Source of the DNA: Chloroflexota bacterium
GTDB taxonomy: Bacteria > Chloroflexota > Dehalococcoidia > Lucifugimonadales > Lucifugimonadaceae
Reading direction: 5' to 3'
Length of the DNA: 64,000 bases
NCBI GenBank assembly: GCA_002730555.1
Contig: PCAM01000006.1
Span: 62,001 to 126,000 of the forward strand
Below are positions 1-64,000 of the stretch, piece by piece. The translations under genes and the position numbers were made by a program. The first letter of the stretch is position 1. Every line of letters starts with the position of its first letter. A model generated the notes under the pieces. That model searched no databases. It had not been told where the DNA came from and saw only the letters and a program-made list of their open reading frames with translations.

Positions 1-240
1 GAACAGTAACAACGCCGGACGTTTGACGTACGAGCGGATGTGATCTCCCTTCCGTTGGGCACAGGCTCCGGCCGCGTGCCGAAGCCCGTTCCGGTAACGG
101 TATGGCTACACGATCAATCCGACTTCGGGGTTGGGTTCAATTCAGGTATGAAGCTTCCTATGAAAGCGCACACACGGGCATACACGCACGAGGGCCTAAC
201 TGTTCGCTCAAGATGGCGGGCGTCCCGTTCAGGAGCAGTT

Positions 241-750
241 TTAGTAGTCGCCCGGGTCGTTGTAGCGCCACAGCCGCCAGATATGGTGACCCAACGCCAT
301 GAAATTCGATAGCAGAGCACCAGCGAGCAGGGACGATCTGATCCCGGCGTGAGTGGGAACCCGGAGCTGCCCGCCGGGAATATGGCCGTACTCGGCGATG
401 ATCTTTTCGACGCCTTTATCGAACCCGTGGTCGTAACCAAACCACCCGCCGACGAACGCTCCTGTGGTGATCAAAACGAAAGCGACGAACCGGGTTTCCC
501 ACTCACCGTCCAGTTTCCACCAAGCGGCGGCGGTGCTAAAAGTCACGACGATCGCGATGGTATTGATGACGGTGAAAGTCTGGAAACCCAGTCCGGCGAG
601 CGGCGGGAAAGATACAGACCAGAACAGGTACCCGACGAACCCGAGCATCAAAGCCGCTAGTAACCCGACAATAGATCGCCCTATCGTCGTGATCAGGAAC
701 ATGTCCCAGGAGGCCATCAGTGATCCGTTTTCCACCCCATAAGGGGCCAT
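241..750 (-). CDS. Hypothetical multi-pass membrane protein
   Basis: 169-aa ORF with several hydrophobic segments (FLITTIGRSIVGLLAALMLGFVGYLFW; TFTVINTIAIVVTFSTAAAWW). Start may be the internal Met at about 717. Confidence 0.55.
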   Translation of the reverse strand: MAPYGVENGSLMASWDMFLITTIGRSIVGLLAALMLGFVGYLFWSVSFPPLAGLGFQTFTVINTIAIVVTFSTAAAWWKLDGEWETRFVAFVLITTGAFVGGWFGYDHGFDKGVEKIIAEYGHIPGGQLRVPTHAGIRSSLLAGALLSNFMALGHHIWRLWRYNDPGDY

Positions 751-952
751 CGTCGTACGGTAGAGCGCTTCAGGGTTTGTCCGGATCTCGCCGGGTTACC
801 CGGTGAATGAGATTACGCTCGGCCCGGCCGTTATCTCTACTACAAGTTCTTCCGGTTACGATTCTAACTGCGATTCAGGCGGTTTCGGTCGGTAACAACG
901 CCGAACTCAAATTTCCGATGTTGAACATTGACGGTAGGTCGGGGCCAGGGCC

Positions 953-3247
953 CTACTCAAACGCGTCGGCCAGCGCCCGTTCTTCTTCGGCCCGGCCTGG
1001 ATCCCCCAGCCTGTCATACACCACCGCCAGACGCCTGTGAGAGTTCAGAGCATGCTTTGACAACGGGGCGCGTTCGACCACCGTTTCGTACGAAACGGCC
1101 GCCGTATCGAGCTCCCCAAGGTTCTCCAGGGCAACGCCCCTGAACCACCAAGCTTCGGGATTCGGGGAGCCCGCCGTCTCCATATCGATGGCGCGATCCG
1201 CATAAACAAGTCCCAGAGTATCGTCGCCGATAGCTAGAAGCCCTTGCGCTGCATCGGCCTGGATGGACGGGTAAGAAGGGCGTCCGGCTGCGATTTTGAT
1301 ATATCTAGATCGCGCCACATCAATCAGGTCATCCCGGCCAAGCGCGACCAGCCTGGATTCAGCCTGTCCTAGCCGCAACTGCGTATCAAATGCCTTCGGG
1401 TTTCTGGTTTCAAAACGGTGAGCGGCCTCCAAAGCGGACTCCCAGCCAAATACCGCAATTTCACGATCGCCGGTGGCCTCCGCCTCGTCCGCCGCCTTCC
1501 GGAAGAGATCGTTGACAAGCAGGTGGTAGGGCTCGACATCCGGGTTGAGACCCACGGCGCGTTGGATCTTGGCGAGACCCTCGTTTGGCCTGCCCTCGTC
1601 GATCAGATCCCGGGCATCCCGGGCGATGGCGCTTGCCTGCAAAGTCCGGAAGTCCCGGTAGTACAAAAGCCCGGCGGCCAGTACCGTCACCGCCAGCGCT
1701 ATCCCCGCGATCACGTATCGGGCGGAAGGCGAAATTGCAGCGTCTGAGGTGGAGCTGCTACGGCTCCGTCGCGACGCGCCGGACGAGTTCGTTTCCACCC
1801 CGCGACGGGCGATCTCCACAGCGGCGATCAGCAGCCCCATGACGGCCCAGAACGGCAGCAGATCGCCGACTCGCGCCACGCCCGCCATCTGCTCCATCCC
1901 ACGGCCGACGAGGGCCGCCAGCAATCCCACAACCAGTATCGAGAGCCACTTGCTGTCGCCCCCTGCCCGTTTAGCAGCGCCCAGTGTCCTGACGCCCGCG
2001 TACACGGCGAGCAGCGCCATCGCTAAGAACGTAGTCAGCCCCAGGAGTCCCAGCTCCAACAGGATCTGCAATGGGAAGTTATGGGTGTGCTGGGCGAGGG
2101 AGTTGCTCTGATCGACCTCGAGGCCAAGCGGATAGGCGTAGTAAAACATCTCCGGCCCGTACCCAACGAGCGTCCGCGCCGCTGCGATGGCGCCCGATTC
2201 CTCCGGTACCCACGCCCGGGTCACCGATAACTCAAACGCCGATTCCCAGATCGGCGACCTGCCGCCCATGGAACCGCTAGTTGAGTCGTCAAAAATACCG
2301 CCAAGATCCGCCAGGTCCCTCCGGCCCCCGCCTTCCGCCCCGGGAACGATGCTTATGACCACCGCAACCAGCACCCCGGCGGCGATCATCGCCAAGCCTT
2401 TCGCCAGTGTGCGCCGGTCCAACCACACGTAGCCGATCACTGCGAAGCCGATCACGCCGGTCCCGTAGCCGATCCACGGTCCCCTGCTGCCGGTGTACCA
2501 GAGCGCCGCAAGTTGTACCCCGAGCGCTATCACTCCAGCCACGAGCCAGCCGTACTTTACCTCGCGATGCTCACCGAGGGCGACGGCAGTGGTTATCGCC
2601 GCCGTCATCACCAGAAACGAGCCCAAAAGGATGGGATTCCCGAACGACGCGAACACACGATCGGCGCCTTCTCCAGGCCCCAGGGGATCCCACTCAAATC
2701 GTTGGCTGATGCCGTACAAGCCAGCGACGGTTCCCGTCCCGGACAGCATCAGCATCAGACGCCGCATCTGTTCGCCCTTGCGCATGCGAATTGCTATGGC
2801 GAGGAACACCACCACGAACGCCAGGGTTGAATACAGTTCGTAACCGAGATCCGTGAAGTCTCTTCCCCAGAGGCTGACGGCCGGCACCGGTGACAGTCCT
2901 GTGGAGACGACAGCCACCAGAGCGAACGCGAAAGCCGAGATCACCGCCCACCGTTCAGGGCGACGCGCCGCCCATCCGAGTACGTTCGATACGCCCAGGG
3001 TCGACGCGGTTCTTGAGTAGAGCGCCCATTCCCAGGCCCACGCGGCAATGATCACGAGAGCGACCAGGTGAAGCACGGCGTATTTGGGGTCGTTGTAGAA
3101 ACTGAACCAGTGCCGCGGGTTGAACACGAGGGGCACTAAAACGACGCCCGTTATCCAGGCGGCTTCGATCACCAGATCCGTGATCCGACGGTGTTCGTTG
3201 CGTGTTCCTATCGCCCTCGTAGCTGAGCGGGCGCGGTTTCGATTCAT
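953..3247 (-). CDS. O-antigen ligase/polymerase-like membrane protein with C-terminal TPR region
   Basis: Many TM helices, WzyC-like segment (GPWIGYGTGVIGF, HTHNFPLQILLELGLLGL), then TPR-like helices (NPEAWWFRGVALENLGELDTAAVSYETVVERAP). Start placed at internal Met (MNRNRARS); the ORF is open to 3328. Confidence 0.75.
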   Translation of the reverse strand: MNRNRARSATRAIGTRNEHRRITDLVIEAAWITGVVLVPLVFNPRHWFSFYNDPKYAVLHLVALVIIAAWAWEWALYSRTASTLGVSNVLGWAARRPERWAVISAFAFALVAVVSTGLSPVPAVSLWGRDFTDLGYELYSTLAFVVVFLAIAIRMRKGEQMRRLMLMLSGTGTVAGLYGISQRFEWDPLGPGEGADRVFASFGNPILLGSFLVMTAAITTAVALGEHREVKYGWLVAGVIALGVQLAALWYTGSRGPWIGYGTGVIGFAVIGYVWLDRRTLAKGLAMIAAGVLVAVVISIVPGAEGGGRRDLADLGGIFDDSTSGSMGGRSPIWESAFELSVTRAWVPEESGAIAAARTLVGYGPEMFYYAYPLGLEVDQSNSLAQHTHNFPLQILLELGLLGLTTFLAMALLAVYAGVRTLGAAKRAGGDSKWLSILVVGLLAALVGRGMEQMAGVARVGDLLPFWAVMGLLIAAVEIARRGVETNSSGASRRSRSSSTSDAAISPSARYVIAGIALAVTVLAAGLLYYRDFRTLQASAIARDARDLIDEGRPNEGLAKIQRAVGLNPDVEPYHLLVNDLFRKAADEAEATGDREIAVFGWESALEAAHRFETRNPKAFDTQLRLGQAESRLVALGRDDLIDVARSRYIKIAAGRPSYPSIQADAAQGLLAIGDDTLGLVYADRAIDMETAGSPNPEAWWFRGVALENLGELDTAAVSYETVVERAPLSKHALNSHRRLAVVYDRLGDPGRAEEERALADAFE

Positions 3248-3720
3248 CGGTGTAATGAATATCCCGTGGGTCGACAGGCTGATGAGCGGACAACAAGCGC
3301 CCCGCTTCTTCAAGGACCGGAGGCTCACGACGCATTATATGAACACCCCCGGCTCCCCCGATGTAGGCCCGCTTTCCCCCGGTGAAACGTCGTGGCCGTC
3401 CCGGTAGTTCCCACAGGTCCTGAAGAGATTGTTTGGAGTTGATACCTGTTCCCATTACGGGCCAAAGCTATGTAAATCCACATGCCACGACCATCCCTCT
3501 ATCGTTCGTCCGCCCAACCGTCACCGATCACTCACTTGAAGTGTGGAGCGGTGGTCACGAACGTTCCACTTCGAGAGATATCGGCATGGATGGCCGTTGC
3601 TCTCCACCGGTAACTTCAGTGTGACCCGTAGACGCCTCACCGCATACCGCGAATATCACGACGAAGGGTTGCGGTTGTCACACTGCGTTCAGGATCAACA
3701 AGCTCCGGAAACACCCGTGC

Positions 3721-4377
3721 CTAGCTTTCCTCGGGCGCCGTTCGGGTGACGATCTCGACGAGTACGGGCGACGAATCCCTTAGGATGCTAAGGGCCTCAT
3801 TGATCGCATCCTGCGCCGCCGTAACATTCTGGAATCCGATGGCATCCAGGCTGTTGTTGACCTGCCTCCCCGCCGTAGAAAGGTCAGACAGCACCGCCAT
3901 CAACAACTCTTGAACCTCCGCCTGCTCTTCCGTCGGAGCGAGATCCCTGGCCCGGACGACGTATCGAGCGAACTGCGATCCGGTCTGACGTACATCGTTC
4001 ACCCAGATCGCATTGGCCGCATCGGGGGTACTGAGCAGCAGGATAACCCGCGCCAGATCGTTGCCCGCTCGGGCCGCCAGATCGTTTGCCTCTTGCCTGT
4101 ACAGTTCTTCCGGTGCTAGTTCCGGCGTGGCGGTCGGCTCTATCCCGGGCGTTGCCGTAGCAAAACCCGAACCGCTGGGGAAGATCTGATTCGACTGCCC
4201 GGAGTCGTCCGAAATAGACGCGCCCAGGAAGATCACGGCGGCACCCACGACCAATGAACTGACTCCGCCGACAAGTGCGTTTCCTTTGGGCCCCTTCATC
4301 ACGGACCCGACGTAACCCAGCCACGCAAGTCCGCCGAGCGCTGCGGCCGCGCCGAGGACGATCAACAGGTTTTCCAA
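3721..4377 (-). CDS. Hypothetical membrane-anchored protein
   Basis: 218 aa, N-terminal TM segments followed by a soluble helical region. Confidence 0.5.
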   Translation of the reverse strand: MENLLIVLGAAAALGGLAWLGYVGSVMKGPKGNALVGGVSSLVVGAAVIFLGASISDDSGQSNQIFPSGSGFATATPGIEPTATPELAPEELYRQEANDLAARAGNDLARVILLLSTPDAANAIWVNDVRQTGSQFARYVVRARDLAPTEEQAEVQELLMAVLSDLSTAGRQVNNSLDAIGFQNVTAAQDAINEALSILRDSSPVLVEIVTRTAPEES

Positions 4378-4631
4378 ATTCGCTCTTCGCTTTCAGGTCT
4401 CGCCCGACTAGGCAGGTACCGGTTCTGTCCGCACTCTAATCCCGGGGGTTCCGAGGAGCGCGGCGGTTGCATCTAACCCAGATGATTAATCACCGACCAT
4501 TATGAGGTCTGAGGCCGGTGTCGCGCCTCCAGGAATCGATCCCGGAGCCTGAGATTGTGTTACGTGCGACGCCGCCGGACGGCTTCCCCGGATGCCCGCG
4601 ATCATCGGCGCTCCAAGCGAACCAGTCGCCT

Positions 4632-5822
4632 TTAATCGAAGAAGCCGGCGTCTTCCGGCCGCAGGTACTTCCGGGTGGCCTCTACATTCAGAGAAACCCC
4701 CAGGCCCGGTCTGTCCCAGACATCGATGAACGAGTCTTTGACAATCGGGGTCGGGAGCCCCTCGACGATGTCATACCACCAGTCCGGATCGCCGGTCGGG
4801 TACTCGAAGGCGATGTAGTTCGTGGGCAGGGTCGCCGCTACCTGCACCTGCGCCGCCAGCCCGATTAGCCCGTCGAGGGTTCCGTGCGGGGCGATCGAGA
4901 TCCCGTGCAAGTCGGCGTACTCGGCGATCCACTTCAGTTCGGCCAGGCCGCCGACATCCGCCAGGTCCGGGCCGATGATGTTCACCGCCCGCTTCTCTAA
5001 CAGGTCCATAAAGTTCTGTCGCAGATAGATCTGCTCGCCCGTGTGAATGGGTGTGGTGGTGTATGGAGTGATCTCGCGATACAGGTCCGCCAGCACGTAG
5101 GGGGTGTAGTCCCCGGTGATCATGTCCTCAAGCCACATCACGTTTAGATGCTCGACCGACTTCGCCAGTTTGAGAGCATCGGTCGGGCCAAAGCCGGGGC
5201 CGCAATCCAGCGCCAGCCCTATCTCATCTCCCAGGACGTCCTTCATCGCCTCAATACAAGCGATGGTGTGTTTCATCCCGCGCTCGGTGATCAGGCCTTT
5301 GTTGGGATGATATTTCGTCTTCTCGAGGTCCCCGTAGAAGTAACCGGGAACCTCCCGCACCATCGAGCCGTGGAACGCTATCCCTTGCTTGATGATCGAG
5401 AAGCGTTCCGGCCGGGATTTCATCCAGCGCATCTCTTCTGCGTAATCTTCCGGCTGGGAGTCGGACATCGAACGGCGTACGTTGCCGTTGTAGGTCATTA
5501 CCCGGTCCCGCACCTTGCCGCCCAGGAGCTTGTACACGGGCACTCCGGCCGCCTTGCCGGCAATGTCCCAGAGTGCCATCTCAATGGAGCTGACCCCAGC
5601 GCCCCAGGGCTTGAACGATCCCAGGCGGCGGATCTTTTGCATCACCCGTTCAACGTCCGTCGGGTCCATTCCGACGATCATGTCCTTGTAGAACAGAAAC
5701 AGCCATTTCATGTCCTGCTTGGCGGGCTCCGCCTGTCCGATCCCCGCGATGCCCTCATCTGTCGTGATCCTGACAACGGGGTTCTGGCCGATGATGGCGC
5801 ACTTAAGGTCGGTGATCTTCAT
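4632..5822 (-). CDS. Mandelate racemase/muconate lactonizing enzyme family protein (enolase superfamily)
   Basis: MKITDLKC... start at 5822; VRITTDEGIAGIGQAEPA, LDCGPGFGPTDALKLAKSVE...WLEDM, HTGEQIYLRQ, DVGGLAELKWIAEYADLHGISIAPHG. Confidence 0.9.
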   Translation of the reverse strand: MKITDLKCAIIGQNPVVRITTDEGIAGIGQAEPAKQDMKWLFLFYKDMIVGMDPTDVERVMQKIRRLGSFKPWGAGVSSIEMALWDIAGKAAGVPVYKLLGGKVRDRVMTYNGNVRRSMSDSQPEDYAEEMRWMKSRPERFSIIKQGIAFHGSMVREVPGYFYGDLEKTKYHPNKGLITERGMKHTIACIEAMKDVLGDEIGLALDCGPGFGPTDALKLAKSVEHLNVMWLEDMITGDYTPYVLADLYREITPYTTTPIHTGEQIYLRQNFMDLLEKRAVNIIGPDLADVGGLAELKWIAEYADLHGISIAPHGTLDGLIGLAAQVQVAATLPTNYIAFEYPTGDPDWWYDIVEGLPTPIVKDSFIDVWDRPGLGVSLNVEATRKYLRPEDAGFFD

Positions 5823-5959
5823 CGAAACTCTTTCGTTTGTCCGGTAGGAATGCAGGTAGAACGGCTGGTCGCGCGGGCACATGCCGCGATCGCCGACGAA
5901 ATCATATCGGCTGTTGCGGGTCTGCCGGGAGGATCTGGGGCGTGGGAACTCCGTCCATA

Positions 5960-6450
5960 CACCGCCGTCACACAGACCAGCTTTGCGCCGTCCATGCAGT
6001 AACCGGGAGTGTGCCAGCGCGTCTCAAGCGGTTGAAGGTTGCCGGAATCGTCGGCGGCACGGGCCACGACCGTGTAGTGGCCCTCGGACGACGGTGTCCA
6101 ATCCACGTCCTCTGCTACCACGGATACTCAAACGCACTCTCGTCGAGATGGGCGCCCTGCCAGGTATCTCGCCGTCCAGGCTCACGTCGACGCGGCGCAC
6201 GGATTGCCGGGGATTCCGGGTCCCAGGTCAGACCGGATGTTACCGGCGCACTCCAGCATGGCGGGAAGGGGTTTTATGGGGGCGCCGGGTCGAATACGGC
6301 GCCGTCGATGGAGAGCGACCAGTCCGCGATGTCGATATCCGGCACGGTGTAGTAGTCACGGATGTAGAAGAGCAGGGTGGGTGTGAGCCAGCTACGCAGG
6401 GCGGCGGGCGGGGTTTCCCCGACGACGCGTTGTCTATCGGGGCCAGTTGT
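5960..6450 (-). pseudogene. Decayed sulfite-oxidase-family molybdopterin enzyme (N- and C-terminal fragments, frameshifted, core deleted)
   Basis: N-term fragment ALRSWLTPTLLFYIRDYYTVPDIDIADWSLSIDGAVFDP; then in another frame MLECAGNIRSD (CAGN motif, about 6239-6259); VRRVDVSLDGE then DTWQGAHLDESAFEYPW in a different frame (about 6119-6169); then PSSEGHYTVVARAADDSGNLQPLETRWHTPGY (Mo-co dimerisation domain). Confidence 0.75.
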
Positions 6451-6630
6451 GCTGCGCCTGACCGGGTACAGGCGGGGTCGTCGGTGACCGTGATCAACCC
6501 GGCATCGGTACAAGTACAGAACGGCATAGCGGTATGCCCGGAAGTCCACCCGCTGCGTCGAGTGATGGCGGAGACGCTACATGCAACTATCCGGTTAACG
6601 GACTGGGAAACGGGCGGTGCGATGGCCGCG

Positions 6631-6677
6631 TGTCCCCTCTCCCGACGGGAGCGGCCGAGCGAATCAGGGGTGAGGGG
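6631..6677. repeat. Dispersed intergenic palindrome, copy A
   Basis: TGTCCCCTCTCCCGACGGGAGCGGCCGAGCGAATCAGGGGTGAGGGGG. Confidence 0.6.
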
Positions 6678-6831
6678 GAAGTCTGTCAGCGCGCAATCGG
6701 TGTGTGCTGGTGAAGGTCTCTCGTCCTTCCGATACTGGAAGGATCGGGATGACATTCGATTGTTTCACCCGTGTCTTGAGGTTCTCAAAGGACCGGTGTA
6801 GGCGAATACCAACCCACCCACTCAACCGCGG

Positions 6832-7911
6832 TTACGGCAGGTCTAGGTCAACACCCAGCTCTGAGGATGCGATACCAAACCATTCGATGACCTCTCGGTG
6901 GTACGGGATCCCCTCTTCCTTACGCTTGTTGGTCTCTTCAAACTCGGATAAGCCGGGGTAGAAAACCCGTTCCTGGCCCGGCGCCGGCGGGGTGTTCTTC
7001 AGGCCCTCTAAGAAGTCGTCCATGTCGTCTTTGAACTTGTCCGTGTCCATGAACGCGTCGATCTTCCATGCCTGGAAGTAGTGCGCTGTTTTCTGGTGGA
7101 TGAAGCCCGGTCCCGCGCCCGAGAGTTGCCCGGTCATGATGTCCACGACGGCGGCGAAGGCGTAGCCCTTGTGCGAGCCATTTTCTCGCGTGCCGCCAAA
7201 CGGCAGCATGAAGTACTCGTCCGGGATGCCGTCGGTTTCCCGGTCAATGACCGTCCCATCCGGACCGGCAACCCAGTTCGGGATCAACCCCGCGCCGACG
7301 CGGCGCGCCAATCGTATTTTGTTGCCGGCGACCTGTGTGGTCGCAACGTCAAACAGGAACGGCGGCATCCTACGGGCCGGTACTGCATAGGCGATCGGGT
7401 TCGTCCCGAACCTCGGCTCTGCGCCGAAGGTCGGCACCGCCTGCACCCCCCCGCTCCCCGTCATCGCCATGCCGATCATGTCTTCCTGAGCCGCCATAGC
7501 GGCATGATAACCGGCCCCGGCGAGATGGCCGGAATTCGTAACGGAAACGGCGCCCTGCCCGTGTTTCTCTGCCTTTTCCATAGCGACCCACATCGCCGCC
7601 GGGCCGATGTGCGCCCCGAGGCCGCGATCGGCGTCCCATGTGGCCGTCGTGTCCGACTCCCGGAGCGTCTTGATCTCCGGCCGCGGGTTCAGTGCGCCGT
7701 TGCTGTAACCGGAGACGTAAGACCGGAGCATGTTCGACACGCCGTGGGTCTCCACCCCGCGCAGGTCGTTCATGATCAAAACGTCGGTTGCCACCCTTGC
7801 GTCCTCGTCTGACAATCCCACCTTCAGGAAGATGGTGTTTGTGGCCACTCTGATCTTGTCCTCCGCTACGTAGACACGGTCGGCGTCCGGAACCTTGAAG
7901 CGTTCGAGCAT
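6832..7911 (-). CDS. Ldh family (malate/L-lactate/ureidoglycolate dehydrogenase-like) oxidoreductase
   Basis: GVETHGVSNMLRSYV, VTNSGHLAGAGYHAAMAAQEDMIGMAMTGSGG, FGTNPIAYAVPA, PFGGTRENGSHKGYAFAAVVDIM. Confidence 0.9.
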   Translation of the reverse strand: MLERFKVPDADRVYVAEDKIRVATNTIFLKVGLSDEDARVATDVLIMNDLRGVETHGVSNMLRSYVSGYSNGALNPRPEIKTLRESDTTATWDADRGLGAHIGPAAMWVAMEKAEKHGQGAVSVTNSGHLAGAGYHAAMAAQEDMIGMAMTGSGGVQAVPTFGAEPRFGTNPIAYAVPARRMPPFLFDVATTQVAGNKIRLARRVGAGLIPNWVAGPDGTVIDRETDGIPDEYFMLPFGGTRENGSHKGYAFAAVVDIMTGQLSGAGPGFIHQKTAHYFQAWKIDAFMDTDKFKDDMDDFLEGLKNTPPAPGQERVFYPGLSEFEETNKRKEEGIPYHREVIEWFGIASSELGVDLDLP

Positions 7912-8000
7912 TTTTGTCCCCGTTGCGTGATTTCTGATCCCGGTCCGCCGGGAGTCATATTCGTATTCGGGCGAATCGCCCAGATGTTAGCCGATCTCCC

Positions 8001-9290
8001 CTACGTCTTTGCATCAACTTTGCCGGCCATCGGCGCCACAATGGCCAGAACCGTGCCGACGGCCGCCACTATCGCCACGAAAATAACCACGGCGTCGAAA
8101 TTCCAGTGAGTGTTCAGTACACCGGCGAGTATGGGCGCCACCGCTCCAACTAGAGATCCGCCCGCAAACAACACGGCGATAGAGGTTCCTTCAGAACCTT
8201 TTTCGGTCGAGTCCATGGCGGCGGCCACGATAACCGGCATTATCGAGAACAGGAACACGCCGAGGAAAACCATCGTGACGGTAAGGCCCCATCCGTCGTC
8301 CGCTATCAGAAACAGCAAAACGAGACCCGTGATAGAAGCCATCGAGAAAGCGATCACGGGTCTCCTGCCAAATCGATCGGACAGGAGGCCCAACGCCGGG
8401 GTCGAAATTATGCCGGCAAGGGTCAACAGCGACACGTGGATCCCGATAGTCAGGTTGCTGTAATCCAGGACGTCAGACATGTAGAGCACGAGGAACAACT
8501 GGATCGAGTTGTGCGCAGCCCCCCTGAGCGCGTGCATGAGCGCCATCACCATCACCGCCGGGTTGCCGATTAACCGTGCTGTGGCGCCGGCGTACGACCT
8601 GAGCGAAACGCTCTCTCCACCAGCCGATCCCTTGCCTTTGAACCTGCTGACGATCACGAGCACCGTCAGTACCGCCGGTACGACGAGGAGAAAGGCAACG
8701 GTCCGCCATTCCATGCCAGCCCATTCAATCCCAAGGTAGCTGATACCGCCCAACAACAGTCCGATCGTTGCCGGAGCGGTGGTGTTCCCGATCTGTGCAC
8801 CGGTTGAGTGGGCCGCCATGGCGAAACCGCGGCGCTCCGGATAGTGAATCGCCAGTTCAGAGAAGGCCGGCGCGTGCCATAACGATGTGCCGGTGCCAAG
8901 GATCATTAGCGCCAGTACGGTAAGCCAGTACCAGGAGGACATGCCGATCAGCAGGTAGCCGATCGCGACGAATGACATGCTGACCGCCAGCAGCGTCGGC
9001 ACCCTGTGCCGATACATATCGGTCAGGATTCCCGCCGGCACGTTGGCAAGTCCCATCGAGGCATCACGCGCTGCGAACATGCCACCGATAGCCACGTCGG
9101 AGAGCGCCAGAGACGCCTTGATCTCCGGCACCAAGATCAGGATCGCGCCTTGGCCGAAGTGCTTTATGCCGTGCCCGGCCGAGATCCCGTACATAAGACG
9201 GGAGCTCTCCCTGGGCTGCACCTCGTCCGATGCTTCGGAGTTTTCAGCGGTTTCAGGAGTCTCAACTATTGCCAATTTTCCCCGATTCAT
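8001..9290 (-). CDS. MFS transporter
   Basis: 429 aa, about 12 TM segments, LLSDRFGRRPVIAF loop motif. Confidence 0.88.
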   Translation of the reverse strand: MNRGKLAIVETPETAENSEASDEVQPRESSRLMYGISAGHGIKHFGQGAILILVPEIKASLALSDVAIGGMFAARDASMGLANVPAGILTDMYRHRVPTLLAVSMSFVAIGYLLIGMSSWYWLTVLALMILGTGTSLWHAPAFSELAIHYPERRGFAMAAHSTGAQIGNTTAPATIGLLLGGISYLGIEWAGMEWRTVAFLLVVPAVLTVLVIVSRFKGKGSAGGESVSLRSYAGATARLIGNPAVMVMALMHALRGAAHNSIQLFLVLYMSDVLDYSNLTIGIHVSLLTLAGIISTPALGLLSDRFGRRPVIAFSMASITGLVLLFLIADDGWGLTVTMVFLGVFLFSIMPVIVAAAMDSTEKGSEGTSIAVLFAGGSLVGAVAPILAGVLNTHWNFDAVVIFVAIVAAVGTVLAIVAPMAGKVDAKT

Positions 9291-9326
9291 ACTTATTTCT
9301 TGAGATTTCCATCGACGGTGTTGCAG

Positions 9327-9647
9327 TCACGCCCCGGCCTCAACTCCGGTGAAGTGCGGTATAACTTCGGTGGAGAACTGTTCTAGCTGTTCGAGTATCA
9401 CCGATTGAGGCGTGCCAATAACGGCGCCCGCGTTGACGAACTCCGGACCCGGGTAAAGGTCCTGGAGCGGCATCAGCTTCTCCACGATCAGTTCCTCGTT
9501 GGGGAACAAGCGGTTGTTGGCCGCGATGCCCCCGAATCCGATGTTATTGAAATCGATGTGCCCGGCGTAGAGCGTTCCGAACTCCTTGATCATGTGTTGC
9601 AACTCTCCTGAGCGGGCGTGCATAGAGGGATCGCACGCCTTCGCCAC
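9327..9647 (-). pseudogene. C-terminal stub of a luciferase-like (LLM) flavin-dependent oxidoreductase
   Basis: 106 aa with LLM-type C-terminus (NAGAVIGTPQSVILEQLEQFSTEVIPHF). GTG start is immediately preceded by an in-frame TGA, with no N-terminal barrel upstream. Confidence 0.6.
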
Positions 9648-9699
9648 TCATTTCGGGCGATATTAACCGCGGGACGCCGCGTTCGGGGCGCCGGAGTGG

Positions 9700-11202
9700 C
9701 TAGCCCGTTGTATTCAGCGATGCCAAAACGAGCGACATCGGCGGCATCACCACCTGCGCGACGCCGTCTTCCACGGCAACGTCACACGTCGCCGGGGCCA
9801 CGTTGTCCGGCGCGTCCCAGTCGTTGTGCGCCTGGGGGTCGTCGCCGGTGAGCAGCCATCCCTGGTCAGCTTCCGACACGGAACGGCCGATCACCCGGAG
9901 GGTCGCCGTTACCGAATTTGCGAGGTCACGGTTCACCGCAAACACCGTCGTCCGCCCGTCGACCCCGTCATAAGACGCGGAGACATCCAGCGACGGGACC
10001 TCACCTCGGTCCCCAGCGCTATACACCGGCCCGTCGACGACCGGTGTGAGGGAATCACCGGACGCAAGCTCCGCGTACCGGACGAACGGGTGGTAGATCG
10101 ACTGGAAGAGGAGTCCGTCCCTGCGGGTGATTATTGGGGCGATCACGTTCACGATCTGGGCCAGACAGGCCATCTTCACAACGTCGGCATTGCGGATGAA
10201 CGAGTTCAGGTATTGCGCGACGACCAGTGCGTCCTCCAGGTTGTAGACTTCTTCGATCAGGTGCGGCGCTTGCTCCCACGCGCCTTTGGAATGCGTGCTG
10301 CCCCGTGCCCGGTACCAGACGTTCCACTCGTCAAATGACAGGTACACCTGTTTGGATGACTTCTTGACCGCCCGCACGTAACCCAAAAGCGATCGGTAGT
10401 CCTGGATGATGCGATCGATCTCGACGCCCTCGGCAAGGAACCAGGGAGTGTCGTCGCTTTCGTTCCGGGAGTAGCGATGTGCCGAGATGTAGTCGACGTC
10501 GTCCCATGTGTACTCAAGAGCGACGCGATCCCACTCCATGTACTCCGGCATGTGGTTGCCAGACGACCCTGCGATGATGGTCTCGATGGTTGGATCGACG
10601 CCCTTCATCAGTTTTCCGGCCTGCTCCGCACGAAGCGCGTACTCCGCCGCGGGGACGTGCCCCGCCTGCCACGGCCCGTCCATTTCGTTGCCAAGACACC
10701 AGACCTTCACGTCGTGCGGGTCGGCATGGCCGTTGGAACGGCGCAGGTCTGACCAGTAGGTTCCCGAAGGGTGGTTGCAGTATTCGACCAGCTCGGCCGC
10801 CGACTTGGCGGCGCCGGTACCGAGGTTGACGGCCATCATCGGGCTGGTGCCGACGGCTGTACACCAGTCCATGAACTCGTCGGTTCCAAACGTGTTCGGT
10901 TCAGTGGTCTGCCACGCAAAATCGGCACGCGCCGGACGCCGGTCCGACGGGCCGATTCCGTCCTTCCAATCGTAATTACTGACGAAATTTCCGCCCGGGT
11001 AACGAACATACGGCATACGCATAGGGCGCATCGCCTCCAGCACATCACGCCGGAATCCGTGCTCGTCAGACAACGGATTGCCGGGGTCGTAAACGCCGTC
11101 GTACACAGCCCGCCCGAGGTGCTCCAGGAATCCGCTGAAGATCCGCCCGTCGATCTTCCCCGCGTTGCGGTCCGGATCAAGTGTGATCGTGGCTTTGGGC
11201 AT
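9700..11202 (-). CDS. Alpha-N-arabinofuranosidase (GH51)
   Basis: 500 aa; IDGRIFSGFLEHLGRAVYDGVYDP, VRYPGGNFVSNYDWKDGIGP, KVWCLGNEMDGPWQ (acid/base region), SFDEWNVWY (nucleophile region). Confidence 0.93.
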   Translation of the reverse strand: MPKATITLDPDRNAGKIDGRIFSGFLEHLGRAVYDGVYDPGNPLSDEHGFRRDVLEAMRPMRMPYVRYPGGNFVSNYDWKDGIGPSDRRPARADFAWQTTEPNTFGTDEFMDWCTAVGTSPMMAVNLGTGAAKSAAELVEYCNHPSGTYWSDLRRSNGHADPHDVKVWCLGNEMDGPWQAGHVPAAEYALRAEQAGKLMKGVDPTIETIIAGSSGNHMPEYMEWDRVALEYTWDDVDYISAHRYSRNESDDTPWFLAEGVEIDRIIQDYRSLLGYVRAVKKSSKQVYLSFDEWNVWYRARGSTHSKGAWEQAPHLIEEVYNLEDALVVAQYLNSFIRNADVVKMACLAQIVNVIAPIITRRDGLLFQSIYHPFVRYAELASGDSLTPVVDGPVYSAGDRGEVPSLDVSASYDGVDGRTTVFAVNRDLANSVTATLRVIGRSVSEADQGWLLTGDDPQAHNDWDAPDNVAPATCDVAVEDGVAQVVMPPMSLVLASLNTTG

Positions 11203-11353
11203 GTGCTTCCTTAATTTCGTTGAGCCTGCAAACGGCCTATGAGTTGATCTTCCCGGTAAATAACCGCCCGAATAGGCCTAGACTCGTGCCGTTCCCGGCG
11301 CAGGTCAAGCCTCAGTCGGGCCGCAACATATCCGGGTCGATCGCAAGGAGTAC

Positions 11354-12121
11354 TTGAAGTTGAAGATCCTCATCACCGGCATCGGCGGAACCATTGGCAG
11401 CGTCATCGCCGACGCCCTTAGCGAACGGCATGAAGTGACCGGGATAGACATTCGGCCGCTGGAACGACCGGGTGTCGTGGTGGCAGATCTCACCGATATC
11501 GATGCAATCACGCCGCGATTTGAGGGCGTTGACGCCGTGGTCCACCTGGCTGCGGAACGCCGGCACACCCCGGACATCGGCTGGGACCTGCTATTGCCCA
11601 CCAACATCGTCGCCACGGCCAATGTTTACGACGCTGCGCACGCCGCCGGGGTGCGCCGCTTTGTGTTTGCCAGCTCGATGCATGTCATGGGCAACTATGA
11701 GTCGGACGAGCCGTGGGCATCCATCGCCGCCGGACGATATGACGGCCTTGAGCCAGAGAAGGCGCCGCTGGTCACTGGGGATATGCCGGTGCGGCCGGAC
11801 GGTCGGTACGCGGCGACTAAGGCACTGGGGGAGTCGCTGGGGCGCTACTACTCAGATTGCGAGGGCATGGAAGTCGTGTGCGTGCGCCTGGGAACGATCG
11901 CTGACAGCGACGCCATCGGCGATGATCCGCGCGGCTACGTGAGCTGGTTCAGTCATAGAGATCTTGCGGGATTCTTCTCGGCCTGTGTCGAGGCGCCCGG
12001 TATTAAGTACGAGATCGTGTACGGGGCGTCCGGCAACACCTGGAAAATTTACGACACCGTTTCGGGTTGGAAAGCGCTGGGGTTCACGCCATCCGACAAC
12101 GCGGAGGATCACAGGCGATAA
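11354..12121 (+). CDS. NAD(P)-dependent epimerase/dehydratase, uronate-dehydrogenase-like
   Basis: TTG start (11354 or 11360) behind AAGGAG; LITGIGGTIGS Rossmann motif; GRYAATKALGE (YxxxK). Confidence 0.82.
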   Translation: MKLKILITGIGGTIGSVIADALSERHEVTGIDIRPLERPGVVVADLTDIDAITPRFEGVDAVVHLAAERRHTPDIGWDLLLPTNIVATANVYDAAHAAGVRRFVFASSMHVMGNYESDEPWASIAAGRYDGLEPEKAPLVTGDMPVRPDGRYAATKALGESLGRYYSDCEGMEVVCVRLGTIADSDAIGDDPRGYVSWFSHRDLAGFFSACVEAPGIKYEIVYGASGNTWKIYDTVSGWKALGFTPSDNAEDHRR

Positions 12122-12146
12122 CGTAGGAATGAACAGGACCCGCTGT

Positions 12147-13382
12147 CTACTCGACGATCGCAAAAGACCGGAACGACGCCATGATCGCGTCCTCGATCTC
12201 GTCGTACCGCTCGGTGTACCCTCCGTACGAGGCGCCAAAGCCGAAGTCGTCGCCGTGGAGATAGGACAGGTGCGCCCACTTGACCGCGCCTTCGGCCTCC
12301 GTAAAGAGGATTAGTCGCGCCTGCAACCCGGAGTCGGTGGTGAACGGTTCGTTGGACAGCACCTCGTACGTCCCGGACTTCTCGATCTCTATCTGGAATC
12401 GCCGGGCATAGGTCACCGCGTCCGGATCTGCCCCAGCCAGTTCTCCCACGAAAGCTTCCTCAACATCAAGGTACTCCTCGATGATGAACAACGCCTCTCC
12501 TCCGGTTCCGTTGAACGTCTCGCCCATCAGTTCATTTCGCGGCGCGGGCCTCAGATCGCCCGGCACCGCCATCGTGAACGGATTGATGGTGCTTAAGTAG
12601 CTTCGGGTCTCGGCGTTATCGGTTTCCCCGATGATCGGCGGGACATGAACGGTTATCGGCCTGCCGTACTCCAGATAGTGGGCTTCCACGGACTGCGGCA
12701 GCAATCTCTCCGAGATGGCCAGCAGGCCGCCGAAATTGGATCCCGGTGCGCCACCTTCCAGCAGGATCATGCGCACCAGGTTGTCATTAATCCCTGCGAA
12801 CACCTCCACGCTCTCGGCGGCGTCTACGCCGGGGACTGTTCCGGTCACGTGGTACACTCCCTCGCCGCCGAGTTCGGTGATGTTCACCGTGGCCGTTGAT
12901 GTATCTATCTGCCCCACCACATCGGCATCTACCGTCAGGCTTGCCGGTTCGTCGCCCGCATCGCTGACCGTCCAGATACCGCTGTTGGGGTCTCTGCGAT
13001 AGCGCTGTGCGTCCACAATGCGGTTCTCGGCGCTGGTGAAGCCTGATATCGACCCCGTGGTTGCGTTACTGCGGGTGACGACTATGTTTGCGCCTAATCC
13101 AGACCTTGCGGCGTGGATCGTTGTGATCAAAGACTGCTCCCCATCGGCCGTGACGTCATCCACCGTTAATTGCGCCTCCACCTGCCAGCTCCGGACTTCC
13201 GACATCGCCGCCGAGATCGTCGGCAGGACCATCGCAGGATCAGTGGAGGGGCTCACCGCCGTCGCATCTGGGGACGCGGAAGCCGGAATGGCGTCGGAGG
13301 CCCCATCGCCGCCACACGCGCCGGCGGCGATGGCGATCAAAGTGGAGATGGTGACCTTGATCAGAAGCGGATGAATTTTCAA
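12147..13382 (-). CDS. Putative lipoprotein, LppX/LprG-like
   Basis: Signal peptide plus lipobox (LIAIAAGACGGDG), then beta-rich region (MSEVRSWQVEAQLTVDD...VYHVTGTVPG). Confidence 0.65.
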   Translation of the reverse strand: MKIHPLLIKVTISTLIAIAAGACGGDGASDAIPASASPDATAVSPSTDPAMVLPTISAAMSEVRSWQVEAQLTVDDVTADGEQSLITTIHAARSGLGANIVVTRSNATTGSISGFTSAENRIVDAQRYRRDPNSGIWTVSDAGDEPASLTVDADVVGQIDTSTATVNITELGGEGVYHVTGTVPGVDAAESVEVFAGINDNLVRMILLEGGAPGSNFGGLLAISERLLPQSVEAHYLEYGRPITVHVPPIIGETDNAETRSYLSTINPFTMAVPGDLRPAPRNELMGETFNGTGGEALFIIEEYLDVEEAFVGELAGADPDAVTYARRFQIEIEKSGTYEVLSNEPFTTDSGLQARLILFTEAEGAVKWAHLSYLHGDDFGFGASYGGYTERYDEIEDAIMASFRSFAIVE

Positions 13383-13669
13383 GCCTGTCCCTTAATTCTG
13401 TCCTGATGCTGGTAGGGGTGCGTGGGAACGCCGTCTGAGATGTCCTATTCTCGCGATCCCCCACTCGTGCCGGGCCGCGTTATTACGATCTGTGGACCAT
13501 TTCATTCCGGGTATACGTGAGTTAGCACTCAACGGACTGTGAGAATCCCCGACCCCCTCAATGGGCCGCGGCACTAGGGTTCTAGTAGGGAATCTCACGA
13601 CGCCAGCTTGGCGACAGTAAATTGCGTCTCTCGTCGAGACAACACCTGCGACGAACCCCGGAGGATTGA

Positions 13670-13843
13670 ATGCGTCGGGAACGGGGACATCACGGCGGCG
13701 ACGCCAGTCAAGTGAGCGGCGAGGGCGTTTATTTCACGGCGATCGGACGCGTAGCGACATCCGGTTTGGATCACCTTGGGGACGAGGACCGTGATCCAGC
13801 TATCCCCCTGGACACGTTAGTTCGAGAGCCGTATCTGCGCTAA
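13670..13843 (+). CDS. Candidate 57-aa small protein
   Basis: ATG at 13670 preceded by GGAGG (CCCGGAGGATTGAATG); MRRERGHHGGDASQVSGEGVYFTAIGRVATSGLDHLGDEDRDPAIPLDTLVREPYLR. Not in the ORF track because it is under 60 aa. Confidence 0.3.
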   Translation: MRRERGHHGGDASQVSGEGVYFTAIGRVATSGLDHLGDEDRDPAIPLDTLVREPYLR

Positions 13844-15201
13844 TCGGGCATCCGTCGCTGCGCCACATCGGGTGCACCAAACTCATCGAGCCACCGTTTT
13901 TCGACAGTTGCGCGCCACTCCTCGGCAAGATATTTCAACTCAGCGGTGACTTCAGGCTCGGAGTCGGCGAGGTTTCGAGATTCTGAAGGGTCCGAATCAA
14001 GATCAGCCAGATGGACGGCGGCTACCGGACTTTCATGCTCCACCAACCGCCCCTCCAGCACAAGCTTCCACTTGCCCCGTCGGACCGCTGTTTGTTCTCC
14101 CCATTCCCAGAAAATCGTGCGTTCCGGCGTCTCGGCCTTATCCGCCAATAGCGTCATCAGGCTCGTTCCATCGATCTCATGTGCACTTGAATCGACACCG
14201 GCGGCTTCCAGGATCGTCGGCACGATGTCCATCGCCACGCCTGGTTGATCTGTCACCACACCACCATCTACACGCTCCGGCCAACGGATAATCCCCGGGA
14301 GCCGTATCCCGCCCTCGTAAAGGCTGCCTTTGTGGCCCTTCAACCGACCAACCGTACCGCCGTAATACGGATCAAGGGTGCCATCGAGCCAATTTCGGGA
14401 CTCGCGTGACGGGCCGTTGTCGGACATGAATACCGACATCGTGTTGTCGCCGACGCCTAGACGGTCGACTTCGTTCAAGATCTTTCCGATCGCGTCGTCC
14501 ACCGAACTGATCATTGCCGCCATCATCTGTCGATCCCACGGCAGATCCGGAAAACGGTCCACGTACTCCTCGGGCGCATGCATCGGGTAGTGCGGAGCAT
14601 TGAAAGGAACATAGAGCAGGAACGGATTGCCGGACGCGTGCATTTTTCGCATGTACTCGATGGCTTTGTCCGTAATCAGTTCCGTGAAGTATTCGCCGTT
14701 ATGCCACACTTCCTCGTCGTTCTCCCAGAGATCATGGGTCGGGTTCGGACTGGGTGGTTGATTGGCGCTGTAGAAAAAGATGTGTGAGTAGTAATCGATG
14801 GTTCCGGCAAGGAAGCCGAACGAGTCGTTAAATCCGTGGTGCGAAGGACGCGCGTGCTCGGTCAGCCCCAGGTGCCATTTCCCGGCCATAGCGGTCTCGT
14901 ATCCGGCCGAACCGAGCATCGTGGCGATAGTCGTCGCCGATTGCCGCAATCCGGCGGTCTCACGCCCACCGCGCAAGACTCCGCGAATACCCGCGTTCCC
15001 CGGATAACGGCCTGTCAGCAGCGCCGCCCGGGATGGGCTGCAGACGGGGGAATTCGAGTACCAGTCGGTGAACCTCACGCCCTCTGCGGCCATTCGGTCC
15101 AGGTTCGGAGTACGGAAATCGGTCGCGCCCATGCACGAAAGGTCACCGTACCCCTGGTCGTCTGTCAGGAAGATGAGGAAGTTAGGTCGGCCGTCGAGCA
15201 T
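13840..15201 (-). CDS. Sulfatase (arylsulfatase family, type I formylglycine motif)
   Basis: NFLIFLTDDQGYGDLSCMG; VCSPSRAALLTGRYPGNAG (CxPxR). Confidence 0.93.
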   Translation of the reverse strand: MLDGRPNFLIFLTDDQGYGDLSCMGATDFRTPNLDRMAAEGVRFTDWYSNSPVCSPSRAALLTGRYPGNAGIRGVLRGGRETAGLRQSATTIATMLGSAGYETAMAGKWHLGLTEHARPSHHGFNDSFGFLAGTIDYYSHIFFYSANQPPSPNPTHDLWENDEEVWHNGEYFTELITDKAIEYMRKMHASGNPFLLYVPFNAPHYPMHAPEEYVDRFPDLPWDRQMMAAMISSVDDAIGKILNEVDRLGVGDNTMSVFMSDNGPSRESRNWLDGTLDPYYGGTVGRLKGHKGSLYEGGIRLPGIIRWPERVDGGVVTDQPGVAMDIVPTILEAAGVDSSAHEIDGTSLMTLLADKAETPERTIFWEWGEQTAVRRGKWKLVLEGRLVEHESPVAAVHLADLDSDPSESRNLADSEPEVTAELKYLAEEWRATVEKRWLDEFGAPDVAQRRMPD

Positions 15202-15256
15202 TCGGTGGAGCCTTGTAGTTGGTTGTTAGATGCCAGATACGCGTGAGGACCCGGGT

Positions 15257-16663
15257 TCAAACCATCCGGTACGTACGAACTTCCTCACCCCTCACGGCGT
15301 ACTCATCCGACCAGCGCCTTTCAATCGCGGCTCGCCACTCTTCAGCCAGTTGCTTCAGCTCGGTGGTGATCGCCGGTTCCTTGTCGACTAGATTGATCGC
15401 CTCGGCGGGATCTGTCTCAAGGTCGGAAAGATGGATTTCGGCGATCGAATCCTCGTGCTCCACGAGCTGCCCGTTTAGCACCAGCTTCCATTTCCCGCGT
15501 CGGACGGCCGTTTGATCGCCGATCTCCCAGAAGAGTGATCGATCGTCCAGTTTCGCCCGCTGCGTTACGTGTCCCAGAAGACTGGTCCCATCGATCTCGT
15601 ACTGCCTAACGTCGATCTCCGCGGCGTCCAGTACTGTCGGGACAACGTCCATCGAGGCGACCGGCGTGTCGGAGACGACGCCTTTCGCTATGTGACCAGG
15701 CCAGTTCAAGATTCCCGGGAGCCGGATTCCGCCTTCAAACAGGCTGTATTTGTGACCTTTGAATTGGCCGGATGTACCGCCGTAGTACGGATCGAGCGTT
15801 CCGTCCAGCCAGTTCCGTGACTCCCGAGAAGGGCCGTTGTCTGAGGTGAATACGGAAAGCGTGTCTTCGGACAGACCAAGCCGGTCGACCTCGTTCATGA
15901 TCTTGCCGATAGAGTCGTCCACGGCGCTGATCATCGCCGCCATCACCTGACGATCCCATGGCAGATGATCGAACATCTCCATGTATTCGCGAGGGGCGTG
16001 CATCGGGTAGTGCGGTGCGTTGAACGGCACGTACAGGAAGAAGGGCTGGTCTTTTGCCGCCATATCACGCATGTACTCGACCGCTTTCTCTGCGATCAGT
16101 TTCGTGAAATATCGGCCGTTTATCCACACCTCGTTGTCGTCCTCCCAGAGATCGTGTGTGGCGTTCTGACCTGGACCACCCTGATTAGCCCCGTAGTAGA
16201 AGATGTGCGAGTAGTAATCGATACACCCGGCGAAGAAACCAAACGAATGGTCGAAGCCGTGGGCTTGCGGGCGCGATTCCTCGGTGAGCCCGAGATGCCA
16301 CTTTCCAGAAAGGGCGGTGTGGTAACCCGCGTCACGCAGCATGGTGGCAAGCGTGGGGGTCGACTGTGGAAGCCCGGCCGTCGAGCGGTGACCGCGGAGG
16401 ATCTCACGAATTCCCGCATTGCCAGGGTACCGACCTGAAAGCAGGGCAGCGCGTGAAGGGCTGCACACCGGGCTGTTCGAGTACCAGTCCGTGAATCTGA
16501 ACCCGTCATTGGCTAGACGGTCCAAGTTTGGCGTCCGGAAGTCGGTCGCTCCCATACACGAAAGATCGCCGTAACCCTGATCATCGGTCAAGAATACGAT
16601 GACGTTGGGTCGTGAGTCGGGCATGTGTGGGCCTAAGTAATGGTGTGCGCCTGGCTGGATCAA
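15257..16663 (-). CDS. Sulfatase, tandem paralog of 13840-15201
   Basis: NVIVFLTDDQGYGDLSCMG; VCSPSRAALLSGRYPGNAG; near-collinear with its neighbour over the full length. Confidence 0.93.
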   Translation of the reverse strand: MIQPGAHHYLGPHMPDSRPNVIVFLTDDQGYGDLSCMGATDFRTPNLDRLANDGFRFTDWYSNSPVCSPSRAALLSGRYPGNAGIREILRGHRSTAGLPQSTPTLATMLRDAGYHTALSGKWHLGLTEESRPQAHGFDHSFGFFAGCIDYYSHIFYYGANQGGPGQNATHDLWEDDNEVWINGRYFTKLIAEKAVEYMRDMAAKDQPFFLYVPFNAPHYPMHAPREYMEMFDHLPWDRQVMAAMISAVDDSIGKIMNEVDRLGLSEDTLSVFTSDNGPSRESRNWLDGTLDPYYGGTSGQFKGHKYSLFEGGIRLPGILNWPGHIAKGVVSDTPVASMDVVPTVLDAAEIDVRQYEIDGTSLLGHVTQRAKLDDRSLFWEIGDQTAVRRGKWKLVLNGQLVEHEDSIAEIHLSDLETDPAEAINLVDKEPAITTELKQLAEEWRAAIERRWSDEYAVRGEEVRTYRMV

Positions 16664-16745
16664 GAGGCTGCCACAGACTACATGAACGGCTCACGTTTTT
16701 GGCGGGAGACCTTCAACCGCTAGTCGGACCTGAATCCGCAGGCGC

Positions 16746-17220
16746 TCACGCCTGCGTACGTGGTCGGTACTGGAGCGCCTCTGCCAGGTGGCTCCGTCAT
16801 GATCTGTTCTGACCCCGCAAGGTCCGCCACGGGGCGGGCAACTTCGAGTACGCGGTGGAAACTACGAGCCGACAGTGGGAGTTGGATCATCGCCATCTGG
16901 AGGAGCGAACGCGCTGCTTCCTCCACCTGGCAATCGTTCCACACCTCTACTGGCCCCATTTCGCCGTTGGCGACGATCCCGGAGCCGTCGAAACGGGCGC
17001 GTTGCACTTCGCGGGCCGTTTCCACCCGCTGCCGTACGTCTTCCGAACCAGCCGCGGACGGTGGTCCCGTCAGCTTCTCGTACTCAACCCTCGGGACGTC
17101 CACAAATAGGTCAATACGGTCCAGCATTGGCCCGGAAATGCGCCGCTGATACCGGGCCACGGAACTCGTCGAACAACCGCACTCTCGATCCGTGTCGCCA
17201 AAATAACCACAGGGACCTTG
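16746..17220 (-). pseudogene. C-terminal fragment of YifB/ComM-family Mg-chelatase-like AAA ATPase, frameshifted near its 3' end
   Basis: Frame reads QGPCGYFGDTDRECGCSTSSVARYQRRISGPMLDRIDLFVDVPRVEY...SFHRVLEVARPVADLAGSEQI; the expected end HLAEALQYRPRTQA* (stop at 16746) is in a different frame, implying a 1-nt insertion near 16790. The N-terminal half is absent. Confidence 0.8.
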
Positions 17221-17224
17221 GTGC

Positions 17225-17324
17225 GGGCGTACACGATCGCATCGTGCAGCGCCAGCGCGTGGAACATGAACGCGTCGTCGGCATCGGGACTGTGACCGAT
17301 TGAAAGGGGCCTCTGATCTGCCAT
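17225..17324 (-). pseudogene. mqnD: N-terminal stub of MqnD-like (1,4-dihydroxy-6-naphthoate synthase family) protein
   Basis: MADQRPLSIGHSPDADDAFMFHALAL resembles MqnD N-termini; the frame then runs into yifB sequence. Confidence 0.6.
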
Positions 17325-17546
17325 TTGGTCGGGTTGCCTCTTCTCGGCGCGCCTCGATTGATTGTGGGAAGTGGGGTCGGGTTGATTAACCGGATACCAC
17401 GGTCAGCGAGGCCGAACTGGATCCGTCCGACAGGTGACCGTTGAAAACTTCAAGGATGTCGCACTCGGCGGTTGGCTGGGCCAGCGCTAACCTTCCGGCG
17501 GATGGTCGATAGCAATGTCTTCCTCATTCTCCGGACGATGCGGCGG

Positions 17547-18329
17547 CTACAGGAGCGGGCGCAACTCCGGCAATCGGTCGTAATAGGTACGGAAAAGCGC
17601 CAGGGCTTCCCGTTCACGCGGTCCCATCCGGTAGATGAACTGGTCCAAGTAAGAGCGAGCCTCTTCTGGGGGCATGTCGGCGCTCGGCCAGCCCTCCGCA
17701 ATGATCGCCTCTACATCCGCCAGCCCACTATCTAGGCTTTCGCCCAGCGAACGCCCAAAAGTCGCCAGCAGCGCGGGCTCCGTGTCCGCCCGTGCCAACC
17801 AGTGGGCGTAGACGAAGGGCAGCCCCGTCATCGCGTTCCAGACCTCGCCGAGATCGTGGACAAATGGGTAATCGTCTATTCCACTACGGTTGCGCAACGC
17901 TTCGTCACCGATCAACAAGATGGCGTCGTGCGGTTCTTCCCGCGTCACGAGGGCGTCCGGTTCGACTCCCCAGTTCTCTCTGAATAGGACACGCATGAGC
18001 TGGACGGTGGTCGCCGTTTGCTCCGTCACGGCGATCCGTGCGCCCTCCATCTCTTCCGGCATGCGGGCGCTGAACAGGAGGATGCTCACCGACGCCTGTT
18101 TTGTCGCTACGCAGAAATCGCCGATCGACGTCAGCGCATCACCCATACGGAACCACTCGGCTACCGGCAGCGGTCCGGCGTCCAGGTCGCCGTGTTCCAC
18201 GGCCAGCGCCATCTGGCGCGGCAGGTACTCCGTGAGTTCCACAGCACCCGGATCCATGCGCTCGTAAAAAACGGTCGAGTTCAGGTACGGCAATAGCCCG
18301 ACTCTGAGTTTTCCGGGTTGGTTGGCCAT
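17547..18329 (-). CDS. mqnA: Chorismate dehydratase MqnA (menaquinone biosynthesis)
   Basis: 260 aa; LRVGLLPYLNSTVFY, LDAGPLPVAEWFRMGDAL, IGDEALRN, DLGEVWNAMTGLPFVYAHWLAR. Confidence 0.88.
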   Translation of the reverse strand: MANQPGKLRVGLLPYLNSTVFYERMDPGAVELTEYLPRQMALAVEHGDLDAGPLPVAEWFRMGDALTSIGDFCVATKQASVSILLFSARMPEEMEGARIAVTEQTATTVQLMRVLFRENWGVEPDALVTREEPHDAILLIGDEALRNRSGIDDYPFVHDLGEVWNAMTGLPFVYAHWLARADTEPALLATFGRSLGESLDSGLADVEAIIAEGWPSADMPPEEARSYLDQFIYRMGPREREALALFRTYYDRLPELRPLL

Positions 18330-18967
18330 CAGGCGTACACCTTCGAATCGTTGTACACGGCGTTTCGCTCGACCGGAATACGACCGATGGTTTTGATCAA
18401 GCGCGCCATACGCTCCCGGGCCAGACCGGCCGGGGAGTCTGCCTGCGCGACGTGGGCGATGCGCTCTTTGCCGATCGTGCCGTCTATGTCGTCGGCCCCG
18501 AAGGGCAATGCAAGGGCGGCTGTGGCCTCACCGAGCATTACCCAGTACGACTTGATGTGCGGAACGTTGTCCAGCATCAGGCGGGCCACAGCGATCATCT
18601 TGAGATCGTCCGTCGGCGGCGTGGGGTGGGGGACCAGCATGGTGCTGCCGACCTGGTATCCAAGCGGGATGAACGCCCAGAGGCCCCCGGTATGGTCCTG
18701 TATCTCCCGCAGCCGGACCAGGTGATCGACTCGCTCCTCCATCGTCTCGATGTGGCCGTACAGGATGGTGGCCTCGGACTTGATGCCCATAGCGTGCGCC
18801 ATGCGGTGGATCTGCACCCAACGATTTGCGTTCGCTTTTCCGGGCAGCAGTTCCCGGTGCACGCGCTCGGAAAACACCTCAGCACCGCCCCCGGGCATAG
18901 ACTGCAGGTTGGCTTCTTTGAGGCGGGCGAGCGACTCTTCGGGCTCGATCTTCCAACGTCTGTAATA
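18329..18967 (-). pseudogene. mqnE: Aminofutalosine synthase MqnE, C-terminal half only (radical-SAM N-terminus missing)
   Basis: Open frame begins after TGA (18968-18970): YYRRWKIEPEESLARLKEANLQSMPGGGAEVFSERVHRELLPGKANANRWVQIHRMAHAMGIKSEATILYGHIETMEERVDHL; the CX3CX2C half would lie where ubiD ends (19002). Confidence 0.78.
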
Positions 18968-19001
18968 TCACTTGGATCAGCTCTCATTCTCTGGTTCTTA
19001 T

Positions 19002-20780
19002 TCAACTGAAGTACTCGCCCCACCGGCGATCGACCTGCTGGATCACGTCCGGATCCATCTCAAGCGGTCGCGGGTAGGAGGATTTGAGGGATGCGTCGAT
19101 GCCCATGGTTCCCGAGTACGCCGGGACTGGTCCGCGCAGTTCAGCACCCGTGAAAACGATGTCCTGCGCCGGGTCGAACCGGGTGAAAAGGCCCCAGAGG
19201 AGTGAGATGTCGTCGTCGATATCGATGTCCGGCGACACCACGGCGATCAGCTTGACCTTCGACAGCAGCGGAGAGGCAACCAGTGCCTCAAGCACTCGGC
19301 GCGGTTCGTTCTCCACCTGAACCACCAGCAACGTCTGCTCGAAGAAGCGTGACCGCATCACACCCGGCGCTAGCGCGGGCAGATCGCCCGGCAACGGAAC
19401 CGCCATGTCGGATGCAGGTCCCCGGCCGGTGGCATCGATGATCAGCTTGCCGCCTGCATGTGGAGCGCTCTGTCCGGCCGCCCCACCCGCGAAGTCCAGC
19501 GTGTCGACCGGCCCCCGGGCGATGATCTGCGCATCCCGCCGCACGTCAAAATTACGCCGGATGGCCTGCACGACCCTGGTGAAGCTGCGGACGTTGACAT
19601 CCGGGTCCACGAGGACGATCACTTTCGTCAGGGCAAGCTGGCCGGTCCCAAGCAGCCCGAGCGCCGTCTTGAGTGGCTCCCGTTCGTATCGCGTCTCCAC
19701 GGAGACGACCAGGAGATTGTGGAACCCCGCCTCGAAGTAGGCCCACAGATCGGTCAATTCCGGATGGATCAACCTGGAAAGCGGCTTCAACACCTCCTGG
19801 GTCGCGTCGCCGATGAACTTGTCTTCCTGCGGCGGTTTTCCGACAACGGTCGCCGGGTACACGGCGTTGCGCCTGCGTGTAATCGTTTTGACCTGGAAGA
19901 TCGGGAACTCTGCGGCCTCCGAGTAGTGCCCGAAATGGTCGCCAAAGGGGCCTTCAACGCGCCGCACGTTGGGAGGTACAACGCCCTCCAGCACGAATTC
20001 GGCCTGTGCCGGCACCTGCATGCTCAGGGTCATGGCCTGTGTCATCGGAGTCCTCGCATTGCGCAGGAACCCGGCGAACGCGGCCTCGTCAAAACCTTCC
20101 GGGAGAGCGGCCACGGTGGCGAGCCAGAGCGCCGGGTCGCCGCCGATCGCGACCGCCATCTCAAGCGGTCGTCCGCTCCTCTCCGCCTGCCAGTGGTGGA
20201 CGCCGCCACCCCGTTGAATCTGGATGTGCATGCCGGTCGTCTGGCCGTCGTAAACGTGCATTCGGTACATGCCGATGTTGCGGATGCCGGTCTCCTGATC
20301 GACGGTGTGCACCAGCGGGAGTGTCACAAACCTACCGCCATCGCCGGGCCAGCACTTGAGAATCGGCATGGTGCCGAGGTCCGGGTCCGACTCCACAACT
20401 TCCTGCACCGGCGCTTTCCGTGATCTGCCCGGCCGAAAATTCATGAAGCGCTTCGCTATGCTGCGGTTGCGCCAGATCGTTTTGAACGACGGCGGGTTCA
20501 TGTCCTGGATGAAGTGCAGGAGTCGCTCGCCCAGTTCCTCCGGCTCACCGCCGAGCGCCATCTGGATGCGCCGCCTTGAGGCAAGGACGTTGATGGCGAC
20601 CGGGTAGGCCGAGCCTTCCACGTTCTCGAACAGGAGGGCCGGACCGCCCTCAAGCACGGACCGGGTCGCGATCTCGGTGATCTCCAGTTCCGGGCTGACC
20701 AGAGCCGAAACACGATGCAGTTCACCATTTTTTTCCAGGTAAGCCAGGAACGACTGTAGGTCGGTAAATGCCATCGTCAA
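19002..20780 (-). CDS. UbiD family decarboxylase (menaquinone-cluster type)
   Basis: 592 aa; GPALLFENVEGSAYPVAINVLASRRRI, IGMYRMHVYDGQTTGMHIQIQRGGGVHH, EGPFGDHFGHYS. Confidence 0.9.
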   Translation of the reverse strand: MTMAFTDLQSFLAYLEKNGELHRVSALVSPELEITEIATRSVLEGGPALLFENVEGSAYPVAINVLASRRRIQMALGGEPEELGERLLHFIQDMNPPSFKTIWRNRSIAKRFMNFRPGRSRKAPVQEVVESDPDLGTMPILKCWPGDGGRFVTLPLVHTVDQETGIRNIGMYRMHVYDGQTTGMHIQIQRGGGVHHWQAERSGRPLEMAVAIGGDPALWLATVAALPEGFDEAAFAGFLRNARTPMTQAMTLSMQVPAQAEFVLEGVVPPNVRRVEGPFGDHFGHYSEAAEFPIFQVKTITRRRNAVYPATVVGKPPQEDKFIGDATQEVLKPLSRLIHPELTDLWAYFEAGFHNLLVVSVETRYEREPLKTALGLLGTGQLALTKVIVLVDPDVNVRSFTRVVQAIRRNFDVRRDAQIIARGPVDTLDFAGGAAGQSAPHAGGKLIIDATGRGPASDMAVPLPGDLPALAPGVMRSRFFEQTLLVVQVENEPRRVLEALVASPLLSKVKLIAVVSPDIDIDDDISLLWGLFTRFDPAQDIVFTGAELRGPVPAYSGTMGIDASLKSSYPRPLEMDPDVIQQVDRRWGEYFS

Positions 20781-21391
20781 TCATCACTCCCCTGCCAACG
20801 GCGCAGCAGTGTTGATTCGACGCCCAGCGTGTCCAGCACCCGCCCGGCGATCATGTCTACGAGGTCGCCGACGCTCTCCGGCCGGTGGTAGAAGCCGGGC
20901 ATGGCGGGCAGCACTATCGCACCGGCCTCCGTGACGGCGGTCATGTTGCGGAGGTGGATCAGGTTCAAGGGCGTTTCACGCGGCACCAGGATCAGCTTGC
21001 GCCGCTCTTTCAGCATCACGTCCGCCGCACGCTCAAGCAGGTTGGACGACACGCCGTTGGCGATGCGCGCCAGTGTCCCCATCGAACACGGCAGCACCAC
21101 CATCCCGGCGGAATCGTAAGACCCGCTGGCGATAGTTGCTGCGATGTTCCGTTGATCGAACAGCTCCAGCGAGCCGGCGCCCGAACCAGGGTCCAGTCGT
21201 TCCATCAGCGTCCGGGTATCGGTTTCTGGGTCGCCGGTGAGGTGGATACCCAGCTCGATCTCGAATACGCGGCGGCCGGCGTCCGTGATCACCACCCTGG
21301 CGTCGTGCCCGGCGTCTACAAGGCCTTCGATAACCCGGCGCGTGTAAGGAGCACCGCTCCCGCCGGAAATTCCGACAACGTAATTTGCCAT
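20777..21391 (-). CDS. UbiX family flavin prenyltransferase
   Basis: 204 aa; VVGISGGSGAPYTRRVIEGL, GSYDSAGMVVLPCSMGTLARIANG, LILVPRETPLNLIHLRNM. Confidence 0.93.
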   Translation of the reverse strand: MANYVVGISGGSGAPYTRRVIEGLVDAGHDARVVITDAGRRVFEIELGIHLTGDPETDTRTLMERLDPGSGAGSLELFDQRNIAATIASGSYDSAGMVVLPCSMGTLARIANGVSSNLLERAADVMLKERRKLILVPRETPLNLIHLRNMTAVTEAGAIVLPAMPGFYHRPESVGDLVDMIAGRVLDTLGVESTLLRRWQGSDD

Positions 21392-22275
21392 CAGGTCAGT
21401 GTCCCGGCGATCACGAAGCCTGCGAATACGACGGCGATGATGCCGTTCATGAGGAAAAACGCGGCGCCCAGTTGTGACAAGTCGGTCGGTGAAATAAGCC
21501 GCTGTTCGTACGTCAGCAGCGCCGCCACGGCCCCGACACCGGCGAAATAGAGCATGTGGGCGTCAAGCAGTGTCCCGGCAAACGCCAGGCTGGCGACGGT
21601 CACGACGTGGAACGAGCGGGATATCCAGAGGGCGGACTTGATGCCGAAACGTGCCGGGATCGAATTCAAGCCCTGCTGACGGTCGATCTCGCTGTCCGCG
21701 ATGGCGTAGATGATGTCGAACCCGGCGACCCAAAACATTGCTCCGATCCCGAGCCAAGTGACGCCCCAGTTGAGGTCGCCGGTCATGGCGACCCAGGTGG
21801 CGGGCGGGATGATGACGTAGACGGCGCCGAGGGCCAGGTGCGCGAGCCAGGTGAAGCGCTTCGTGTACGGGTACAGGACCAGCACGGCGATCACGATGGG
21901 GCTCAGGTACCAGGCCAGACGGTCGAGCTGGGACACCGCCAGCAGAAACGCCATCAATGCCACGCTCATGTAGACCCACACCTGCTTCGAGGTGATCAGC
22001 CCCGCCGGAATGGCGCGGGTGGCCGTGCGCGGGTTGCGTGCGTCTATCTCCGCATCGATGACCCTGTTGGCGCCCATGCCGAAGGTCCGCGCGCCCACCA
22101 TCGCAACGGCCAGCCAGAGGAGCGGCTGCCAGTCCGGGACTCCGTCGGCGACCAGGAACACAGTGGCCGCTGCGAACGGCAGGGCGAACACCGAGTGCTC
22201 AAACTTGATCGTTTCCAGGAAAAGCCGGATTCGTCCCAATGCGGTGGATGATGTCTGCGGAGTCGCGCTAGCCAT
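21391..22275 (-). CDS. UbiA-like prenyltransferase
   Basis: 294 aa, about 8 TM; GANRVIDAEIDARNPRT (NxxxDxxxD) and YAIADSEIDRQQGLNS (second aspartate motif). Confidence 0.92.
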   Translation of the reverse strand: MASATPQTSSTALGRIRLFLETIKFEHSVFALPFAAATVFLVADGVPDWQPLLWLAVAMVGARTFGMGANRVIDAEIDARNPRTATRAIPAGLITSKQVWVYMSVALMAFLLAVSQLDRLAWYLSPIVIAVLVLYPYTKRFTWLAHLALGAVYVIIPPATWVAMTGDLNWGVTWLGIGAMFWVAGFDIIYAIADSEIDRQQGLNSIPARFGIKSALWISRSFHVVTVASLAFAGTLLDAHMLYFAGVGAVAALLTYEQRLISPTDLSQLGAAFFLMNGIIAVVFAGFVIAGTLT

Positions 22276-22888
22276 CTATATCCTCCCTGATCGCCTCAGA
22301 ACCGGAACCGGGACGTTCCAGTCCGCCGACCAGAACCCATCGAAGCACCGGCAGCGCCTCGGCGGGGGTTGGCGTTCCGCTGTACACCCAGTTCACGACG
22401 ATCTCGTTGACGGCGCCGAGCCAGGCGCGTGCCACTACTTCCGTGTTTGTGGGTTTGATCTCCCTGGCCTCAACCGCTCTATCGAGCTCGCCCCGGATCA
22501 CGCTTGCGAACTGGCCGAATATTTCGACCCGTTTTTTCTCGAACGCTAAGCCCATCGAATAGCCCTGCACGAGAAGCACTTTGGCGAGCCCCCGGCGGCG
22601 GCCCAGCCGGGTAAGCACCTCGGACAGCGCTGCGTCTGCGCCGGCGAGCGGGGAGTCGCAAGCGTCTGCGGCCTCTTTCGCCCTGCGTGTGAGGTGGTCG
22701 GCCAGTCGATCGATAACGGCAAAGAACAAGTCTTCTTTGCTCGGAAAGTGGAAGTAAAAACCGCCCTTGGACAGGGGCGTTCGGCCAGCTATGTCGTCGA
22801 CCAACGTCTCGTGATACCCCGTCTCGCCAAATGCGTCTTCGGCGGCTTCAAGGATGCGTTCACGGGTCGTTTCACGCTGGACGGCCAT
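22268..22888 (-). CDS. TetR/AcrR family transcriptional regulator
   Basis: RERILEAAEDAFGETGYHETLVDDIAGRTPLSKGGFYFHFPSKEDLFFAVI (TetR HTH). Confidence 0.93.
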   Translation of the reverse strand: MAVQRETTRERILEAAEDAFGETGYHETLVDDIAGRTPLSKGGFYFHFPSKEDLFFAVIDRLADHLTRRAKEAADACDSPLAGADAALSEVLTRLGRRRGLAKVLLVQGYSMGLAFEKKRVEIFGQFASVIRGELDRAVEAREIKPTNTEVVARAWLGAVNEIVVNWVYSGTPTPAEALPVLRWVLVGGLERPGSGSEAIREDIDG

Positions 22889-22919
22889 CGGCGTTCACGG
22901 GGGCTTCCGGAGGGTGACA

Positions 22920-22941
22920 ACCGACCGACTGGTCGGTCGGT
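22920..22941. promoter_or_regulatory. Probable TetR operator (inverted repeat)
   Basis: ACCGACCGAC-TG-GTCGGTCGGT: 10-bp perfect arms around a 2-nt centre, 32 bp upstream of the tetR start. Confidence 0.8.
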
Positions 22942-23193
22942 CATAGCAAAGTTTAGACCGTGACCTGAAAGGGGTCAACGGATGCGAACATTCAGGATTG
23001 TGACGAGTCTGTCCGACGCCGGAAACTGGGGCAATCCAGCGTCGCAGCACTGATTCTTTTGTCATCCAGGGTCCGATTACGGTCATCGTGGACTCGATTC
23101 AGGACCCGGTTGTTTGTAATGCCGTTAGAAATCGTCTTCGAGAGCCGTCGGCAGCCCGGTCTGGAAACTCGAACGATGACGCGACATCGGCCG

Positions 23194-23214
23194 ATCCTGA
23201 ATCAAGTTCAGGAT
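23194..23214. repeat. Intergenic palindrome (REP-like)
   Basis: ATCCTGAA-TCAAG-TTCAGGAT hairpin. Confidence 0.5.
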
Positions 23215-23256
23215 GACAGTTACAGTGACTGGCACGGGAGCGAAGGTCACTACGTA

Positions 23257-23537
23257 ATGACATCAGATACCGCCATCCGGCTCTATTGATCCGAAGACAT
23301 TCCTGCGGTCCTACAATTGTGGGTGGACGCAAAGGCGGTGCCCGGGCCTACTGAAGACAGACGCAGACGCAATCCGGATTCGAATCCAACGGGGCACTGA
23401 GCTTTTCGTGCTGCCGATGGACGGCGAACAGGTCGTTGGATCGCTGATGGGTGGCTGGGACGGCTGTCGGGGTGAGATGGCGCGGCTGGCAGTACATCCG
23501 GATTCCGCCATCGGTCGCTACCACAAAGATCTCTAGG
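23257..23537 (+). pseudogene. GNAT acetyltransferase pseudogene
   Basis: MTSDTAIRLY*SEDIPAVLQLWVDAKAVPGPTED (in-frame TGA at 23287) then, after a frame change near 23390, GTELFVLPMDGEQVVGSLMGGWDGCRGEMARLAVHPDS; truncated before the R/Q-x-x-G-x-G/A loop. Confidence 0.72.
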
Positions 23538-23546
23538 CCGCCGGTC

Positions 23547-25376
23547 TTAACGCCGCCCGAATCCACGTTCCAGGTCCGGCTGGCTCATATGGATCATGGT
23601 GGGCCGGCCGTGCGGGCAGGTGTGTGGCTGCTCCGCCTTCTCGAGGCTTCTGAGCAGCGCCCTGCCCTCGTCTTCAGAGAGACGCATTCCCGCTCGCACA
23701 GAGGAATGGCAGGCCAGCGTCGCGATCATTCGATCTCGCCATGCCTCGTACCGTCCTCCGGTCGCCACTTCGTCGAGCAGCCCGCGGAAGGCGTCGCCCG
23801 CCGCCGCCGTCCGGTCGGCCAGCATCCGTGGAATCGCCCGAATCAGCACCGTCGCCGGGCCGAACGATTCGACAACAAACCCCATGCCGGCGATCAGCTC
23901 CAATTGATCAGATAGGAGCTCTTCCTGCCTGGGATCGAGCCCGACCGGCTCCGGCTCCAGGAGTTGCTGAGCGTCCGCCGTACCCGTGTTGAGCGCGTCG
24001 GTGATCTCCTCATATCGAACGCGCTCGTGCGCCGCATGCTGGTCGATCACGTAAACGCCGTCCGGTCCCTCGGCGATCAGGTAGGTCTCCTGCGCCTGGC
24101 CGATCATGCGCAGGACCGGCAGGGTTTCACGCTGCGTCTGCTGCGGAGTTACAGCGCTGACCTGATCGCCCGCCATCCAGGCGTCCGTCGCATCCACATG
24201 GACGCCCGTTTCCGGTCCCGAAGTGCCCTCATCGTGGCGCGACGGCCACAGCGGATTCTGCTCAAGATCGGTCCTCGGCGCGTTGACAACAGATGGGCCT
24301 CCTGATGAACTGCCGCCACTCCCAGAAAACGCATGCGGCCGCGTCGTGGGTCTGAACGCCGGGACCGGCGTAGTGGCGATCAGCAAGGAACGCACCGCAC
24401 GCTGCACCTCACCGAACACAAGGTCTTCGCGCAGGAAGCGGACCTCTGTCTTCGCAGGATGGACATTGACGTCGACATCGTTCAGTGGTGCCTTCACCAG
24501 TACCACGGCGATCGGGGACCTGCGCTCGCCGAGGAAGCCGTGATACGCCTGCTCGATGGCGTAAGAAATGCGTCTGTTCTGGATCCACCGCCCGTTGACG
24601 GCAAGAGTGATGAACCCCCGGTTGCCGCGGCTGATCGAGGGCGCGCCGGCCAGCCCACCGACGGAGAACGCCGGGGTAACCCCATCAGCGAAAGGCTCCG
24701 GCTCGGGCAACTCCAGCATCGCCTCGGCGACACGCGATCCGTATGTGCCGGCCACGGCCCCCCGGAGATCGTCGCCGCCGGGCGTGACCAGCCGCTCTCG
24801 GCCGGCGGCGGTCAGACGAAATGCGACGTCGGAGCGAACAAGGGCGTACGAGGTGACCAGCGTTTGAATTCGGCCAAGTTCGGCACCGGCGGAGCGAAGA
24901 AACTTCTTGCGCGCCGGCACGTTTGAGAACAGTCCGCGCACCGCCACCGCGGTCCCGGCAGGAACACCCGTCTTTCCGAACTCCAGCCGTTCACCAAACT
25001 CGAGCAGCAACCGCTCGCCGGAATCCTGACCGGCCGCCCTGCTGGTCGCTTCAACACGGGATACTGAAGCGATGCTCGGCAGCGCCTCGCCCCTGAACCC
25101 CAGCGTGGCGATCCCCAGAAGGTCGGACGTCGCGTCCACCTTGCTGGTGGCAAACCGCTCGAACGCCAACTCGAGCTCTCCGACAGCTATCCCGGTGCCG
25201 TTGTCGACGACCCTTATCAGGTCGGTCCCGCCGCCATCGATTTCCACCTCGATACGCGTGGCCCCGGCGTCCAGTGCGTTTTCGACCAGTTCCTTGACCA
25301 CGGACGCCGGTCGCTCAATCACCTCACCCGCGGCGATGCGGGCGGCTGTGGCATCGTCCAGCAGGCGGATCGACAT
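23547..25376 (-). CDS. mutL: DNA mismatch repair protein MutL
   Basis: 609 aa; IAAGEVIERPASVVKELVENALDAGATRIEVEIDGGG, TLGFRGEALPSIASV; C-terminal DQHAAHERVRYE (DQHA-x2-E-x4-E endonuclease motif) and CPHGRP. Confidence 0.96.
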   Translation of the reverse strand: MSIRLLDDATAARIAAGEVIERPASVVKELVENALDAGATRIEVEIDGGGTDLIRVVDNGTGIAVGELELAFERFATSKVDATSDLLGIATLGFRGEALPSIASVSRVEATSRAAGQDSGERLLLEFGERLEFGKTGVPAGTAVAVRGLFSNVPARKKFLRSAGAELGRIQTLVTSYALVRSDVAFRLTAAGRERLVTPGGDDLRGAVAGTYGSRVAEAMLELPEPEPFADGVTPAFSVGGLAGAPSISRGNRGFITLAVNGRWIQNRRISYAIEQAYHGFLGERRSPIAVVLVKAPLNDVDVNVHPAKTEVRFLREDLVFGEVQRAVRSLLIATTPVPAFRPTTRPHAFSGSGGSSSGGPSVVNAPRTDLEQNPLWPSRHDEGTSGPETGVHVDATDAWMAGDQVSAVTPQQTQRETLPVLRMIGQAQETYLIAEGPDGVYVIDQHAAHERVRYEEITDALNTGTADAQQLLEPEPVGLDPRQEELLSDQLELIAGMGFVVESFGPATVLIRAIPRMLADRTAAAGDAFRGLLDEVATGGRYEAWRDRMIATLACHSSVRAGMRLSEDEGRALLRSLEKAEQPHTCPHGRPTMIHMSQPDLERGFGRR

Positions 25377-25910
25377 CTACCCTGCCCCATTGCGCGGGCT
25401 GACGAAACGGGAGAACGAAGAGGTGCCGGACTCGGCGTAATCGAGCAGTGCGTCAGCCACATTGACCAGTTCCTTGTCACTGTCGTCGGCGAAGAAATAG
25501 GGCCGTACCACCACGCCGCCAAACTCGTGCACGATCTCCTCGTGATCGTCCACCACCAGATCCGGCGCTATCGGCAGCGCCGCCCGTTCCACAGCGGCGC
25601 GGTAGTCAGCGGTCGGCTTCTCGAAATAGTCCGTCACCATCGGGTCGATCTTGTGCCGGGTCATTTCGTACTTCCGGATGCCCACCCCGGACCAGATATA
25701 CATCGCGTGGCCAGCATCGGTTAAGCGATTGAACAGAGTCTGGGCGTGCGGCCGCAACGCGCCGTTGGCGGAGATCAGGGTGTAGTCAACATCGATGAAA
25801 AAGTTCAAAAGAGGTGGGGGCTCCGGTACCTGATGTGATAGCCCGCCGAGTATAGCTACCTCCGGGGTTAGTTCGACGCCGAGTGGGTGATCATTGATTA
25901 TCCCGGCCAA
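25377..25910 (-). CDS. HAD-like hydrolase
   Basis: FFIDVDYTLISANGALRP (DxDxT motif I), MYIWSGVG, LVVDDHEE. Confidence 0.7.
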   Translation of the reverse strand: MAGIINDHPLGVELTPEVAILGGLSHQVPEPPPLLNFFIDVDYTLISANGALRPHAQTLFNRLTDAGHAMYIWSGVGIRKYEMTRHKIDPMVTDYFEKPTADYRAAVERAALPIAPDLVVDDHEEIVHEFGGVVVRPYFFADDSDKELVNVADALLDYAESGTSSFSRFVSPRNGAG

Positions 25911-25925
25911 CGCGGGAACCCGTTG

Positions 25926-27221
25926 CTACAGACGCCGGATGTGGCGGTCGATCACAAGGAACCAGGTGCCCGTGAAAAGAAGTCCAGCGCCAGCGGCCAC
26001 CGATGCGACACGGATGTCCCAGATATCCGAAAGCTGAGCGAACAGCAGGATGCCTATCGGCATAAACCCGAAGTTCATCATCCAGATACCTGAAATTCGC
26101 CCCCGGTACTCGTCGTCCACGACCTCCATCAAAAGGGCATTGTTCAGCGAGCGCCGTCCGGCGTCGGCGAGTCCCATGAAGAACAGGAACACGAAGGCCG
26201 ACGCGAGTACCGGCGCCACGCCGAGGCCGACAACAGCAACCCCTGATAGCAGGGTCGAACCTATGAGCCAAAGCCCCCTGTGTGCGCCTCGCTTCAAACC
26301 GGCGATGAAGAGCGATCCCAGGAAAGCGCCCGCGCCAAACACGGCGAGCAGCCAGCCAACCGTTTGTGGGCCTCCGGCCTCAATGGTCTTTCCGAATATG
26401 TCGTCAACGTAGGCGGGCAGGAAGTTCCGGGCGGCGTTCGCGAACATGGTCGTCCCGAGTGCGATTAGCAGGAGTCCGATGACCGTCCGGTTTCGGGCCG
26501 CGTAGCCCAGTGCGTCTATGAGATCGCCCAGGACGTTGCGCCGCTTTCCGGCGGCGATCACTGAAGGCAACATGGCGCTGAATATCAACGAAGCAGCATT
26601 GAAAGCGAGGATCGTGTCGTAGGTAACGCCCGGCCCCGCCCACGCGTAAATCATGCCGCCAATCGCCGGCGCGCCGAGCGTCATGAGTGACATGCCCATG
26701 CCGTTCAGGGCCAGCGCGTTCGCCATCAGGTTGTCGCCGACAATCCCCGGGATGATCGACTGCCGAGCCGGCATCAGGAAGGAGAAGAGCGTGCCCTGGA
26801 ATATCGACGCCACGAGCAGGTACCAGATCGTGATGGAGTCGGTATGGATGGCCGTCGCGATCACGGCGGCGTTGCCTACCATCCCGAGCTGGCCGATCTG
26901 GATCATCCGTTTACGATCAATACGGTCGGCGACCACCCCCCCAAACATTCCGAAGATCAACATCGGCGGAGCGAAGCCGATCGAGATCAGGCCGATCATC
27001 TGATAGGAACCCGTTAGGTCCCACGCCAAAAGGCCGCGGGCGACCATCTGCATATTCATGCCGCCCATCATCAACAACATGGAAAGCCAGAGGGCGCGGA
27101 AGTGCGGGTTGGAGAGGGACTGGAATGTCCTCCGCCAGTAGCCCTCAGCGACCACCACTTCGGGTGCTACACGCGGTGTCTCGTCAGCGCTCGCTCTCCC
27201 GTCGCGGCAATCTATGGCCAA
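25926..27221 (-). CDS. MFS transporter (MFS_3-like), paralog 1 of 3
   Basis: RRTFQSLSNPHFRALWLSMLLMMGGMNMQMVARG; VVADRIDRKRMI. Confidence 0.88.
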   Translation of the reverse strand: MAIDCRDGRASADETPRVAPEVVVAEGYWRRTFQSLSNPHFRALWLSMLLMMGGMNMQMVARGLLAWDLTGSYQMIGLISIGFAPPMLIFGMFGGVVADRIDRKRMIQIGQLGMVGNAAVIATAIHTDSITIWYLLVASIFQGTLFSFLMPARQSIIPGIVGDNLMANALALNGMGMSLMTLGAPAIGGMIYAWAGPGVTYDTILAFNAASLIFSAMLPSVIAAGKRRNVLGDLIDALGYAARNRTVIGLLLIALGTTMFANAARNFLPAYVDDIFGKTIEAGGPQTVGWLLAVFGAGAFLGSLFIAGLKRGAHRGLWLIGSTLLSGVAVVGLGVAPVLASAFVFLFFMGLADAGRRSLNNALLMEVVDDEYRGRISGIWMMNFGFMPIGILLFAQLSDIWDIRVASVAAGAGLLFTGTWFLVIDRHIRRL

Positions 27222-27269
27222 GCGTTACCGCTCCTGATATCGCGTGGTCGGGCGTCGGTGGATTCGCCC

Positions 27270-28643
27270 TTATCCATACCGTCTGAGGCCTTTCATGGTC
27301 GCCACAAAGAAGAAACCGGAAGCGAGGAGCAGGATGCCGAGACCCAACATCGCGGTCTCGGCGCCGAAGGCCTGCATGGCGATTCCGAGCGGTAGCATCC
27401 CGAGCGCCACAACGGAGAATGACATCATGAAGAGGCTGGCCACGTGCGCCCGATGCTCGTCGTCCGTAAGTTCCATCGATAGTGCCTGCCCAAGGGCGAA
27501 TCGGCCCACTTCAGCAAATCCGACTGGGATCATCAAAACCAGGCCGATCCAGTAGATGGGAAGGCTGGCGAAGAGCACAAACGCCACGCCGGATATCAGT
27601 GAACTCGCCAGAAGGATCAGGCCGCGCCGTTGTCCGCGTCTCAGGTTCGCGATACCGAGGGCGCCGACAAGCGAACCAACGCCGACCACCCCTACGAGCA
27701 GCCCGGTCTCGACCTCCGATGCGCCGTAGATGTCGATAGCAATCGGCGGCAACATCATCCTGAACGGCATCGTCAGCAGCGCGGCGATGCCCGAAAAGAC
27801 CATGACCTGCATAAGGGTCCCGCGTGTGGCGACATGCCGGAACCCTTCAGTCCAACTGGCCAAGACCGATCTTCGCGGCGCGTTCGGGTTCGGAGGGAAT
27901 TTCGAGATCATTCCGGTGACGATCACCGCCAGGACATTCAGCCCGGCTACCACCAGGTACACGCCCTCGGGACCGAACTGCCAGTACAGAACGCCACCGA
28001 TCGCCGGCGCTGCCATTGCGGTGAGGCTCATGGCGGCGGCGTTGAGCGACATAGCATTGGACATCAATTCCGTGCCGACCATCTTGGGAATCATCACCTG
28101 GCGGACCGGCATCATGAAGGAGAACAGCCCCCCCTGGATGATCGAAGCGATGAGCATGTGCTGCCAGATAAGCGTGCCGGTCAGGAGCAATACCGCGATG
28201 GCCCCCGCGAGCACCACCTGACCAACCTGCACCAACTGGATCATGAAGCGGCCTTCCATACGGATCGAGACGACCGGTGCCACGACTGATCCGATGAGCA
28301 TCGCCGGGCCAAATCCAACACCGACGATTCCCGTCAACAGGAAGTTCTCATCGGTGATGACAAACACCAGGACGCCGCGTGCGAAGAACTGCATCTGTGT
28401 GCCGCTCATACCGGAGATCATGCCGAACCACAGGAAGAGGAAGTCACGACTACGCAGCGACTCAAAGGTGCGGCCCAGTACTCGACTGAGTCCGCTTCCC
28501 GAGTGCGCGCCGGTCACTGCGATAGTCGTTCCCGCGGCCACAGACGCGCCGGTCGGCGCAGGATTCGGTGACTCGCGGTCGGGTAGACGGGCCTCGTCGC
28601 CAAACGCAACCCTATGTCCAGAATCCGGTTCGGAAGCTGCCAT
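27270..28643 (-). CDS. MFS transporter, paralog 2 of 3
   Basis: GRTFESLRSRDFLFLWFGMISGMSGTQMQFFARGVLVF; shared MAASEP N-terminus with paralog 3. Confidence 0.88.
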   Translation of the reverse strand: MAASEPDSGHRVAFGDEARLPDRESPNPAPTGASVAAGTTIAVTGAHSGSGLSRVLGRTFESLRSRDFLFLWFGMISGMSGTQMQFFARGVLVFVITDENFLLTGIVGVGFGPAMLIGSVVAPVVSIRMEGRFMIQLVQVGQVVLAGAIAVLLLTGTLIWQHMLIASIIQGGLFSFMMPVRQVMIPKMVGTELMSNAMSLNAAAMSLTAMAAPAIGGVLYWQFGPEGVYLVVAGLNVLAVIVTGMISKFPPNPNAPRRSVLASWTEGFRHVATRGTLMQVMVFSGIAALLTMPFRMMLPPIAIDIYGASEVETGLLVGVVGVGSLVGALGIANLRRGQRRGLILLASSLISGVAFVLFASLPIYWIGLVLMIPVGFAEVGRFALGQALSMELTDDEHRAHVASLFMMSFSVVALGMLPLGIAMQAFGAETAMLGLGILLLASGFFFVATMKGLRRYG

Positions 28644-28707
28644 TCATCCTCCCGGCCGGGGCACGTCGCCCCCGGCATATCCTACTCGACCGTAGTCAGG
28701 CTCTGAC

Positions 28708-30078
28708 TCAGCCGAGTTGGCGCAATCGTCGCATAAACCCTAAGGACAATACGCTCGCCGTCAACAAAATAAGGCCGAGTACGAACAAAGTACGCTCGGC
28801 GCCGAACAGTTCCATGGCCAGCGACACAGGCAGAATTCCGAGCGGCATGAGCCCGAAGGTCATTTGGAAAAGGCTTGCCACCCGGGCGCGGTGTTCGTCG
28901 TCGCTCAACTCCATCGAAAGCGCCTGCCCGAGAGCGAACCGGCCGGCCTCTCCGATGCCCATAAAGATCATGACGATGATTCCGATCCAGTAGATCGGCA
29001 GTCCTGCGAACACGACCAACCCAAACGCCGAGACAAACGCCGACCCCATCAGTACCAGGCCGCGTCTCTGGCCCTGGCGCATGGCCGCTATCGCAAGCGC
29101 CCCCACCAGAGAACCAACGCCCATGACGGCCACCAGCACGCCGGTCTTGAACTCTGACGCTTCAAACACGTCGCTCGATATGGCCGGGAGCAGCATCCTG
29201 AACGGCATCGACAGAATGGTTCCGAGGGCGACAAAAACTATCACGGACATCAACGTCCGGTTTCGCCGTACGTAAGTGAAACCTTCAGCAGTGTTGGAGA
29301 GGATGGAGCGGCGCGGGGCGTTAGGGTCCGGCGGGAACTTCGGCAGTATGCCAGTTAAACCGATGGCGGTCAGGTTCAGGCCGCACACGATGAAGTACAC
29401 GCCGTCAGCCCCGATTAATCCGTATAGGATGCCGCCCACCGCCGGCGCCGCCATCGCGGTAAAGCTCATCGCAGCGGAGTTGAGCGACATGGCGTTGGAC
29501 ATAAGGTTCTTCCCGACGATCATCGGGATCACGACCTGCCGGGCCGGCATCATGAAAGCGAATATCCCGCCCTGGAGGACGGACGCAATCAGGATGTGCT
29601 GCCAGATGATCAGGTCCGTGAGGACGAGGAGTCCTATCGAGAGCGCCAGCAACACTTGTCCGAACTGAGTGGCCTGGATTATGGACCGCCGCTCAAACCG
29701 CTCGGTGAGCGTCCCGCTGACAACGGAACCGATCAGCATCGCCGGGGCAAAACCCGCGCTGACGATGCCCGTCAGTGCGTACGAGCCGGTGATCTCATAG
29801 ATCAGGATGCCGCGCGCCAGCATCTGCATCTGCGTACCGCTCATGCCGGTCATCATGCTCAGCCACAGGAAGCGGTAGTCCCGATTCCCGAGCGATTCAA
29901 ATGTGCGGCCGAGCAAACGGGACGCACCGCTTTTGTGTGCGACGCGCACCGGATCGGCGTTCACCCCTCCGGGAAGCGATGCCCCGGGAGGGGCCGAGTT
30001 GACGGACCCGCGGTCAGGCGGTAGGGCATCGTCGGTAGCAGACGCCCTTCGTCCAGGGGGTGGTTCGGAAGCAGCCAT
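28708..30078 (-). CDS. MFS transporter, paralog 3 of 3
   Basis: GRTFESLGNRDYRFLWLSMMTGMSGTQMQMLARGILIYEITGS. Confidence 0.88.
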   Translation of the reverse strand: MAASEPPPGRRASATDDALPPDRGSVNSAPPGASLPGGVNADPVRVAHKSGASRLLGRTFESLGNRDYRFLWLSMMTGMSGTQMQMLARGILIYEITGSYALTGIVSAGFAPAMLIGSVVSGTLTERFERRSIIQATQFGQVLLALSIGLLVLTDLIIWQHILIASVLQGGIFAFMMPARQVVIPMIVGKNLMSNAMSLNSAAMSFTAMAAPAVGGILYGLIGADGVYFIVCGLNLTAIGLTGILPKFPPDPNAPRRSILSNTAEGFTYVRRNRTLMSVIVFVALGTILSMPFRMLLPAISSDVFEASEFKTGVLVAVMGVGSLVGALAIAAMRQGQRRGLVLMGSAFVSAFGLVVFAGLPIYWIGIIVMIFMGIGEAGRFALGQALSMELSDDEHRARVASLFQMTFGLMPLGILPVSLAMELFGAERTLFVLGLILLTASVLSLGFMRRLRQLG

Positions 30079-30420
30079 TCATCCTCACAGAAAGGATGGT
30101 CTCCGGTTCGCGCCGCGCTCCATAATTGGAGTTCGGTCGAACCACCCGTGGAGGTTTGATGACACTGGCGCGGGCGGAAATACAAATCGTCACGCTCGCA
30201 TACGATCAGCGAGGTCGTGGGCGATGGAGATCACCATTTGATCGAAGCGGAGTATATACCTGTCGAGGTGTGAGATTATTGCAGAAATAGCCGGGGCTTC
30301 CGTACGCGAAGGCCACCCGCCGATACAATTCGCAGGCCACCCGCAGGACAGCCGTCGGAATCAACGCCGACATACCTTCAAACACGCCCGATCGCGCTCG
30401 CCAACAACCAGAGGAGACCA

Positions 30421-31386
30421 TTGCTGGAACCGCCAAACCTGAAAGATGTGATCGACGCTGGTCGCCGAATTGCGCCTTACATCCACCGGACCCCAATACG
30501 ACAGTACCCGGCGTTAGGCCGCCTCGTCGGCCCGGGAACCGAGCTCTGGGTCAAGCATGAGAACTACCAGGTCCTCGGTTCGTTCAAACCCCGTGGCGGC
30601 ATCAATCTCGTATCGCAACTGGGGTCGGATGAGCAATCCCGCGGTCTCGTTGCCGCATCCACCGGGAACCACGGTCAATCAGTGGCGTTCGCCGGGAAAA
30701 CATTCGGGGCTTCTGTGACCATCGTCGTTCCAAACGTGGCAAACCCGGGGAAACTCCAGTCAATGAAGGACCTGGGCGCGACGGTCATCCAGCACGGGGA
30801 TCTGTTTGACGAATCCCATGATTTCTCTATACAGATGGCCGCCGACAACGGCGCCCGTCACGTCCATTCGGCCAATGAGCCGGATCTGATCGCCGGCGTT
30901 GGGACCTACTCCCTAGAGATCTTCGAGGATCTGGCGGACATCGATGTCATGATCGTACCGGTCGGCGCGGGAAGCGGGGCCTCCGGAGCGGCGATCGTCA
31001 CGGACGCGGTGTCGCCTTCCACGGAGGTGATCGTCGTTCAGGCGGAGGCCGCGCCGTCGGCTTTCCGTTCATGGGAGAGTGACACGTTAATCGAGGCGCC
31101 GATGGCCACGGCGGCGGAGGGGCTGGCGACGGCGCATTCTTATGAACTGCCGATCGGCATCCTGCGGGAGCGCGTGAATACCTTCGTCCTGGTGTCCGAA
31201 GAGGAGATCAGACAGGCGATCGTGAGCTACCTGGAGCACGCCCGGACGCTGGTGGAGGGCGCCGGAGCGGTTTCGCTGGCGGCCGCCATCAAGCTGAAGG
31301 ACCGCCTGGCAGGCAAACGCGTGGTGGTGGTGGCGAGCGGCGGAAACCTGTCGATGGCGCACCTGCGCGAGGCGTTGGCGGGATAG
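30421..31386 (+). CDS. Threonine/serine dehydratase-like PLP enzyme
   Basis: TTG start; RTPIRQYPALGRLVGPGTELWVKHENYQVLGSFKPRGG (PLP Lys), STGNHGQSVAFAGKTFG, VPVGAGSGASGAA. Confidence 0.9.
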   Translation: MLEPPNLKDVIDAGRRIAPYIHRTPIRQYPALGRLVGPGTELWVKHENYQVLGSFKPRGGINLVSQLGSDEQSRGLVAASTGNHGQSVAFAGKTFGASVTIVVPNVANPGKLQSMKDLGATVIQHGDLFDESHDFSIQMAADNGARHVHSANEPDLIAGVGTYSLEIFEDLADIDVMIVPVGAGSGASGAAIVTDAVSPSTEVIVVQAEAAPSAFRSWESDTLIEAPMATAAEGLATAHSYELPIGILRERVNTFVLVSEEEIRQAIVSYLEHARTLVEGAGAVSLAAAIKLKDRLAGKRVVVVASGGNLSMAHLREALAG

Positions 31387-31478
31387 TCGTCGGATGGTCG
31401 ATGTGTCATGGGTGTAGGTTCGGATTGGATCCACCTGAGGGCGGGCCGTTGCCCGCCAATATGATTGCTCAACCGTAC

Positions 31479-32249
31479 TTACGCGTTCGTGCGCTCGATG
31501 TCCTCGTCCAGCGCTTTCACCCGCAGGTAATCCTCGCGGTACAGCGCGTACGCTCGCTCCAGGTAAAGCTGGGCAAGCTGCCCGCCGATCTCTGACTTGT
31601 CCAAAGCGGCGTCGATTAACCGGTCGATATTCCGGTTTTCGGCGACGTGAAAAGCGATGGCCCGCATATGCGCCGTCGCCTCGCCCGCGGTCTCTTCATC
31701 CCCGCCCTCGGCGGCAAACCTGAGGCGGCCGGTGAGCTTGGTCAACTCGCCCAGCTGATCGGCCTCACTCATCATTTCATACACCACGTTGTCCACGGCG
31801 TAGTCGGTCGGCGCAACCGTTTCCGCGGATCCAGCCGAATCGCCCGCCCCCCCGAGTTCGGGATTGGACGGGGCGCCGATACGGTATCGGTCGCCGTACT
31901 CGCTCAGAATCTCGCCAATGACGCCCATCATGTTCGCCGCGTCCGCAAGCGGTCGATTCCCGGCGAAGATCAAGTCGTCTCCCCGTTCCTCTGCCACCGA
32001 TAAGAGGTACTCGTAACTCTCAACGGATTCCGGGGCAGGGGGGAATGCGAACGCAGAAAGGTCCGCCTCGCCGCCCATCGGCATCTGGCCCGCCAGGAAC
32101 GGCGGGATGTATTTCTGAAGATCCACGCTGACCGGGAGCAGGATCAGGTAGGTCGCAGCGACCGAGTCCGGGTTGGCGTTATCCCTGAAGTACACCAGAG
32201 CGTGACCGCGGGGGGAGTTAGCGTCTCCGCGTTCAAATGTTAGATCCAT
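31479..32249 (-). CDS. Conserved hypothetical protein
   Basis: 256 aa from MDLTFERGDANSPRGHALVYFRD; good coding character, no recognised motif. Confidence 0.6.
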   Translation of the reverse strand: MDLTFERGDANSPRGHALVYFRDNANPDSVAATYLILLPVSVDLQKYIPPFLAGQMPMGGEADLSAFAFPPAPESVESYEYLLSVAEERGDDLIFAGNRPLADAANMMGVIGEILSEYGDRYRIGAPSNPELGGAGDSAGSAETVAPTDYAVDNVVYEMMSEADQLGELTKLTGRLRFAAEGGDEETAGEATAHMRAIAFHVAENRNIDRLIDAALDKSEIGGQLAQLYLERAYALYREDYLRVKALDEDIERTNA

Positions 32250-32433
32250 CGGTCTGTCGCCTCTTGGTTCTTTAGAAACGGCGTATGTGATGTCGGACTT
32301 CGGTGGCCCTGGTTGCAATCCGCCGTGTACTCTCCGGTCTGTATCGTATACCCGCACCGATTTACTCACGAGCCGCAAACCCTGTTTCCAGCATCCTGTA
32401 TTTCAGGGGTAGAAGGGCCGGACCTCAGACCAT

Positions 32434-33459
32434 ATGGGCCTGTACAGCACACTCGCAAGACCGTTGCTCTTCCGATTCCCGCCGGAAACGGCGCACGGGT
32501 TCGGTGATTTCGCACTTCGCATTTCCCCCCTCTGGTCGGTGCTGCGGCCGATGCTATCGGCCCGGGATCAACGACTTGAGACCACCGTCGCCAGCATCAA
32601 GTTTCCCAACCCAGTTGGTGTCGCCGCAGGCCTGGACAAGGACTGCCGCTTTCTGTCGGGACTTCTGGACATCGGGTTCGGGTTCGCCACCGGCGGGACG
32701 GTGACGCGGGACGCACGGCCGGGAAACGCTCAGCCGCGTGTGGTCCGAGAGCCCGGGCAGCGGGCGCTCCTCAACGCCTTGGGTTTCCCCGGCGAGGGAC
32801 TGGACGCCGCCGAATCACGGCTTCGTGGGCTATCCGAGCGGAGACGGTCTCAGATCATGGTAAGCATCTCCGGGACCGGGGTGGCGGACATCGCCGAGTG
32901 CCATCGACGCCTCCAACCGCTCGTGACCGGCATCGAGGTGAACGTGTCCAGCCCGAATACCGTCGGTTTGCGCACCTTCCACCAGCCGGAAAATCTGGAG
33001 CGGCTGGTGTCGGCGCTGGTCGCCCAGCGAGATCGGCCGCTCTTTGTGAAGCTGCCGTCGTGGCGCTCAGATGAGGAGCGGGACGAGATGATGCCGATGG
33101 CGCAGACATCGTTGGACGCCGGAGCGGACGGGCTGGTTGTTGCGAATACGCATCCGGTTGTGGACGATCGGCTGGCCGTCGGGCGCGGCGGTTTCTCAGG
33201 AGCGCCGATCCTCGACGATACGGTGCGGATGGTTGCCGATGCGCGGGGTGAGATGGGGAATAATTTTGGACTGATCGCGTGCGGAGGTGTTGGTACGGCC
33301 GATCAGGTCTGGCGACTGATGGAGGCAGGGGCGTCAGCGGTCCAGCTTTACACGTCCTTCATCTACGAGGGTCCAGGGTTGCCGGGGCGTATCAATCGGG
33401 ATCTGGTGGAACGGATGGATGTTGATGGCGTGAGCGGTCTGCCGGGGGTCGGTGGGTAA
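32434..33459 (+). CDS. pyrD: Quinone-dependent dihydroorotate dehydrogenase (class 2)
   Basis: MGLYSTLARPLLFRFPPETAHGFG; FPNPVGVAAGLDKDCRFLSGLLDIGFGFATGGTVTRDARPGN; EVNVSSPNT. Confidence 0.93.
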   Translation: MGLYSTLARPLLFRFPPETAHGFGDFALRISPLWSVLRPMLSARDQRLETTVASIKFPNPVGVAAGLDKDCRFLSGLLDIGFGFATGGTVTRDARPGNAQPRVVREPGQRALLNALGFPGEGLDAAESRLRGLSERRRSQIMVSISGTGVADIAECHRRLQPLVTGIEVNVSSPNTVGLRTFHQPENLERLVSALVAQRDRPLFVKLPSWRSDEERDEMMPMAQTSLDAGADGLVVANTHPVVDDRLAVGRGGFSGAPILDDTVRMVADARGEMGNNFGLIACGGVGTADQVWRLMEAGASAVQLYTSFIYEGPGLPGRINRDLVERMDVDGVSGLPGVGG

Positions 33460-33530
33460 ATTCAGTCCGGATCTGTTGGCGCAGGCTGAAAGTCGTCGTC
33501 ACTATTGGCGGGATGAACTTAATTCGCCGT

Positions 33531-33569
33531 TTCCCCCTCTCCCGAGCGGGAGAAGGTCGGGGTGAGGGA
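33531..33569. repeat. Dispersed intergenic palindrome, copy B
   Basis: TTCCCCCTCTCCCGAGCGGGAGAAGGTCGGGGTGAGGGA. Confidence 0.65.
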
Positions 33570-33652
33570 TCCAGGGACGAATCCCAATGTTCCTGCGGGC
33601 GGGCGCAACGGAGCACCACCCGGTCCTTCGACCGCCTCAAATAATTTCTCCC

Positions 33653-34609
33653 TTACGCGTTCACGGTCGCCAGCAGCTTCTCGATCTCGGAGCGCGTGCC
33701 CATCGATTCCTGTGCGCCCTCGTTCGACACCGCTACGGCGCCGCTCGCCATGGCGAGCCATACGGCGTCACGGATGCCCTTGCCCTCGGTCAGGCCAACG
33801 GCGAGCGCGGCGTTGAAGGCGTCCCCTGCGGCCACGGTCGCAACTGGTGTCACCTTGAAGGGTGGAAAGTAGCCCTCGAACTCCGAAGATGCAACATAAG
33901 CGCCGTCCTCCCCGAGTTTAACCACGGCGACCGGTGTTCCCTGTTTTCGCAGCTCCAGCGCCGCCTTTTCGGCCGATTTCACGTCGCTAACCTTGACCCC
34001 CGTCAACGATTCCGCTTCATGCTGATTCGGTGTGATCACGTGCGCCAGGCTCAAGAAGCCATCCGGCTGGTTATCCCGCACAGGAGCGGGATCCAACACC
34101 ACCGTCACTCCGGCATCGCGGGCCGCACGCATGCAATCCAGCGTCACGTCGAGCGATATCTCCTGCTGTGTCAGCAGTACGGACATTCCTCGCACGATTC
34201 CGCTGAAGTCCTCCACCTGCTTCTCGCCGCAGGTGGCGTTAGCGCCGTAAACCGGGAGCACATAGTTCTCGGCGCTATCGTCGATGAAGATCAGCGCCAC
34301 CCCGGACGATTGAGACGGATCAATCCGTGTGAACTCGCAGTCGATCCCTTCCGCATTCATACTCGACAGGAGTTCCCGACCAAATGAATCGTCTCCGACT
34401 TGTCCGATCATCACCGCCGTACCCGGGTCACGGGCGAGCCTTGCGACGCCGACGGCCTGGTTGGCGCCTTTGCCCCCGCCTCCGGTCGAAAAGCTGCGGC
34501 CCTCAAACGTCTCGCCCGGGTGCGGGAGCCGCTCTCCCTGAATGAACAGGTCCATGTTGAGGCCACCGACTATGGCGATCTTGCCTCCGGGTCTGGTTTC
34601 GAGCGTCAT
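33653..34609 (-). CDS. rbsK: PfkB-family carbohydrate kinase, ribokinase-like
   Basis: GGLNMDLFIQGERLPHPGETFEG, GGGGKGANQAVGVARL, TPVATVAAGDAFNAALAVGL. Confidence 0.88.
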   Translation of the reverse strand: MTLETRPGGKIAIVGGLNMDLFIQGERLPHPGETFEGRSFSTGGGGKGANQAVGVARLARDPGTAVMIGQVGDDSFGRELLSSMNAEGIDCEFTRIDPSQSSGVALIFIDDSAENYVLPVYGANATCGEKQVEDFSGIVRGMSVLLTQQEISLDVTLDCMRAARDAGVTVVLDPAPVRDNQPDGFLSLAHVITPNQHEAESLTGVKVSDVKSAEKAALELRKQGTPVAVVKLGEDGAYVASSEFEGYFPPFKVTPVATVAAGDAFNAALAVGLTEGKGIRDAVWLAMASGAVAVSNEGAQESMGTRSEIEKLLATVNA

Positions 34610-34655
34610 CCAGTCACCAGTCCTTCAACTATTGCGTTATCCAGCATATCCCCGG

Positions 34656-35531
34656 TCAACCGGAGAGAAGGTTCCGGTGCAGCAACTCTTCCAGTGTTCT
34701 TGCGACGCCGTCTGCGTCAGGGCCCGGAATTAGAGCATCCGCTGCATTTCTAGCCGACGGGTGAGCGTCCCCTACGGCGATCCCAAGGCCGGCCCAACCC
34801 AGCATTTCGGCATCGCCGACGCCGTCCCCGAACGCCACCACCTGCGCCGAGATCGCCCCAAGGTCGTCCAGTACAACTTCCAATGCTTTCAATTTACCGG
34901 CGTCCGGGCTCGCCACTTCACAGAAATGCGGAAGGGAGTGTGTCACCAGCGCCCGATCCCCGAAATGGTGCGTTAGCCGCTCCGCCCGAAGTGAGGTCGC
35001 TTCGGGTTTATCGACCGCCAGAATCAGCGTCGGCCCGCCGTCTGAAACGTCACTCAACGACTCAACGACGTGCAGGTTCTGCTCCATCCTCCGGGCGTAT
35101 CCAACGGCCCATTCGGACCGCTCTTCGACGTAGATCTGATAGTCCAACAGCATGCTCAACTGCCCGCTGTCGTCGCTCAACATCCCGAGCACTTCCTGGG
35201 CCATCCCGGGATCCATGCGCGCATGACGTCGCACTTCGCCGGTGGATGGATCGGCGGTGACGGCGCCCTGGCAACAGACCAATGGGCCGATAGTCTCGAG
35301 CTCCCGTGCGAACCCGAGGGCCGAGCCCGGGATTCGGCCGGTTGCGATCATCACCGTCGCCCCTGCGGCCTGGGTCGCGGCGACGGCCTCGCGCAATCGT
35401 GGTGAAAGGGCCAGATTAGGCCCGACTATCGTTCCGTCTATATCCAGTACGACAACTCGGAATCCGTGAGCGTCTTCGCCGGAGTCGAATATCGCCGCGG
35501 GCGCCCGCGAAGTTGGCTTCTCGGCGCTCAA
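34656..35531 (-). CDS. Cof-type HAD-IIB family hydrolase
   Basis: VVLDIDGTIVGPNLALSPRLREAV, VMIATGR, VVAFGDGVGDAEMLGWAGLGIAVGDAHPSAR. Confidence 0.9.
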   Translation of the reverse strand: MSAEKPTSRAPAAIFDSGEDAHGFRVVVLDIDGTIVGPNLALSPRLREAVAATQAAGATVMIATGRIPGSALGFARELETIGPLVCCQGAVTADPSTGEVRRHARMDPGMAQEVLGMLSDDSGQLSMLLDYQIYVEERSEWAVGYARRMEQNLHVVESLSDVSDGGPTLILAVDKPEATSLRAERLTHHFGDRALVTHSLPHFCEVASPDAGKLKALEVVLDDLGAISAQVVAFGDGVGDAEMLGWAGLGIAVGDAHPSARNAADALIPGPDADGVARTLEELLHRNLLSG

Positions 35532-35755
35532 CGAGGGCGGGTCTTCATGATTGTTGTGATCACCTGCACACGCACATTTTCGGTCTGGGTGTGGTTCATT
35601 GGTTTTCGAGAATCATTCCCGCTCGTTGCCCGAGTCGGGGTAATATCCGGCAGAATCTTACGCCCATGTGCAATCAGGCCAGCCATCCTGTTGATGGATC
35701 GGCGTATTTGAACGGCCACACAATCGACCGGACAACACGGAACAGGAGAATCGCC

Positions 35756-36835
35756 TTGAAGATCGCGTCCCATGAAGTGATCACCGTCAGCATCCCGATG
35801 GACCCACCGCTCATGGGTCGGACTTCGTCCCGGCACACGATCTTGAAGATGCGCACTGACGACGGCATTGAAGGCATCGGTTGGGCGTTCGGCGAAGGCC
35901 CGATGGGTCCGGCACTCGCAAAGGCGCTGGACGGCATGGCTGAACTGCTACATGGGGAGAATCCGATGCTGCGTGAGCACATCGATAGCCTCGTCGACGC
36001 CGCCACATCGGGTTCAGGACCGGGTATGTCCCATTACGTCCGAGCAGTAATCAACTTCGCCGTCTGGGACATCACGGGGAAAGCTCTTGGACAACCGGTC
36101 TGGAAGTTGCTTGGCGGGGCGCATGCCGAGTCGGTGACCACGTACGCCAGTGGCTGGCTGTGGCGAGACTACGACCTGGATGCACTGGACGAAACGGCCG
36201 GTAAGCTGGTCGATCGCGGGTTCACGGCGATGAAGTTCCGTTGCGGCGCCGAGGCGCGCATGTCCGACGAAGCCGAGCGCGCCCGCGTCATGCGCAATGC
36301 CGTCGGGGACGACATCACGATCATGGTCGATATCAACCAGGGATGGGATATCCCGCGGGCCATGGAGGGCGCACGCCATTTTGAGGCGCAGAACGTCTAT
36401 TGGCTTGAGGATCCGATCGACTACAGGGACGTCCAGGGCTACTCCCAGCTCGTGAACGCAACCGATATCTCGATCACCCACGGCGAGTACAACTACGGCT
36501 ACGAGCCGTTTGGCCCCATCGCCGACCACCGAGCGGCGGACATCTTCATGATCGACGCCCACCATGTCGGCGGCATCGACGCATGGAAGCGCGCCGCCGA
36601 CATCGCGACCAGCGTGTTCCGGCCGTTTGTGACGCACTTGAGCCCGGAGATCGCCGTGCACCTAGCCGCCGGGATCAACGGCGTCAAAACGGTGGAGTTT
36701 ATGCCGTGGTCGTTCCCTCTCTGGGAGGAGCCGATGGACATCAATGCAGAGGGCGATTTGATCGTCCCGCAAGGACCGGGACTGGGCGTCGTCCTGAACG
36801 AAGACGTGGTTAAAACGCACCGAATAGACGTTTAG
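35756..36835 (+). CDS. MR/MLE family enolase-superfamily protein
   Basis: TTG start at 35756 behind AGGAGA; LKIASHEVITVSIPMDPPLMGRTSSRHTILKMRTDDGIEGIGWAFGEG; AMKFRCGAEA, VDINQGWD...WLEDPIDY, HGEY. Confidence 0.9.
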   Translation: MKIASHEVITVSIPMDPPLMGRTSSRHTILKMRTDDGIEGIGWAFGEGPMGPALAKALDGMAELLHGENPMLREHIDSLVDAATSGSGPGMSHYVRAVINFAVWDITGKALGQPVWKLLGGAHAESVTTYASGWLWRDYDLDALDETAGKLVDRGFTAMKFRCGAEARMSDEAERARVMRNAVGDDITIMVDINQGWDIPRAMEGARHFEAQNVYWLEDPIDYRDVQGYSQLVNATDISITHGEYNYGYEPFGPIADHRAADIFMIDAHHVGGIDAWKRAADIATSVFRPFVTHLSPEIAVHLAAGINGVKTVEFMPWSFPLWEEPMDINAEGDLIVPQGPGLGVVLNEDVVKTHRIDV

Positions 36836-36906
36836 CGGCAACGCCGATCGCACAACACGAACCCAGCAAGAAGTCCAGAGTTATCTGGATGGTGGAGGAC
36901 AATCCC

Positions 36907-38001
36907 TTGAAAATCGTCTCGCATGAAATCGTCTGGGTGGACGTTCCCCTGCCTCGACCGTTCGTTTCCGGAGGTGGGTTCCGCACTTCCGAGATGCGGC
37001 ACGTCGTCCTGCGGCTGCGCACCGACGACGGTATCGAGGGGCTCGGTTGGGCGTTCGCACACTCGCACACGATGCTGCCGGCGCTGGGCGCTGCCATCGA
37101 CGACGTCGCCACGATGATCCAGGGCATGGATCCGATAATGCGGAACGAGATTCAGGGGCGCATCGATCGAGCCACGCAATGGACCGGTGGCGGACTGAAC
37201 AAGTGGGTGTCTGCGGTAATCAACTTCGCCCTTTACGACATCGCCGGTAAGGCGCTCAACACTCCCGTCTACAAGATCCTTGGCGGCCTCCACACGGAGT
37301 CAGTGCCGACCTACGCCAGCCACAAGCTGTGGCGCGACTGGTCGCTGGACGACCTTGCGATGGGAGCTGCCGAGGTGAAAGCCGAGGGGTTCAAAATGCT
37401 CAAGTTCCGTGTCGGCGCAAACAACGCTGCGCTGGACGAGCGGGAACGGGCCAAAGTCGTGCGTGAGGCGGTCGGTCCGGACTACCCGATCGCCGTGGAC
37501 ATCAACGAGGGATGGGATATCGCCCGAACGATGGAGGTAGCGCCCTACCTGGAGGAGTTCCGGGTGCACTGGCTGGAAGACCCGATCAACCGACATGATT
37601 TCGCCGGATACCGGCATCTTGTAGACGCGCTCAACATCGCCATTACGCACGGCGAGAACCTGTGGGACTGGCGTTTGTTCCTGGACGTGGTGAAGAACGA
37701 TGCGGTGGATATCGCCATGATCGATACCCACCACGTCGGCGGCATCGACGGCTTCTTGAAGGCCGCCGCCGTGTGTGATGCTGCCTTCCGGCCGGTGGTC
37801 ACCCACCTGTCTCCGGAGGTCGCCGTACACCTTGGCGCGTCGGTGCCCAACTGCACGTTGGTTGAGTATATGGACTGGTCGTTCGGGTTGTTCGAGGACA
37901 CCAGCCTGATCAATGCAGAGGGCCGCATGATCGTCCCGCAGGAACCCGGGATCGGCGTGACGCTCAACCAGGAGCTGCTCAAGCGGGGCATCAAGGACTA
38001 G
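36907..38001 (+). CDS. MR/MLE family enolase-superfamily protein, close paralog of 35756-36835
   Basis: TTG start (or ATG at 36889); LKIVSHEIVWVDVPLPRPF...RTDDGIEGLGWAFAHSH; MLKFRVGANNA; VDINEGWD...WLEDPIN; DTHHVGGIDGFLKAA. Confidence 0.9.
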   Translation: MKIVSHEIVWVDVPLPRPFVSGGGFRTSEMRHVVLRLRTDDGIEGLGWAFAHSHTMLPALGAAIDDVATMIQGMDPIMRNEIQGRIDRATQWTGGGLNKWVSAVINFALYDIAGKALNTPVYKILGGLHTESVPTYASHKLWRDWSLDDLAMGAAEVKAEGFKMLKFRVGANNAALDERERAKVVREAVGPDYPIAVDINEGWDIARTMEVAPYLEEFRVHWLEDPINRHDFAGYRHLVDALNIAITHGENLWDWRLFLDVVKNDAVDIAMIDTHHVGGIDGFLKAAAVCDAAFRPVVTHLSPEVAVHLGASVPNCTLVEYMDWSFGLFEDTSLINAEGRMIVPQEPGIGVTLNQELLKRGIKD

Positions 38002-38023
38002 CAGGTTCGCCTCGGGAGGCGAT

Positions 38024-39031
38024 ATGACCAGCGAACGCGACACATGGTTAGCGCTTACGACCGAAGTGGCGATCGACCCGGATCTGCCGATCTGCGATCC
38101 GCATCACCATTTCTGGGATCGGCCTGAGAGCCGGTACCTGCTGGATGAGTTGCTGGCCGATACCGGCAGCGGACATCGGATAACCGAGACCGTTTTTATC
38201 GAGTGCAGCTCGATGTACCGGGATGACGGCCCTGAGCTTTCGGCCCCTGTGGGCGAGACGGAGTTCGTGCAGGGCATCGCGGCGATGAGTGCCAGCGGCG
38301 GATACGGCGAAACGAAAGTGGCGGCCGGGATTGTGAGTTACGCCGATCTGTCCGCGGGTGACGCTGTGACGGCGGTGCTGGAGTCTCATATCGCGGCCAG
38401 CAGCAATCGTTTTCGCGGGGTCAGAAACTCGTCCTGCTGGGACGAGAGTTCTGAAATCCGGTCTTACAAGAACCCGATCAAGGGATTGCTAGCGGATTCA
38501 AAATTCAGGGAAGGGTTCAGCGCCCTTGACCGGCTTGGCCTGAGCTTCGATGCCTGGCTCTATCACACGCAGTTGGGGGAGCTGGCGGACCTGGCGAGGG
38601 TTTTCCCGGGCGTGACGATCATCCTGGACCACATCGCCGGACCGTTGGGCATTGGCCCGTACGCCTGCAAGCAGGATGAAGTCTTCCAGATATGGAAGGC
38701 CGGCATGACGGAGTTGGCGACCTGCCCCAACGTGGTCATCAAACTGGGCGGCTTCGGGATGCCACTCGGAGGATTCCGGTGGCATAAACGTGAAGCACCG
38801 CCCAGTTCTGCGGATATCGCTGACGTGATGGGGCCGTACTACCTTCACTGCATAGAGCAGTTCGGCGTCGACCACTGCATGTTCGAGAGCAACTTCCCGG
38901 TGGACAAGGTTTCAACCTCGTACACGGTCCTCTGGAACGCCTTCAAACGCATGACGGCTGACTTTTCCGACGGCGAGCGCGCCGCACTGTTCAGGGACAC
39001 CGCGGTCCGGTCGTACCGGCTGAGCGGTTAG
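38024..39031 (+). CDS. Amidohydrolase-2 family (lactonase-like) metal hydrolase
   Basis: LPICDPHHHFWDRPESRYLL; ITETVFIECSSMY; TIILDHIAGPLG; FESNFPVDK. Confidence 0.88.
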   Translation: MTSERDTWLALTTEVAIDPDLPICDPHHHFWDRPESRYLLDELLADTGSGHRITETVFIECSSMYRDDGPELSAPVGETEFVQGIAAMSASGGYGETKVAAGIVSYADLSAGDAVTAVLESHIAASSNRFRGVRNSSCWDESSEIRSYKNPIKGLLADSKFREGFSALDRLGLSFDAWLYHTQLGELADLARVFPGVTIILDHIAGPLGIGPYACKQDEVFQIWKAGMTELATCPNVVIKLGGFGMPLGGFRWHKREAPPSSADIADVMGPYYLHCIEQFGVDHCMFESNFPVDKVSTSYTVLWNAFKRMTADFSDGERAALFRDTAVRSYRLSG

Positions 39032-39377
39032 CGGGCTTCCAAAGTTCGGCTTTCACATGGCTATAGAAGGCAAGTTGCCCGGTAACTGGCGGGTATGACG
39101 GTCTTATTTGCGAGGGGCTTTAAACGGGGCCAGTCACGCCGAGGGAATTTTCGGGATGCCCATCGAAGAGTGGTTGAGGTTGACCGGGGAGAATCAATGG
39201 CTCATGCGCGATTGGCACGCCGAGATGATGGCGCTGGGCCGGACGTTGAGGCTTTGATCACAACAACCAGCCCGGCTGATCAGTCCTCATGAAATCCCAC
39301 GGCGTTCGCCCGTCTTCCGGCTCGGTAACGCGCCTACCATCATTTCTTACACCCACACACGCCCGGAGACGAAACAC

Positions 39378-40271
39378 ATGACCGTGACGCTCGACTGGTT
39401 CGGATGCACGACCTACCGCCTGAACATTGATGGCCTCGTCGTGTTCCTGGACACCTTTATGGACCGGATATCGAGCGCCCCGGACAACGGCGCATCTTCC
39501 GCCGATATCAAAGAGGCCGATTACGCGATCATCGGCCACAGCCACTGGGACCACATCTCCGGGGCAGATGTGATCGCCAAGAACACCGGCGCCAGGGTCA
39601 TCGGATCGTACGAGACCGCGCGTGTGTTGACCGAAGCCGGTGTGCCGACAGATCAGTTGCTACCATCATCCGGCGGAGAGCTGCACCGGCTGAACGATGA
39701 CGTCACGGTTCGGGGATTCCCGAGCATTCACTCATGTATCTGGTCCACTGCCGAGCCGCCCGGGATTTCCGTCACCGGGGACATGGGAGTGTCGCAGGAT
39801 GAGCGGTCAGGCCGGTTGGTGGCGAGGTCAAACAAAGGGACGCAGTTACCTCCTGAGCTGGCAGCGGAGGCCCGTGAACTGCGCGCTCGGGGCATCGGCA
39901 GTCCTAACGACGGCGGAGCGCTGGACTACCTGATAGAGACGCCGGACGGAACGATATTTTTCCAGAACAGCATGGGCTTCTGGAGCGGAATACTGGGCGG
40001 AATCAGGGCGGACGTGGCGATCATCGCTTGTGCCGGGCGTGGCAACATCGACGGCGAACCGATCCAGGGCTCGGTCGAGGAGTTTGTGGCGGTCGTGGCG
40101 AACACGGTGGCTCCCCAAAAATTGATCCTGGGCCACCACGACAACTGGGCGGGTGCGCCTGATGCGCCTGATCTCATAGACATCACGCCGATCCGTGAAC
40201 AGTTGGAGCAGTCCGCGTACTATTCCGATGTGATCGTGCCCGGCTACCAGGACGGCACACTGCTTTTCTGA
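39378..40271 (+). CDS. MBL-fold metallo-hydrolase
   Basis: LDWFGCTTYRLNIDGLVVFLDTFMD; IIGHSHWDHISGADVIA (HxHxDH variant HSHWDH). Confidence 0.85.
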   Translation: MTVTLDWFGCTTYRLNIDGLVVFLDTFMDRISSAPDNGASSADIKEADYAIIGHSHWDHISGADVIAKNTGARVIGSYETARVLTEAGVPTDQLLPSSGGELHRLNDDVTVRGFPSIHSCIWSTAEPPGISVTGDMGVSQDERSGRLVARSNKGTQLPPELAAEARELRARGIGSPNDGGALDYLIETPDGTIFFQNSMGFWSGILGGIRADVAIIACAGRGNIDGEPIQGSVEEFVAVVANTVAPQKLILGHHDNWAGAPDAPDLIDITPIREQLEQSAYYSDVIVPGYQDGTLLF

Positions 40272-40301
40272 CCCTGAATCCTCTTCCGGAGGCCTCGCAC
40301 G

Positions 40302-40704
40302 CTGACCAACAAATCACACCGGGTCGCCGACCTGACGCTGAATTACGGCGAGCCCGGTAGCGGCGATCCGCTTTTCTCCTGCGTGTTTTCTCCGGGAGCT
40401 GGCGCTCGTGGTCACAGGAGATCGATCTATTGGCCCACCGATGGCGTGTGATCGCTCTCAGTTCACGCGGTTCGCGCCGCGTACTGGACCAGCGAAGAGT
40501 TTCAGGGCCAGGCGTCGTAACGCGGCCCGCAAAATGTTAATGAACCTCGCGTTCGAGACACCCGGTATCGAGCGGGTCGAGATCTCGGCGGCAGCAGAAA
40601 ACGAACGAAGCAGGCGTCTTGTTGAACGGCCGGGCTTCCGCCTGGAAGGCATTCTTCAGAATGAACTGAAACGCAGGGAGGTTCTGCATGGTCGCGCCGT
40701 GTAG
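40302..40704 (+). pseudogene. Composite scar: alpha/beta-hydrolase N-terminal remnant joined to GNAT C-terminal remnant
   Basis: Frame 1 TNKSHRVADLTLNYGEPGSGDPL; shifted frame WRSWSQEIDLLAHRWRVIALSSRGS; then LMNLAFETPGIERVEISAAAENERSRRLVERPGFRLEGILQNE (GNAT C-terminus). Confidence 0.68.
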
Positions 40705-40873
40705 TCCATGCTCCGAAACGAATGGACCGCATCCTGAGTGACGTCCGGTACGTCATCCCAGAATCCTCATATGGAAACGGCCTTCGGCGGCTTGATTTCG
40801 CCCGGCTGCCGGGCCATCCTGCGTTCCGTCGGTGACAACGGTTCTCGGCCACATGCAGAAAGCAGGAAATCCC

Positions 40874-42070
40874 ATGAAAATCACGGACGTCAAAACCTGG
40901 GCCGTGGCCAACCCGCCGCCCCACTTCGGCGGACCTTTCTGGGTTTTCGTGAAGCTGACCACCGATAACGGCATCGTCGGATACGGCGAGGCGTACGGCG
41001 TTCCATTTGCCCCGAGCAAGGTCTGCGGACTGATCGAGGACGTGGCCGAACGTTACCTGGTCGGCAACAGCCCGTTCGAGATCGAACGCATGTGGCGGTC
41101 GATCTACGGCAGCGGCTTCAACCAGCACCCGGAGTTCACCGTCGGCGGCATCCTGAGCGCCCTGGAAATCGCCTCCTGGGACATCGTCGGGAAGGCTTTG
41201 GATCAGCCCGTCTACAACCTGCTCGGCGGAAAGTTCAATGAACGGCTCCGGTCTTACACGTACCTGTACCCGGATACGGCCGATCCCGACCACATGGCGG
41301 TCACGAACATCCATGGCGACCCGGACATCGCGCCAAAGCGGGCCGAGCACTACGTCAACATGGGTTTCACGGCGGTCGGGTTCGACCCGGTGATGCCGAT
41401 GGGCGACCCACGCCAACTCTCGATGCATGAACTCAGTAATGCCGAACTCGTGGTTAAGAACATTCGTGAGGCTGTTGGAGACGAGGCGGACCTGCTGGTC
41501 AAGACGCACGGTCAGATGACCACCTCCAGCGCCATACGGCTCGCCAAACGCATGGAGAAGTACGACCCGCTCTGGTTTGAGGAGCCGGTTCCGCCGGAGA
41601 ACCGGGACGAGATGGCGCGTGTTGCACGAATGACGACCATCCCGGTTGCCACCGGTGAGCGCCTCGTTACCAAGTACGACTTCTGGGACCTGCTCTCGAA
41701 GCAGGGCGCAGCGATCCTGCAACCGGCGTTAGCCCGTGTTGGCGGCATCCTGGAAGCCAAGAAGATCGCCGGGATGGCCGAAGCGAACTACGTCCAGATG
41801 GCCCCGCACCTGTATACAGGACCGATCGAGGCGGCGGCGAATATCCAGGTCGCCACATGCAGCCCGAACTTCCTGATCCAGGAAAGCATCCAAAACTTCA
41901 CCGGTTTCTTCGCCGATGTGCTGAAGAAGCCGATCCAGTGGGAAGACGGGTACATCATCCCGCCGACCGATCCGGGAATCGGATACGAGCTGGACGAAGC
42001 GGTCGTGGAGGCGAACCAATATGAGGGCGACGGCGTGTTCCCACCGATGGGGTCGCGGGACCGAGCCTAG
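40874..42070 (+). CDS. MR/MLE family enolase-superfamily protein, galactonate-dehydratase-like
   Basis: MKITDVKTWAVANPPPHFGGPFWVFVKLTTDNGIVGYGEAYG; MGFTAVGFDPVMPMG; WFEEPVPPENRDEMARVARMTTIPVATGERL; QMAPHLYTGP. Confidence 0.9.
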   Translation: MKITDVKTWAVANPPPHFGGPFWVFVKLTTDNGIVGYGEAYGVPFAPSKVCGLIEDVAERYLVGNSPFEIERMWRSIYGSGFNQHPEFTVGGILSALEIASWDIVGKALDQPVYNLLGGKFNERLRSYTYLYPDTADPDHMAVTNIHGDPDIAPKRAEHYVNMGFTAVGFDPVMPMGDPRQLSMHELSNAELVVKNIREAVGDEADLLVKTHGQMTTSSAIRLAKRMEKYDPLWFEEPVPPENRDEMARVARMTTIPVATGERLVTKYDFWDLLSKQGAAILQPALARVGGILEAKKIAGMAEANYVQMAPHLYTGPIEAAANIQVATCSPNFLIQESIQNFTGFFADVLKKPIQWEDGYIIPPTDPGIGYELDEAVVEANQYEGDGVFPPMGSRDRA

Positions 42071-42252
42071 GTGTAGCGCTAGCACCGCCCGTTGCTGCGA
42101 AAACGCCGGTGTAGGGGCGTTTGGCAATACTCTCCCGCGGGCGGGCCACTGCCCGCCCCCACGGTGTCCGGTTCATTTTGCTCTGAGAGTCGCGTGGCCG
42201 CTGGAGGGAGGACGTTTTTCGCAAAAGGCCCAGGTAAGCGCCCCAACGGGGC

Positions 42253-43458
42253 CTAGTCCCCGCCCGGGCTTTCCGTCATCCGCCGCAGGTCGGCGTTGTT
42301 CATCGCCCGCAGCCGGCTGTCGATCCGCATGGAATCGGGCCGCCGCAGAATCGGGAACGCGAGCGCCGATACCAGCACCACGGTGAGGCCCACCAGCCCG
42401 GTGATCATCACCGCTGTTTGCGGGCTGTACATGCCGGCCATGATCCCGACGTTGATCTGCCCCACCGGCCCGGTCCCGATGAACACCGCCACCGTGCCCA
42501 TCACACGGCCCCGCATCTCTGGCGATGCAGCGGACACCATGATCGTGCTCTGCATGGTGCCGAACGCGGACGCGCCGAATCCGCCTGCGAACACGATTGC
42601 GAAGCTGACCCAGTACCAGGACGATTGCGAGAACAGCAGGATCCCGACCAGGAACAGCATCGACCCGTACAGGTAGATCCGTGAGTAGTGCTGCGGTCGC
42701 GCATAAGTGGCGATCAGGGCGGCGCCGAACACGGATCCGAGGCCCTCGACCGAGTTCAGCAGCCCCACCAGCACGTCGCCGACTCCCAGCGTCTCCCGAG
42801 CGATGATCGGCTGCTGACTCATGTACGGAAAAGCAAAAACGTTCATCAACAGTGTCACGATCAGCGTGCCCACCATGAGCCTGCTCGCCCGGATGTAGCG
42901 AACGCCTTCCGCCAGGTCCACGAACACCCCGCGTCCGGAGCCGGTCGCCACAGGTCGCCGGTATCTCAGCGTGCTGGCGACCAGCGCCGCAATCAAGAAC
43001 AGGGCGATGCCCGTCACATAAGCGCCCTCCGGCCCGATCGTCGCCATGAACACGCCGCCAGTGAAGGGGCCGATGATTCTGCTGAAGGCGTTCGTCGCCG
43101 AGTCCAGGCTCATTGCACGGCCCAGGCGTTCTGGATGCACGAGCTCGCCGATCAAGGTCCGTCTCACGGGGAATTCAGAGGCCCATACGATGCCGGAGAG
43201 GAATGTCGCAAGGGCGAGATGCCAATACATGAGCACGTCTGCGATCAGTAGTGTCGCCATGACGGCAGCGATTACCGACTGCATGAAAAGCCCGGACACC
43301 AGAAAGTGTTTGCGGTTCACACGGTCGGCCACGATTCCGAGGCCTACGCCGAACAGCATCGGCGCCATGCGGAAGAAGAAGGTCAGCGACACCAGGAACG
43401 GATCGCCCGTCATGTCGTAAGCGACGAGCGCCAAGACAAGCGTGTCCAGCCAGCGCAT
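42253..43458 (-). CDS. MFS transporter (MFS_3-like)
   Basis: MRWLDTLVLALVAYDMTGDPFLVSLTFFFRMAPMLFGVGLGIVADRVNRK; the true N-terminus seems to extend upstream without a canonical start (see findings). Confidence 0.8.
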   Translation of the reverse strand: MRWLDTLVLALVAYDMTGDPFLVSLTFFFRMAPMLFGVGLGIVADRVNRKHFLVSGLFMQSVIAAVMATLLIADVLMYWHLALATFLSGIVWASEFPVRRTLIGELVHPERLGRAMSLDSATNAFSRIIGPFTGGVFMATIGPEGAYVTGIALFLIAALVASTLRYRRPVATGSGRGVFVDLAEGVRYIRASRLMVGTLIVTLLMNVFAFPYMSQQPIIARETLGVGDVLVGLLNSVEGLGSVFGAALIATYARPQHYSRIYLYGSMLFLVGILLFSQSSWYWVSFAIVFAGGFGASAFGTMQSTIMVSAASPEMRGRVMGTVAVFIGTGPVGQINVGIMAGMYSPQTAVMITGLVGLTVVLVSALAFPILRRPDSMRIDSRLRAMNNADLRRMTESPGGD

Positions 43459-43615
43459 CGTTCCACCGAGCGCGCCTATCGTCCAGAGCCGCCTGTACTC
43501 CGGGTTCTTGAATACGGGAGCCGACGGCCGGGTGGCGCTGTACCGGGCGGCCGAAGCTCCCGTCTCTGCGCTGTCGGAGGCTATAGCTGCGCCCTCGTTT
43601 CAGGTACGAGTGGAA

Positions 43616-44338
43616 TCAAGCCGGGCTCGCTCGTGGGGTGTCATCGCCCGCCCAGATGCCGCGCTCAGCGCTCCGGGCCGCGTTCTCGGATGCAAGCAGC
43701 TCTGTGTTGTAACGACGGTTTGAAGGATCCGGCCGATAACGGGCAAGGCCGGTTGCGAGAAGCGCGGCGTTCACCATCTGATTGTTCACGTAAACGTAGC
43801 GGAGCAACCGGCCTTCGTCATCGCGGTCGTCCCCATCGCGCTCCATGATCACGATCTCGCCCTCAACCCAGCTCTGGTTGGCGAGCTGAGACGTCCTGAA
43901 GAAGGACTCACCCGGCACCCCGACTGAGACCCCGATGTAGCGAACGGTCTCCAACTCCTCGTCGAGGGTGACCACGATCGTGTTGCCGTCGAGGACCTGG
44001 TTGACTCTGACCGAGCTGAAAACGCTGTTCACCGTATCGTTATCGCGTGAAAACGCCAGCGGGCCGACCAGTGACATCAACAACCCGAGCGCAGCAAAAA
44101 TCAGGAGCACCGCCCCAGCGCTCTTGAGCCACCGGATACCAACTCCGGGATCGTCAGTTGGTTCGTCTCTCTCCGAGAGCGCTATGTCGTACGCAGACGG
44201 GCCCGAGTACTGAAAGCCGTCGTGCTGACGCGTGGCGTCATCGGCGTCGTCAGGTTCATCGGGCGCGGGCACATCGTCGAACCCGAACTCGGGTTCTTCG
44301 TGGTCGTGATCGTCTGGTCCGTCGTGTCTGTGAACCAT
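43616..44338 (-). CDS. Membrane-anchored thermonuclease-fold (SNase-like) protein
   Basis: Acidic N-term, one TM (AGAVLLIFAALGLLMSLVGPLAF), SNase-like VNQVLDGNTIVVTLDEELETVRYIGV...DDEGRLLRYVYVNNQMVNAALLATGLARY...ENAARSAERGIWA. Confidence 0.82.
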   Translation of the reverse strand: MVHRHDGPDDHDHEEPEFGFDDVPAPDEPDDADDATRQHDGFQYSGPSAYDIALSERDEPTDDPGVGIRWLKSAGAVLLIFAALGLLMSLVGPLAFSRDNDTVNSVFSSVRVNQVLDGNTIVVTLDEELETVRYIGVSVGVPGESFFRTSQLANQSWVEGEIVIMERDGDDRDDEGRLLRYVYVNNQMVNAALLATGLARYRPDPSNRRYNTELLASENAARSAERGIWAGDDTPRASPA

Positions 44339-44808
44339 TGCAGGGCGGGAATCGCAACTGTTGGCTACAGCGGTTCCACTGCAACACATTCTGAACGCGT
44401 GGGCGTTTACATGAAAGGCGCACGGACGATGTGTATCCGGTGAACTAGTGTTTGCCCGAGTGATGGTCGCTGTATGGGAATCACGCCCTCAGGCGAACAA
44501 CAGCGCCCTGAGATTCTCGAAGCCTGTGCTGAACCTGTCGAATGTAGACTGGCACACGCGCGTTCGATTCAAGGCCGTTTAAAGCGTGTTCCTCCTCCGG
44601 CTCCAAACGTAAATCGTTGACTGCCTGTCCGGCGAGACGTAACATTTGAGATTAGATCCACGCTGCGATAGCGTTCGCCTCGACTACCGAGAGCGTCGTC
44701 GCAGCCGGTGAATCAGCGGACTTTGAGGAAAGTTGCTGCTGTCACTCCCGGCACGGATCGCCCGGGCCCGGTGACAGTTGCAGAAATAACGCACCGGAGG
44801 ATTACCGG

Positions 44809-46080
44809 GTGGCATACGCCTCTGCTCTACATTGCCGAGAATGCGGCAACGAGTACCCAATCGCACCCATACACGTTTGTGAATGGTGTTTTGGGCCCCT
44901 CGAAATCACCTACGACTACGACGCCATCAAGAGTGCGATCAGCCGAGAGAAGATCAAAGACGGCCCGCTCACTATGTGGAGGTACGCAGACCTCCTTCCC
45001 GTGAGCAGTGAAAACGCCGTCGATATCGGCACCGGCATGACACCGCTCCTCAGGGCGGACAACCTTGGCCGTGAGCTTGGCATCGACAACCTGTGGATCA
45101 AGAACGACGCCGTCAACCCTACGTATTCGTTCAAGGACCGCGTCGTCTCTATCGCCGCCACAAAGGCGCTGGAGTTCGGTTTCGACACGCTGGCCTGCGC
45201 CTCCACCGGCAACCTGGCCGGGGCGGTCGCTGCGCACGGCGCGAAAGCCAACATGCGCACGCTGGTCTTCATCCCGAGCGACCTTGAGCGCGGGAAGGTC
45301 ATCGGGGCTGCAATCTACGGACCGACGGTGGTCGCCGTGGACGGCAACTACGACGACGTGAACAGGCTTTGCAGTGAATTGGCGGACGCCAACGAAAGTT
45401 GGGCCTTCGTCAACATCAACATGCGCCCCTACTACTCGGAAGGGTCAAAAACCCTCGGGTACGAGGTCGTTGAGCAACTCGACTGGGAGGCCCCGGACCA
45501 CGCCGTGGTGCCGATCGCTTCAGGCTCTCTGTTCACCAAGATATGGAAGGGCATGAACGAGTTCGCAAGCCTGGGTCTGATCGACGACGTGCGCACGAAG
45601 ATGCACGGCGCCCAGGCCGACGGTTGCTCGCCCGTGGCCCAGGCGTTCGCCGATGAACAGCTTCACGTAAAGCCGATAGTGCCGGACACGATCGCCAAGT
45701 CGCTGGCCATCGGAAATCCCGCCGACGCTTACTACACACTCAAGATCACGCAGGAGGCCGAGGGCTCGACCGTCGGTTCCACCCCTGACCCGGAGATCGT
45801 CGAAGGCATCAAGATGCTCGCCCAGACCGAGGGCATCTTCACCGAGACGGCGGGCGGTGTCGTGATCTCGAACCTGAAGAAGCTTGCCGAAGCCGGCCGC
45901 TTCCAGAAGGGCGAGAGTGTTGTGGCCTTCATCACGGGAAACGGTCTGAAGACCATCGAGGCGGTTCAACACCTGGCCAACCCGGTCAGCATCGGCACCA
46001 CCGTCTCGTCGTTTGAAGAGGCGGTCCCGGCTGATGCAGAGCGGGGTCAACAGGTTGGCAGCAGGGCCGCTTCGTCTTAG
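44809..46080 (+). CDS. thrC: Threonine synthase
   Basis: GTG start after GGAGG; CRECGNEYPIAPIHVCEWCFGPLEITYDY; NLWIKNDAVNPTYSFKDRVVSIA; STGNLAGAVAAHGAKA. Confidence 0.93.
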   Translation: MAYASALHCRECGNEYPIAPIHVCEWCFGPLEITYDYDAIKSAISREKIKDGPLTMWRYADLLPVSSENAVDIGTGMTPLLRADNLGRELGIDNLWIKNDAVNPTYSFKDRVVSIAATKALEFGFDTLACASTGNLAGAVAAHGAKANMRTLVFIPSDLERGKVIGAAIYGPTVVAVDGNYDDVNRLCSELADANESWAFVNINMRPYYSEGSKTLGYEVVEQLDWEAPDHAVVPIASGSLFTKIWKGMNEFASLGLIDDVRTKMHGAQADGCSPVAQAFADEQLHVKPIVPDTIAKSLAIGNPADAYYTLKITQEAEGSTVGSTPDPEIVEGIKMLAQTEGIFTETAGGVVISNLKKLAEAGRFQKGESVVAFITGNGLKTIEAVQHLANPVSIGTTVSSFEEAVPADAERGQQVGSRAASS

Positions 46081-46148
46081 CATTTCCCTTTGGGTTAATC
46101 CGGCGGCACGTTTTCACCGGAGCGCCCGAACAGGGGAGTTTCAAGCAC

Positions 46149-46391
46149 GTGGGAATTCGAAGGGTCAGACTAACTTTCGAGGGCGATCAGATCACGGATC
46201 CCGTGATCTATCAACTCGGCAAAGACTTCGAGATCGTCACCAACATCCGCCGGGCAGAGGTTCACGCAGATGTCGGGTGGGTGATCCTGGAGCTTGACGG
46301 GGCCGAGGCGGAGATTGATCTGGCGCTCGCATGGGCGTCCGGCAAAGGCGTCCGCGTCGATCCCCTGGCGGGGGATGTTATCGAGGGATAG
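46149..46391 (+). CDS. NIL-domain protein
   Basis: 80 aa; RVRLTFEGDQITDPVIYQLGKDFEIVTNIRRAEVHADVGWVILELDG. Confidence 0.85.
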   Translation: MGIRRVRLTFEGDQITDPVIYQLGKDFEIVTNIRRAEVHADVGWVILELDGAEAEIDLALAWASGKGVRVDPLAGDVIEG

Positions 46392-46557
46392 ATCCCGTTA
46401 GCGTCTCTGAGCGGTTAATATCTGACCCGGTTTACGGGCATCAAACAGATCACGAGTCCGGTGATACGGACAACGAACGCAATGATCAGCAGAACACGGC
46501 GACCGGTCCGGGCCTTAATCCGGGACACGGAATCCAGGACAGATAAGGGAAATTGAT

Positions 46558-46836
46558 ATGACAGTAATGGTCCGAATCCCGACCCCCCTCCGCAGGCTGA
46601 CCGACAATGCCGATCGCGTTGAGGTCAAGGCCGACACGCTTCAGGGCGTGGTCGACGCGCTGGACACAGCCCACACCGGAATCAAGGCCCGCATCTGTGG
46701 GGAAGACGGCGAGATCCGTCACTTCGTGAACGTGTATGTAAACGGCGAAGACGTGCGCTACCTGGATGGTCTGAACACGCCGACCAAGAGCGGCGACGAG
46801 ATCAGCATCGTGCCCGCAGTGGCCGGCGGACGCTGA
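46558..46836 (+). CDS. MoaD/ThiS-family sulfur-carrier protein
   Basis: 92 aa beta-grasp; IPTPLRRLTDNADRVEVKADTLQGVVDAL...VNVYVNGEDVRYLDGLNTPTKSGDEISIVPAVAGGR. Confidence 0.88.
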   Translation: MTVMVRIPTPLRRLTDNADRVEVKADTLQGVVDALDTAHTGIKARICGEDGEIRHFVNVYVNGEDVRYLDGLNTPTKSGDEISIVPAVAGGR

Positions 46837-46840
46837 ACGC

Positions 46841-46863
46841 CGCTCGTTCACCACAAACGAGCG
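46841..46863. terminator. Possible stem-loop terminator downstream of the moaD-like gene
   Basis: CGCTCGTT-CACCACA-AACGAGCG, 8-bp perfect stem; no T tract. Confidence 0.4.
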
Positions 46864-47054
46864 AACGACGAGGCGGTTACGCCCATTCTCCCACGCACGT
46901 GAGAATGACCGCTGGTGCGTGGAGCGGGCCGATCACCCAGTAATCACAGTCACTCCGGGAGGATTTCATGACGCCGGCGGCACGCGCGAACGGGCTAAGC
47001 GCGCCACCGTACGAGGGCCGATCTACGACGCGATCGGCTTCGGCGTAATCGTCC

Positions 47055-47258
47055 TTATTTCAGCCGTCCGCCAATCCGCCGTCCCAACCGGTACGGGAAG
47101 CTGGAGAATCCGAAGAACCTGCGGAACAGGTAGCCGAAAACCTCGGTGAATTCACGGGGCATCATCCCTGCGGGCGGCAGAGCCGCCCCTTCTCCGCCGG
47201 TCCCGGTACCTGCCGCATAGCGCAGGAATTCGCGGTCGCCCGTCGGCCTCATCGACAT
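47055..47258 (-). CDS. Small hypothetical protein (67 aa)
   Basis: MSMRPTGDREFLRYAAGTGTGGEGAALPPAGMMPREFTEVFGYLFRRFFGFSSFPYRLGRRIGGRLK; co-oriented directly downstream of aroB; basic C-terminus. Confidence 0.4.
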   Translation of the reverse strand: MSMRPTGDREFLRYAAGTGTGGEGAALPPAGMMPREFTEVFGYLFRRFFGFSSFPYRLGRRIGGRLK

Positions 47259-47292
47259 AGCGGACCTCCCTCTGGGCAGCGGGTGTCTGCTC

Positions 47293-48402
47293 CTAGCCTA
47301 CTAGCGATGCGATCGCGGTACGAACCAGTTCGTCCGGAACGTCCCTTCGTGTCGAAGACTGGCCGAATCCTTCAAGCACCACCCACCTGATCGCTCCGCC
47401 AGTCGATTTCTTGTCGGATTTGGTCGCCTCAAACACGGCCTCTACGTCCATCCCGGGAGCCACAATCGGCAGGTTGTAACGCTGTAGTATCACGCGCTGG
47501 CGGTCGATCAGCTCTTCGGAGATCAGCCCCAATTCCCGGCAGATGTGCGCGGCTCCCATCATGCCGATGCTGACCGCCTCTCCGTGCAGAAACGCGCCGT
47601 ACTCGCTAACCGTCTCCAACGCGTGGCCGATCGTGTGGCCATAATTCAACAGCACACGTGTGTCGCCGGTCTCAAACTCGTCCGCAGACACCACGTCCGC
47701 CTTGATCGCCACGCTGCGCCGGATGACCCGGACCGCAAGCTCGTCTTTGAGCTCAAACAGCCGGTCTACCTCCGTCTCAAACGTGGACAGAAGTTCTGGG
47801 TCCAGGATCAGCCCATGCTTAATCGCCTCCGCCCAACCGGCGGTCATCTCACGTGCAGGGAGCGTGTTCAGCGTATCGATATCTGACAGCACCAGCTTTG
47901 GTTGGTGGAACGCGCCGACAAGATTCTTGCCCTCCGGCAGGTTTACCGCCACCTTGCCGCCGAGCGATGCGTCCACCATCGACGCCAGCGTGGTCGGTAC
48001 CTGGATGAAAGGCACGCCGCGCCGGTAGGTCGCGGCGGCGAACCCGGCTGCGTCGCCCATCACGCCGCCGCCGAGCGCCAGCACAACATCCTGTCGCTCG
48101 GCCCTGAGGCGAGCCAGCCAGGCGTAAATATCCCGAATCTTGTCCAGGTTTTTGGTCTTCTCACCGGACGGCAGAACAAGGACATGCGTCTCGAACCCGG
48201 CGGACTCCATCGACTCTTGCACTGGGCGCACGCAGGCCCTGAACACCGCCTCGTCGGCAACCAGAAACGCCTTGCCGTGCAACCCGGCGTTACGCGCCTC
48301 GTCGCCGAGGTGCTGAACGATCCCGCGGCCCACAAGGACCCTGTAATCGCCCTGTGACGTGTGGACCACCGCGGCCAGGTTCGATTCCGGTGCACCGGTC
48401 AC
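47293..48402 (-). CDS. aroB: 3-dehydroquinate synthase
   Basis: GGGVMGDAAGFAAATYRRGVPFIQVPTTLASMVDASLGGKVAVNLPEGKNLVGAF; LNYGHTIGHALE. Confidence 0.96.
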   Translation of the reverse strand: MTGAPESNLAAVVHTSQGDYRVLVGRGIVQHLGDEARNAGLHGKAFLVADEAVFRACVRPVQESMESAGFETHVLVLPSGEKTKNLDKIRDIYAWLARLRAERQDVVLALGGGVMGDAAGFAAATYRRGVPFIQVPTTLASMVDASLGGKVAVNLPEGKNLVGAFHQPKLVLSDIDTLNTLPAREMTAGWAEAIKHGLILDPELLSTFETEVDRLFELKDELAVRVIRRSVAIKADVVSADEFETGDTRVLLNYGHTIGHALETVSEYGAFLHGEAVSIGMMGAAHICRELGLISEELIDRQRVILQRYNLPIVAPGMDVEAVFEATKSDKKSTGGAIRWVVLEGFGQSSTRRDVPDELVRTAIASLVG

Positions 48403-49103
48403 TCTGTTTCCTCCGTGTTCTGATCCGATCCCCTGATGACGGCCACAATCTCAGCGGCCACGTCCGGCGGTTCTCGTCCCTCGGTATCTATCGCAACGTC
48501 TGCGGCAGCGGCGTACGCATCCTCCCGCTCCGCCAGTAACTCACGGACACGCTCTATTCCACCCTCTTTACTCTCAGGCCCGGCGAGCATGGGTCGACCC
48601 GTGGTTTGTCGACGGGAACTACGGGAGCCTGTTCGATTGATCCGGGCGTGAATCGTCTCGGGCGATGCCATAAGCCGGATAGTTACCCCTGATCCTGCCA
48701 TTACGTCCCTGTTTCGGGCGTCCACCGGAACGCCGCCTCCGGTGGAGATCACCCGGCGTCCCGCGATTCCGGCCAGCTCCCGAAGCACATCCCGCTCGAT
48801 ACGCCGGAATTCGTTTTCCCCGTCGTTCTCGAAAATCTCAGGAATCTGCTTCCCGGCCCGCCTGACGATGACTCGGTCCATATCTGTGAAGGCCGCGCCA
48901 AGCGCCTCCGCCGCCAGCCGGCCGCTGTGGGACTTGCCGGTGGCCGAGAATCCGATCAGGTAGATCTTGTCCCGTCGGGCCTTTAATTCACGGGATTGTG
49001 AGGGCCGTTCGTCTACTTCGCCCTTTGACGAATCCGGCAATGATTCTGAGCCCGGGGCATCAGGCGACGCCACGTCAGTCAGCCCGTCCAGATACGCCGT
49101 CAT
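48399..49103 (-). CDS. aroK: Shikimate kinase
   Basis: IYLIGFSATGKSHSGRLAAEALGAAFTDMD; VISTGGGVPVDARN; true start may be internal; 4-nt overlap with aroB. Confidence 0.88.
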   Translation of the reverse strand: MTAYLDGLTDVASPDAPGSESLPDSSKGEVDERPSQSRELKARRDKIYLIGFSATGKSHSGRLAAEALGAAFTDMDRVIVRRAGKQIPEIFENDGENEFRRIERDVLRELAGIAGRRVISTGGGVPVDARNRDVMAGSGVTIRLMASPETIHARINRTGSRSSRRQTTGRPMLAGPESKEGGIERVRELLAEREDAYAAAADVAIDTEGREPPDVAAEIVAVIRGSDQNTEETE

Positions 49104-50277
49104 CCGACTGGCCGAACTCCTGGTGGCTCGCCACGTAGCCGTCCAGGTTGCGGCGCGTCTCGCTTATGTGATCGCCGCCGAACTTATCGAGCACCGCGAG
49201 GGCGAGAACCTGCGCCATCATCGCCTCGCCTATTACGCAGGCCGGCGGCACCTGGCAGACGTCGCTGCGGTGGTACGGAGCTTCGATCACTTCTCCTGTG
49301 TTAATGTCCACCGATGGCAACGGTTCGGTCATCGTGGCGATAGGTTTGATGGCGACGTGCACGACGATGGGGTTGCCGTTCGACATGCCGCCTTCGATGC
49401 CGCCCGCCTCGTTGCTGGTCTGCCGGAAACGCCGCGGGTCTTCCGGCGCCGGGACGATCACGTCCTGCACCTCGCGACCCGGTCGTTCCGTGTTGGCGAA
49501 TCCGCGCCCTATCTCCACGCCTTTGACGGCATTGATGCTCATCATCGCCTGCGCCAGCATCCCGTCCAGCTTCCGATCCCACTGGATGTGACTTCCCAGT
49601 CCAACGGGAACGCCTTCCGCCACCACTTGGAATACGCCACCTATCGTGGTCCGATCTGCCTTTGACGCGTCGATGGCGGCCCTGAACGCACCGGCGGTTT
49701 CCGGGTCGTCTATCCGGACGTCACACTCCTCGACGGCGTCCCAATCGATCTCAGATGGCGAAGTGTCCGGAGCGTTGATCGAGCCGACACTTACGGCCCG
49801 ACTGTGGATTTCAATGCCGAGCTCATCTAGAAAAGCCCGTGCCACCGCGCCCGCAGCGACACGCGCTGCGGTCTCACGCGCCGAGGCCCGTTCAAGCACG
49901 TTGCGCATGTCGTGCGCCATGTACTTCAGAGCGCCCGGGAAGTCGGCATGGCCCGGGACAACGCGCGTGTTCTCCTTGTGATCGACCTCCGGCCCTACCG
50001 GTCCGACGTCCATCGCACCCAGCCAGTTGGCGAAGTCTTTGTTCTCCATCGTCATACCGACGGGAGAACCGAGCGTCTGGCCGTGCCGCACGCCGCCGCG
50101 GATGGCGGCGAAGTCGGTTTCGATCTTCATCCGGCCGCCGCGGCCGTAGCCCAGCTGCCGTCGTGCGAGTTGCTCGGCGATGTACTCCTCGGTGAGCGGA
50201 ACGCCCGCCGGAATACCCTCGACGATGATGGTCAATCCGGGGCCGTGAGACTCGCCGGATGTCAGAAATCGGAACAT
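49075..50277 (-). CDS. aroC: Chorismate synthase
   Basis: FRFLTSGESHGPGLTIIVEGIPAGVPL; GRGGRMKIETD; GGIEGGMSNGNPIVVHVAIKPIAT. Confidence 0.96.
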   Translation of the reverse strand: MFRFLTSGESHGPGLTIIVEGIPAGVPLTEEYIAEQLARRQLGYGRGGRMKIETDFAAIRGGVRHGQTLGSPVGMTMENKDFANWLGAMDVGPVGPEVDHKENTRVVPGHADFPGALKYMAHDMRNVLERASARETAARVAAGAVARAFLDELGIEIHSRAVSVGSINAPDTSPSEIDWDAVEECDVRIDDPETAGAFRAAIDASKADRTTIGGVFQVVAEGVPVGLGSHIQWDRKLDGMLAQAMMSINAVKGVEIGRGFANTERPGREVQDVIVPAPEDPRRFRQTSNEAGGIEGGMSNGNPIVVHVAIKPIATMTEPLPSVDINTGEVIEAPYHRSDVCQVPPACVIGEAMMAQVLALAVLDKFGGDHISETRRNLDGYVASHQEFGQSDDGVSGRAD

Positions 50278-51071
50278 TTGTCACCAGATGAAGCCCGGGC
50301 TCAGAAATTTCGGAATTTCCGGGGATGCCGGGGATTGAGGTCTGTTTTCGGGGGGATTGAATACGACCGATCGATATGACGCAACGGGCGGCCGAGACCG
50401 CCGAACCATTCTATTGCAGAGGCATGTTGCGCTACCCCATCCCGGGCAGAACGGGCCAAAAACAGGTTCGACAACATGTATCATCCGCCACATCACGTCC
50501 GAGGCGGCTATTCAGGTACGTGCCTGCTATCACAGGTTCAGAGAGAGGAACGATGTCTGAGCCAATCGATGCAAACGCACTGCTCGATTGACAATTTCTA
50601 CGGGCCGGATGATCTTGACGCCATCAAAGCGGCGCTGGCAGACGTGGCGTCCCGGAACCGTCCATTTGACACGAGCATCGGCCTCAACGACCTGCGCGGC
50701 GGGTGGGTGTTACTGGCCGCACACGATGATGGTGCTGGATATGAAGCCCGAGGAGCGCCCACCGGTCGAGCCGAACCTGGTGCTGCTGAACCTGTCCGGA
50801 GATATGCACTTTGATTCGATTGAACTGATCGGCCGTATTGGCCGTCCAGGGGCGGCGAGTACGAGGTACTTGAATCGTTCCCGCTGGGAGGGTAGCCGGC
50901 GGTCGGGCGGCGAACGGACTCCTCCGATGGGCACGATGGCCCGTTCCGGAATAACATGGCGTGCGGTTTCCATGGATGCCGCCGTTACTCATGAAACCGG
51001 GTCACGGTCCGGTGGCGGCTACGATAGCGATCTGAACACCCGGTACCGGCGACAATCGGCAGGAGAGATAG

Positions 51072-54000
51072 ATGGCCCTGACCAAGCTGCTCGTGGCGAA
51101 TCGCGGCGAGATCGCTATCCGAATCATGCGGGCCGCAGCAGATCTCGGGATATCGACCGTTGCGGTGTACCCGCAAGACGATTCTGAATCGCTGCACGCT
51201 TACAAGGCCGACGAGACCGTGGTCCTGCCGGGCGTCGGCGCACGCGCTTATCTGGATATCGAGAGTGCCGTGGCGGCGGCGAAACAAACCGGCTGCGATG
51301 CGGTGCACCCCGGTTACGGCTTCCTGGCGGAAAACTCGGAGTTCGCCCGGGCGCTTGATCAAGCCGGGATCGCGTTTGTGGGACCGACCGCAGACACGTT
51401 GAGCCTTTTCGGGGATAAGGTGAGGGCGCGCGATCTGGCCGCCGAGAACGATATCCCGGTGCTGCCGGGTTCGAAAAACGCCGTAAATGTAGATGGCGCT
51501 CGGGCGTTCTTTGAGGCGCTCCCGCCCGGCGACGCCATGATCCTTAAAGCCGTTGGCGGCGGAGGCGGCCGGGGCACGCGAGCGGCCTGGACGCTTGATG
51601 GCTTTGACGAGATTTTTGAGCAGTGTGGCGGTGAGGCGCTGGCCTCGTTTGGCAACGGCGATCTCTACGTAGAGCAGTTCATCCCCCGGGCGCGGCACAT
51701 CGAGGTGCAGGTGCTTGGAGACGGGAACGGCCAGGTCGTCCACTTCTGGGAGCGCGAGTGCAGCATCCAGCGCCGCTTCCAGAAGATCGTGGAGATAGCG
51801 CCGGCTCCCCGATTGCCTGCAGGGTTGAGGGGCCGGATGATCGAAGCCGCTACCCGTCTGGCCGCCGCGGCGAGCTACCGCAGCCTGGGCACGTTTGAGT
51901 TCCTGGTCGATGCGAACCAGTGGAGCAATGATGCGCCCTTCTACTTCATGGAGGCCAACGCACGCTTGCAGGTTGAACACACAGTCACAGAGGCCGTGAC
52001 CGGGATCGACCTCGTGGAGTCGCAATTGAGAGTCGCAGATGGCCGGTCCATCGCCGACCTCGGACTGGAGCAGGCGTCCATCCCAGTTCCACGCGGCTTC
52101 GCCATCCAGGCGCGCGTCAATATGGAGACGATCACTCCTGATGGCACGATCCTGCCATCGGGTGGCACGCTCACATCGTTCGACCCTCCGTCCGGTCCTG
52201 GAATCCGCGTCGACACCTACGGTTACACCGGCTACACGACCAACCCGTCGTACGACTCTCTGATAGCCAAGCTGATCGCCCATTCCCGTTCCTCTGATTT
52301 TGGCGACGCGGTTCGGCGCACCTATCGGGCGTTATCCGAGTTCCGTATAGACGGCGTTCCGACTAACCTTTCTTTCCTCCAGACCCTGCTAAAACACCCC
52401 GATTTCACTGGCCTGAACTTCCACACCCGCTATATCGAAGAGAAGGCCGAGGAACTTGCAGCGCCGGAGGGAGAGGCGCACCGACGGTTGTACGCCGAGC
52501 CTGCAACGGTTGTGGCGGCGGCGGGGAACCCCGGCGGTTACGCCGGCGCGCAGATCGATACGTCTGACCCGCTCGCCCTGTTCAACCACGACCGCGATAT
52601 CAAGTCCGCTCACGCTCCGGCCGTCCAGGCTGAAGACGCCGGCCCGGATCTGGTCGGGCCGGACGGATCCGTAGGGTTCCCGGCACCTATCCAGGGAACC
52701 ATCGTGAGCGTACACGTCAGCGAGGGCGACACCGTGAGTCGCGGCGATCAACTCGTGGTTATCGAGTCGATGAAACTGTTCCACATCATCAAGGCGGAGC
52801 AGAGCGGCGTGATCAAGCGCGTCACGATGGCCGAAGGTGACACGGTCCGCCAGGGCTATCCTCTGGTGTTCGTTGAGTTATTGGGTGACGCGGGCGACGA
52901 AGGGGAGATCCAGGACGCGATCGACCCCGATTACATCCGGCCGGACCTGGAACTGCTGTACCAGCGCCGGGCCTTCACGCTGGATCAGAACCGTCCGGAC
53001 GCGGTCGAACGAAGACGCCGGTTTGGATATCGGACCGCCCGGGAGAATATCGAAGACCTGGTGGACGATGGCTCGTTTGTTGAGTTCGGCCCGATCGTCG
53101 TCGCGGCCCAGCGGGCCCGGCGATCTGAGGAGTGGCTGCGGGAGAAAACGCCCGCAGACGGCATGGTGCTGGGACTGGCGCACGTCAACGGGCACCTGTT
53201 CCCGGAGACCAAGTCGCGGGTGATCGCGATGTCGTACGACTACACCGTGTTCGCCGGCACGCAGGGCACCCGAAACCACTACAAACAGGATCGGATGTTT
53301 GACCTGGCGCAGCGCCACCAGATTCCGGTCATTGCGTTCATGGAAGGCGGAGGCGGCCGGCCGGGCGATACCGACGGCAAGGGCGGTGTCGCCATGGACA
53401 CCAAGACCTTCACCGACTGGGCCAAGCTCAGCGGGTTGGTGCCGCTCGTTGGCATTACCAACGGGCGCTGTTTCGCCGGCAACACCGTTTTGCTGGCCTG
53501 CTGCGACGTGATCATTGCCACAGAGGGGTCGACGGTCGGCATGGGCGGTCCGGCCATGATCGAGGGCGGCGGCGTCGGCATTTACACGCCCGAAGAGGTC
53601 GGGCCGATGTCGTTCCAAGTTCCGAACGGCGTCATCGACATTCTGGTCAAAGACGAGGCGGCAGCGGTCGCCACCGCCAAGAAGTACGTGTCCTATTTCC
53701 AGGGAGCGATCGACGATTGGGAAGTCAACGATCAGCGCCGTCTGCGGCACATCGTTCCAGAAGACCGGGTGATCTCATACGACATGCGCGAGGCCATCGA
53801 GATCATCGCCGACAAGGACTCCGTGCTCGAGATCCGGAAGGCGTTCGGCATCGGTATCATCACGGCCTTCATACGGGTCGAGGGCAAACCGATGGGTCTG
53901 ATCGCCAACAACCCGCACCACTTGGGCGGCGCGGTCGATAGCGACGCTGCCGATAAAGGGGCGCGGTTCCTTCAGCTCTGTGATGCCTTCGACCTGCCGG

Positions 54001-54491
54001 TCGTCAGCCTCATGGACTGCCCCGGAATCATGGTCGGGCCGGAGGTCGAACGCACGGCGTTGGTTCGCCACGCAGCCCGCCTCTTCAACACCGGCGCCAA
54101 CATGTCCGTCCCGATGTTCGGGCTCATCCTCCGAAAGGCATACGGGCTCGGCGTGCAGGCGATGTGCGGCGGCAGTTCGATGTTCCCGACCTTCATGGCG
54201 GCATGGCCCACGGCGGAGTTCGCCGGGATGAACATCGAGGGCATGGTCAAGCTCGGGTACCGGCAAGAGTTGATCGATATCGAGAACCCGGACGAACGCA
54301 AAAAGTTCTACGACGACATGGTCGCAGAGCGCTACGAAAAGGCCAAAGCGATCTACGCCGGGACCTTCTTTGGAATAGACGACGTTATCGATCCAGCGGA
54401 GTCACGCCGCTGGATCGTCGCCGGCATGGCGGCCCAGCCGCCGGTGGAACCACGCATAGGCAAAAAGAAGGCGTACATCGACACCTGGTGA
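51072..54491 (+). CDS. Single-chain acyl-CoA carboxylase (biotin carboxylase - BCCP - carboxyltransferase fusion)
   Basis: 1139 aa; BC: LLVANRGEIAIRIMRAA, AVGGGGGRGTR, MEANARLQVEHTVTE; biotin site VIESMKLFH (Lys codon 52773-52775); CT: YDYTVFAGTQGTRNH, GNTVLLACCDVIIATEGSTVGMGGPAMIEGGG. Confidence 0.94.
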   Translation: MALTKLLVANRGEIAIRIMRAAADLGISTVAVYPQDDSESLHAYKADETVVLPGVGARAYLDIESAVAAAKQTGCDAVHPGYGFLAENSEFARALDQAGIAFVGPTADTLSLFGDKVRARDLAAENDIPVLPGSKNAVNVDGARAFFEALPPGDAMILKAVGGGGGRGTRAAWTLDGFDEIFEQCGGEALASFGNGDLYVEQFIPRARHIEVQVLGDGNGQVVHFWERECSIQRRFQKIVEIAPAPRLPAGLRGRMIEAATRLAAAASYRSLGTFEFLVDANQWSNDAPFYFMEANARLQVEHTVTEAVTGIDLVESQLRVADGRSIADLGLEQASIPVPRGFAIQARVNMETITPDGTILPSGGTLTSFDPPSGPGIRVDTYGYTGYTTNPSYDSLIAKLIAHSRSSDFGDAVRRTYRALSEFRIDGVPTNLSFLQTLLKHPDFTGLNFHTRYIEEKAEELAAPEGEAHRRLYAEPATVVAAAGNPGGYAGAQIDTSDPLALFNHDRDIKSAHAPAVQAEDAGPDLVGPDGSVGFPAPIQGTIVSVHVSEGDTVSRGDQLVVIESMKLFHIIKAEQSGVIKRVTMAEGDTVRQGYPLVFVELLGDAGDEGEIQDAIDPDYIRPDLELLYQRRAFTLDQNRPDAVERRRRFGYRTARENIEDLVDDGSFVEFGPIVVAAQRARRSEEWLREKTPADGMVLGLAHVNGHLFPETKSRVIAMSYDYTVFAGTQGTRNHYKQDRMFDLAQRHQIPVIAFMEGGGGRPGDTDGKGGVAMDTKTFTDWAKLSGLVPLVGITNGRCFAGNTVLLACCDVIIATEGSTVGMGGPAMIEGGGVGIYTPEEVGPMSFQVPNGVIDILVKDEAAAVATAKKYVSYFQGAIDDWEVNDQRRLRHIVPEDRVISYDMREAIEIIADKDSVLEIRKAFGIGIITAFIRVEGKPMGLIANNPHHLGGAVDSDAADKGARFLQLCDAFDLPVVSLMDCPGIMVGPEVERTALVRHAARLFNTGANMSVPMFGLILRKAYGLGVQAMCGGSSMFPTFMAAWPTAEFAGMNIEGMVKLGYRQELIDIENPDERKKFYDDMVAERYEKAKAIYAGTFFGIDDVIDPAESRRWIVAGMAAQPPVEPRIGKKKAYIDTW

Positions 54492-54651
54492 TGGCCCAAT
54501 GGGGCGGTTATTTTGGGCAGATGAGCCCGGAACGCCGTAGGGGAGGGCTTGCTCCGCCCTTGCCACTACAAGTCATCCCGAGCGTAGCTGAGGGACCTTC
54601 ACCGGGGCGCCGGCTGACGGGAGGGGATACCGTATCAGCGAAGACCTTTGT

Positions 54652-54690
54652 CCTCCCTCACCCCAGCCCTCTCCCACCGGGAGAGAGGGC
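54652..54690. repeat. Dispersed intergenic palindrome, copy C (inverted orientation)
   Basis: TCCCTCACCCCAGCCCTCTCCCACCGGGAGAGAGGG. Confidence 0.65.
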
Positions 54691-54835
54691 AACTCGGAGC
54701 AACGCGTTTTTTACCGCATCGTGACCCACCTCCAACCTCCTCCATGGGAGGAGGTTACAAATACTCCCTCCTAATGTAGGAGGGGTCAGAGGGTGGTTAA
54801 TTCCGGGCCAACGAGAGTCCGTGCGGCGAACGAGC

Positions 54836-57313
54836 CTAGAACGTCCGATCCGGCTCCTCGCCGATGATGCGCTCCGCCTCAAGGTGATCCAGCTGCTCGT
54901 CGCTCATGTCCAACAGTCCGGCAAGGATCTCCCGTGAGTGCTCTCCCAGCGTCGGGGCCGGGGTGTCGATCTTGAACGGCTCGCCCCCGGTCCGGTAAGG
55001 CGTAATCGGGTGCGGCAGCAGACCTGCGTACTCCCGCTCCAGCCACTCCCAGTAACCTCGGTCCTCGAACACGGGATGGGTCAGGAGGTCCGCGGAACCC
55101 AGGACCGGTGCAGCCGGGATGCCAAGTCCCATCAGCCGCTCAGACAACTCGTCCCGGTCACGTGATTGAGTCCAGGTGGTGATCTTCTCGTCGATCAAGT
55201 CGTGCTCGGCCCAGCGGGCATCCAACGTGGCGAATCTGGCGCTCCGGAGATCCTCGTCGCCGGTTAGCTCCGCAAAGCGTGACCACGCCTCGTCGGCATC
55301 GATAGTCAGGGTCAGCCACATCTCTTCGCCTTTGCAGGGGTAGACGCCCCGGGGAGCAACCTGGGGATCACGGCTGCCGTAACGGGCCGGCGGCTCGCCG
55401 AGGAGCACCTGTGAGGCGACTCCGTGCAGCCCCAGCGATGTGCTTGCCTCTACGTGTGAAATGTCCAGATGCTGCCCCTCACCCGTGCGTTGAGCGTGCA
55501 GGATTGCGGTCAACACGCCAGCCAGGCCGTGGAGCCCTGCCACTGGGTCCCCGAAGGCAACGTGTGTCATAGAGGGCGGGTCGTCCGGGCGTCCCTGGAG
55601 GTGCGGTAACCCGGATGCCTGCTCAACGGTCGAGCCGTACGCACGGTAGAAGTGCCAGGGGCCGCCGGCGCCGAAGGGCGGCATCGACAGCATCACCAGC
55701 TGCGGGTTTGCTTTGCGCAACACCGGCTCGTCCAGTTCCAGCTTGGGCAACACTCCGGCGGAGTAGTTCTGGATAACGACATCGGAGACCGCAACGAGGT
55801 CCTTCAGGAGTTGCTTACCGCGCGGATCGACGAGGTTCAGCGTCACGCCCCGCTTGTTGCGGTTCATAATGTTGAAGTTCGGAGCCTTCTCGTACAGGCG
55901 TTGGGCGACGCGCTCGGGAGACACGTCCCAGTCACGCCACCAGTCGAAATACTGCCGTGACTCGACCTTGATGACCTCGGCCCCCGCATCGCCCAAGTTG
56001 CGCGCGCAAAGCGGGCCCGCCCATCCCATGGAAAGGTCGATCACCCTCAGGCCTCGCAGCAGGTCTGGACGGAGGGTGGGTTCCCGCACCGGGTTCGGTT
56101 TGGCGGACCTTACGGACACGCCTTTGCTCTTTGTCGGCTGGGCACCCGCGGTTTTGATCGGCCCATGCTTTCCGAGCTTCGAGACCTGTCCGTCCTTACG
56201 AGCGGGCGTGTTGTGCAACCTGAACGGTTGTCCCGGCACCTCCAGCTTCCGTCCGCCGGGAAGAGTGATTTCACGGAAGGCTTCAACAGCGCGCAGTTGG
56301 GCGCTGTTGAACAGATCGGCCATCGTGGGGACCAGGGCCAGCGGAACGCGCAACCTCTGGCCCTCAGAAAACCAGTACTGGGCCGATTTCTTTTTCAGCG
56401 CGGGAACAAGGGCGTCGTCGATCTGCTGTGCGCCCATGATTCGGTTGGCAGCGACATCGAATTCCGGGATGGCCGAGAGTTCCTCCGTGCCAATGAGTGT
56501 GCAAAAGGTGTGCCATTGCGCTGGCGTCAGCGCCGTCACGCCGAGCCAGCCTTCGCTGGTCTCGTAAATAGACGCCGGGTATGTCGGGTAAAAACGGTTT
56601 ATCCCGAGGCGGTTGGGTCGGTCCGGGAGCGTGCCGGGCGGGTTCGCCGCAATGCCGGCACCGGTCGACTCTTTGAGCGCCATGGCCGTTTCGAAAATCG
56701 ACAGGTCGATGTGAGCAGCCTCGGTTCGCTGGCCGAGCACGCTGGAGATAAGATGAACCAGCGTGGCGGAAAAACCGTTCACCCCGCCAAGGATCTGCAT
56801 CGGGTAGCCACTCATGAGCAGCGGCGGTCCTTCCGGCGAACCGAAATTGATGACCTGGCTGATCATCGAGAGCACGCTCTGATCGTTCCCAGGCTTCCCC
56901 GCCATCGGTCCGGTCTGGCCCCACCACGTGAGCGAGGTCAGGATCACGTTCGGTGCGACAGCTTTGAGCGCCTCGAACCCGAGCCCTAGACCGTCCAGTG
57001 TTCCCGGCTTCTCCGACTCAAGTACCACATCTGCCGTCTTCACCCACTCAAGAAGTGCGGCGTGCTGAGCCGGGTCGCTGATGTCGAGGGCCAACGACTC
57101 TTTGTTTGGGCTGAGCAGCGCATGGATGCCGCTGTTATCAGGGGATTCTTGCTCCGGATCGAACGGAGCAAAGGCCCTTGTCGGGTGGCCTCCCGCCGGG
57201 TTTTCCACGTTTATAACGCGGGCACCAAAGTCGGCGAAGACCCTCGCGCAGGACGCGGTTGCTATCGATCCCGAGATGTCCAAAACGGTGTAAGTGGAAA
57301 GGGGGAGAGTCAT
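54836..57313 (-). CDS. Fused tandem CaiB/BaiF family CoA-transferase (two domains in one 825-aa chain)
   Basis: Domain 1 YTVLDISGSIATASCARVFADFGARVINVENPAG; domain 2 LRGLRVIDLSMGWAGPLCARNLGDAGAEVIKVES...GEGQHLDISHVEAS; linker rich in K/P/T. Confidence 0.92.
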   Translation of the reverse strand: MTLPLSTYTVLDISGSIATASCARVFADFGARVINVENPAGGHPTRAFAPFDPEQESPDNSGIHALLSPNKESLALDISDPAQHAALLEWVKTADVVLESEKPGTLDGLGLGFEALKAVAPNVILTSLTWWGQTGPMAGKPGNDQSVLSMISQVINFGSPEGPPLLMSGYPMQILGGVNGFSATLVHLISSVLGQRTEAAHIDLSIFETAMALKESTGAGIAANPPGTLPDRPNRLGINRFYPTYPASIYETSEGWLGVTALTPAQWHTFCTLIGTEELSAIPEFDVAANRIMGAQQIDDALVPALKKKSAQYWFSEGQRLRVPLALVPTMADLFNSAQLRAVEAFREITLPGGRKLEVPGQPFRLHNTPARKDGQVSKLGKHGPIKTAGAQPTKSKGVSVRSAKPNPVREPTLRPDLLRGLRVIDLSMGWAGPLCARNLGDAGAEVIKVESRQYFDWWRDWDVSPERVAQRLYEKAPNFNIMNRNKRGVTLNLVDPRGKQLLKDLVAVSDVVIQNYSAGVLPKLELDEPVLRKANPQLVMLSMPPFGAGGPWHFYRAYGSTVEQASGLPHLQGRPDDPPSMTHVAFGDPVAGLHGLAGVLTAILHAQRTGEGQHLDISHVEASTSLGLHGVASQVLLGEPPARYGSRDPQVAPRGVYPCKGEEMWLTLTIDADEAWSRFAELTGDEDLRSARFATLDARWAEHDLIDEKITTWTQSRDRDELSERLMGLGIPAAPVLGSADLLTHPVFEDRGYWEWLEREYAGLLPHPITPYRTGGEPFKIDTPAPTLGEHSREILAGLLDMSDEQLDHLEAERIIGEEPDRTF

Positions 57314-57432
57314 GCGTGTTTCGTAGTAAAGAGTTGCCGTTCAGATGTAAATCAGCGAACCGACCGCAGCCTATACGAACTGAGCCAAGTTCAGGCAAGC
57401 AATTTGGCGAATGGAAACGTGGGATTCTCAAG

Positions 57433-57470
57433 TTCCCCCCTCCCAGCGGGAGAGAGTTCAGAGTAAGGGG
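57433..57470. repeat. Dispersed intergenic palindrome, copy D
   Basis: TTCCCCCCTCCCAGCGGGAGAGAGTTCAGAGTAAGGGG. Confidence 0.55.
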
Positions 57471-57644
57471 ACCGGTGGTGGGGTCGCAATCCAATCCCGA
57501 GGCCAAGCACGTAGCCCGGTCCTTCCGGAGCCTCAGGACACGGTCTGGGTCGCCCCTGGGACACGGCTCAGAGTTCGTAGGGGCGAACGGTAATACGCCC
57601 ACGGGGCGGGCAAACGCCGCCGCTACGGCGTGAATCCGGGACCG

Positions 57645-58496
57645 CTAATCGCCCCGCATCGTGGGCGGTATGGCGTCGAACATCACGGCCACTGGCGCGT
57701 CCTGTCCGGTCCACAGCTTGAACCCTTCGGCGCCCTGGTATATCAGCATCGACAGGCCACCGGCCACACGCGCCCCGGCCTCTTCTGCGACCTCAAGGAA
57801 TGGCGTCACCGGCGGGACGTATACGGCGTCGTAGCAGACGGCGTTGCCCGATATCAACTCCGGCTGAATGGGCGATTCCTCGTCCGCCTCGCCGCCACGC
57901 ATGCCCATGGACGTGGCGTTGACGATCAGGTCGGCGTAAGGGGCGAAGTTCGCCAGCTGATCGATGTGCAACGACATCGCGTCCGGCCGGAACCTGGTGC
58001 GCGACATGTCACGCGCCAGAGCCTGCGCCCTCTCCTCCGTCCGGTTGGCGATCGCCATGCGGGACACACCGGCTTCCCGGAGCGCGTACACGATGCCACG
58101 CGCCGCGCCGCCTGCGCCGAGCACAAGCGCCGACTTGCCGTCCGGGTCGAACCCGACGGATTCACGCAGGCCGCGGATGAATCCCGGGGCGTCCGTGTTG
58201 TAGCCCTTCAATCGCCCAGTGGTACTGACGATCGTGTTGATCGCCCCGATCGCTTCCGCCGCCGGGTCCAGCTCATCGACCAGTTCAAGCGCCGCCTCTT
58301 TGTGCGGTTGGGTGATGCAGCAGCCGAGACAGTCGTCAGAACGGAGTCCCTCTACCGCCGCGGCAAAATCCTCCGGCTTCGTCGGCCAGCCTTCAAATTT
58401 TGCGTCGATGCCAAGAGCGTCCAGCGCCGCCTGCTGGAACAGCGGGGACATGGAGTGATGGAGCGGGTATCCGAATATCCCGAGGCGTTTCGTCAT
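57645..58496 (-). CDS. aroE: Shikimate dehydrogenase
   Basis: LGIFGYPLHHSMSPLFQQAAL; VLGAGGAARGIVYALREAGV; NATSMGMRGG; YDAVYVPPVTPFL. Confidence 0.95.
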   Translation of the reverse strand: MTKRLGIFGYPLHHSMSPLFQQAALDALGIDAKFEGWPTKPEDFAAAVEGLRSDDCLGCCITQPHKEAALELVDELDPAAEAIGAINTIVSTTGRLKGYNTDAPGFIRGLRESVGFDPDGKSALVLGAGGAARGIVYALREAGVSRMAIANRTEERAQALARDMSRTRFRPDAMSLHIDQLANFAPYADLIVNATSMGMRGGEADEESPIQPELISGNAVCYDAVYVPPVTPFLEVAEEAGARVAGGLSMLIYQGAEGFKLWTGQDAPVAVMFDAIPPTMRGD

Positions 58497-58927
58497 TTGG
58501 CGCTCCGATTGATGCGACTTGCCAGCGTCGTGAGAAAGCTTTCCAGGATGATCACGGCGGCCATCGAGTCCAGTCTTGCCCGGTCCCGGCTCGGTTCGTA
58601 TCCAGCAGCACGCAACCGGTTTTCCGCCTCGGCGGTGGTGAACCTCTCGTCGTAGCTTTCCACCGGGATGTCTGCCGATTTACGCAGAGCTGATGTGAAA
58701 CGGCGCATTTTGCGGGCCGCTGGCCCGTGGCTGCCGTCCAGCGAAAGCGGCAGTCCGACGACGATCGTCTCAGCGCCCTCGCGCTTTGCCAAGTCTAGAA
58801 TTGCAGCGAGATCGTCCGACTCTTCGGTCCGGACGAGCGCCTTGATAGGCAGGCAGATCACCCCATTAGGGTCGGAAATCGCCAGCCCGATCCTTGCGTC
58901 GCCTACGTCGAGTCCCAGGGCGCGCAC
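58493..58927 (-). CDS. ruvX: RuvX/YqgF Holliday-junction resolvase-like
   Basis: VRALGLDVGDARIGLAISD; IVVGLPLSLDGSHGPAARKMRRF; DERFTTAEAENRLRAAG. GTG start at 58927. Confidence 0.9.
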   Translation of the reverse strand: MRALGLDVGDARIGLAISDPNGVICLPIKALVRTEESDDLAAILDLAKREGAETIVVGLPLSLDGSHGPAARKMRRFTSALRKSADIPVESYDERFTTAEAENRLRAAGYEPSRDRARLDSMAAVIILESFLTTLASRINRSAK

Positions 58928-58931
58928 CGGT

Positions 58932-61892
58932 CTAATTCTTGCTCGAGGCGAGGGTTTCCCGGACGACGTTCGGCGCAGCCTCCAGGGCCTTGCCAAGTAA
59001 AGAGGGATCGGAGCCTCCGGCCTGTGCGACGTCCGCACTCCCACCTCCACGCCCGTTCATGATTTCGGCGATGCCTCTGACGATGGCCCCGGCGTTGTGC
59101 CCCTGTTCCACAAGGTCTCTGGTCACCATGGCGATAACGGTGGGCTTGCCTTCCAACTCGCCACCCACGACCACGATCCCGCTGCCGAGCTGGTCGCGCA
59201 GGTGATCGCCCAGTTCCCGCAATCCCTTCGCATTCACACCGGACTTTTCAAGAACAATTACCTTCGCACCGTCAACGTCGACGGCCGATTCGCTTGCGCT
59301 GGGCCCAGAACCGCCGCCGCCCAATAGCGCCTCGCGCTCAAGTCGCGCCACCGTCCGGCGCGCCTCATCCAGTTCGTCGAGCTGTGCCTCGATGCGGGCG
59401 TTCAAATCGAGAACCGGAGTGCGGAGTTTCGCCGAGATATCGGCGAGCACACCGAAGCGCTCCCGCTGGTATTCCTCAGCGCCCTTGCCGGTGAGCGCCT
59501 CAAGCCTGCGGGTGCCGGAGCCAATTCCGGTCTCGGTCGTTATGAAGAATGCGCCGATACCGCCAGTGTGGGCCATGTGCGTGCCGCCGCAGAGCTCGTA
59601 GCTCCACGGGGCGTCGATCTGGATGGTCCGCACATCGGCCTCATATTTGTCTCCGAAAAAGGCCAGCGCGCCGCGATCGATCGCCTCCCGGTACGACGAC
59701 CACTCAACAATAACGTCGTGGTTCTCGCGAATCTTGTCGTTGACTATATCCTGGACCTGCCGGATCTCGTCCGGGGTCATCGCGGCGACGTGTGTGAAGT
59801 CGAAGCGCAGTCGGTCTGGAGCCACGAGCGAGCCGGTCTGCCGCACGTGGGTTCCGAGGACTTGCCTCAGAGCTGAATGGACGAGGTGTGTGGCCGTGTG
59901 GTTCCGGCGGATGCGCTCGCGGCGCTCTTCGTTGACGGTCGCCGCTACAGAATCGCCAACATGCACTGCTCCGCTCTTTATCACGGCCGTATGCACGTTC
60001 ACCTGGGAGTATGAGTTCTGGGTGTCCGTGATCTCCACTTCTACGCCGTCACTGGCGACGATTCCGGCGTCTCCCATCTGACCACCGCGCTCGGCGTAGA
60101 AAGGCGTCTCGTGGAGGATGATTTCTACTTGGTCGCCTTCGTTGGCCTCCGGCGTTGAGTCGCCGTCCTTGATGATGCCAACAACCTGCGTGTCGACCGT
60201 GAGCGTCTCATAGCCCCGGAACGGAGTGTCGTCGATGCCAAGCGACTCATAAACACGGCGTGAAGCGATGTCGCCGCCAAACATACTCCCCGACGCACGG
60301 CCGCGCTCCCGTTGCGCCTCCATCTGCTCCTCAAAACCGACACGATCTAGGAGCCGATCCATCTCTCCATCACCGGCGAATTCCGGTGCCGAATCCCCGG
60401 TCAACACCATGTACCGGTCCAGCGCGTCCTCACGCACCAGTTCTGGCGGGAAGCCGTAGGTGTCGTACAGTAGAAAAGCCTCGGTTCCGGAGACCATATT
60501 CGGCCAGTTCAACGTCCTCTGGCGCGCTCGGTCATCATCGCCGGACGAGGCGACTGCCGTAATCGAATCTCGTATCGCTTCGTACGCGGCGCGCATACCG
60601 ACGGTGGAAGAGTCGTCCCCTTCCGGGGATTCGAATCCGCGTTCCCTGAGAAACTCCGGGACTCGCCCCGGCGTGATCCCGCCCGAGACGGTCGCGTCCA
60701 ACGTCTCCTGGACTGATCCGTGCGCTTCCCGGTATTCAAACATGCCGTCTAGCACGCGGGTGCCCTGTGCGACAGCGCGAGCGAAGCTCTCTTCCTCGAT
60801 CTCCATCACCCGGAGGATAAACGGACGGTTGTCTTTCAACTCCGGATACACATCACACATCTGGTCCATCGCGGCTACAGCGACATCCCCGATAAAGGGG
60901 CCTTCGATGCCAAGTGCCAGGCCAAATCGCACGGCGCGCCTGATGATGCGGCGCAGCACGTAGCCGCGACCGGTGTTACCGGGGACGACGCCGTCGCCGA
61001 TCAGAAATGATGCCGAACGTGCGTGCTCGGCGACCGCACCAAGCGCGCGGTCGATCCCCGGGTCGGCGCCCCACTGTCGTCCGGCCAGCTCCTCGGCCTT
61101 CGAGATGACGGGCACAAAAACGTCCGTGTCATAAAGCGTGGTCACGTCCTGCAGGACGGCGGCGGCCCGTTCAAGCCCCATCCCTGTGTCGATGTTCTTG
61201 TTCGGAAGCGGTGTGTCGTTGCCTTCTAGATCCCGGTAGAACTGCGTGAAGACGAGGTTGTAGACCTCAAGGAAATCGTCGTGCGTGTTCGGTCCCCACC
61301 CGTTCTTGCGGATCGGGTCGTCCAGCGCCGGCACGTCGTCCATAGAGCCACGGTAGTAATGCAGCTCGGAGCACGGCCCGCACGGACCCTCTGCGCCCGC
61401 CGGGCCCCACCAGTTGTCCTCATCGCCAAACCTGTAGATCCGTTCCGCCTCCATGCCGAGGTCCAGCCAGACCTGTTCAGCCTCGTCGTCATCCGTGTAG
61501 ATAGTGATGTACAGGCGGTCACGGTCAAAACCGAGGTGGTTCACCATCAGGTCCAGCGACCACTCGCAGGCTTCCTTCTTGAAGTAATCGCCGAAGCTGA
61601 AGTTGCCGAGCATCTCGAACAAGGTCAGGTGCGTGGCATCTCCGACCTCATCGATATCGGTGGTCCGAAAGCTCTTCTGCGATGTTGTCAGCCGTGGGTG
61701 AGGCGGGGCCGATTCCCCTGCGAAATAGGCCTTGAATTGGGCCATGCCGGAGTTCGTCAGCAGCAGCGTGGGGTCGCCCGCCGGGATCAGAGACGCCGCG
61801 GGCATGCGCAGGTGGTCCTGCCCCTCGAAATACTTCAGGAAGACTTCGCGTATCTCATCCGTGCTTCGCGGCATTGAACGTGAACTTGTCAT
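58932..61892 (-). CDS. alaS: Alanyl-tRNA synthetase
   Basis: 986 aa; EIREVFLKYFEGQDHLRMPAASLIPAGDPTLLLTNSGMAQFK; NHTATHLVHSALRQVLG; ELCGGTHMAHTG. Confidence 0.97.
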   Translation of the reverse strand: MTSSRSMPRSTDEIREVFLKYFEGQDHLRMPAASLIPAGDPTLLLTNSGMAQFKAYFAGESAPPHPRLTTSQKSFRTTDIDEVGDATHLTLFEMLGNFSFGDYFKKEACEWSLDLMVNHLGFDRDRLYITIYTDDDEAEQVWLDLGMEAERIYRFGDEDNWWGPAGAEGPCGPCSELHYYRGSMDDVPALDDPIRKNGWGPNTHDDFLEVYNLVFTQFYRDLEGNDTPLPNKNIDTGMGLERAAAVLQDVTTLYDTDVFVPVISKAEELAGRQWGADPGIDRALGAVAEHARSASFLIGDGVVPGNTGRGYVLRRIIRRAVRFGLALGIEGPFIGDVAVAAMDQMCDVYPELKDNRPFILRVMEIEEESFARAVAQGTRVLDGMFEYREAHGSVQETLDATVSGGITPGRVPEFLRERGFESPEGDDSSTVGMRAAYEAIRDSITAVASSGDDDRARQRTLNWPNMVSGTEAFLLYDTYGFPPELVREDALDRYMVLTGDSAPEFAGDGEMDRLLDRVGFEEQMEAQRERGRASGSMFGGDIASRRVYESLGIDDTPFRGYETLTVDTQVVGIIKDGDSTPEANEGDQVEIILHETPFYAERGGQMGDAGIVASDGVEVEITDTQNSYSQVNVHTAVIKSGAVHVGDSVAATVNEERRERIRRNHTATHLVHSALRQVLGTHVRQTGSLVAPDRLRFDFTHVAAMTPDEIRQVQDIVNDKIRENHDVIVEWSSYREAIDRGALAFFGDKYEADVRTIQIDAPWSYELCGGTHMAHTGGIGAFFITTETGIGSGTRRLEALTGKGAEEYQRERFGVLADISAKLRTPVLDLNARIEAQLDELDEARRTVARLEREALLGGGGSGPSASESAVDVDGAKVIVLEKSGVNAKGLRELGDHLRDQLGSGIVVVGGELEGKPTVIAMVTRDLVEQGHNAGAIVRGIAEIMNGRGGGSADVAQAGGSDPSLLGKALEAAPNVVRETLASSKN

Positions 61893-62086
61893 GTTTGCGG
61901 GCTAGCGCTCGGCCTCCGGCGGGTTCTTCTTATCGATCGGGTCTGCCGGGCCGGTAAACCGGGGGCGCCCGGTAATCCCGACACGGGAGTAAAGGGCTCC
62001 ATTCTATCGGGAGCTCATGCGGCGGTGGGACGGTGTGTATTGCCGGGTCACGTCCCGTTTCGGCAAAGCGGGTCTACGTGTCGTCC

Positions 62087-63211
62087 CTATGCCGCATCAA
62101 GGAACGAGCCAGCGATGATGCTCAAGGTGATCATGAACGCGATTACCGTCGCGATCGTCAAAGCTACCCTCGGACCGACGCTGACGATCGATCGAAGATC
62201 GACGCCCAGCCCGATGCCGACCATCGCCACGATAAATAGCAGTTTGGAGATATCACGCACTTGCCCGCCAAGCTCTTCACCGATGAAGCCACTGGATCGA
62301 AGAGTTGAAAGGATGATGAATCCGAGGACGAACCAGGGTGTCCAGCGCGTGATGAAAAACGCGGCCGTAGGCCGGTGCCAGGGCAAGTCGCGGGCGCCCT
62401 CTGAAATTTCCGGGGTTTCTCGCACAACGCCGTTGGAGGCATGCCTTTTCTGAATGATCTGCGCAGCTATAACCATCGGTGAAAGCATCAACACCCGGGT
62501 CAATTTGACGACGATCGCCACCGATGCAGAGGTCTGGCTGACCAGGGCCGATGCTGAGTACACCTGTGCCATGGCGTAGACAGCCATCCCGGCGACGATG
62601 CCATAGTGGTAGTCGCTCAATCCGAATATCGGCGCCAAGAACTGCAACAGCAAGATCTGCGTTGCGCCAAGGATTGCACTTATCCCGATCGCAGCGGCAA
62701 CGTCGGATGGTCGGGCGTTGATCACCGGCGCCATCACAGCAACCGCGGAATTACCGCAGATCGAATTCCCGACGCCGACAAGGATCGCCAGTTTCCGGTT
62801 TAGGCCCAGAGCTACGTGGCCAACGAGATAGGCGAGCCCCATGCTGCCGAGCACGCCGGTGAGGATCAGCGCAAACAGCCCCGTTCCCGACTTCGTGATA
62901 TCAGGCAGGAACACGCTCGCTCCGAGAATCATCACGGCGAACTCTAGGACGTTCCTGCCGGTGTACCTGGCGCCCGTTTTGTGCCATTCAGCGGACGGCG
63001 CCAAGTTCTTGATAACGATGCCTAAGAGGAGAGCGACCAGCAGGCCGTCCACGTACGCGCTATCAATCGCCCGGTCTCCCAGATAAATAAAAACACCGGC
63101 CATGGCGGAGAAGGCCAGGCCGGGTAAAAAGGGACGCACCGGGGAGAGAAAGGGTGCGTCCGTCCTGAAGGTCAAGATCGACATCGACAGAATCGACATC
63201 GACACATACAT
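62087..63211 (-). CDS. YeiH/UPF0324 family putative transporter
   Basis: 374 aa, about 10 TM; LLGIVIKNL, GRNVLEFAVMILGASVFLPDITKSG, GVGNSICGNSAVAVMAPVINA. Confidence 0.88.
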   Translation of the reverse strand: MYVSMSILSMSILTFRTDAPFLSPVRPFLPGLAFSAMAGVFIYLGDRAIDSAYVDGLLVALLLGIVIKNLAPSAEWHKTGARYTGRNVLEFAVMILGASVFLPDITKSGTGLFALILTGVLGSMGLAYLVGHVALGLNRKLAILVGVGNSICGNSAVAVMAPVINARPSDVAAAIGISAILGATQILLLQFLAPIFGLSDYHYGIVAGMAVYAMAQVYSASALVSQTSASVAIVVKLTRVLMLSPMVIAAQIIQKRHASNGVVRETPEISEGARDLPWHRPTAAFFITRWTPWFVLGFIILSTLRSSGFIGEELGGQVRDISKLLFIVAMVGIGLGVDLRSIVSVGPRVALTIATVIAFMITLSIIAGSFLDAA

Positions 63212-63469
63212 GTACAGGTGCGGTGCGCCATGGCATCCCCAGAAAGTTGTTCACGTAGACGCGCAAGCGGGCCGATCTACGAACGATTCGAGCATTCTAT
63301 GGACGTGTGTATGAGGAAATCGTGAGGGCGCGTGAAACACGATCGCCGGAGCCGCACTGCACGGGAATGTGGGCGCTGGGATCTTAGGCTAATCGGCAAA
63401 TCGGTTGGGGTAATATCGGATCACGACGACGTTCAGATCACATGTGCCTGGAGACCGGGAGCGTTACCC

Positions 63470-64000
63470 CTAGCCATCGTCCCTGGCGACTTCGTCCGGG
63501 TCAATTTTTCGGCGACGCAAAGCCTGTTCGCGCGCCATCTGGTCCAGCTCCGCCATGCGCTCGGTCGAGCGAGGATTGGGCCGATGCTCGTCTTCGTCTT
63601 CTTCATTCAGAAACGCCGGTCGTGACCGTTGCCTGATCTGGCGCGATATGTCGTCCAGCTCCGTCAGACGCTCCAGGGAGCGCGGGTTGGGGCGACTCCG
63701 ACGTTCCGTTTCTGCAGTCAGCGCCGATTCCCGGAGCGCCTCCCGGCGAGCCTCTTCAGGCATCTCCAGATCGTTCAGCGATTCGGCATCGGCGTGAACG
63801 TCTTCGTCACCCTGGTTGCCTTTTGACGGGTGCGCACCGACGCCCCAGTAGATGGTCTGATGCGGGAACGGTATTTCGATGCCCTCTTCGTCGAACCGGT
63901 CCTTGATCCGCTTGCGCAACTCGCCGGCGATCTCCCACTGTGTGAGGGGCCGGCAGACGCCGAGCATCTTGATGGTGATCTGCGAATCGTCGAACGAGTC
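63470..64000 (-). CDS. MscS-family mechanosensitive channel, C-terminal part (5' end beyond window)
   Basis: DESFDDSQITIKMLGVCRPLTQWEIAGELRKRIKDRFDEEGIEIPFPHQTIYWG; frame open to the window edge. Confidence 0.8.
   Translation of the reverse strand, partial: DSFDDSQITIKMLGVCRPLTQWEIAGELRKRIKDRFDEEGIEIPFPHQTIYWGVGAHPSKGNQGDEDVHADAESLNDLEMPEEARREALRESALTAETERRSRPNPRSLERLTELDDISRQIRQRSRPAFLNEEDEDEHRPNPRSTERMAELDQMAREQALRRRKIDPDEVARDDG

Follow-up and report, generated by a model that had tools for sequence, protein, structure and literature searches.

Repeated loss of mqnE, mqnC and mqnD from the futalosine operon of SAR202 bacteria suggests auxotrophy for a menaquinone precursor

In the futalosine (MqnA-E) pathway, the products of mqnE, mqnC and mqnD convert the product of MqnA into 1,4-dihydroxy-6-naphthoate, and prenylation by UbiA/MqnP and decarboxylation by UbiD and UbiX (MqnL and MqnM) act after this intermediate. 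A prediction of the last steps of the pathway has been published (PMC4746308). Partial quinone pathways have been described for the Men route. Streptococcus agalactiae has only menA, lacks the men genes that act before it, and uses DHNA to complete DMK (PMC6030563). Among gut bacteria, incomplete Men pathways typically retain the late steps, and an exchange of precursors has been proposed (PMC4746308); feeding with DHNA or MK-4 was demonstrated for some gut strains (PMC4746308; PMC5738691). Finally, a 2026 survey reported that in many Chloroflexota no quinone pathway is recognisable, and that MK routes were often switched (PMC13386864). The exchange of quinones or of their precursors, in the literature examined, concerns gut and host bacteria and the Men route, and none of the literature searched was found to describe a partial futalosine pathway for SAR202.

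We analysed a stretch of 64,000 nucleotides, hereafter the window, from a SAR202 (Dehalococcoidia) MAG called G000 (2.57 Mb, 41 contigs, 91.7% complete), whose assignment to SAR202 follows from the named relatives of its UbiD. Beyond the window, the genome was covered by searches and by chosen stretches. It was compared to congeners G001 to G007, to the family f1 (G000 to G036), and to relatives of the same order, including G037 to G059. The futalosine operon of G000 is broken in three genes, mqnE, mqnC and mqnD, by internal deletions. Its organisation, gene order and late genes are those of the congeners, and the remnants are orthologues of MqnE, MqnC and MqnD; what sets G000 apart from the known pathway is that these three proteins are non-functional. 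Like S. agalactiae, it has lost the genes for the head group and kept prenylation, and presumably also the respiratory use of a quinone. It differs in that the route concerned is the futalosine one, in a marine Chloroflexota, that the decarboxylation genes are kept as well, that decay is still visible, and that the uptake is a presumed one. The absence of early steps and the presence of late ones recall the gut bacteria, but those cases belong to the Men route, whereas in G000 the pseudogenes still stand at the locus and the loss was repeated within one genus. With the switches between Men and futalosine routes (PMC13386864), G000 has in common the loss of the futalosine pathway, which genus g7 of the same family also underwent, with MenD; in G000, however, the loss comes without a detected replacement, MenD being below cut-off.

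On the minus strand, the order in G000 is tetR-ubiA-ubiX-ubiD-mqnE remnant-mqnA-mqnC remnant-mqnD remnant-ComM remnant (Table 1). The late futalosine module (MqnP/L/M), made of UbiA, UbiD and UbiX, is intact and held in one operon. An earlier note, made from the letters of the window, had read these three genes and mqnA as intact, and the profile matches bear this out.

Table 1. Features of the futalosine locus and of the quinone-dependent enzyme in the window.
Feature	Coordinates	Strand	Basis
tetR-type regulator, operon head, intact	22268..22888	-	ORF; syntenic orthologues in congeners
ubiA (MqnP-type prenyltransferase), intact	21391..22275	-	TIGR01475, 291.5 bits vs 180.8 cut-off
ubiX (flavin prenyltransferase, MqnM), intact	20777..21391	-	TIGR00421, over cut-off
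ubiD (MqnL, menaquinone biosynthesis decarboxylase), intact	19002..20780	-	TIGR03701, 511 bits vs 495.9
mqnE pseudogene	18329..18971	-	start region joined at ~18950-18956 to C-terminal half
mqnA (chorismate dehydratase), intact	17547..18329	-	PF02621, 156.7 bits, 1-250/252; alignment
mqnC pseudogene	17386..17527	-	alignment with G002, G003, G006
mqnD pseudogene	17218..17324	-	tblastn, residues 1-25 at 17324-17250; junction
ComM/YifB C-terminal remnant, fused to mqnD stub	16720..17217	-	TIGR00368, positions 349-489 of 499
PyrD, class 2 quinone-dependent dihydroorotate dehydrogenase	32434..33459	+	TIGR01036, 209.7 bits vs 200

Compared to the congeners, mqnE of G000 keeps its start region, from the GTG at 18971 onward, and its last ~205 codons; the ~464 bp between them, a length obtained by arithmetic from the congener alignment, are gone, and the frame is shifted. 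What remains matches the TIGR03700 model at positions ~146-350 only, with 261 bits for a cut-off of 434.55, and the radical-SAM CxxxCxxC motif, present in 65/65 other aligned sequences, is deleted. The truncation reported in the earlier note is thus real as to the CxxxCxxC region, but the front end of the gene is not missing: the lesion is an internal deletion of ~0.46 kb with a frameshift. In mqnE of G004, both ends of the segment lost from G000 carry CGCTGGAAG, so that short direct repeats probably mediated the deletion. The second lesion is in mqnC, where ~1.0 kb is lost and the ~16 codons of the start run directly into the ~28 codons of the end; residues 370-400 match 17481-17389 by tblastn, and the sole match to TIGR03699 in the whole genome is the MqnE remnant. 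As for mqnD, the stub had been correctly recognised before, and consists of the 25 first codons followed by ~11 later ones (HDAIVYAR), with ~0.53 kb lost and the 3' end missing. The open reading frame at 16720-17160, which forms the low end of the range given in the earlier note, is not MqnD, and corresponds to the C-terminus of ComM/YifB. This piece scores 116.6 bits for a cut-off of 362.4, over ~140 model residues; it is the only ComM match in the G000 genome, meaning that the ComM/YifB gene is broken too. Homology at the three deletion junctions does not exceed ~10 bp. With MqnE, MqnC and MqnD non-functional, the pathway would stop after MqnA. The break claimed in the earlier note therefore holds, but it affects three genes rather than two, the gutted mqnC having gone unmentioned.

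Complete colinear operons were found within a single contig in congeners G002 and G006, while in G003, G004 and G005 all operon genes are present, spread over contig breaks. In G001, parts of mqnE and mqnC lie at contig ends, mqnD is intact, and no mqnA was found in the sampled sequence. Siblings with full mqnE and mqnD, which the earlier note had counted as speaking against its reading, do exist, but they represent the ancestral state, and the loss in G000 stands. A second decayed operon was found in G007. Its mqnE has a deletion of ~0.87 kb with ends that differ from those in G000, its mqnC carries a TAG nonsense codon and a Cys-to-Gly change of the first CxxxCxxC cysteine, and mqnD is absent; mqnA, ubiA and ubiX are intact, and ubiD is open over its sampled part. 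The tree places G007 beside G002 and G006, both of them intact, with 100% bootstrap and apart from G000. A loss inherited by both from a common ancestor is ruled out by this tree and by the differing deletion ends. Given that the lesions differ and that the nearest relatives of G007 are intact, the two losses were independent, and the case for a convergent loss of mqnE, mqnC and mqnD is solid. In both species mqnA and ubiA/X/D were kept.

Omega values were obtained with a branch model of GY94 type written for this analysis. For the mqnE remnant, omega was 0.074 on the G000 branch, versus 0.023 elsewhere (2dlnL 8.28). Of 85 family-conserved sites, 8 are altered in the remnant, although the first of these coincides with the junction and could be due to the alignment; intact congeners differ at 4-5 of 128 such sites, counted along the whole protein. 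Judging from these substitutions, it is under relaxed selection. Violations of conserved sites amounted to 0/47 in ubiA and 0/40 in ubiX of G000, and ubiD had no more of them than the congeners. The fraction of the G000 branch evolving neutrally was best estimated at ~0.05-0.055 for mqnE (interval about 0.01-0.14), and at ~0.02 for ubiA, ubiX and ubiD together, with a range of 0 to ~0.04 that overlaps the mqnE interval; a fraction of 0.055 was rejected for the three genes (2dlnL 7.7). The substitution patterns thus point firmly to constraint on ubiA/X/D in the G000 lineage. They also place the loss as recent, about 5% of the branch, and the intactness of ubiA/X/D may partly reflect a lack of time. 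For mqnA, anything from 0 to ~0.15 fits, so that its retention is indistinguishable from passive delay; it nevertheless survived in both species, an outcome not especially predicted by simple decay. On the G007 branch omega was raised in mqnA and ubiA, and also in the control gene mutL, for which reason this branch was dropped as a test of constraint.

Among the three outcomes offered in the earlier note, intact copies elsewhere in the genome were not found: in this 91.7%-complete MAG, the profiles PF02621, TIGR03700 and TIGR03699 revealed no second MqnA, MqnC, MqnD or MqnE, the one genome-wide match to PF02621 being MqnA, and no MenD passed its cut-off. The best TIGR00173 match reached 77.4 bits for a required 244.2, a score passed by 4 of 60 relatives. 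A switch of G000 to the Men pathway was discarded on this ground, even though genus g7 shows that such a switch can occur. The TIGR03664 profile (MqnB/MTAN) is not decisive in this group, as its matches are below cut-off in G000 and in the intact congeners alike. All these whole-genome negatives apply to the assembled part of G000, ~8% of the genome being missing. On the other hand, a quinone is presumably still needed, as the earlier note had proposed, since G000 has two complex I NuoH genes and the class 2 PyrD of the window, which the note had also pointed out, passes its profile.

Some observations on quinone genes extend to the relatives. No UbiE/MenG over cut-off was found in G000 or elsewhere among the listed members of family f1, in contrast to the other families of the order, almost all of which have one; members of f1 may make demethylmenaquinone, or use another methylase. 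In genus g7 (G013, G023, G032), the futalosine genes are absent and MenD is present, which represents a switch of menaquinone pathway within the family. Many families of the order (G037 to G059, for instance at loci L149 and L150) have complex I, UbiA and UbiE, with neither MqnA nor MenD over cut-off; at L149 and L150, ubiD, ubiA and ubiX sit together. A CinA/cytidylyltransferase gene found beside ubiD-ubiA-ubiX in other families was considered as a marker of an alternative route, and rejected because f1 has it too, in most cases as two separate genes.

The explanation that we favour, with a probability of about 0.55, is a recent auxotrophy for the head group, in which an imported precursor is finished by the MqnP/L/M enzymes that were kept, the same state having been reached independently in G007. 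Three internal deletions removed mqnE, mqnC and mqnD, which would put an end to the production of 1,4-dihydroxy-6-naphthoate. The cell would then import this compound, or a soluble precursor close to it, as released by its neighbours, and would itself prenylate it with UbiA/MqnP and decarboxylate it with UbiD and UbiX. MqnA would be a leftover first step that has probably yet to decay. Scavenging, one of the three options of the earlier note, seems the best of those remaining. A narrower version, in which the two SAR202 species are independently auxotrophic for 1,4-dihydroxy-6-naphthoate itself, and MqnA may even owe its retention to a continuing use of its product, is put forward more tentatively, at somewhat less than even odds; it would imply an ocean pool of soluble menaquinone precursor that is shared.

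The decay might instead concern the whole operon, with finished menaquinone taken up, or little respiration taking place, and ubiA/X/D and mqnA simply not decayed yet. The recency of the loss (neutral branch fraction about 0.05), the best estimate of 0.02 rather than 0 for ubiA/X/D, and the higher omega that ubiA and mqnA have in G007 go in this direction. Yet these three late genes are cleaner than expected from a joint relaxation with mqnE (2dlnL 7.7), show no extra violations at conserved sites, and were spared in two independent losses, which makes this explanation unlikely, although it deserves to be kept in mind. Rather improbable as well is a hidden replacement that would feed UbiA/X/D, whether by intact copies of the mqn genes or by a head-group route that escaped recognition, lying in the missing ~8% of the MAG or carried out by diverged enzymes. 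It would have had to arise independently in two species; moreover, the mqn locus is single-copy in the congeners, MenD is below cut-off in G000, and UbiE is so in the whole family. The incomplete state of the MAG (91.7%) and the MenD switch of sister genus g7 speak for it, as do the many relatives in the order with complex I and UbiA and without MqnA or MenD, among which a quinone route yet to be assigned may exist.

The intact mqnA of both decayed operons, flanked in each by deletions on either side, could also be taken to mean that 3-[(1-carboxyvinyl)oxy]benzoate, which MqnA makes, has acquired a new use, and that the enzyme, perhaps along with UbiA/X/D, was retained for this purpose. However, its constraint is equally well accounted for by passive delay (0 to ~0.15 fits in G000, and omega is raised in G007), and no partner enzyme is known, so that we consider such a repurposing highly improbable. 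An assembly or consensus artefact, masking a population with an intact operon, might be suspected from the contigs of some congeners that break within mqnE or mqnC. Against this stand the relaxed selection and conserved-site changes of the mqnE remnant, the three separate lesions with at most ~10 bp of homology at their junctions, and the independent MAG G007, where the same genes decay by substitutions and deletions. In five other 20 kb stretches of G000, furthermore, ORFs of G002 were matched over their full length in 46 cases and partially in 4, meaning that internal deletions are not a genome-wide noise. An artefact is very unlikely by this evidence.

In this uncultured marine clade, the futalosine route has thus been taken apart on two occasions, each time at the same point, and the enzymes that finish the molecule were retained. 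Under the favoured reading of a head-group auxotrophy, free naphthoate precursor would be predicted in seawater, and a growth factor would be named for the culture of these bacteria. The presence of mqnA in a genome would, moreover, be no proof of menaquinone synthesis from scratch.

Other parts of the window contain further traces of gene turnover. Two tandem sulfatase genes (about 13400-16700) separate the mqnD/ComM remnants from the gene at which synteny resumes, and no counterpart of them aligned at the same place in the congeners examined. At 9351-9593, in the manner of the mqn lesions, codons 1-36 of a luciferase-like (LLM) monooxygenase are joined in frame to codons ~326-384 of 388, with ~0.9 kb lost; the gene is full-length in G002, G005 and G001. 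A molybdopterin-binding oxidoreductase (sulfite-oxidase-like) at 5960-6527 is reduced to a remnant by an internal deletion and frameshifts, and is mostly lost in G005 too. Finally, at 40302-40731 a deletion, as judged against G004, has joined remnants of an alpha/beta hydrolase and of the next gene, a GNAT acetyltransferase. With such remnants present both in this window and in G005, it is normal in this genus for lost genes to leave stubs behind.
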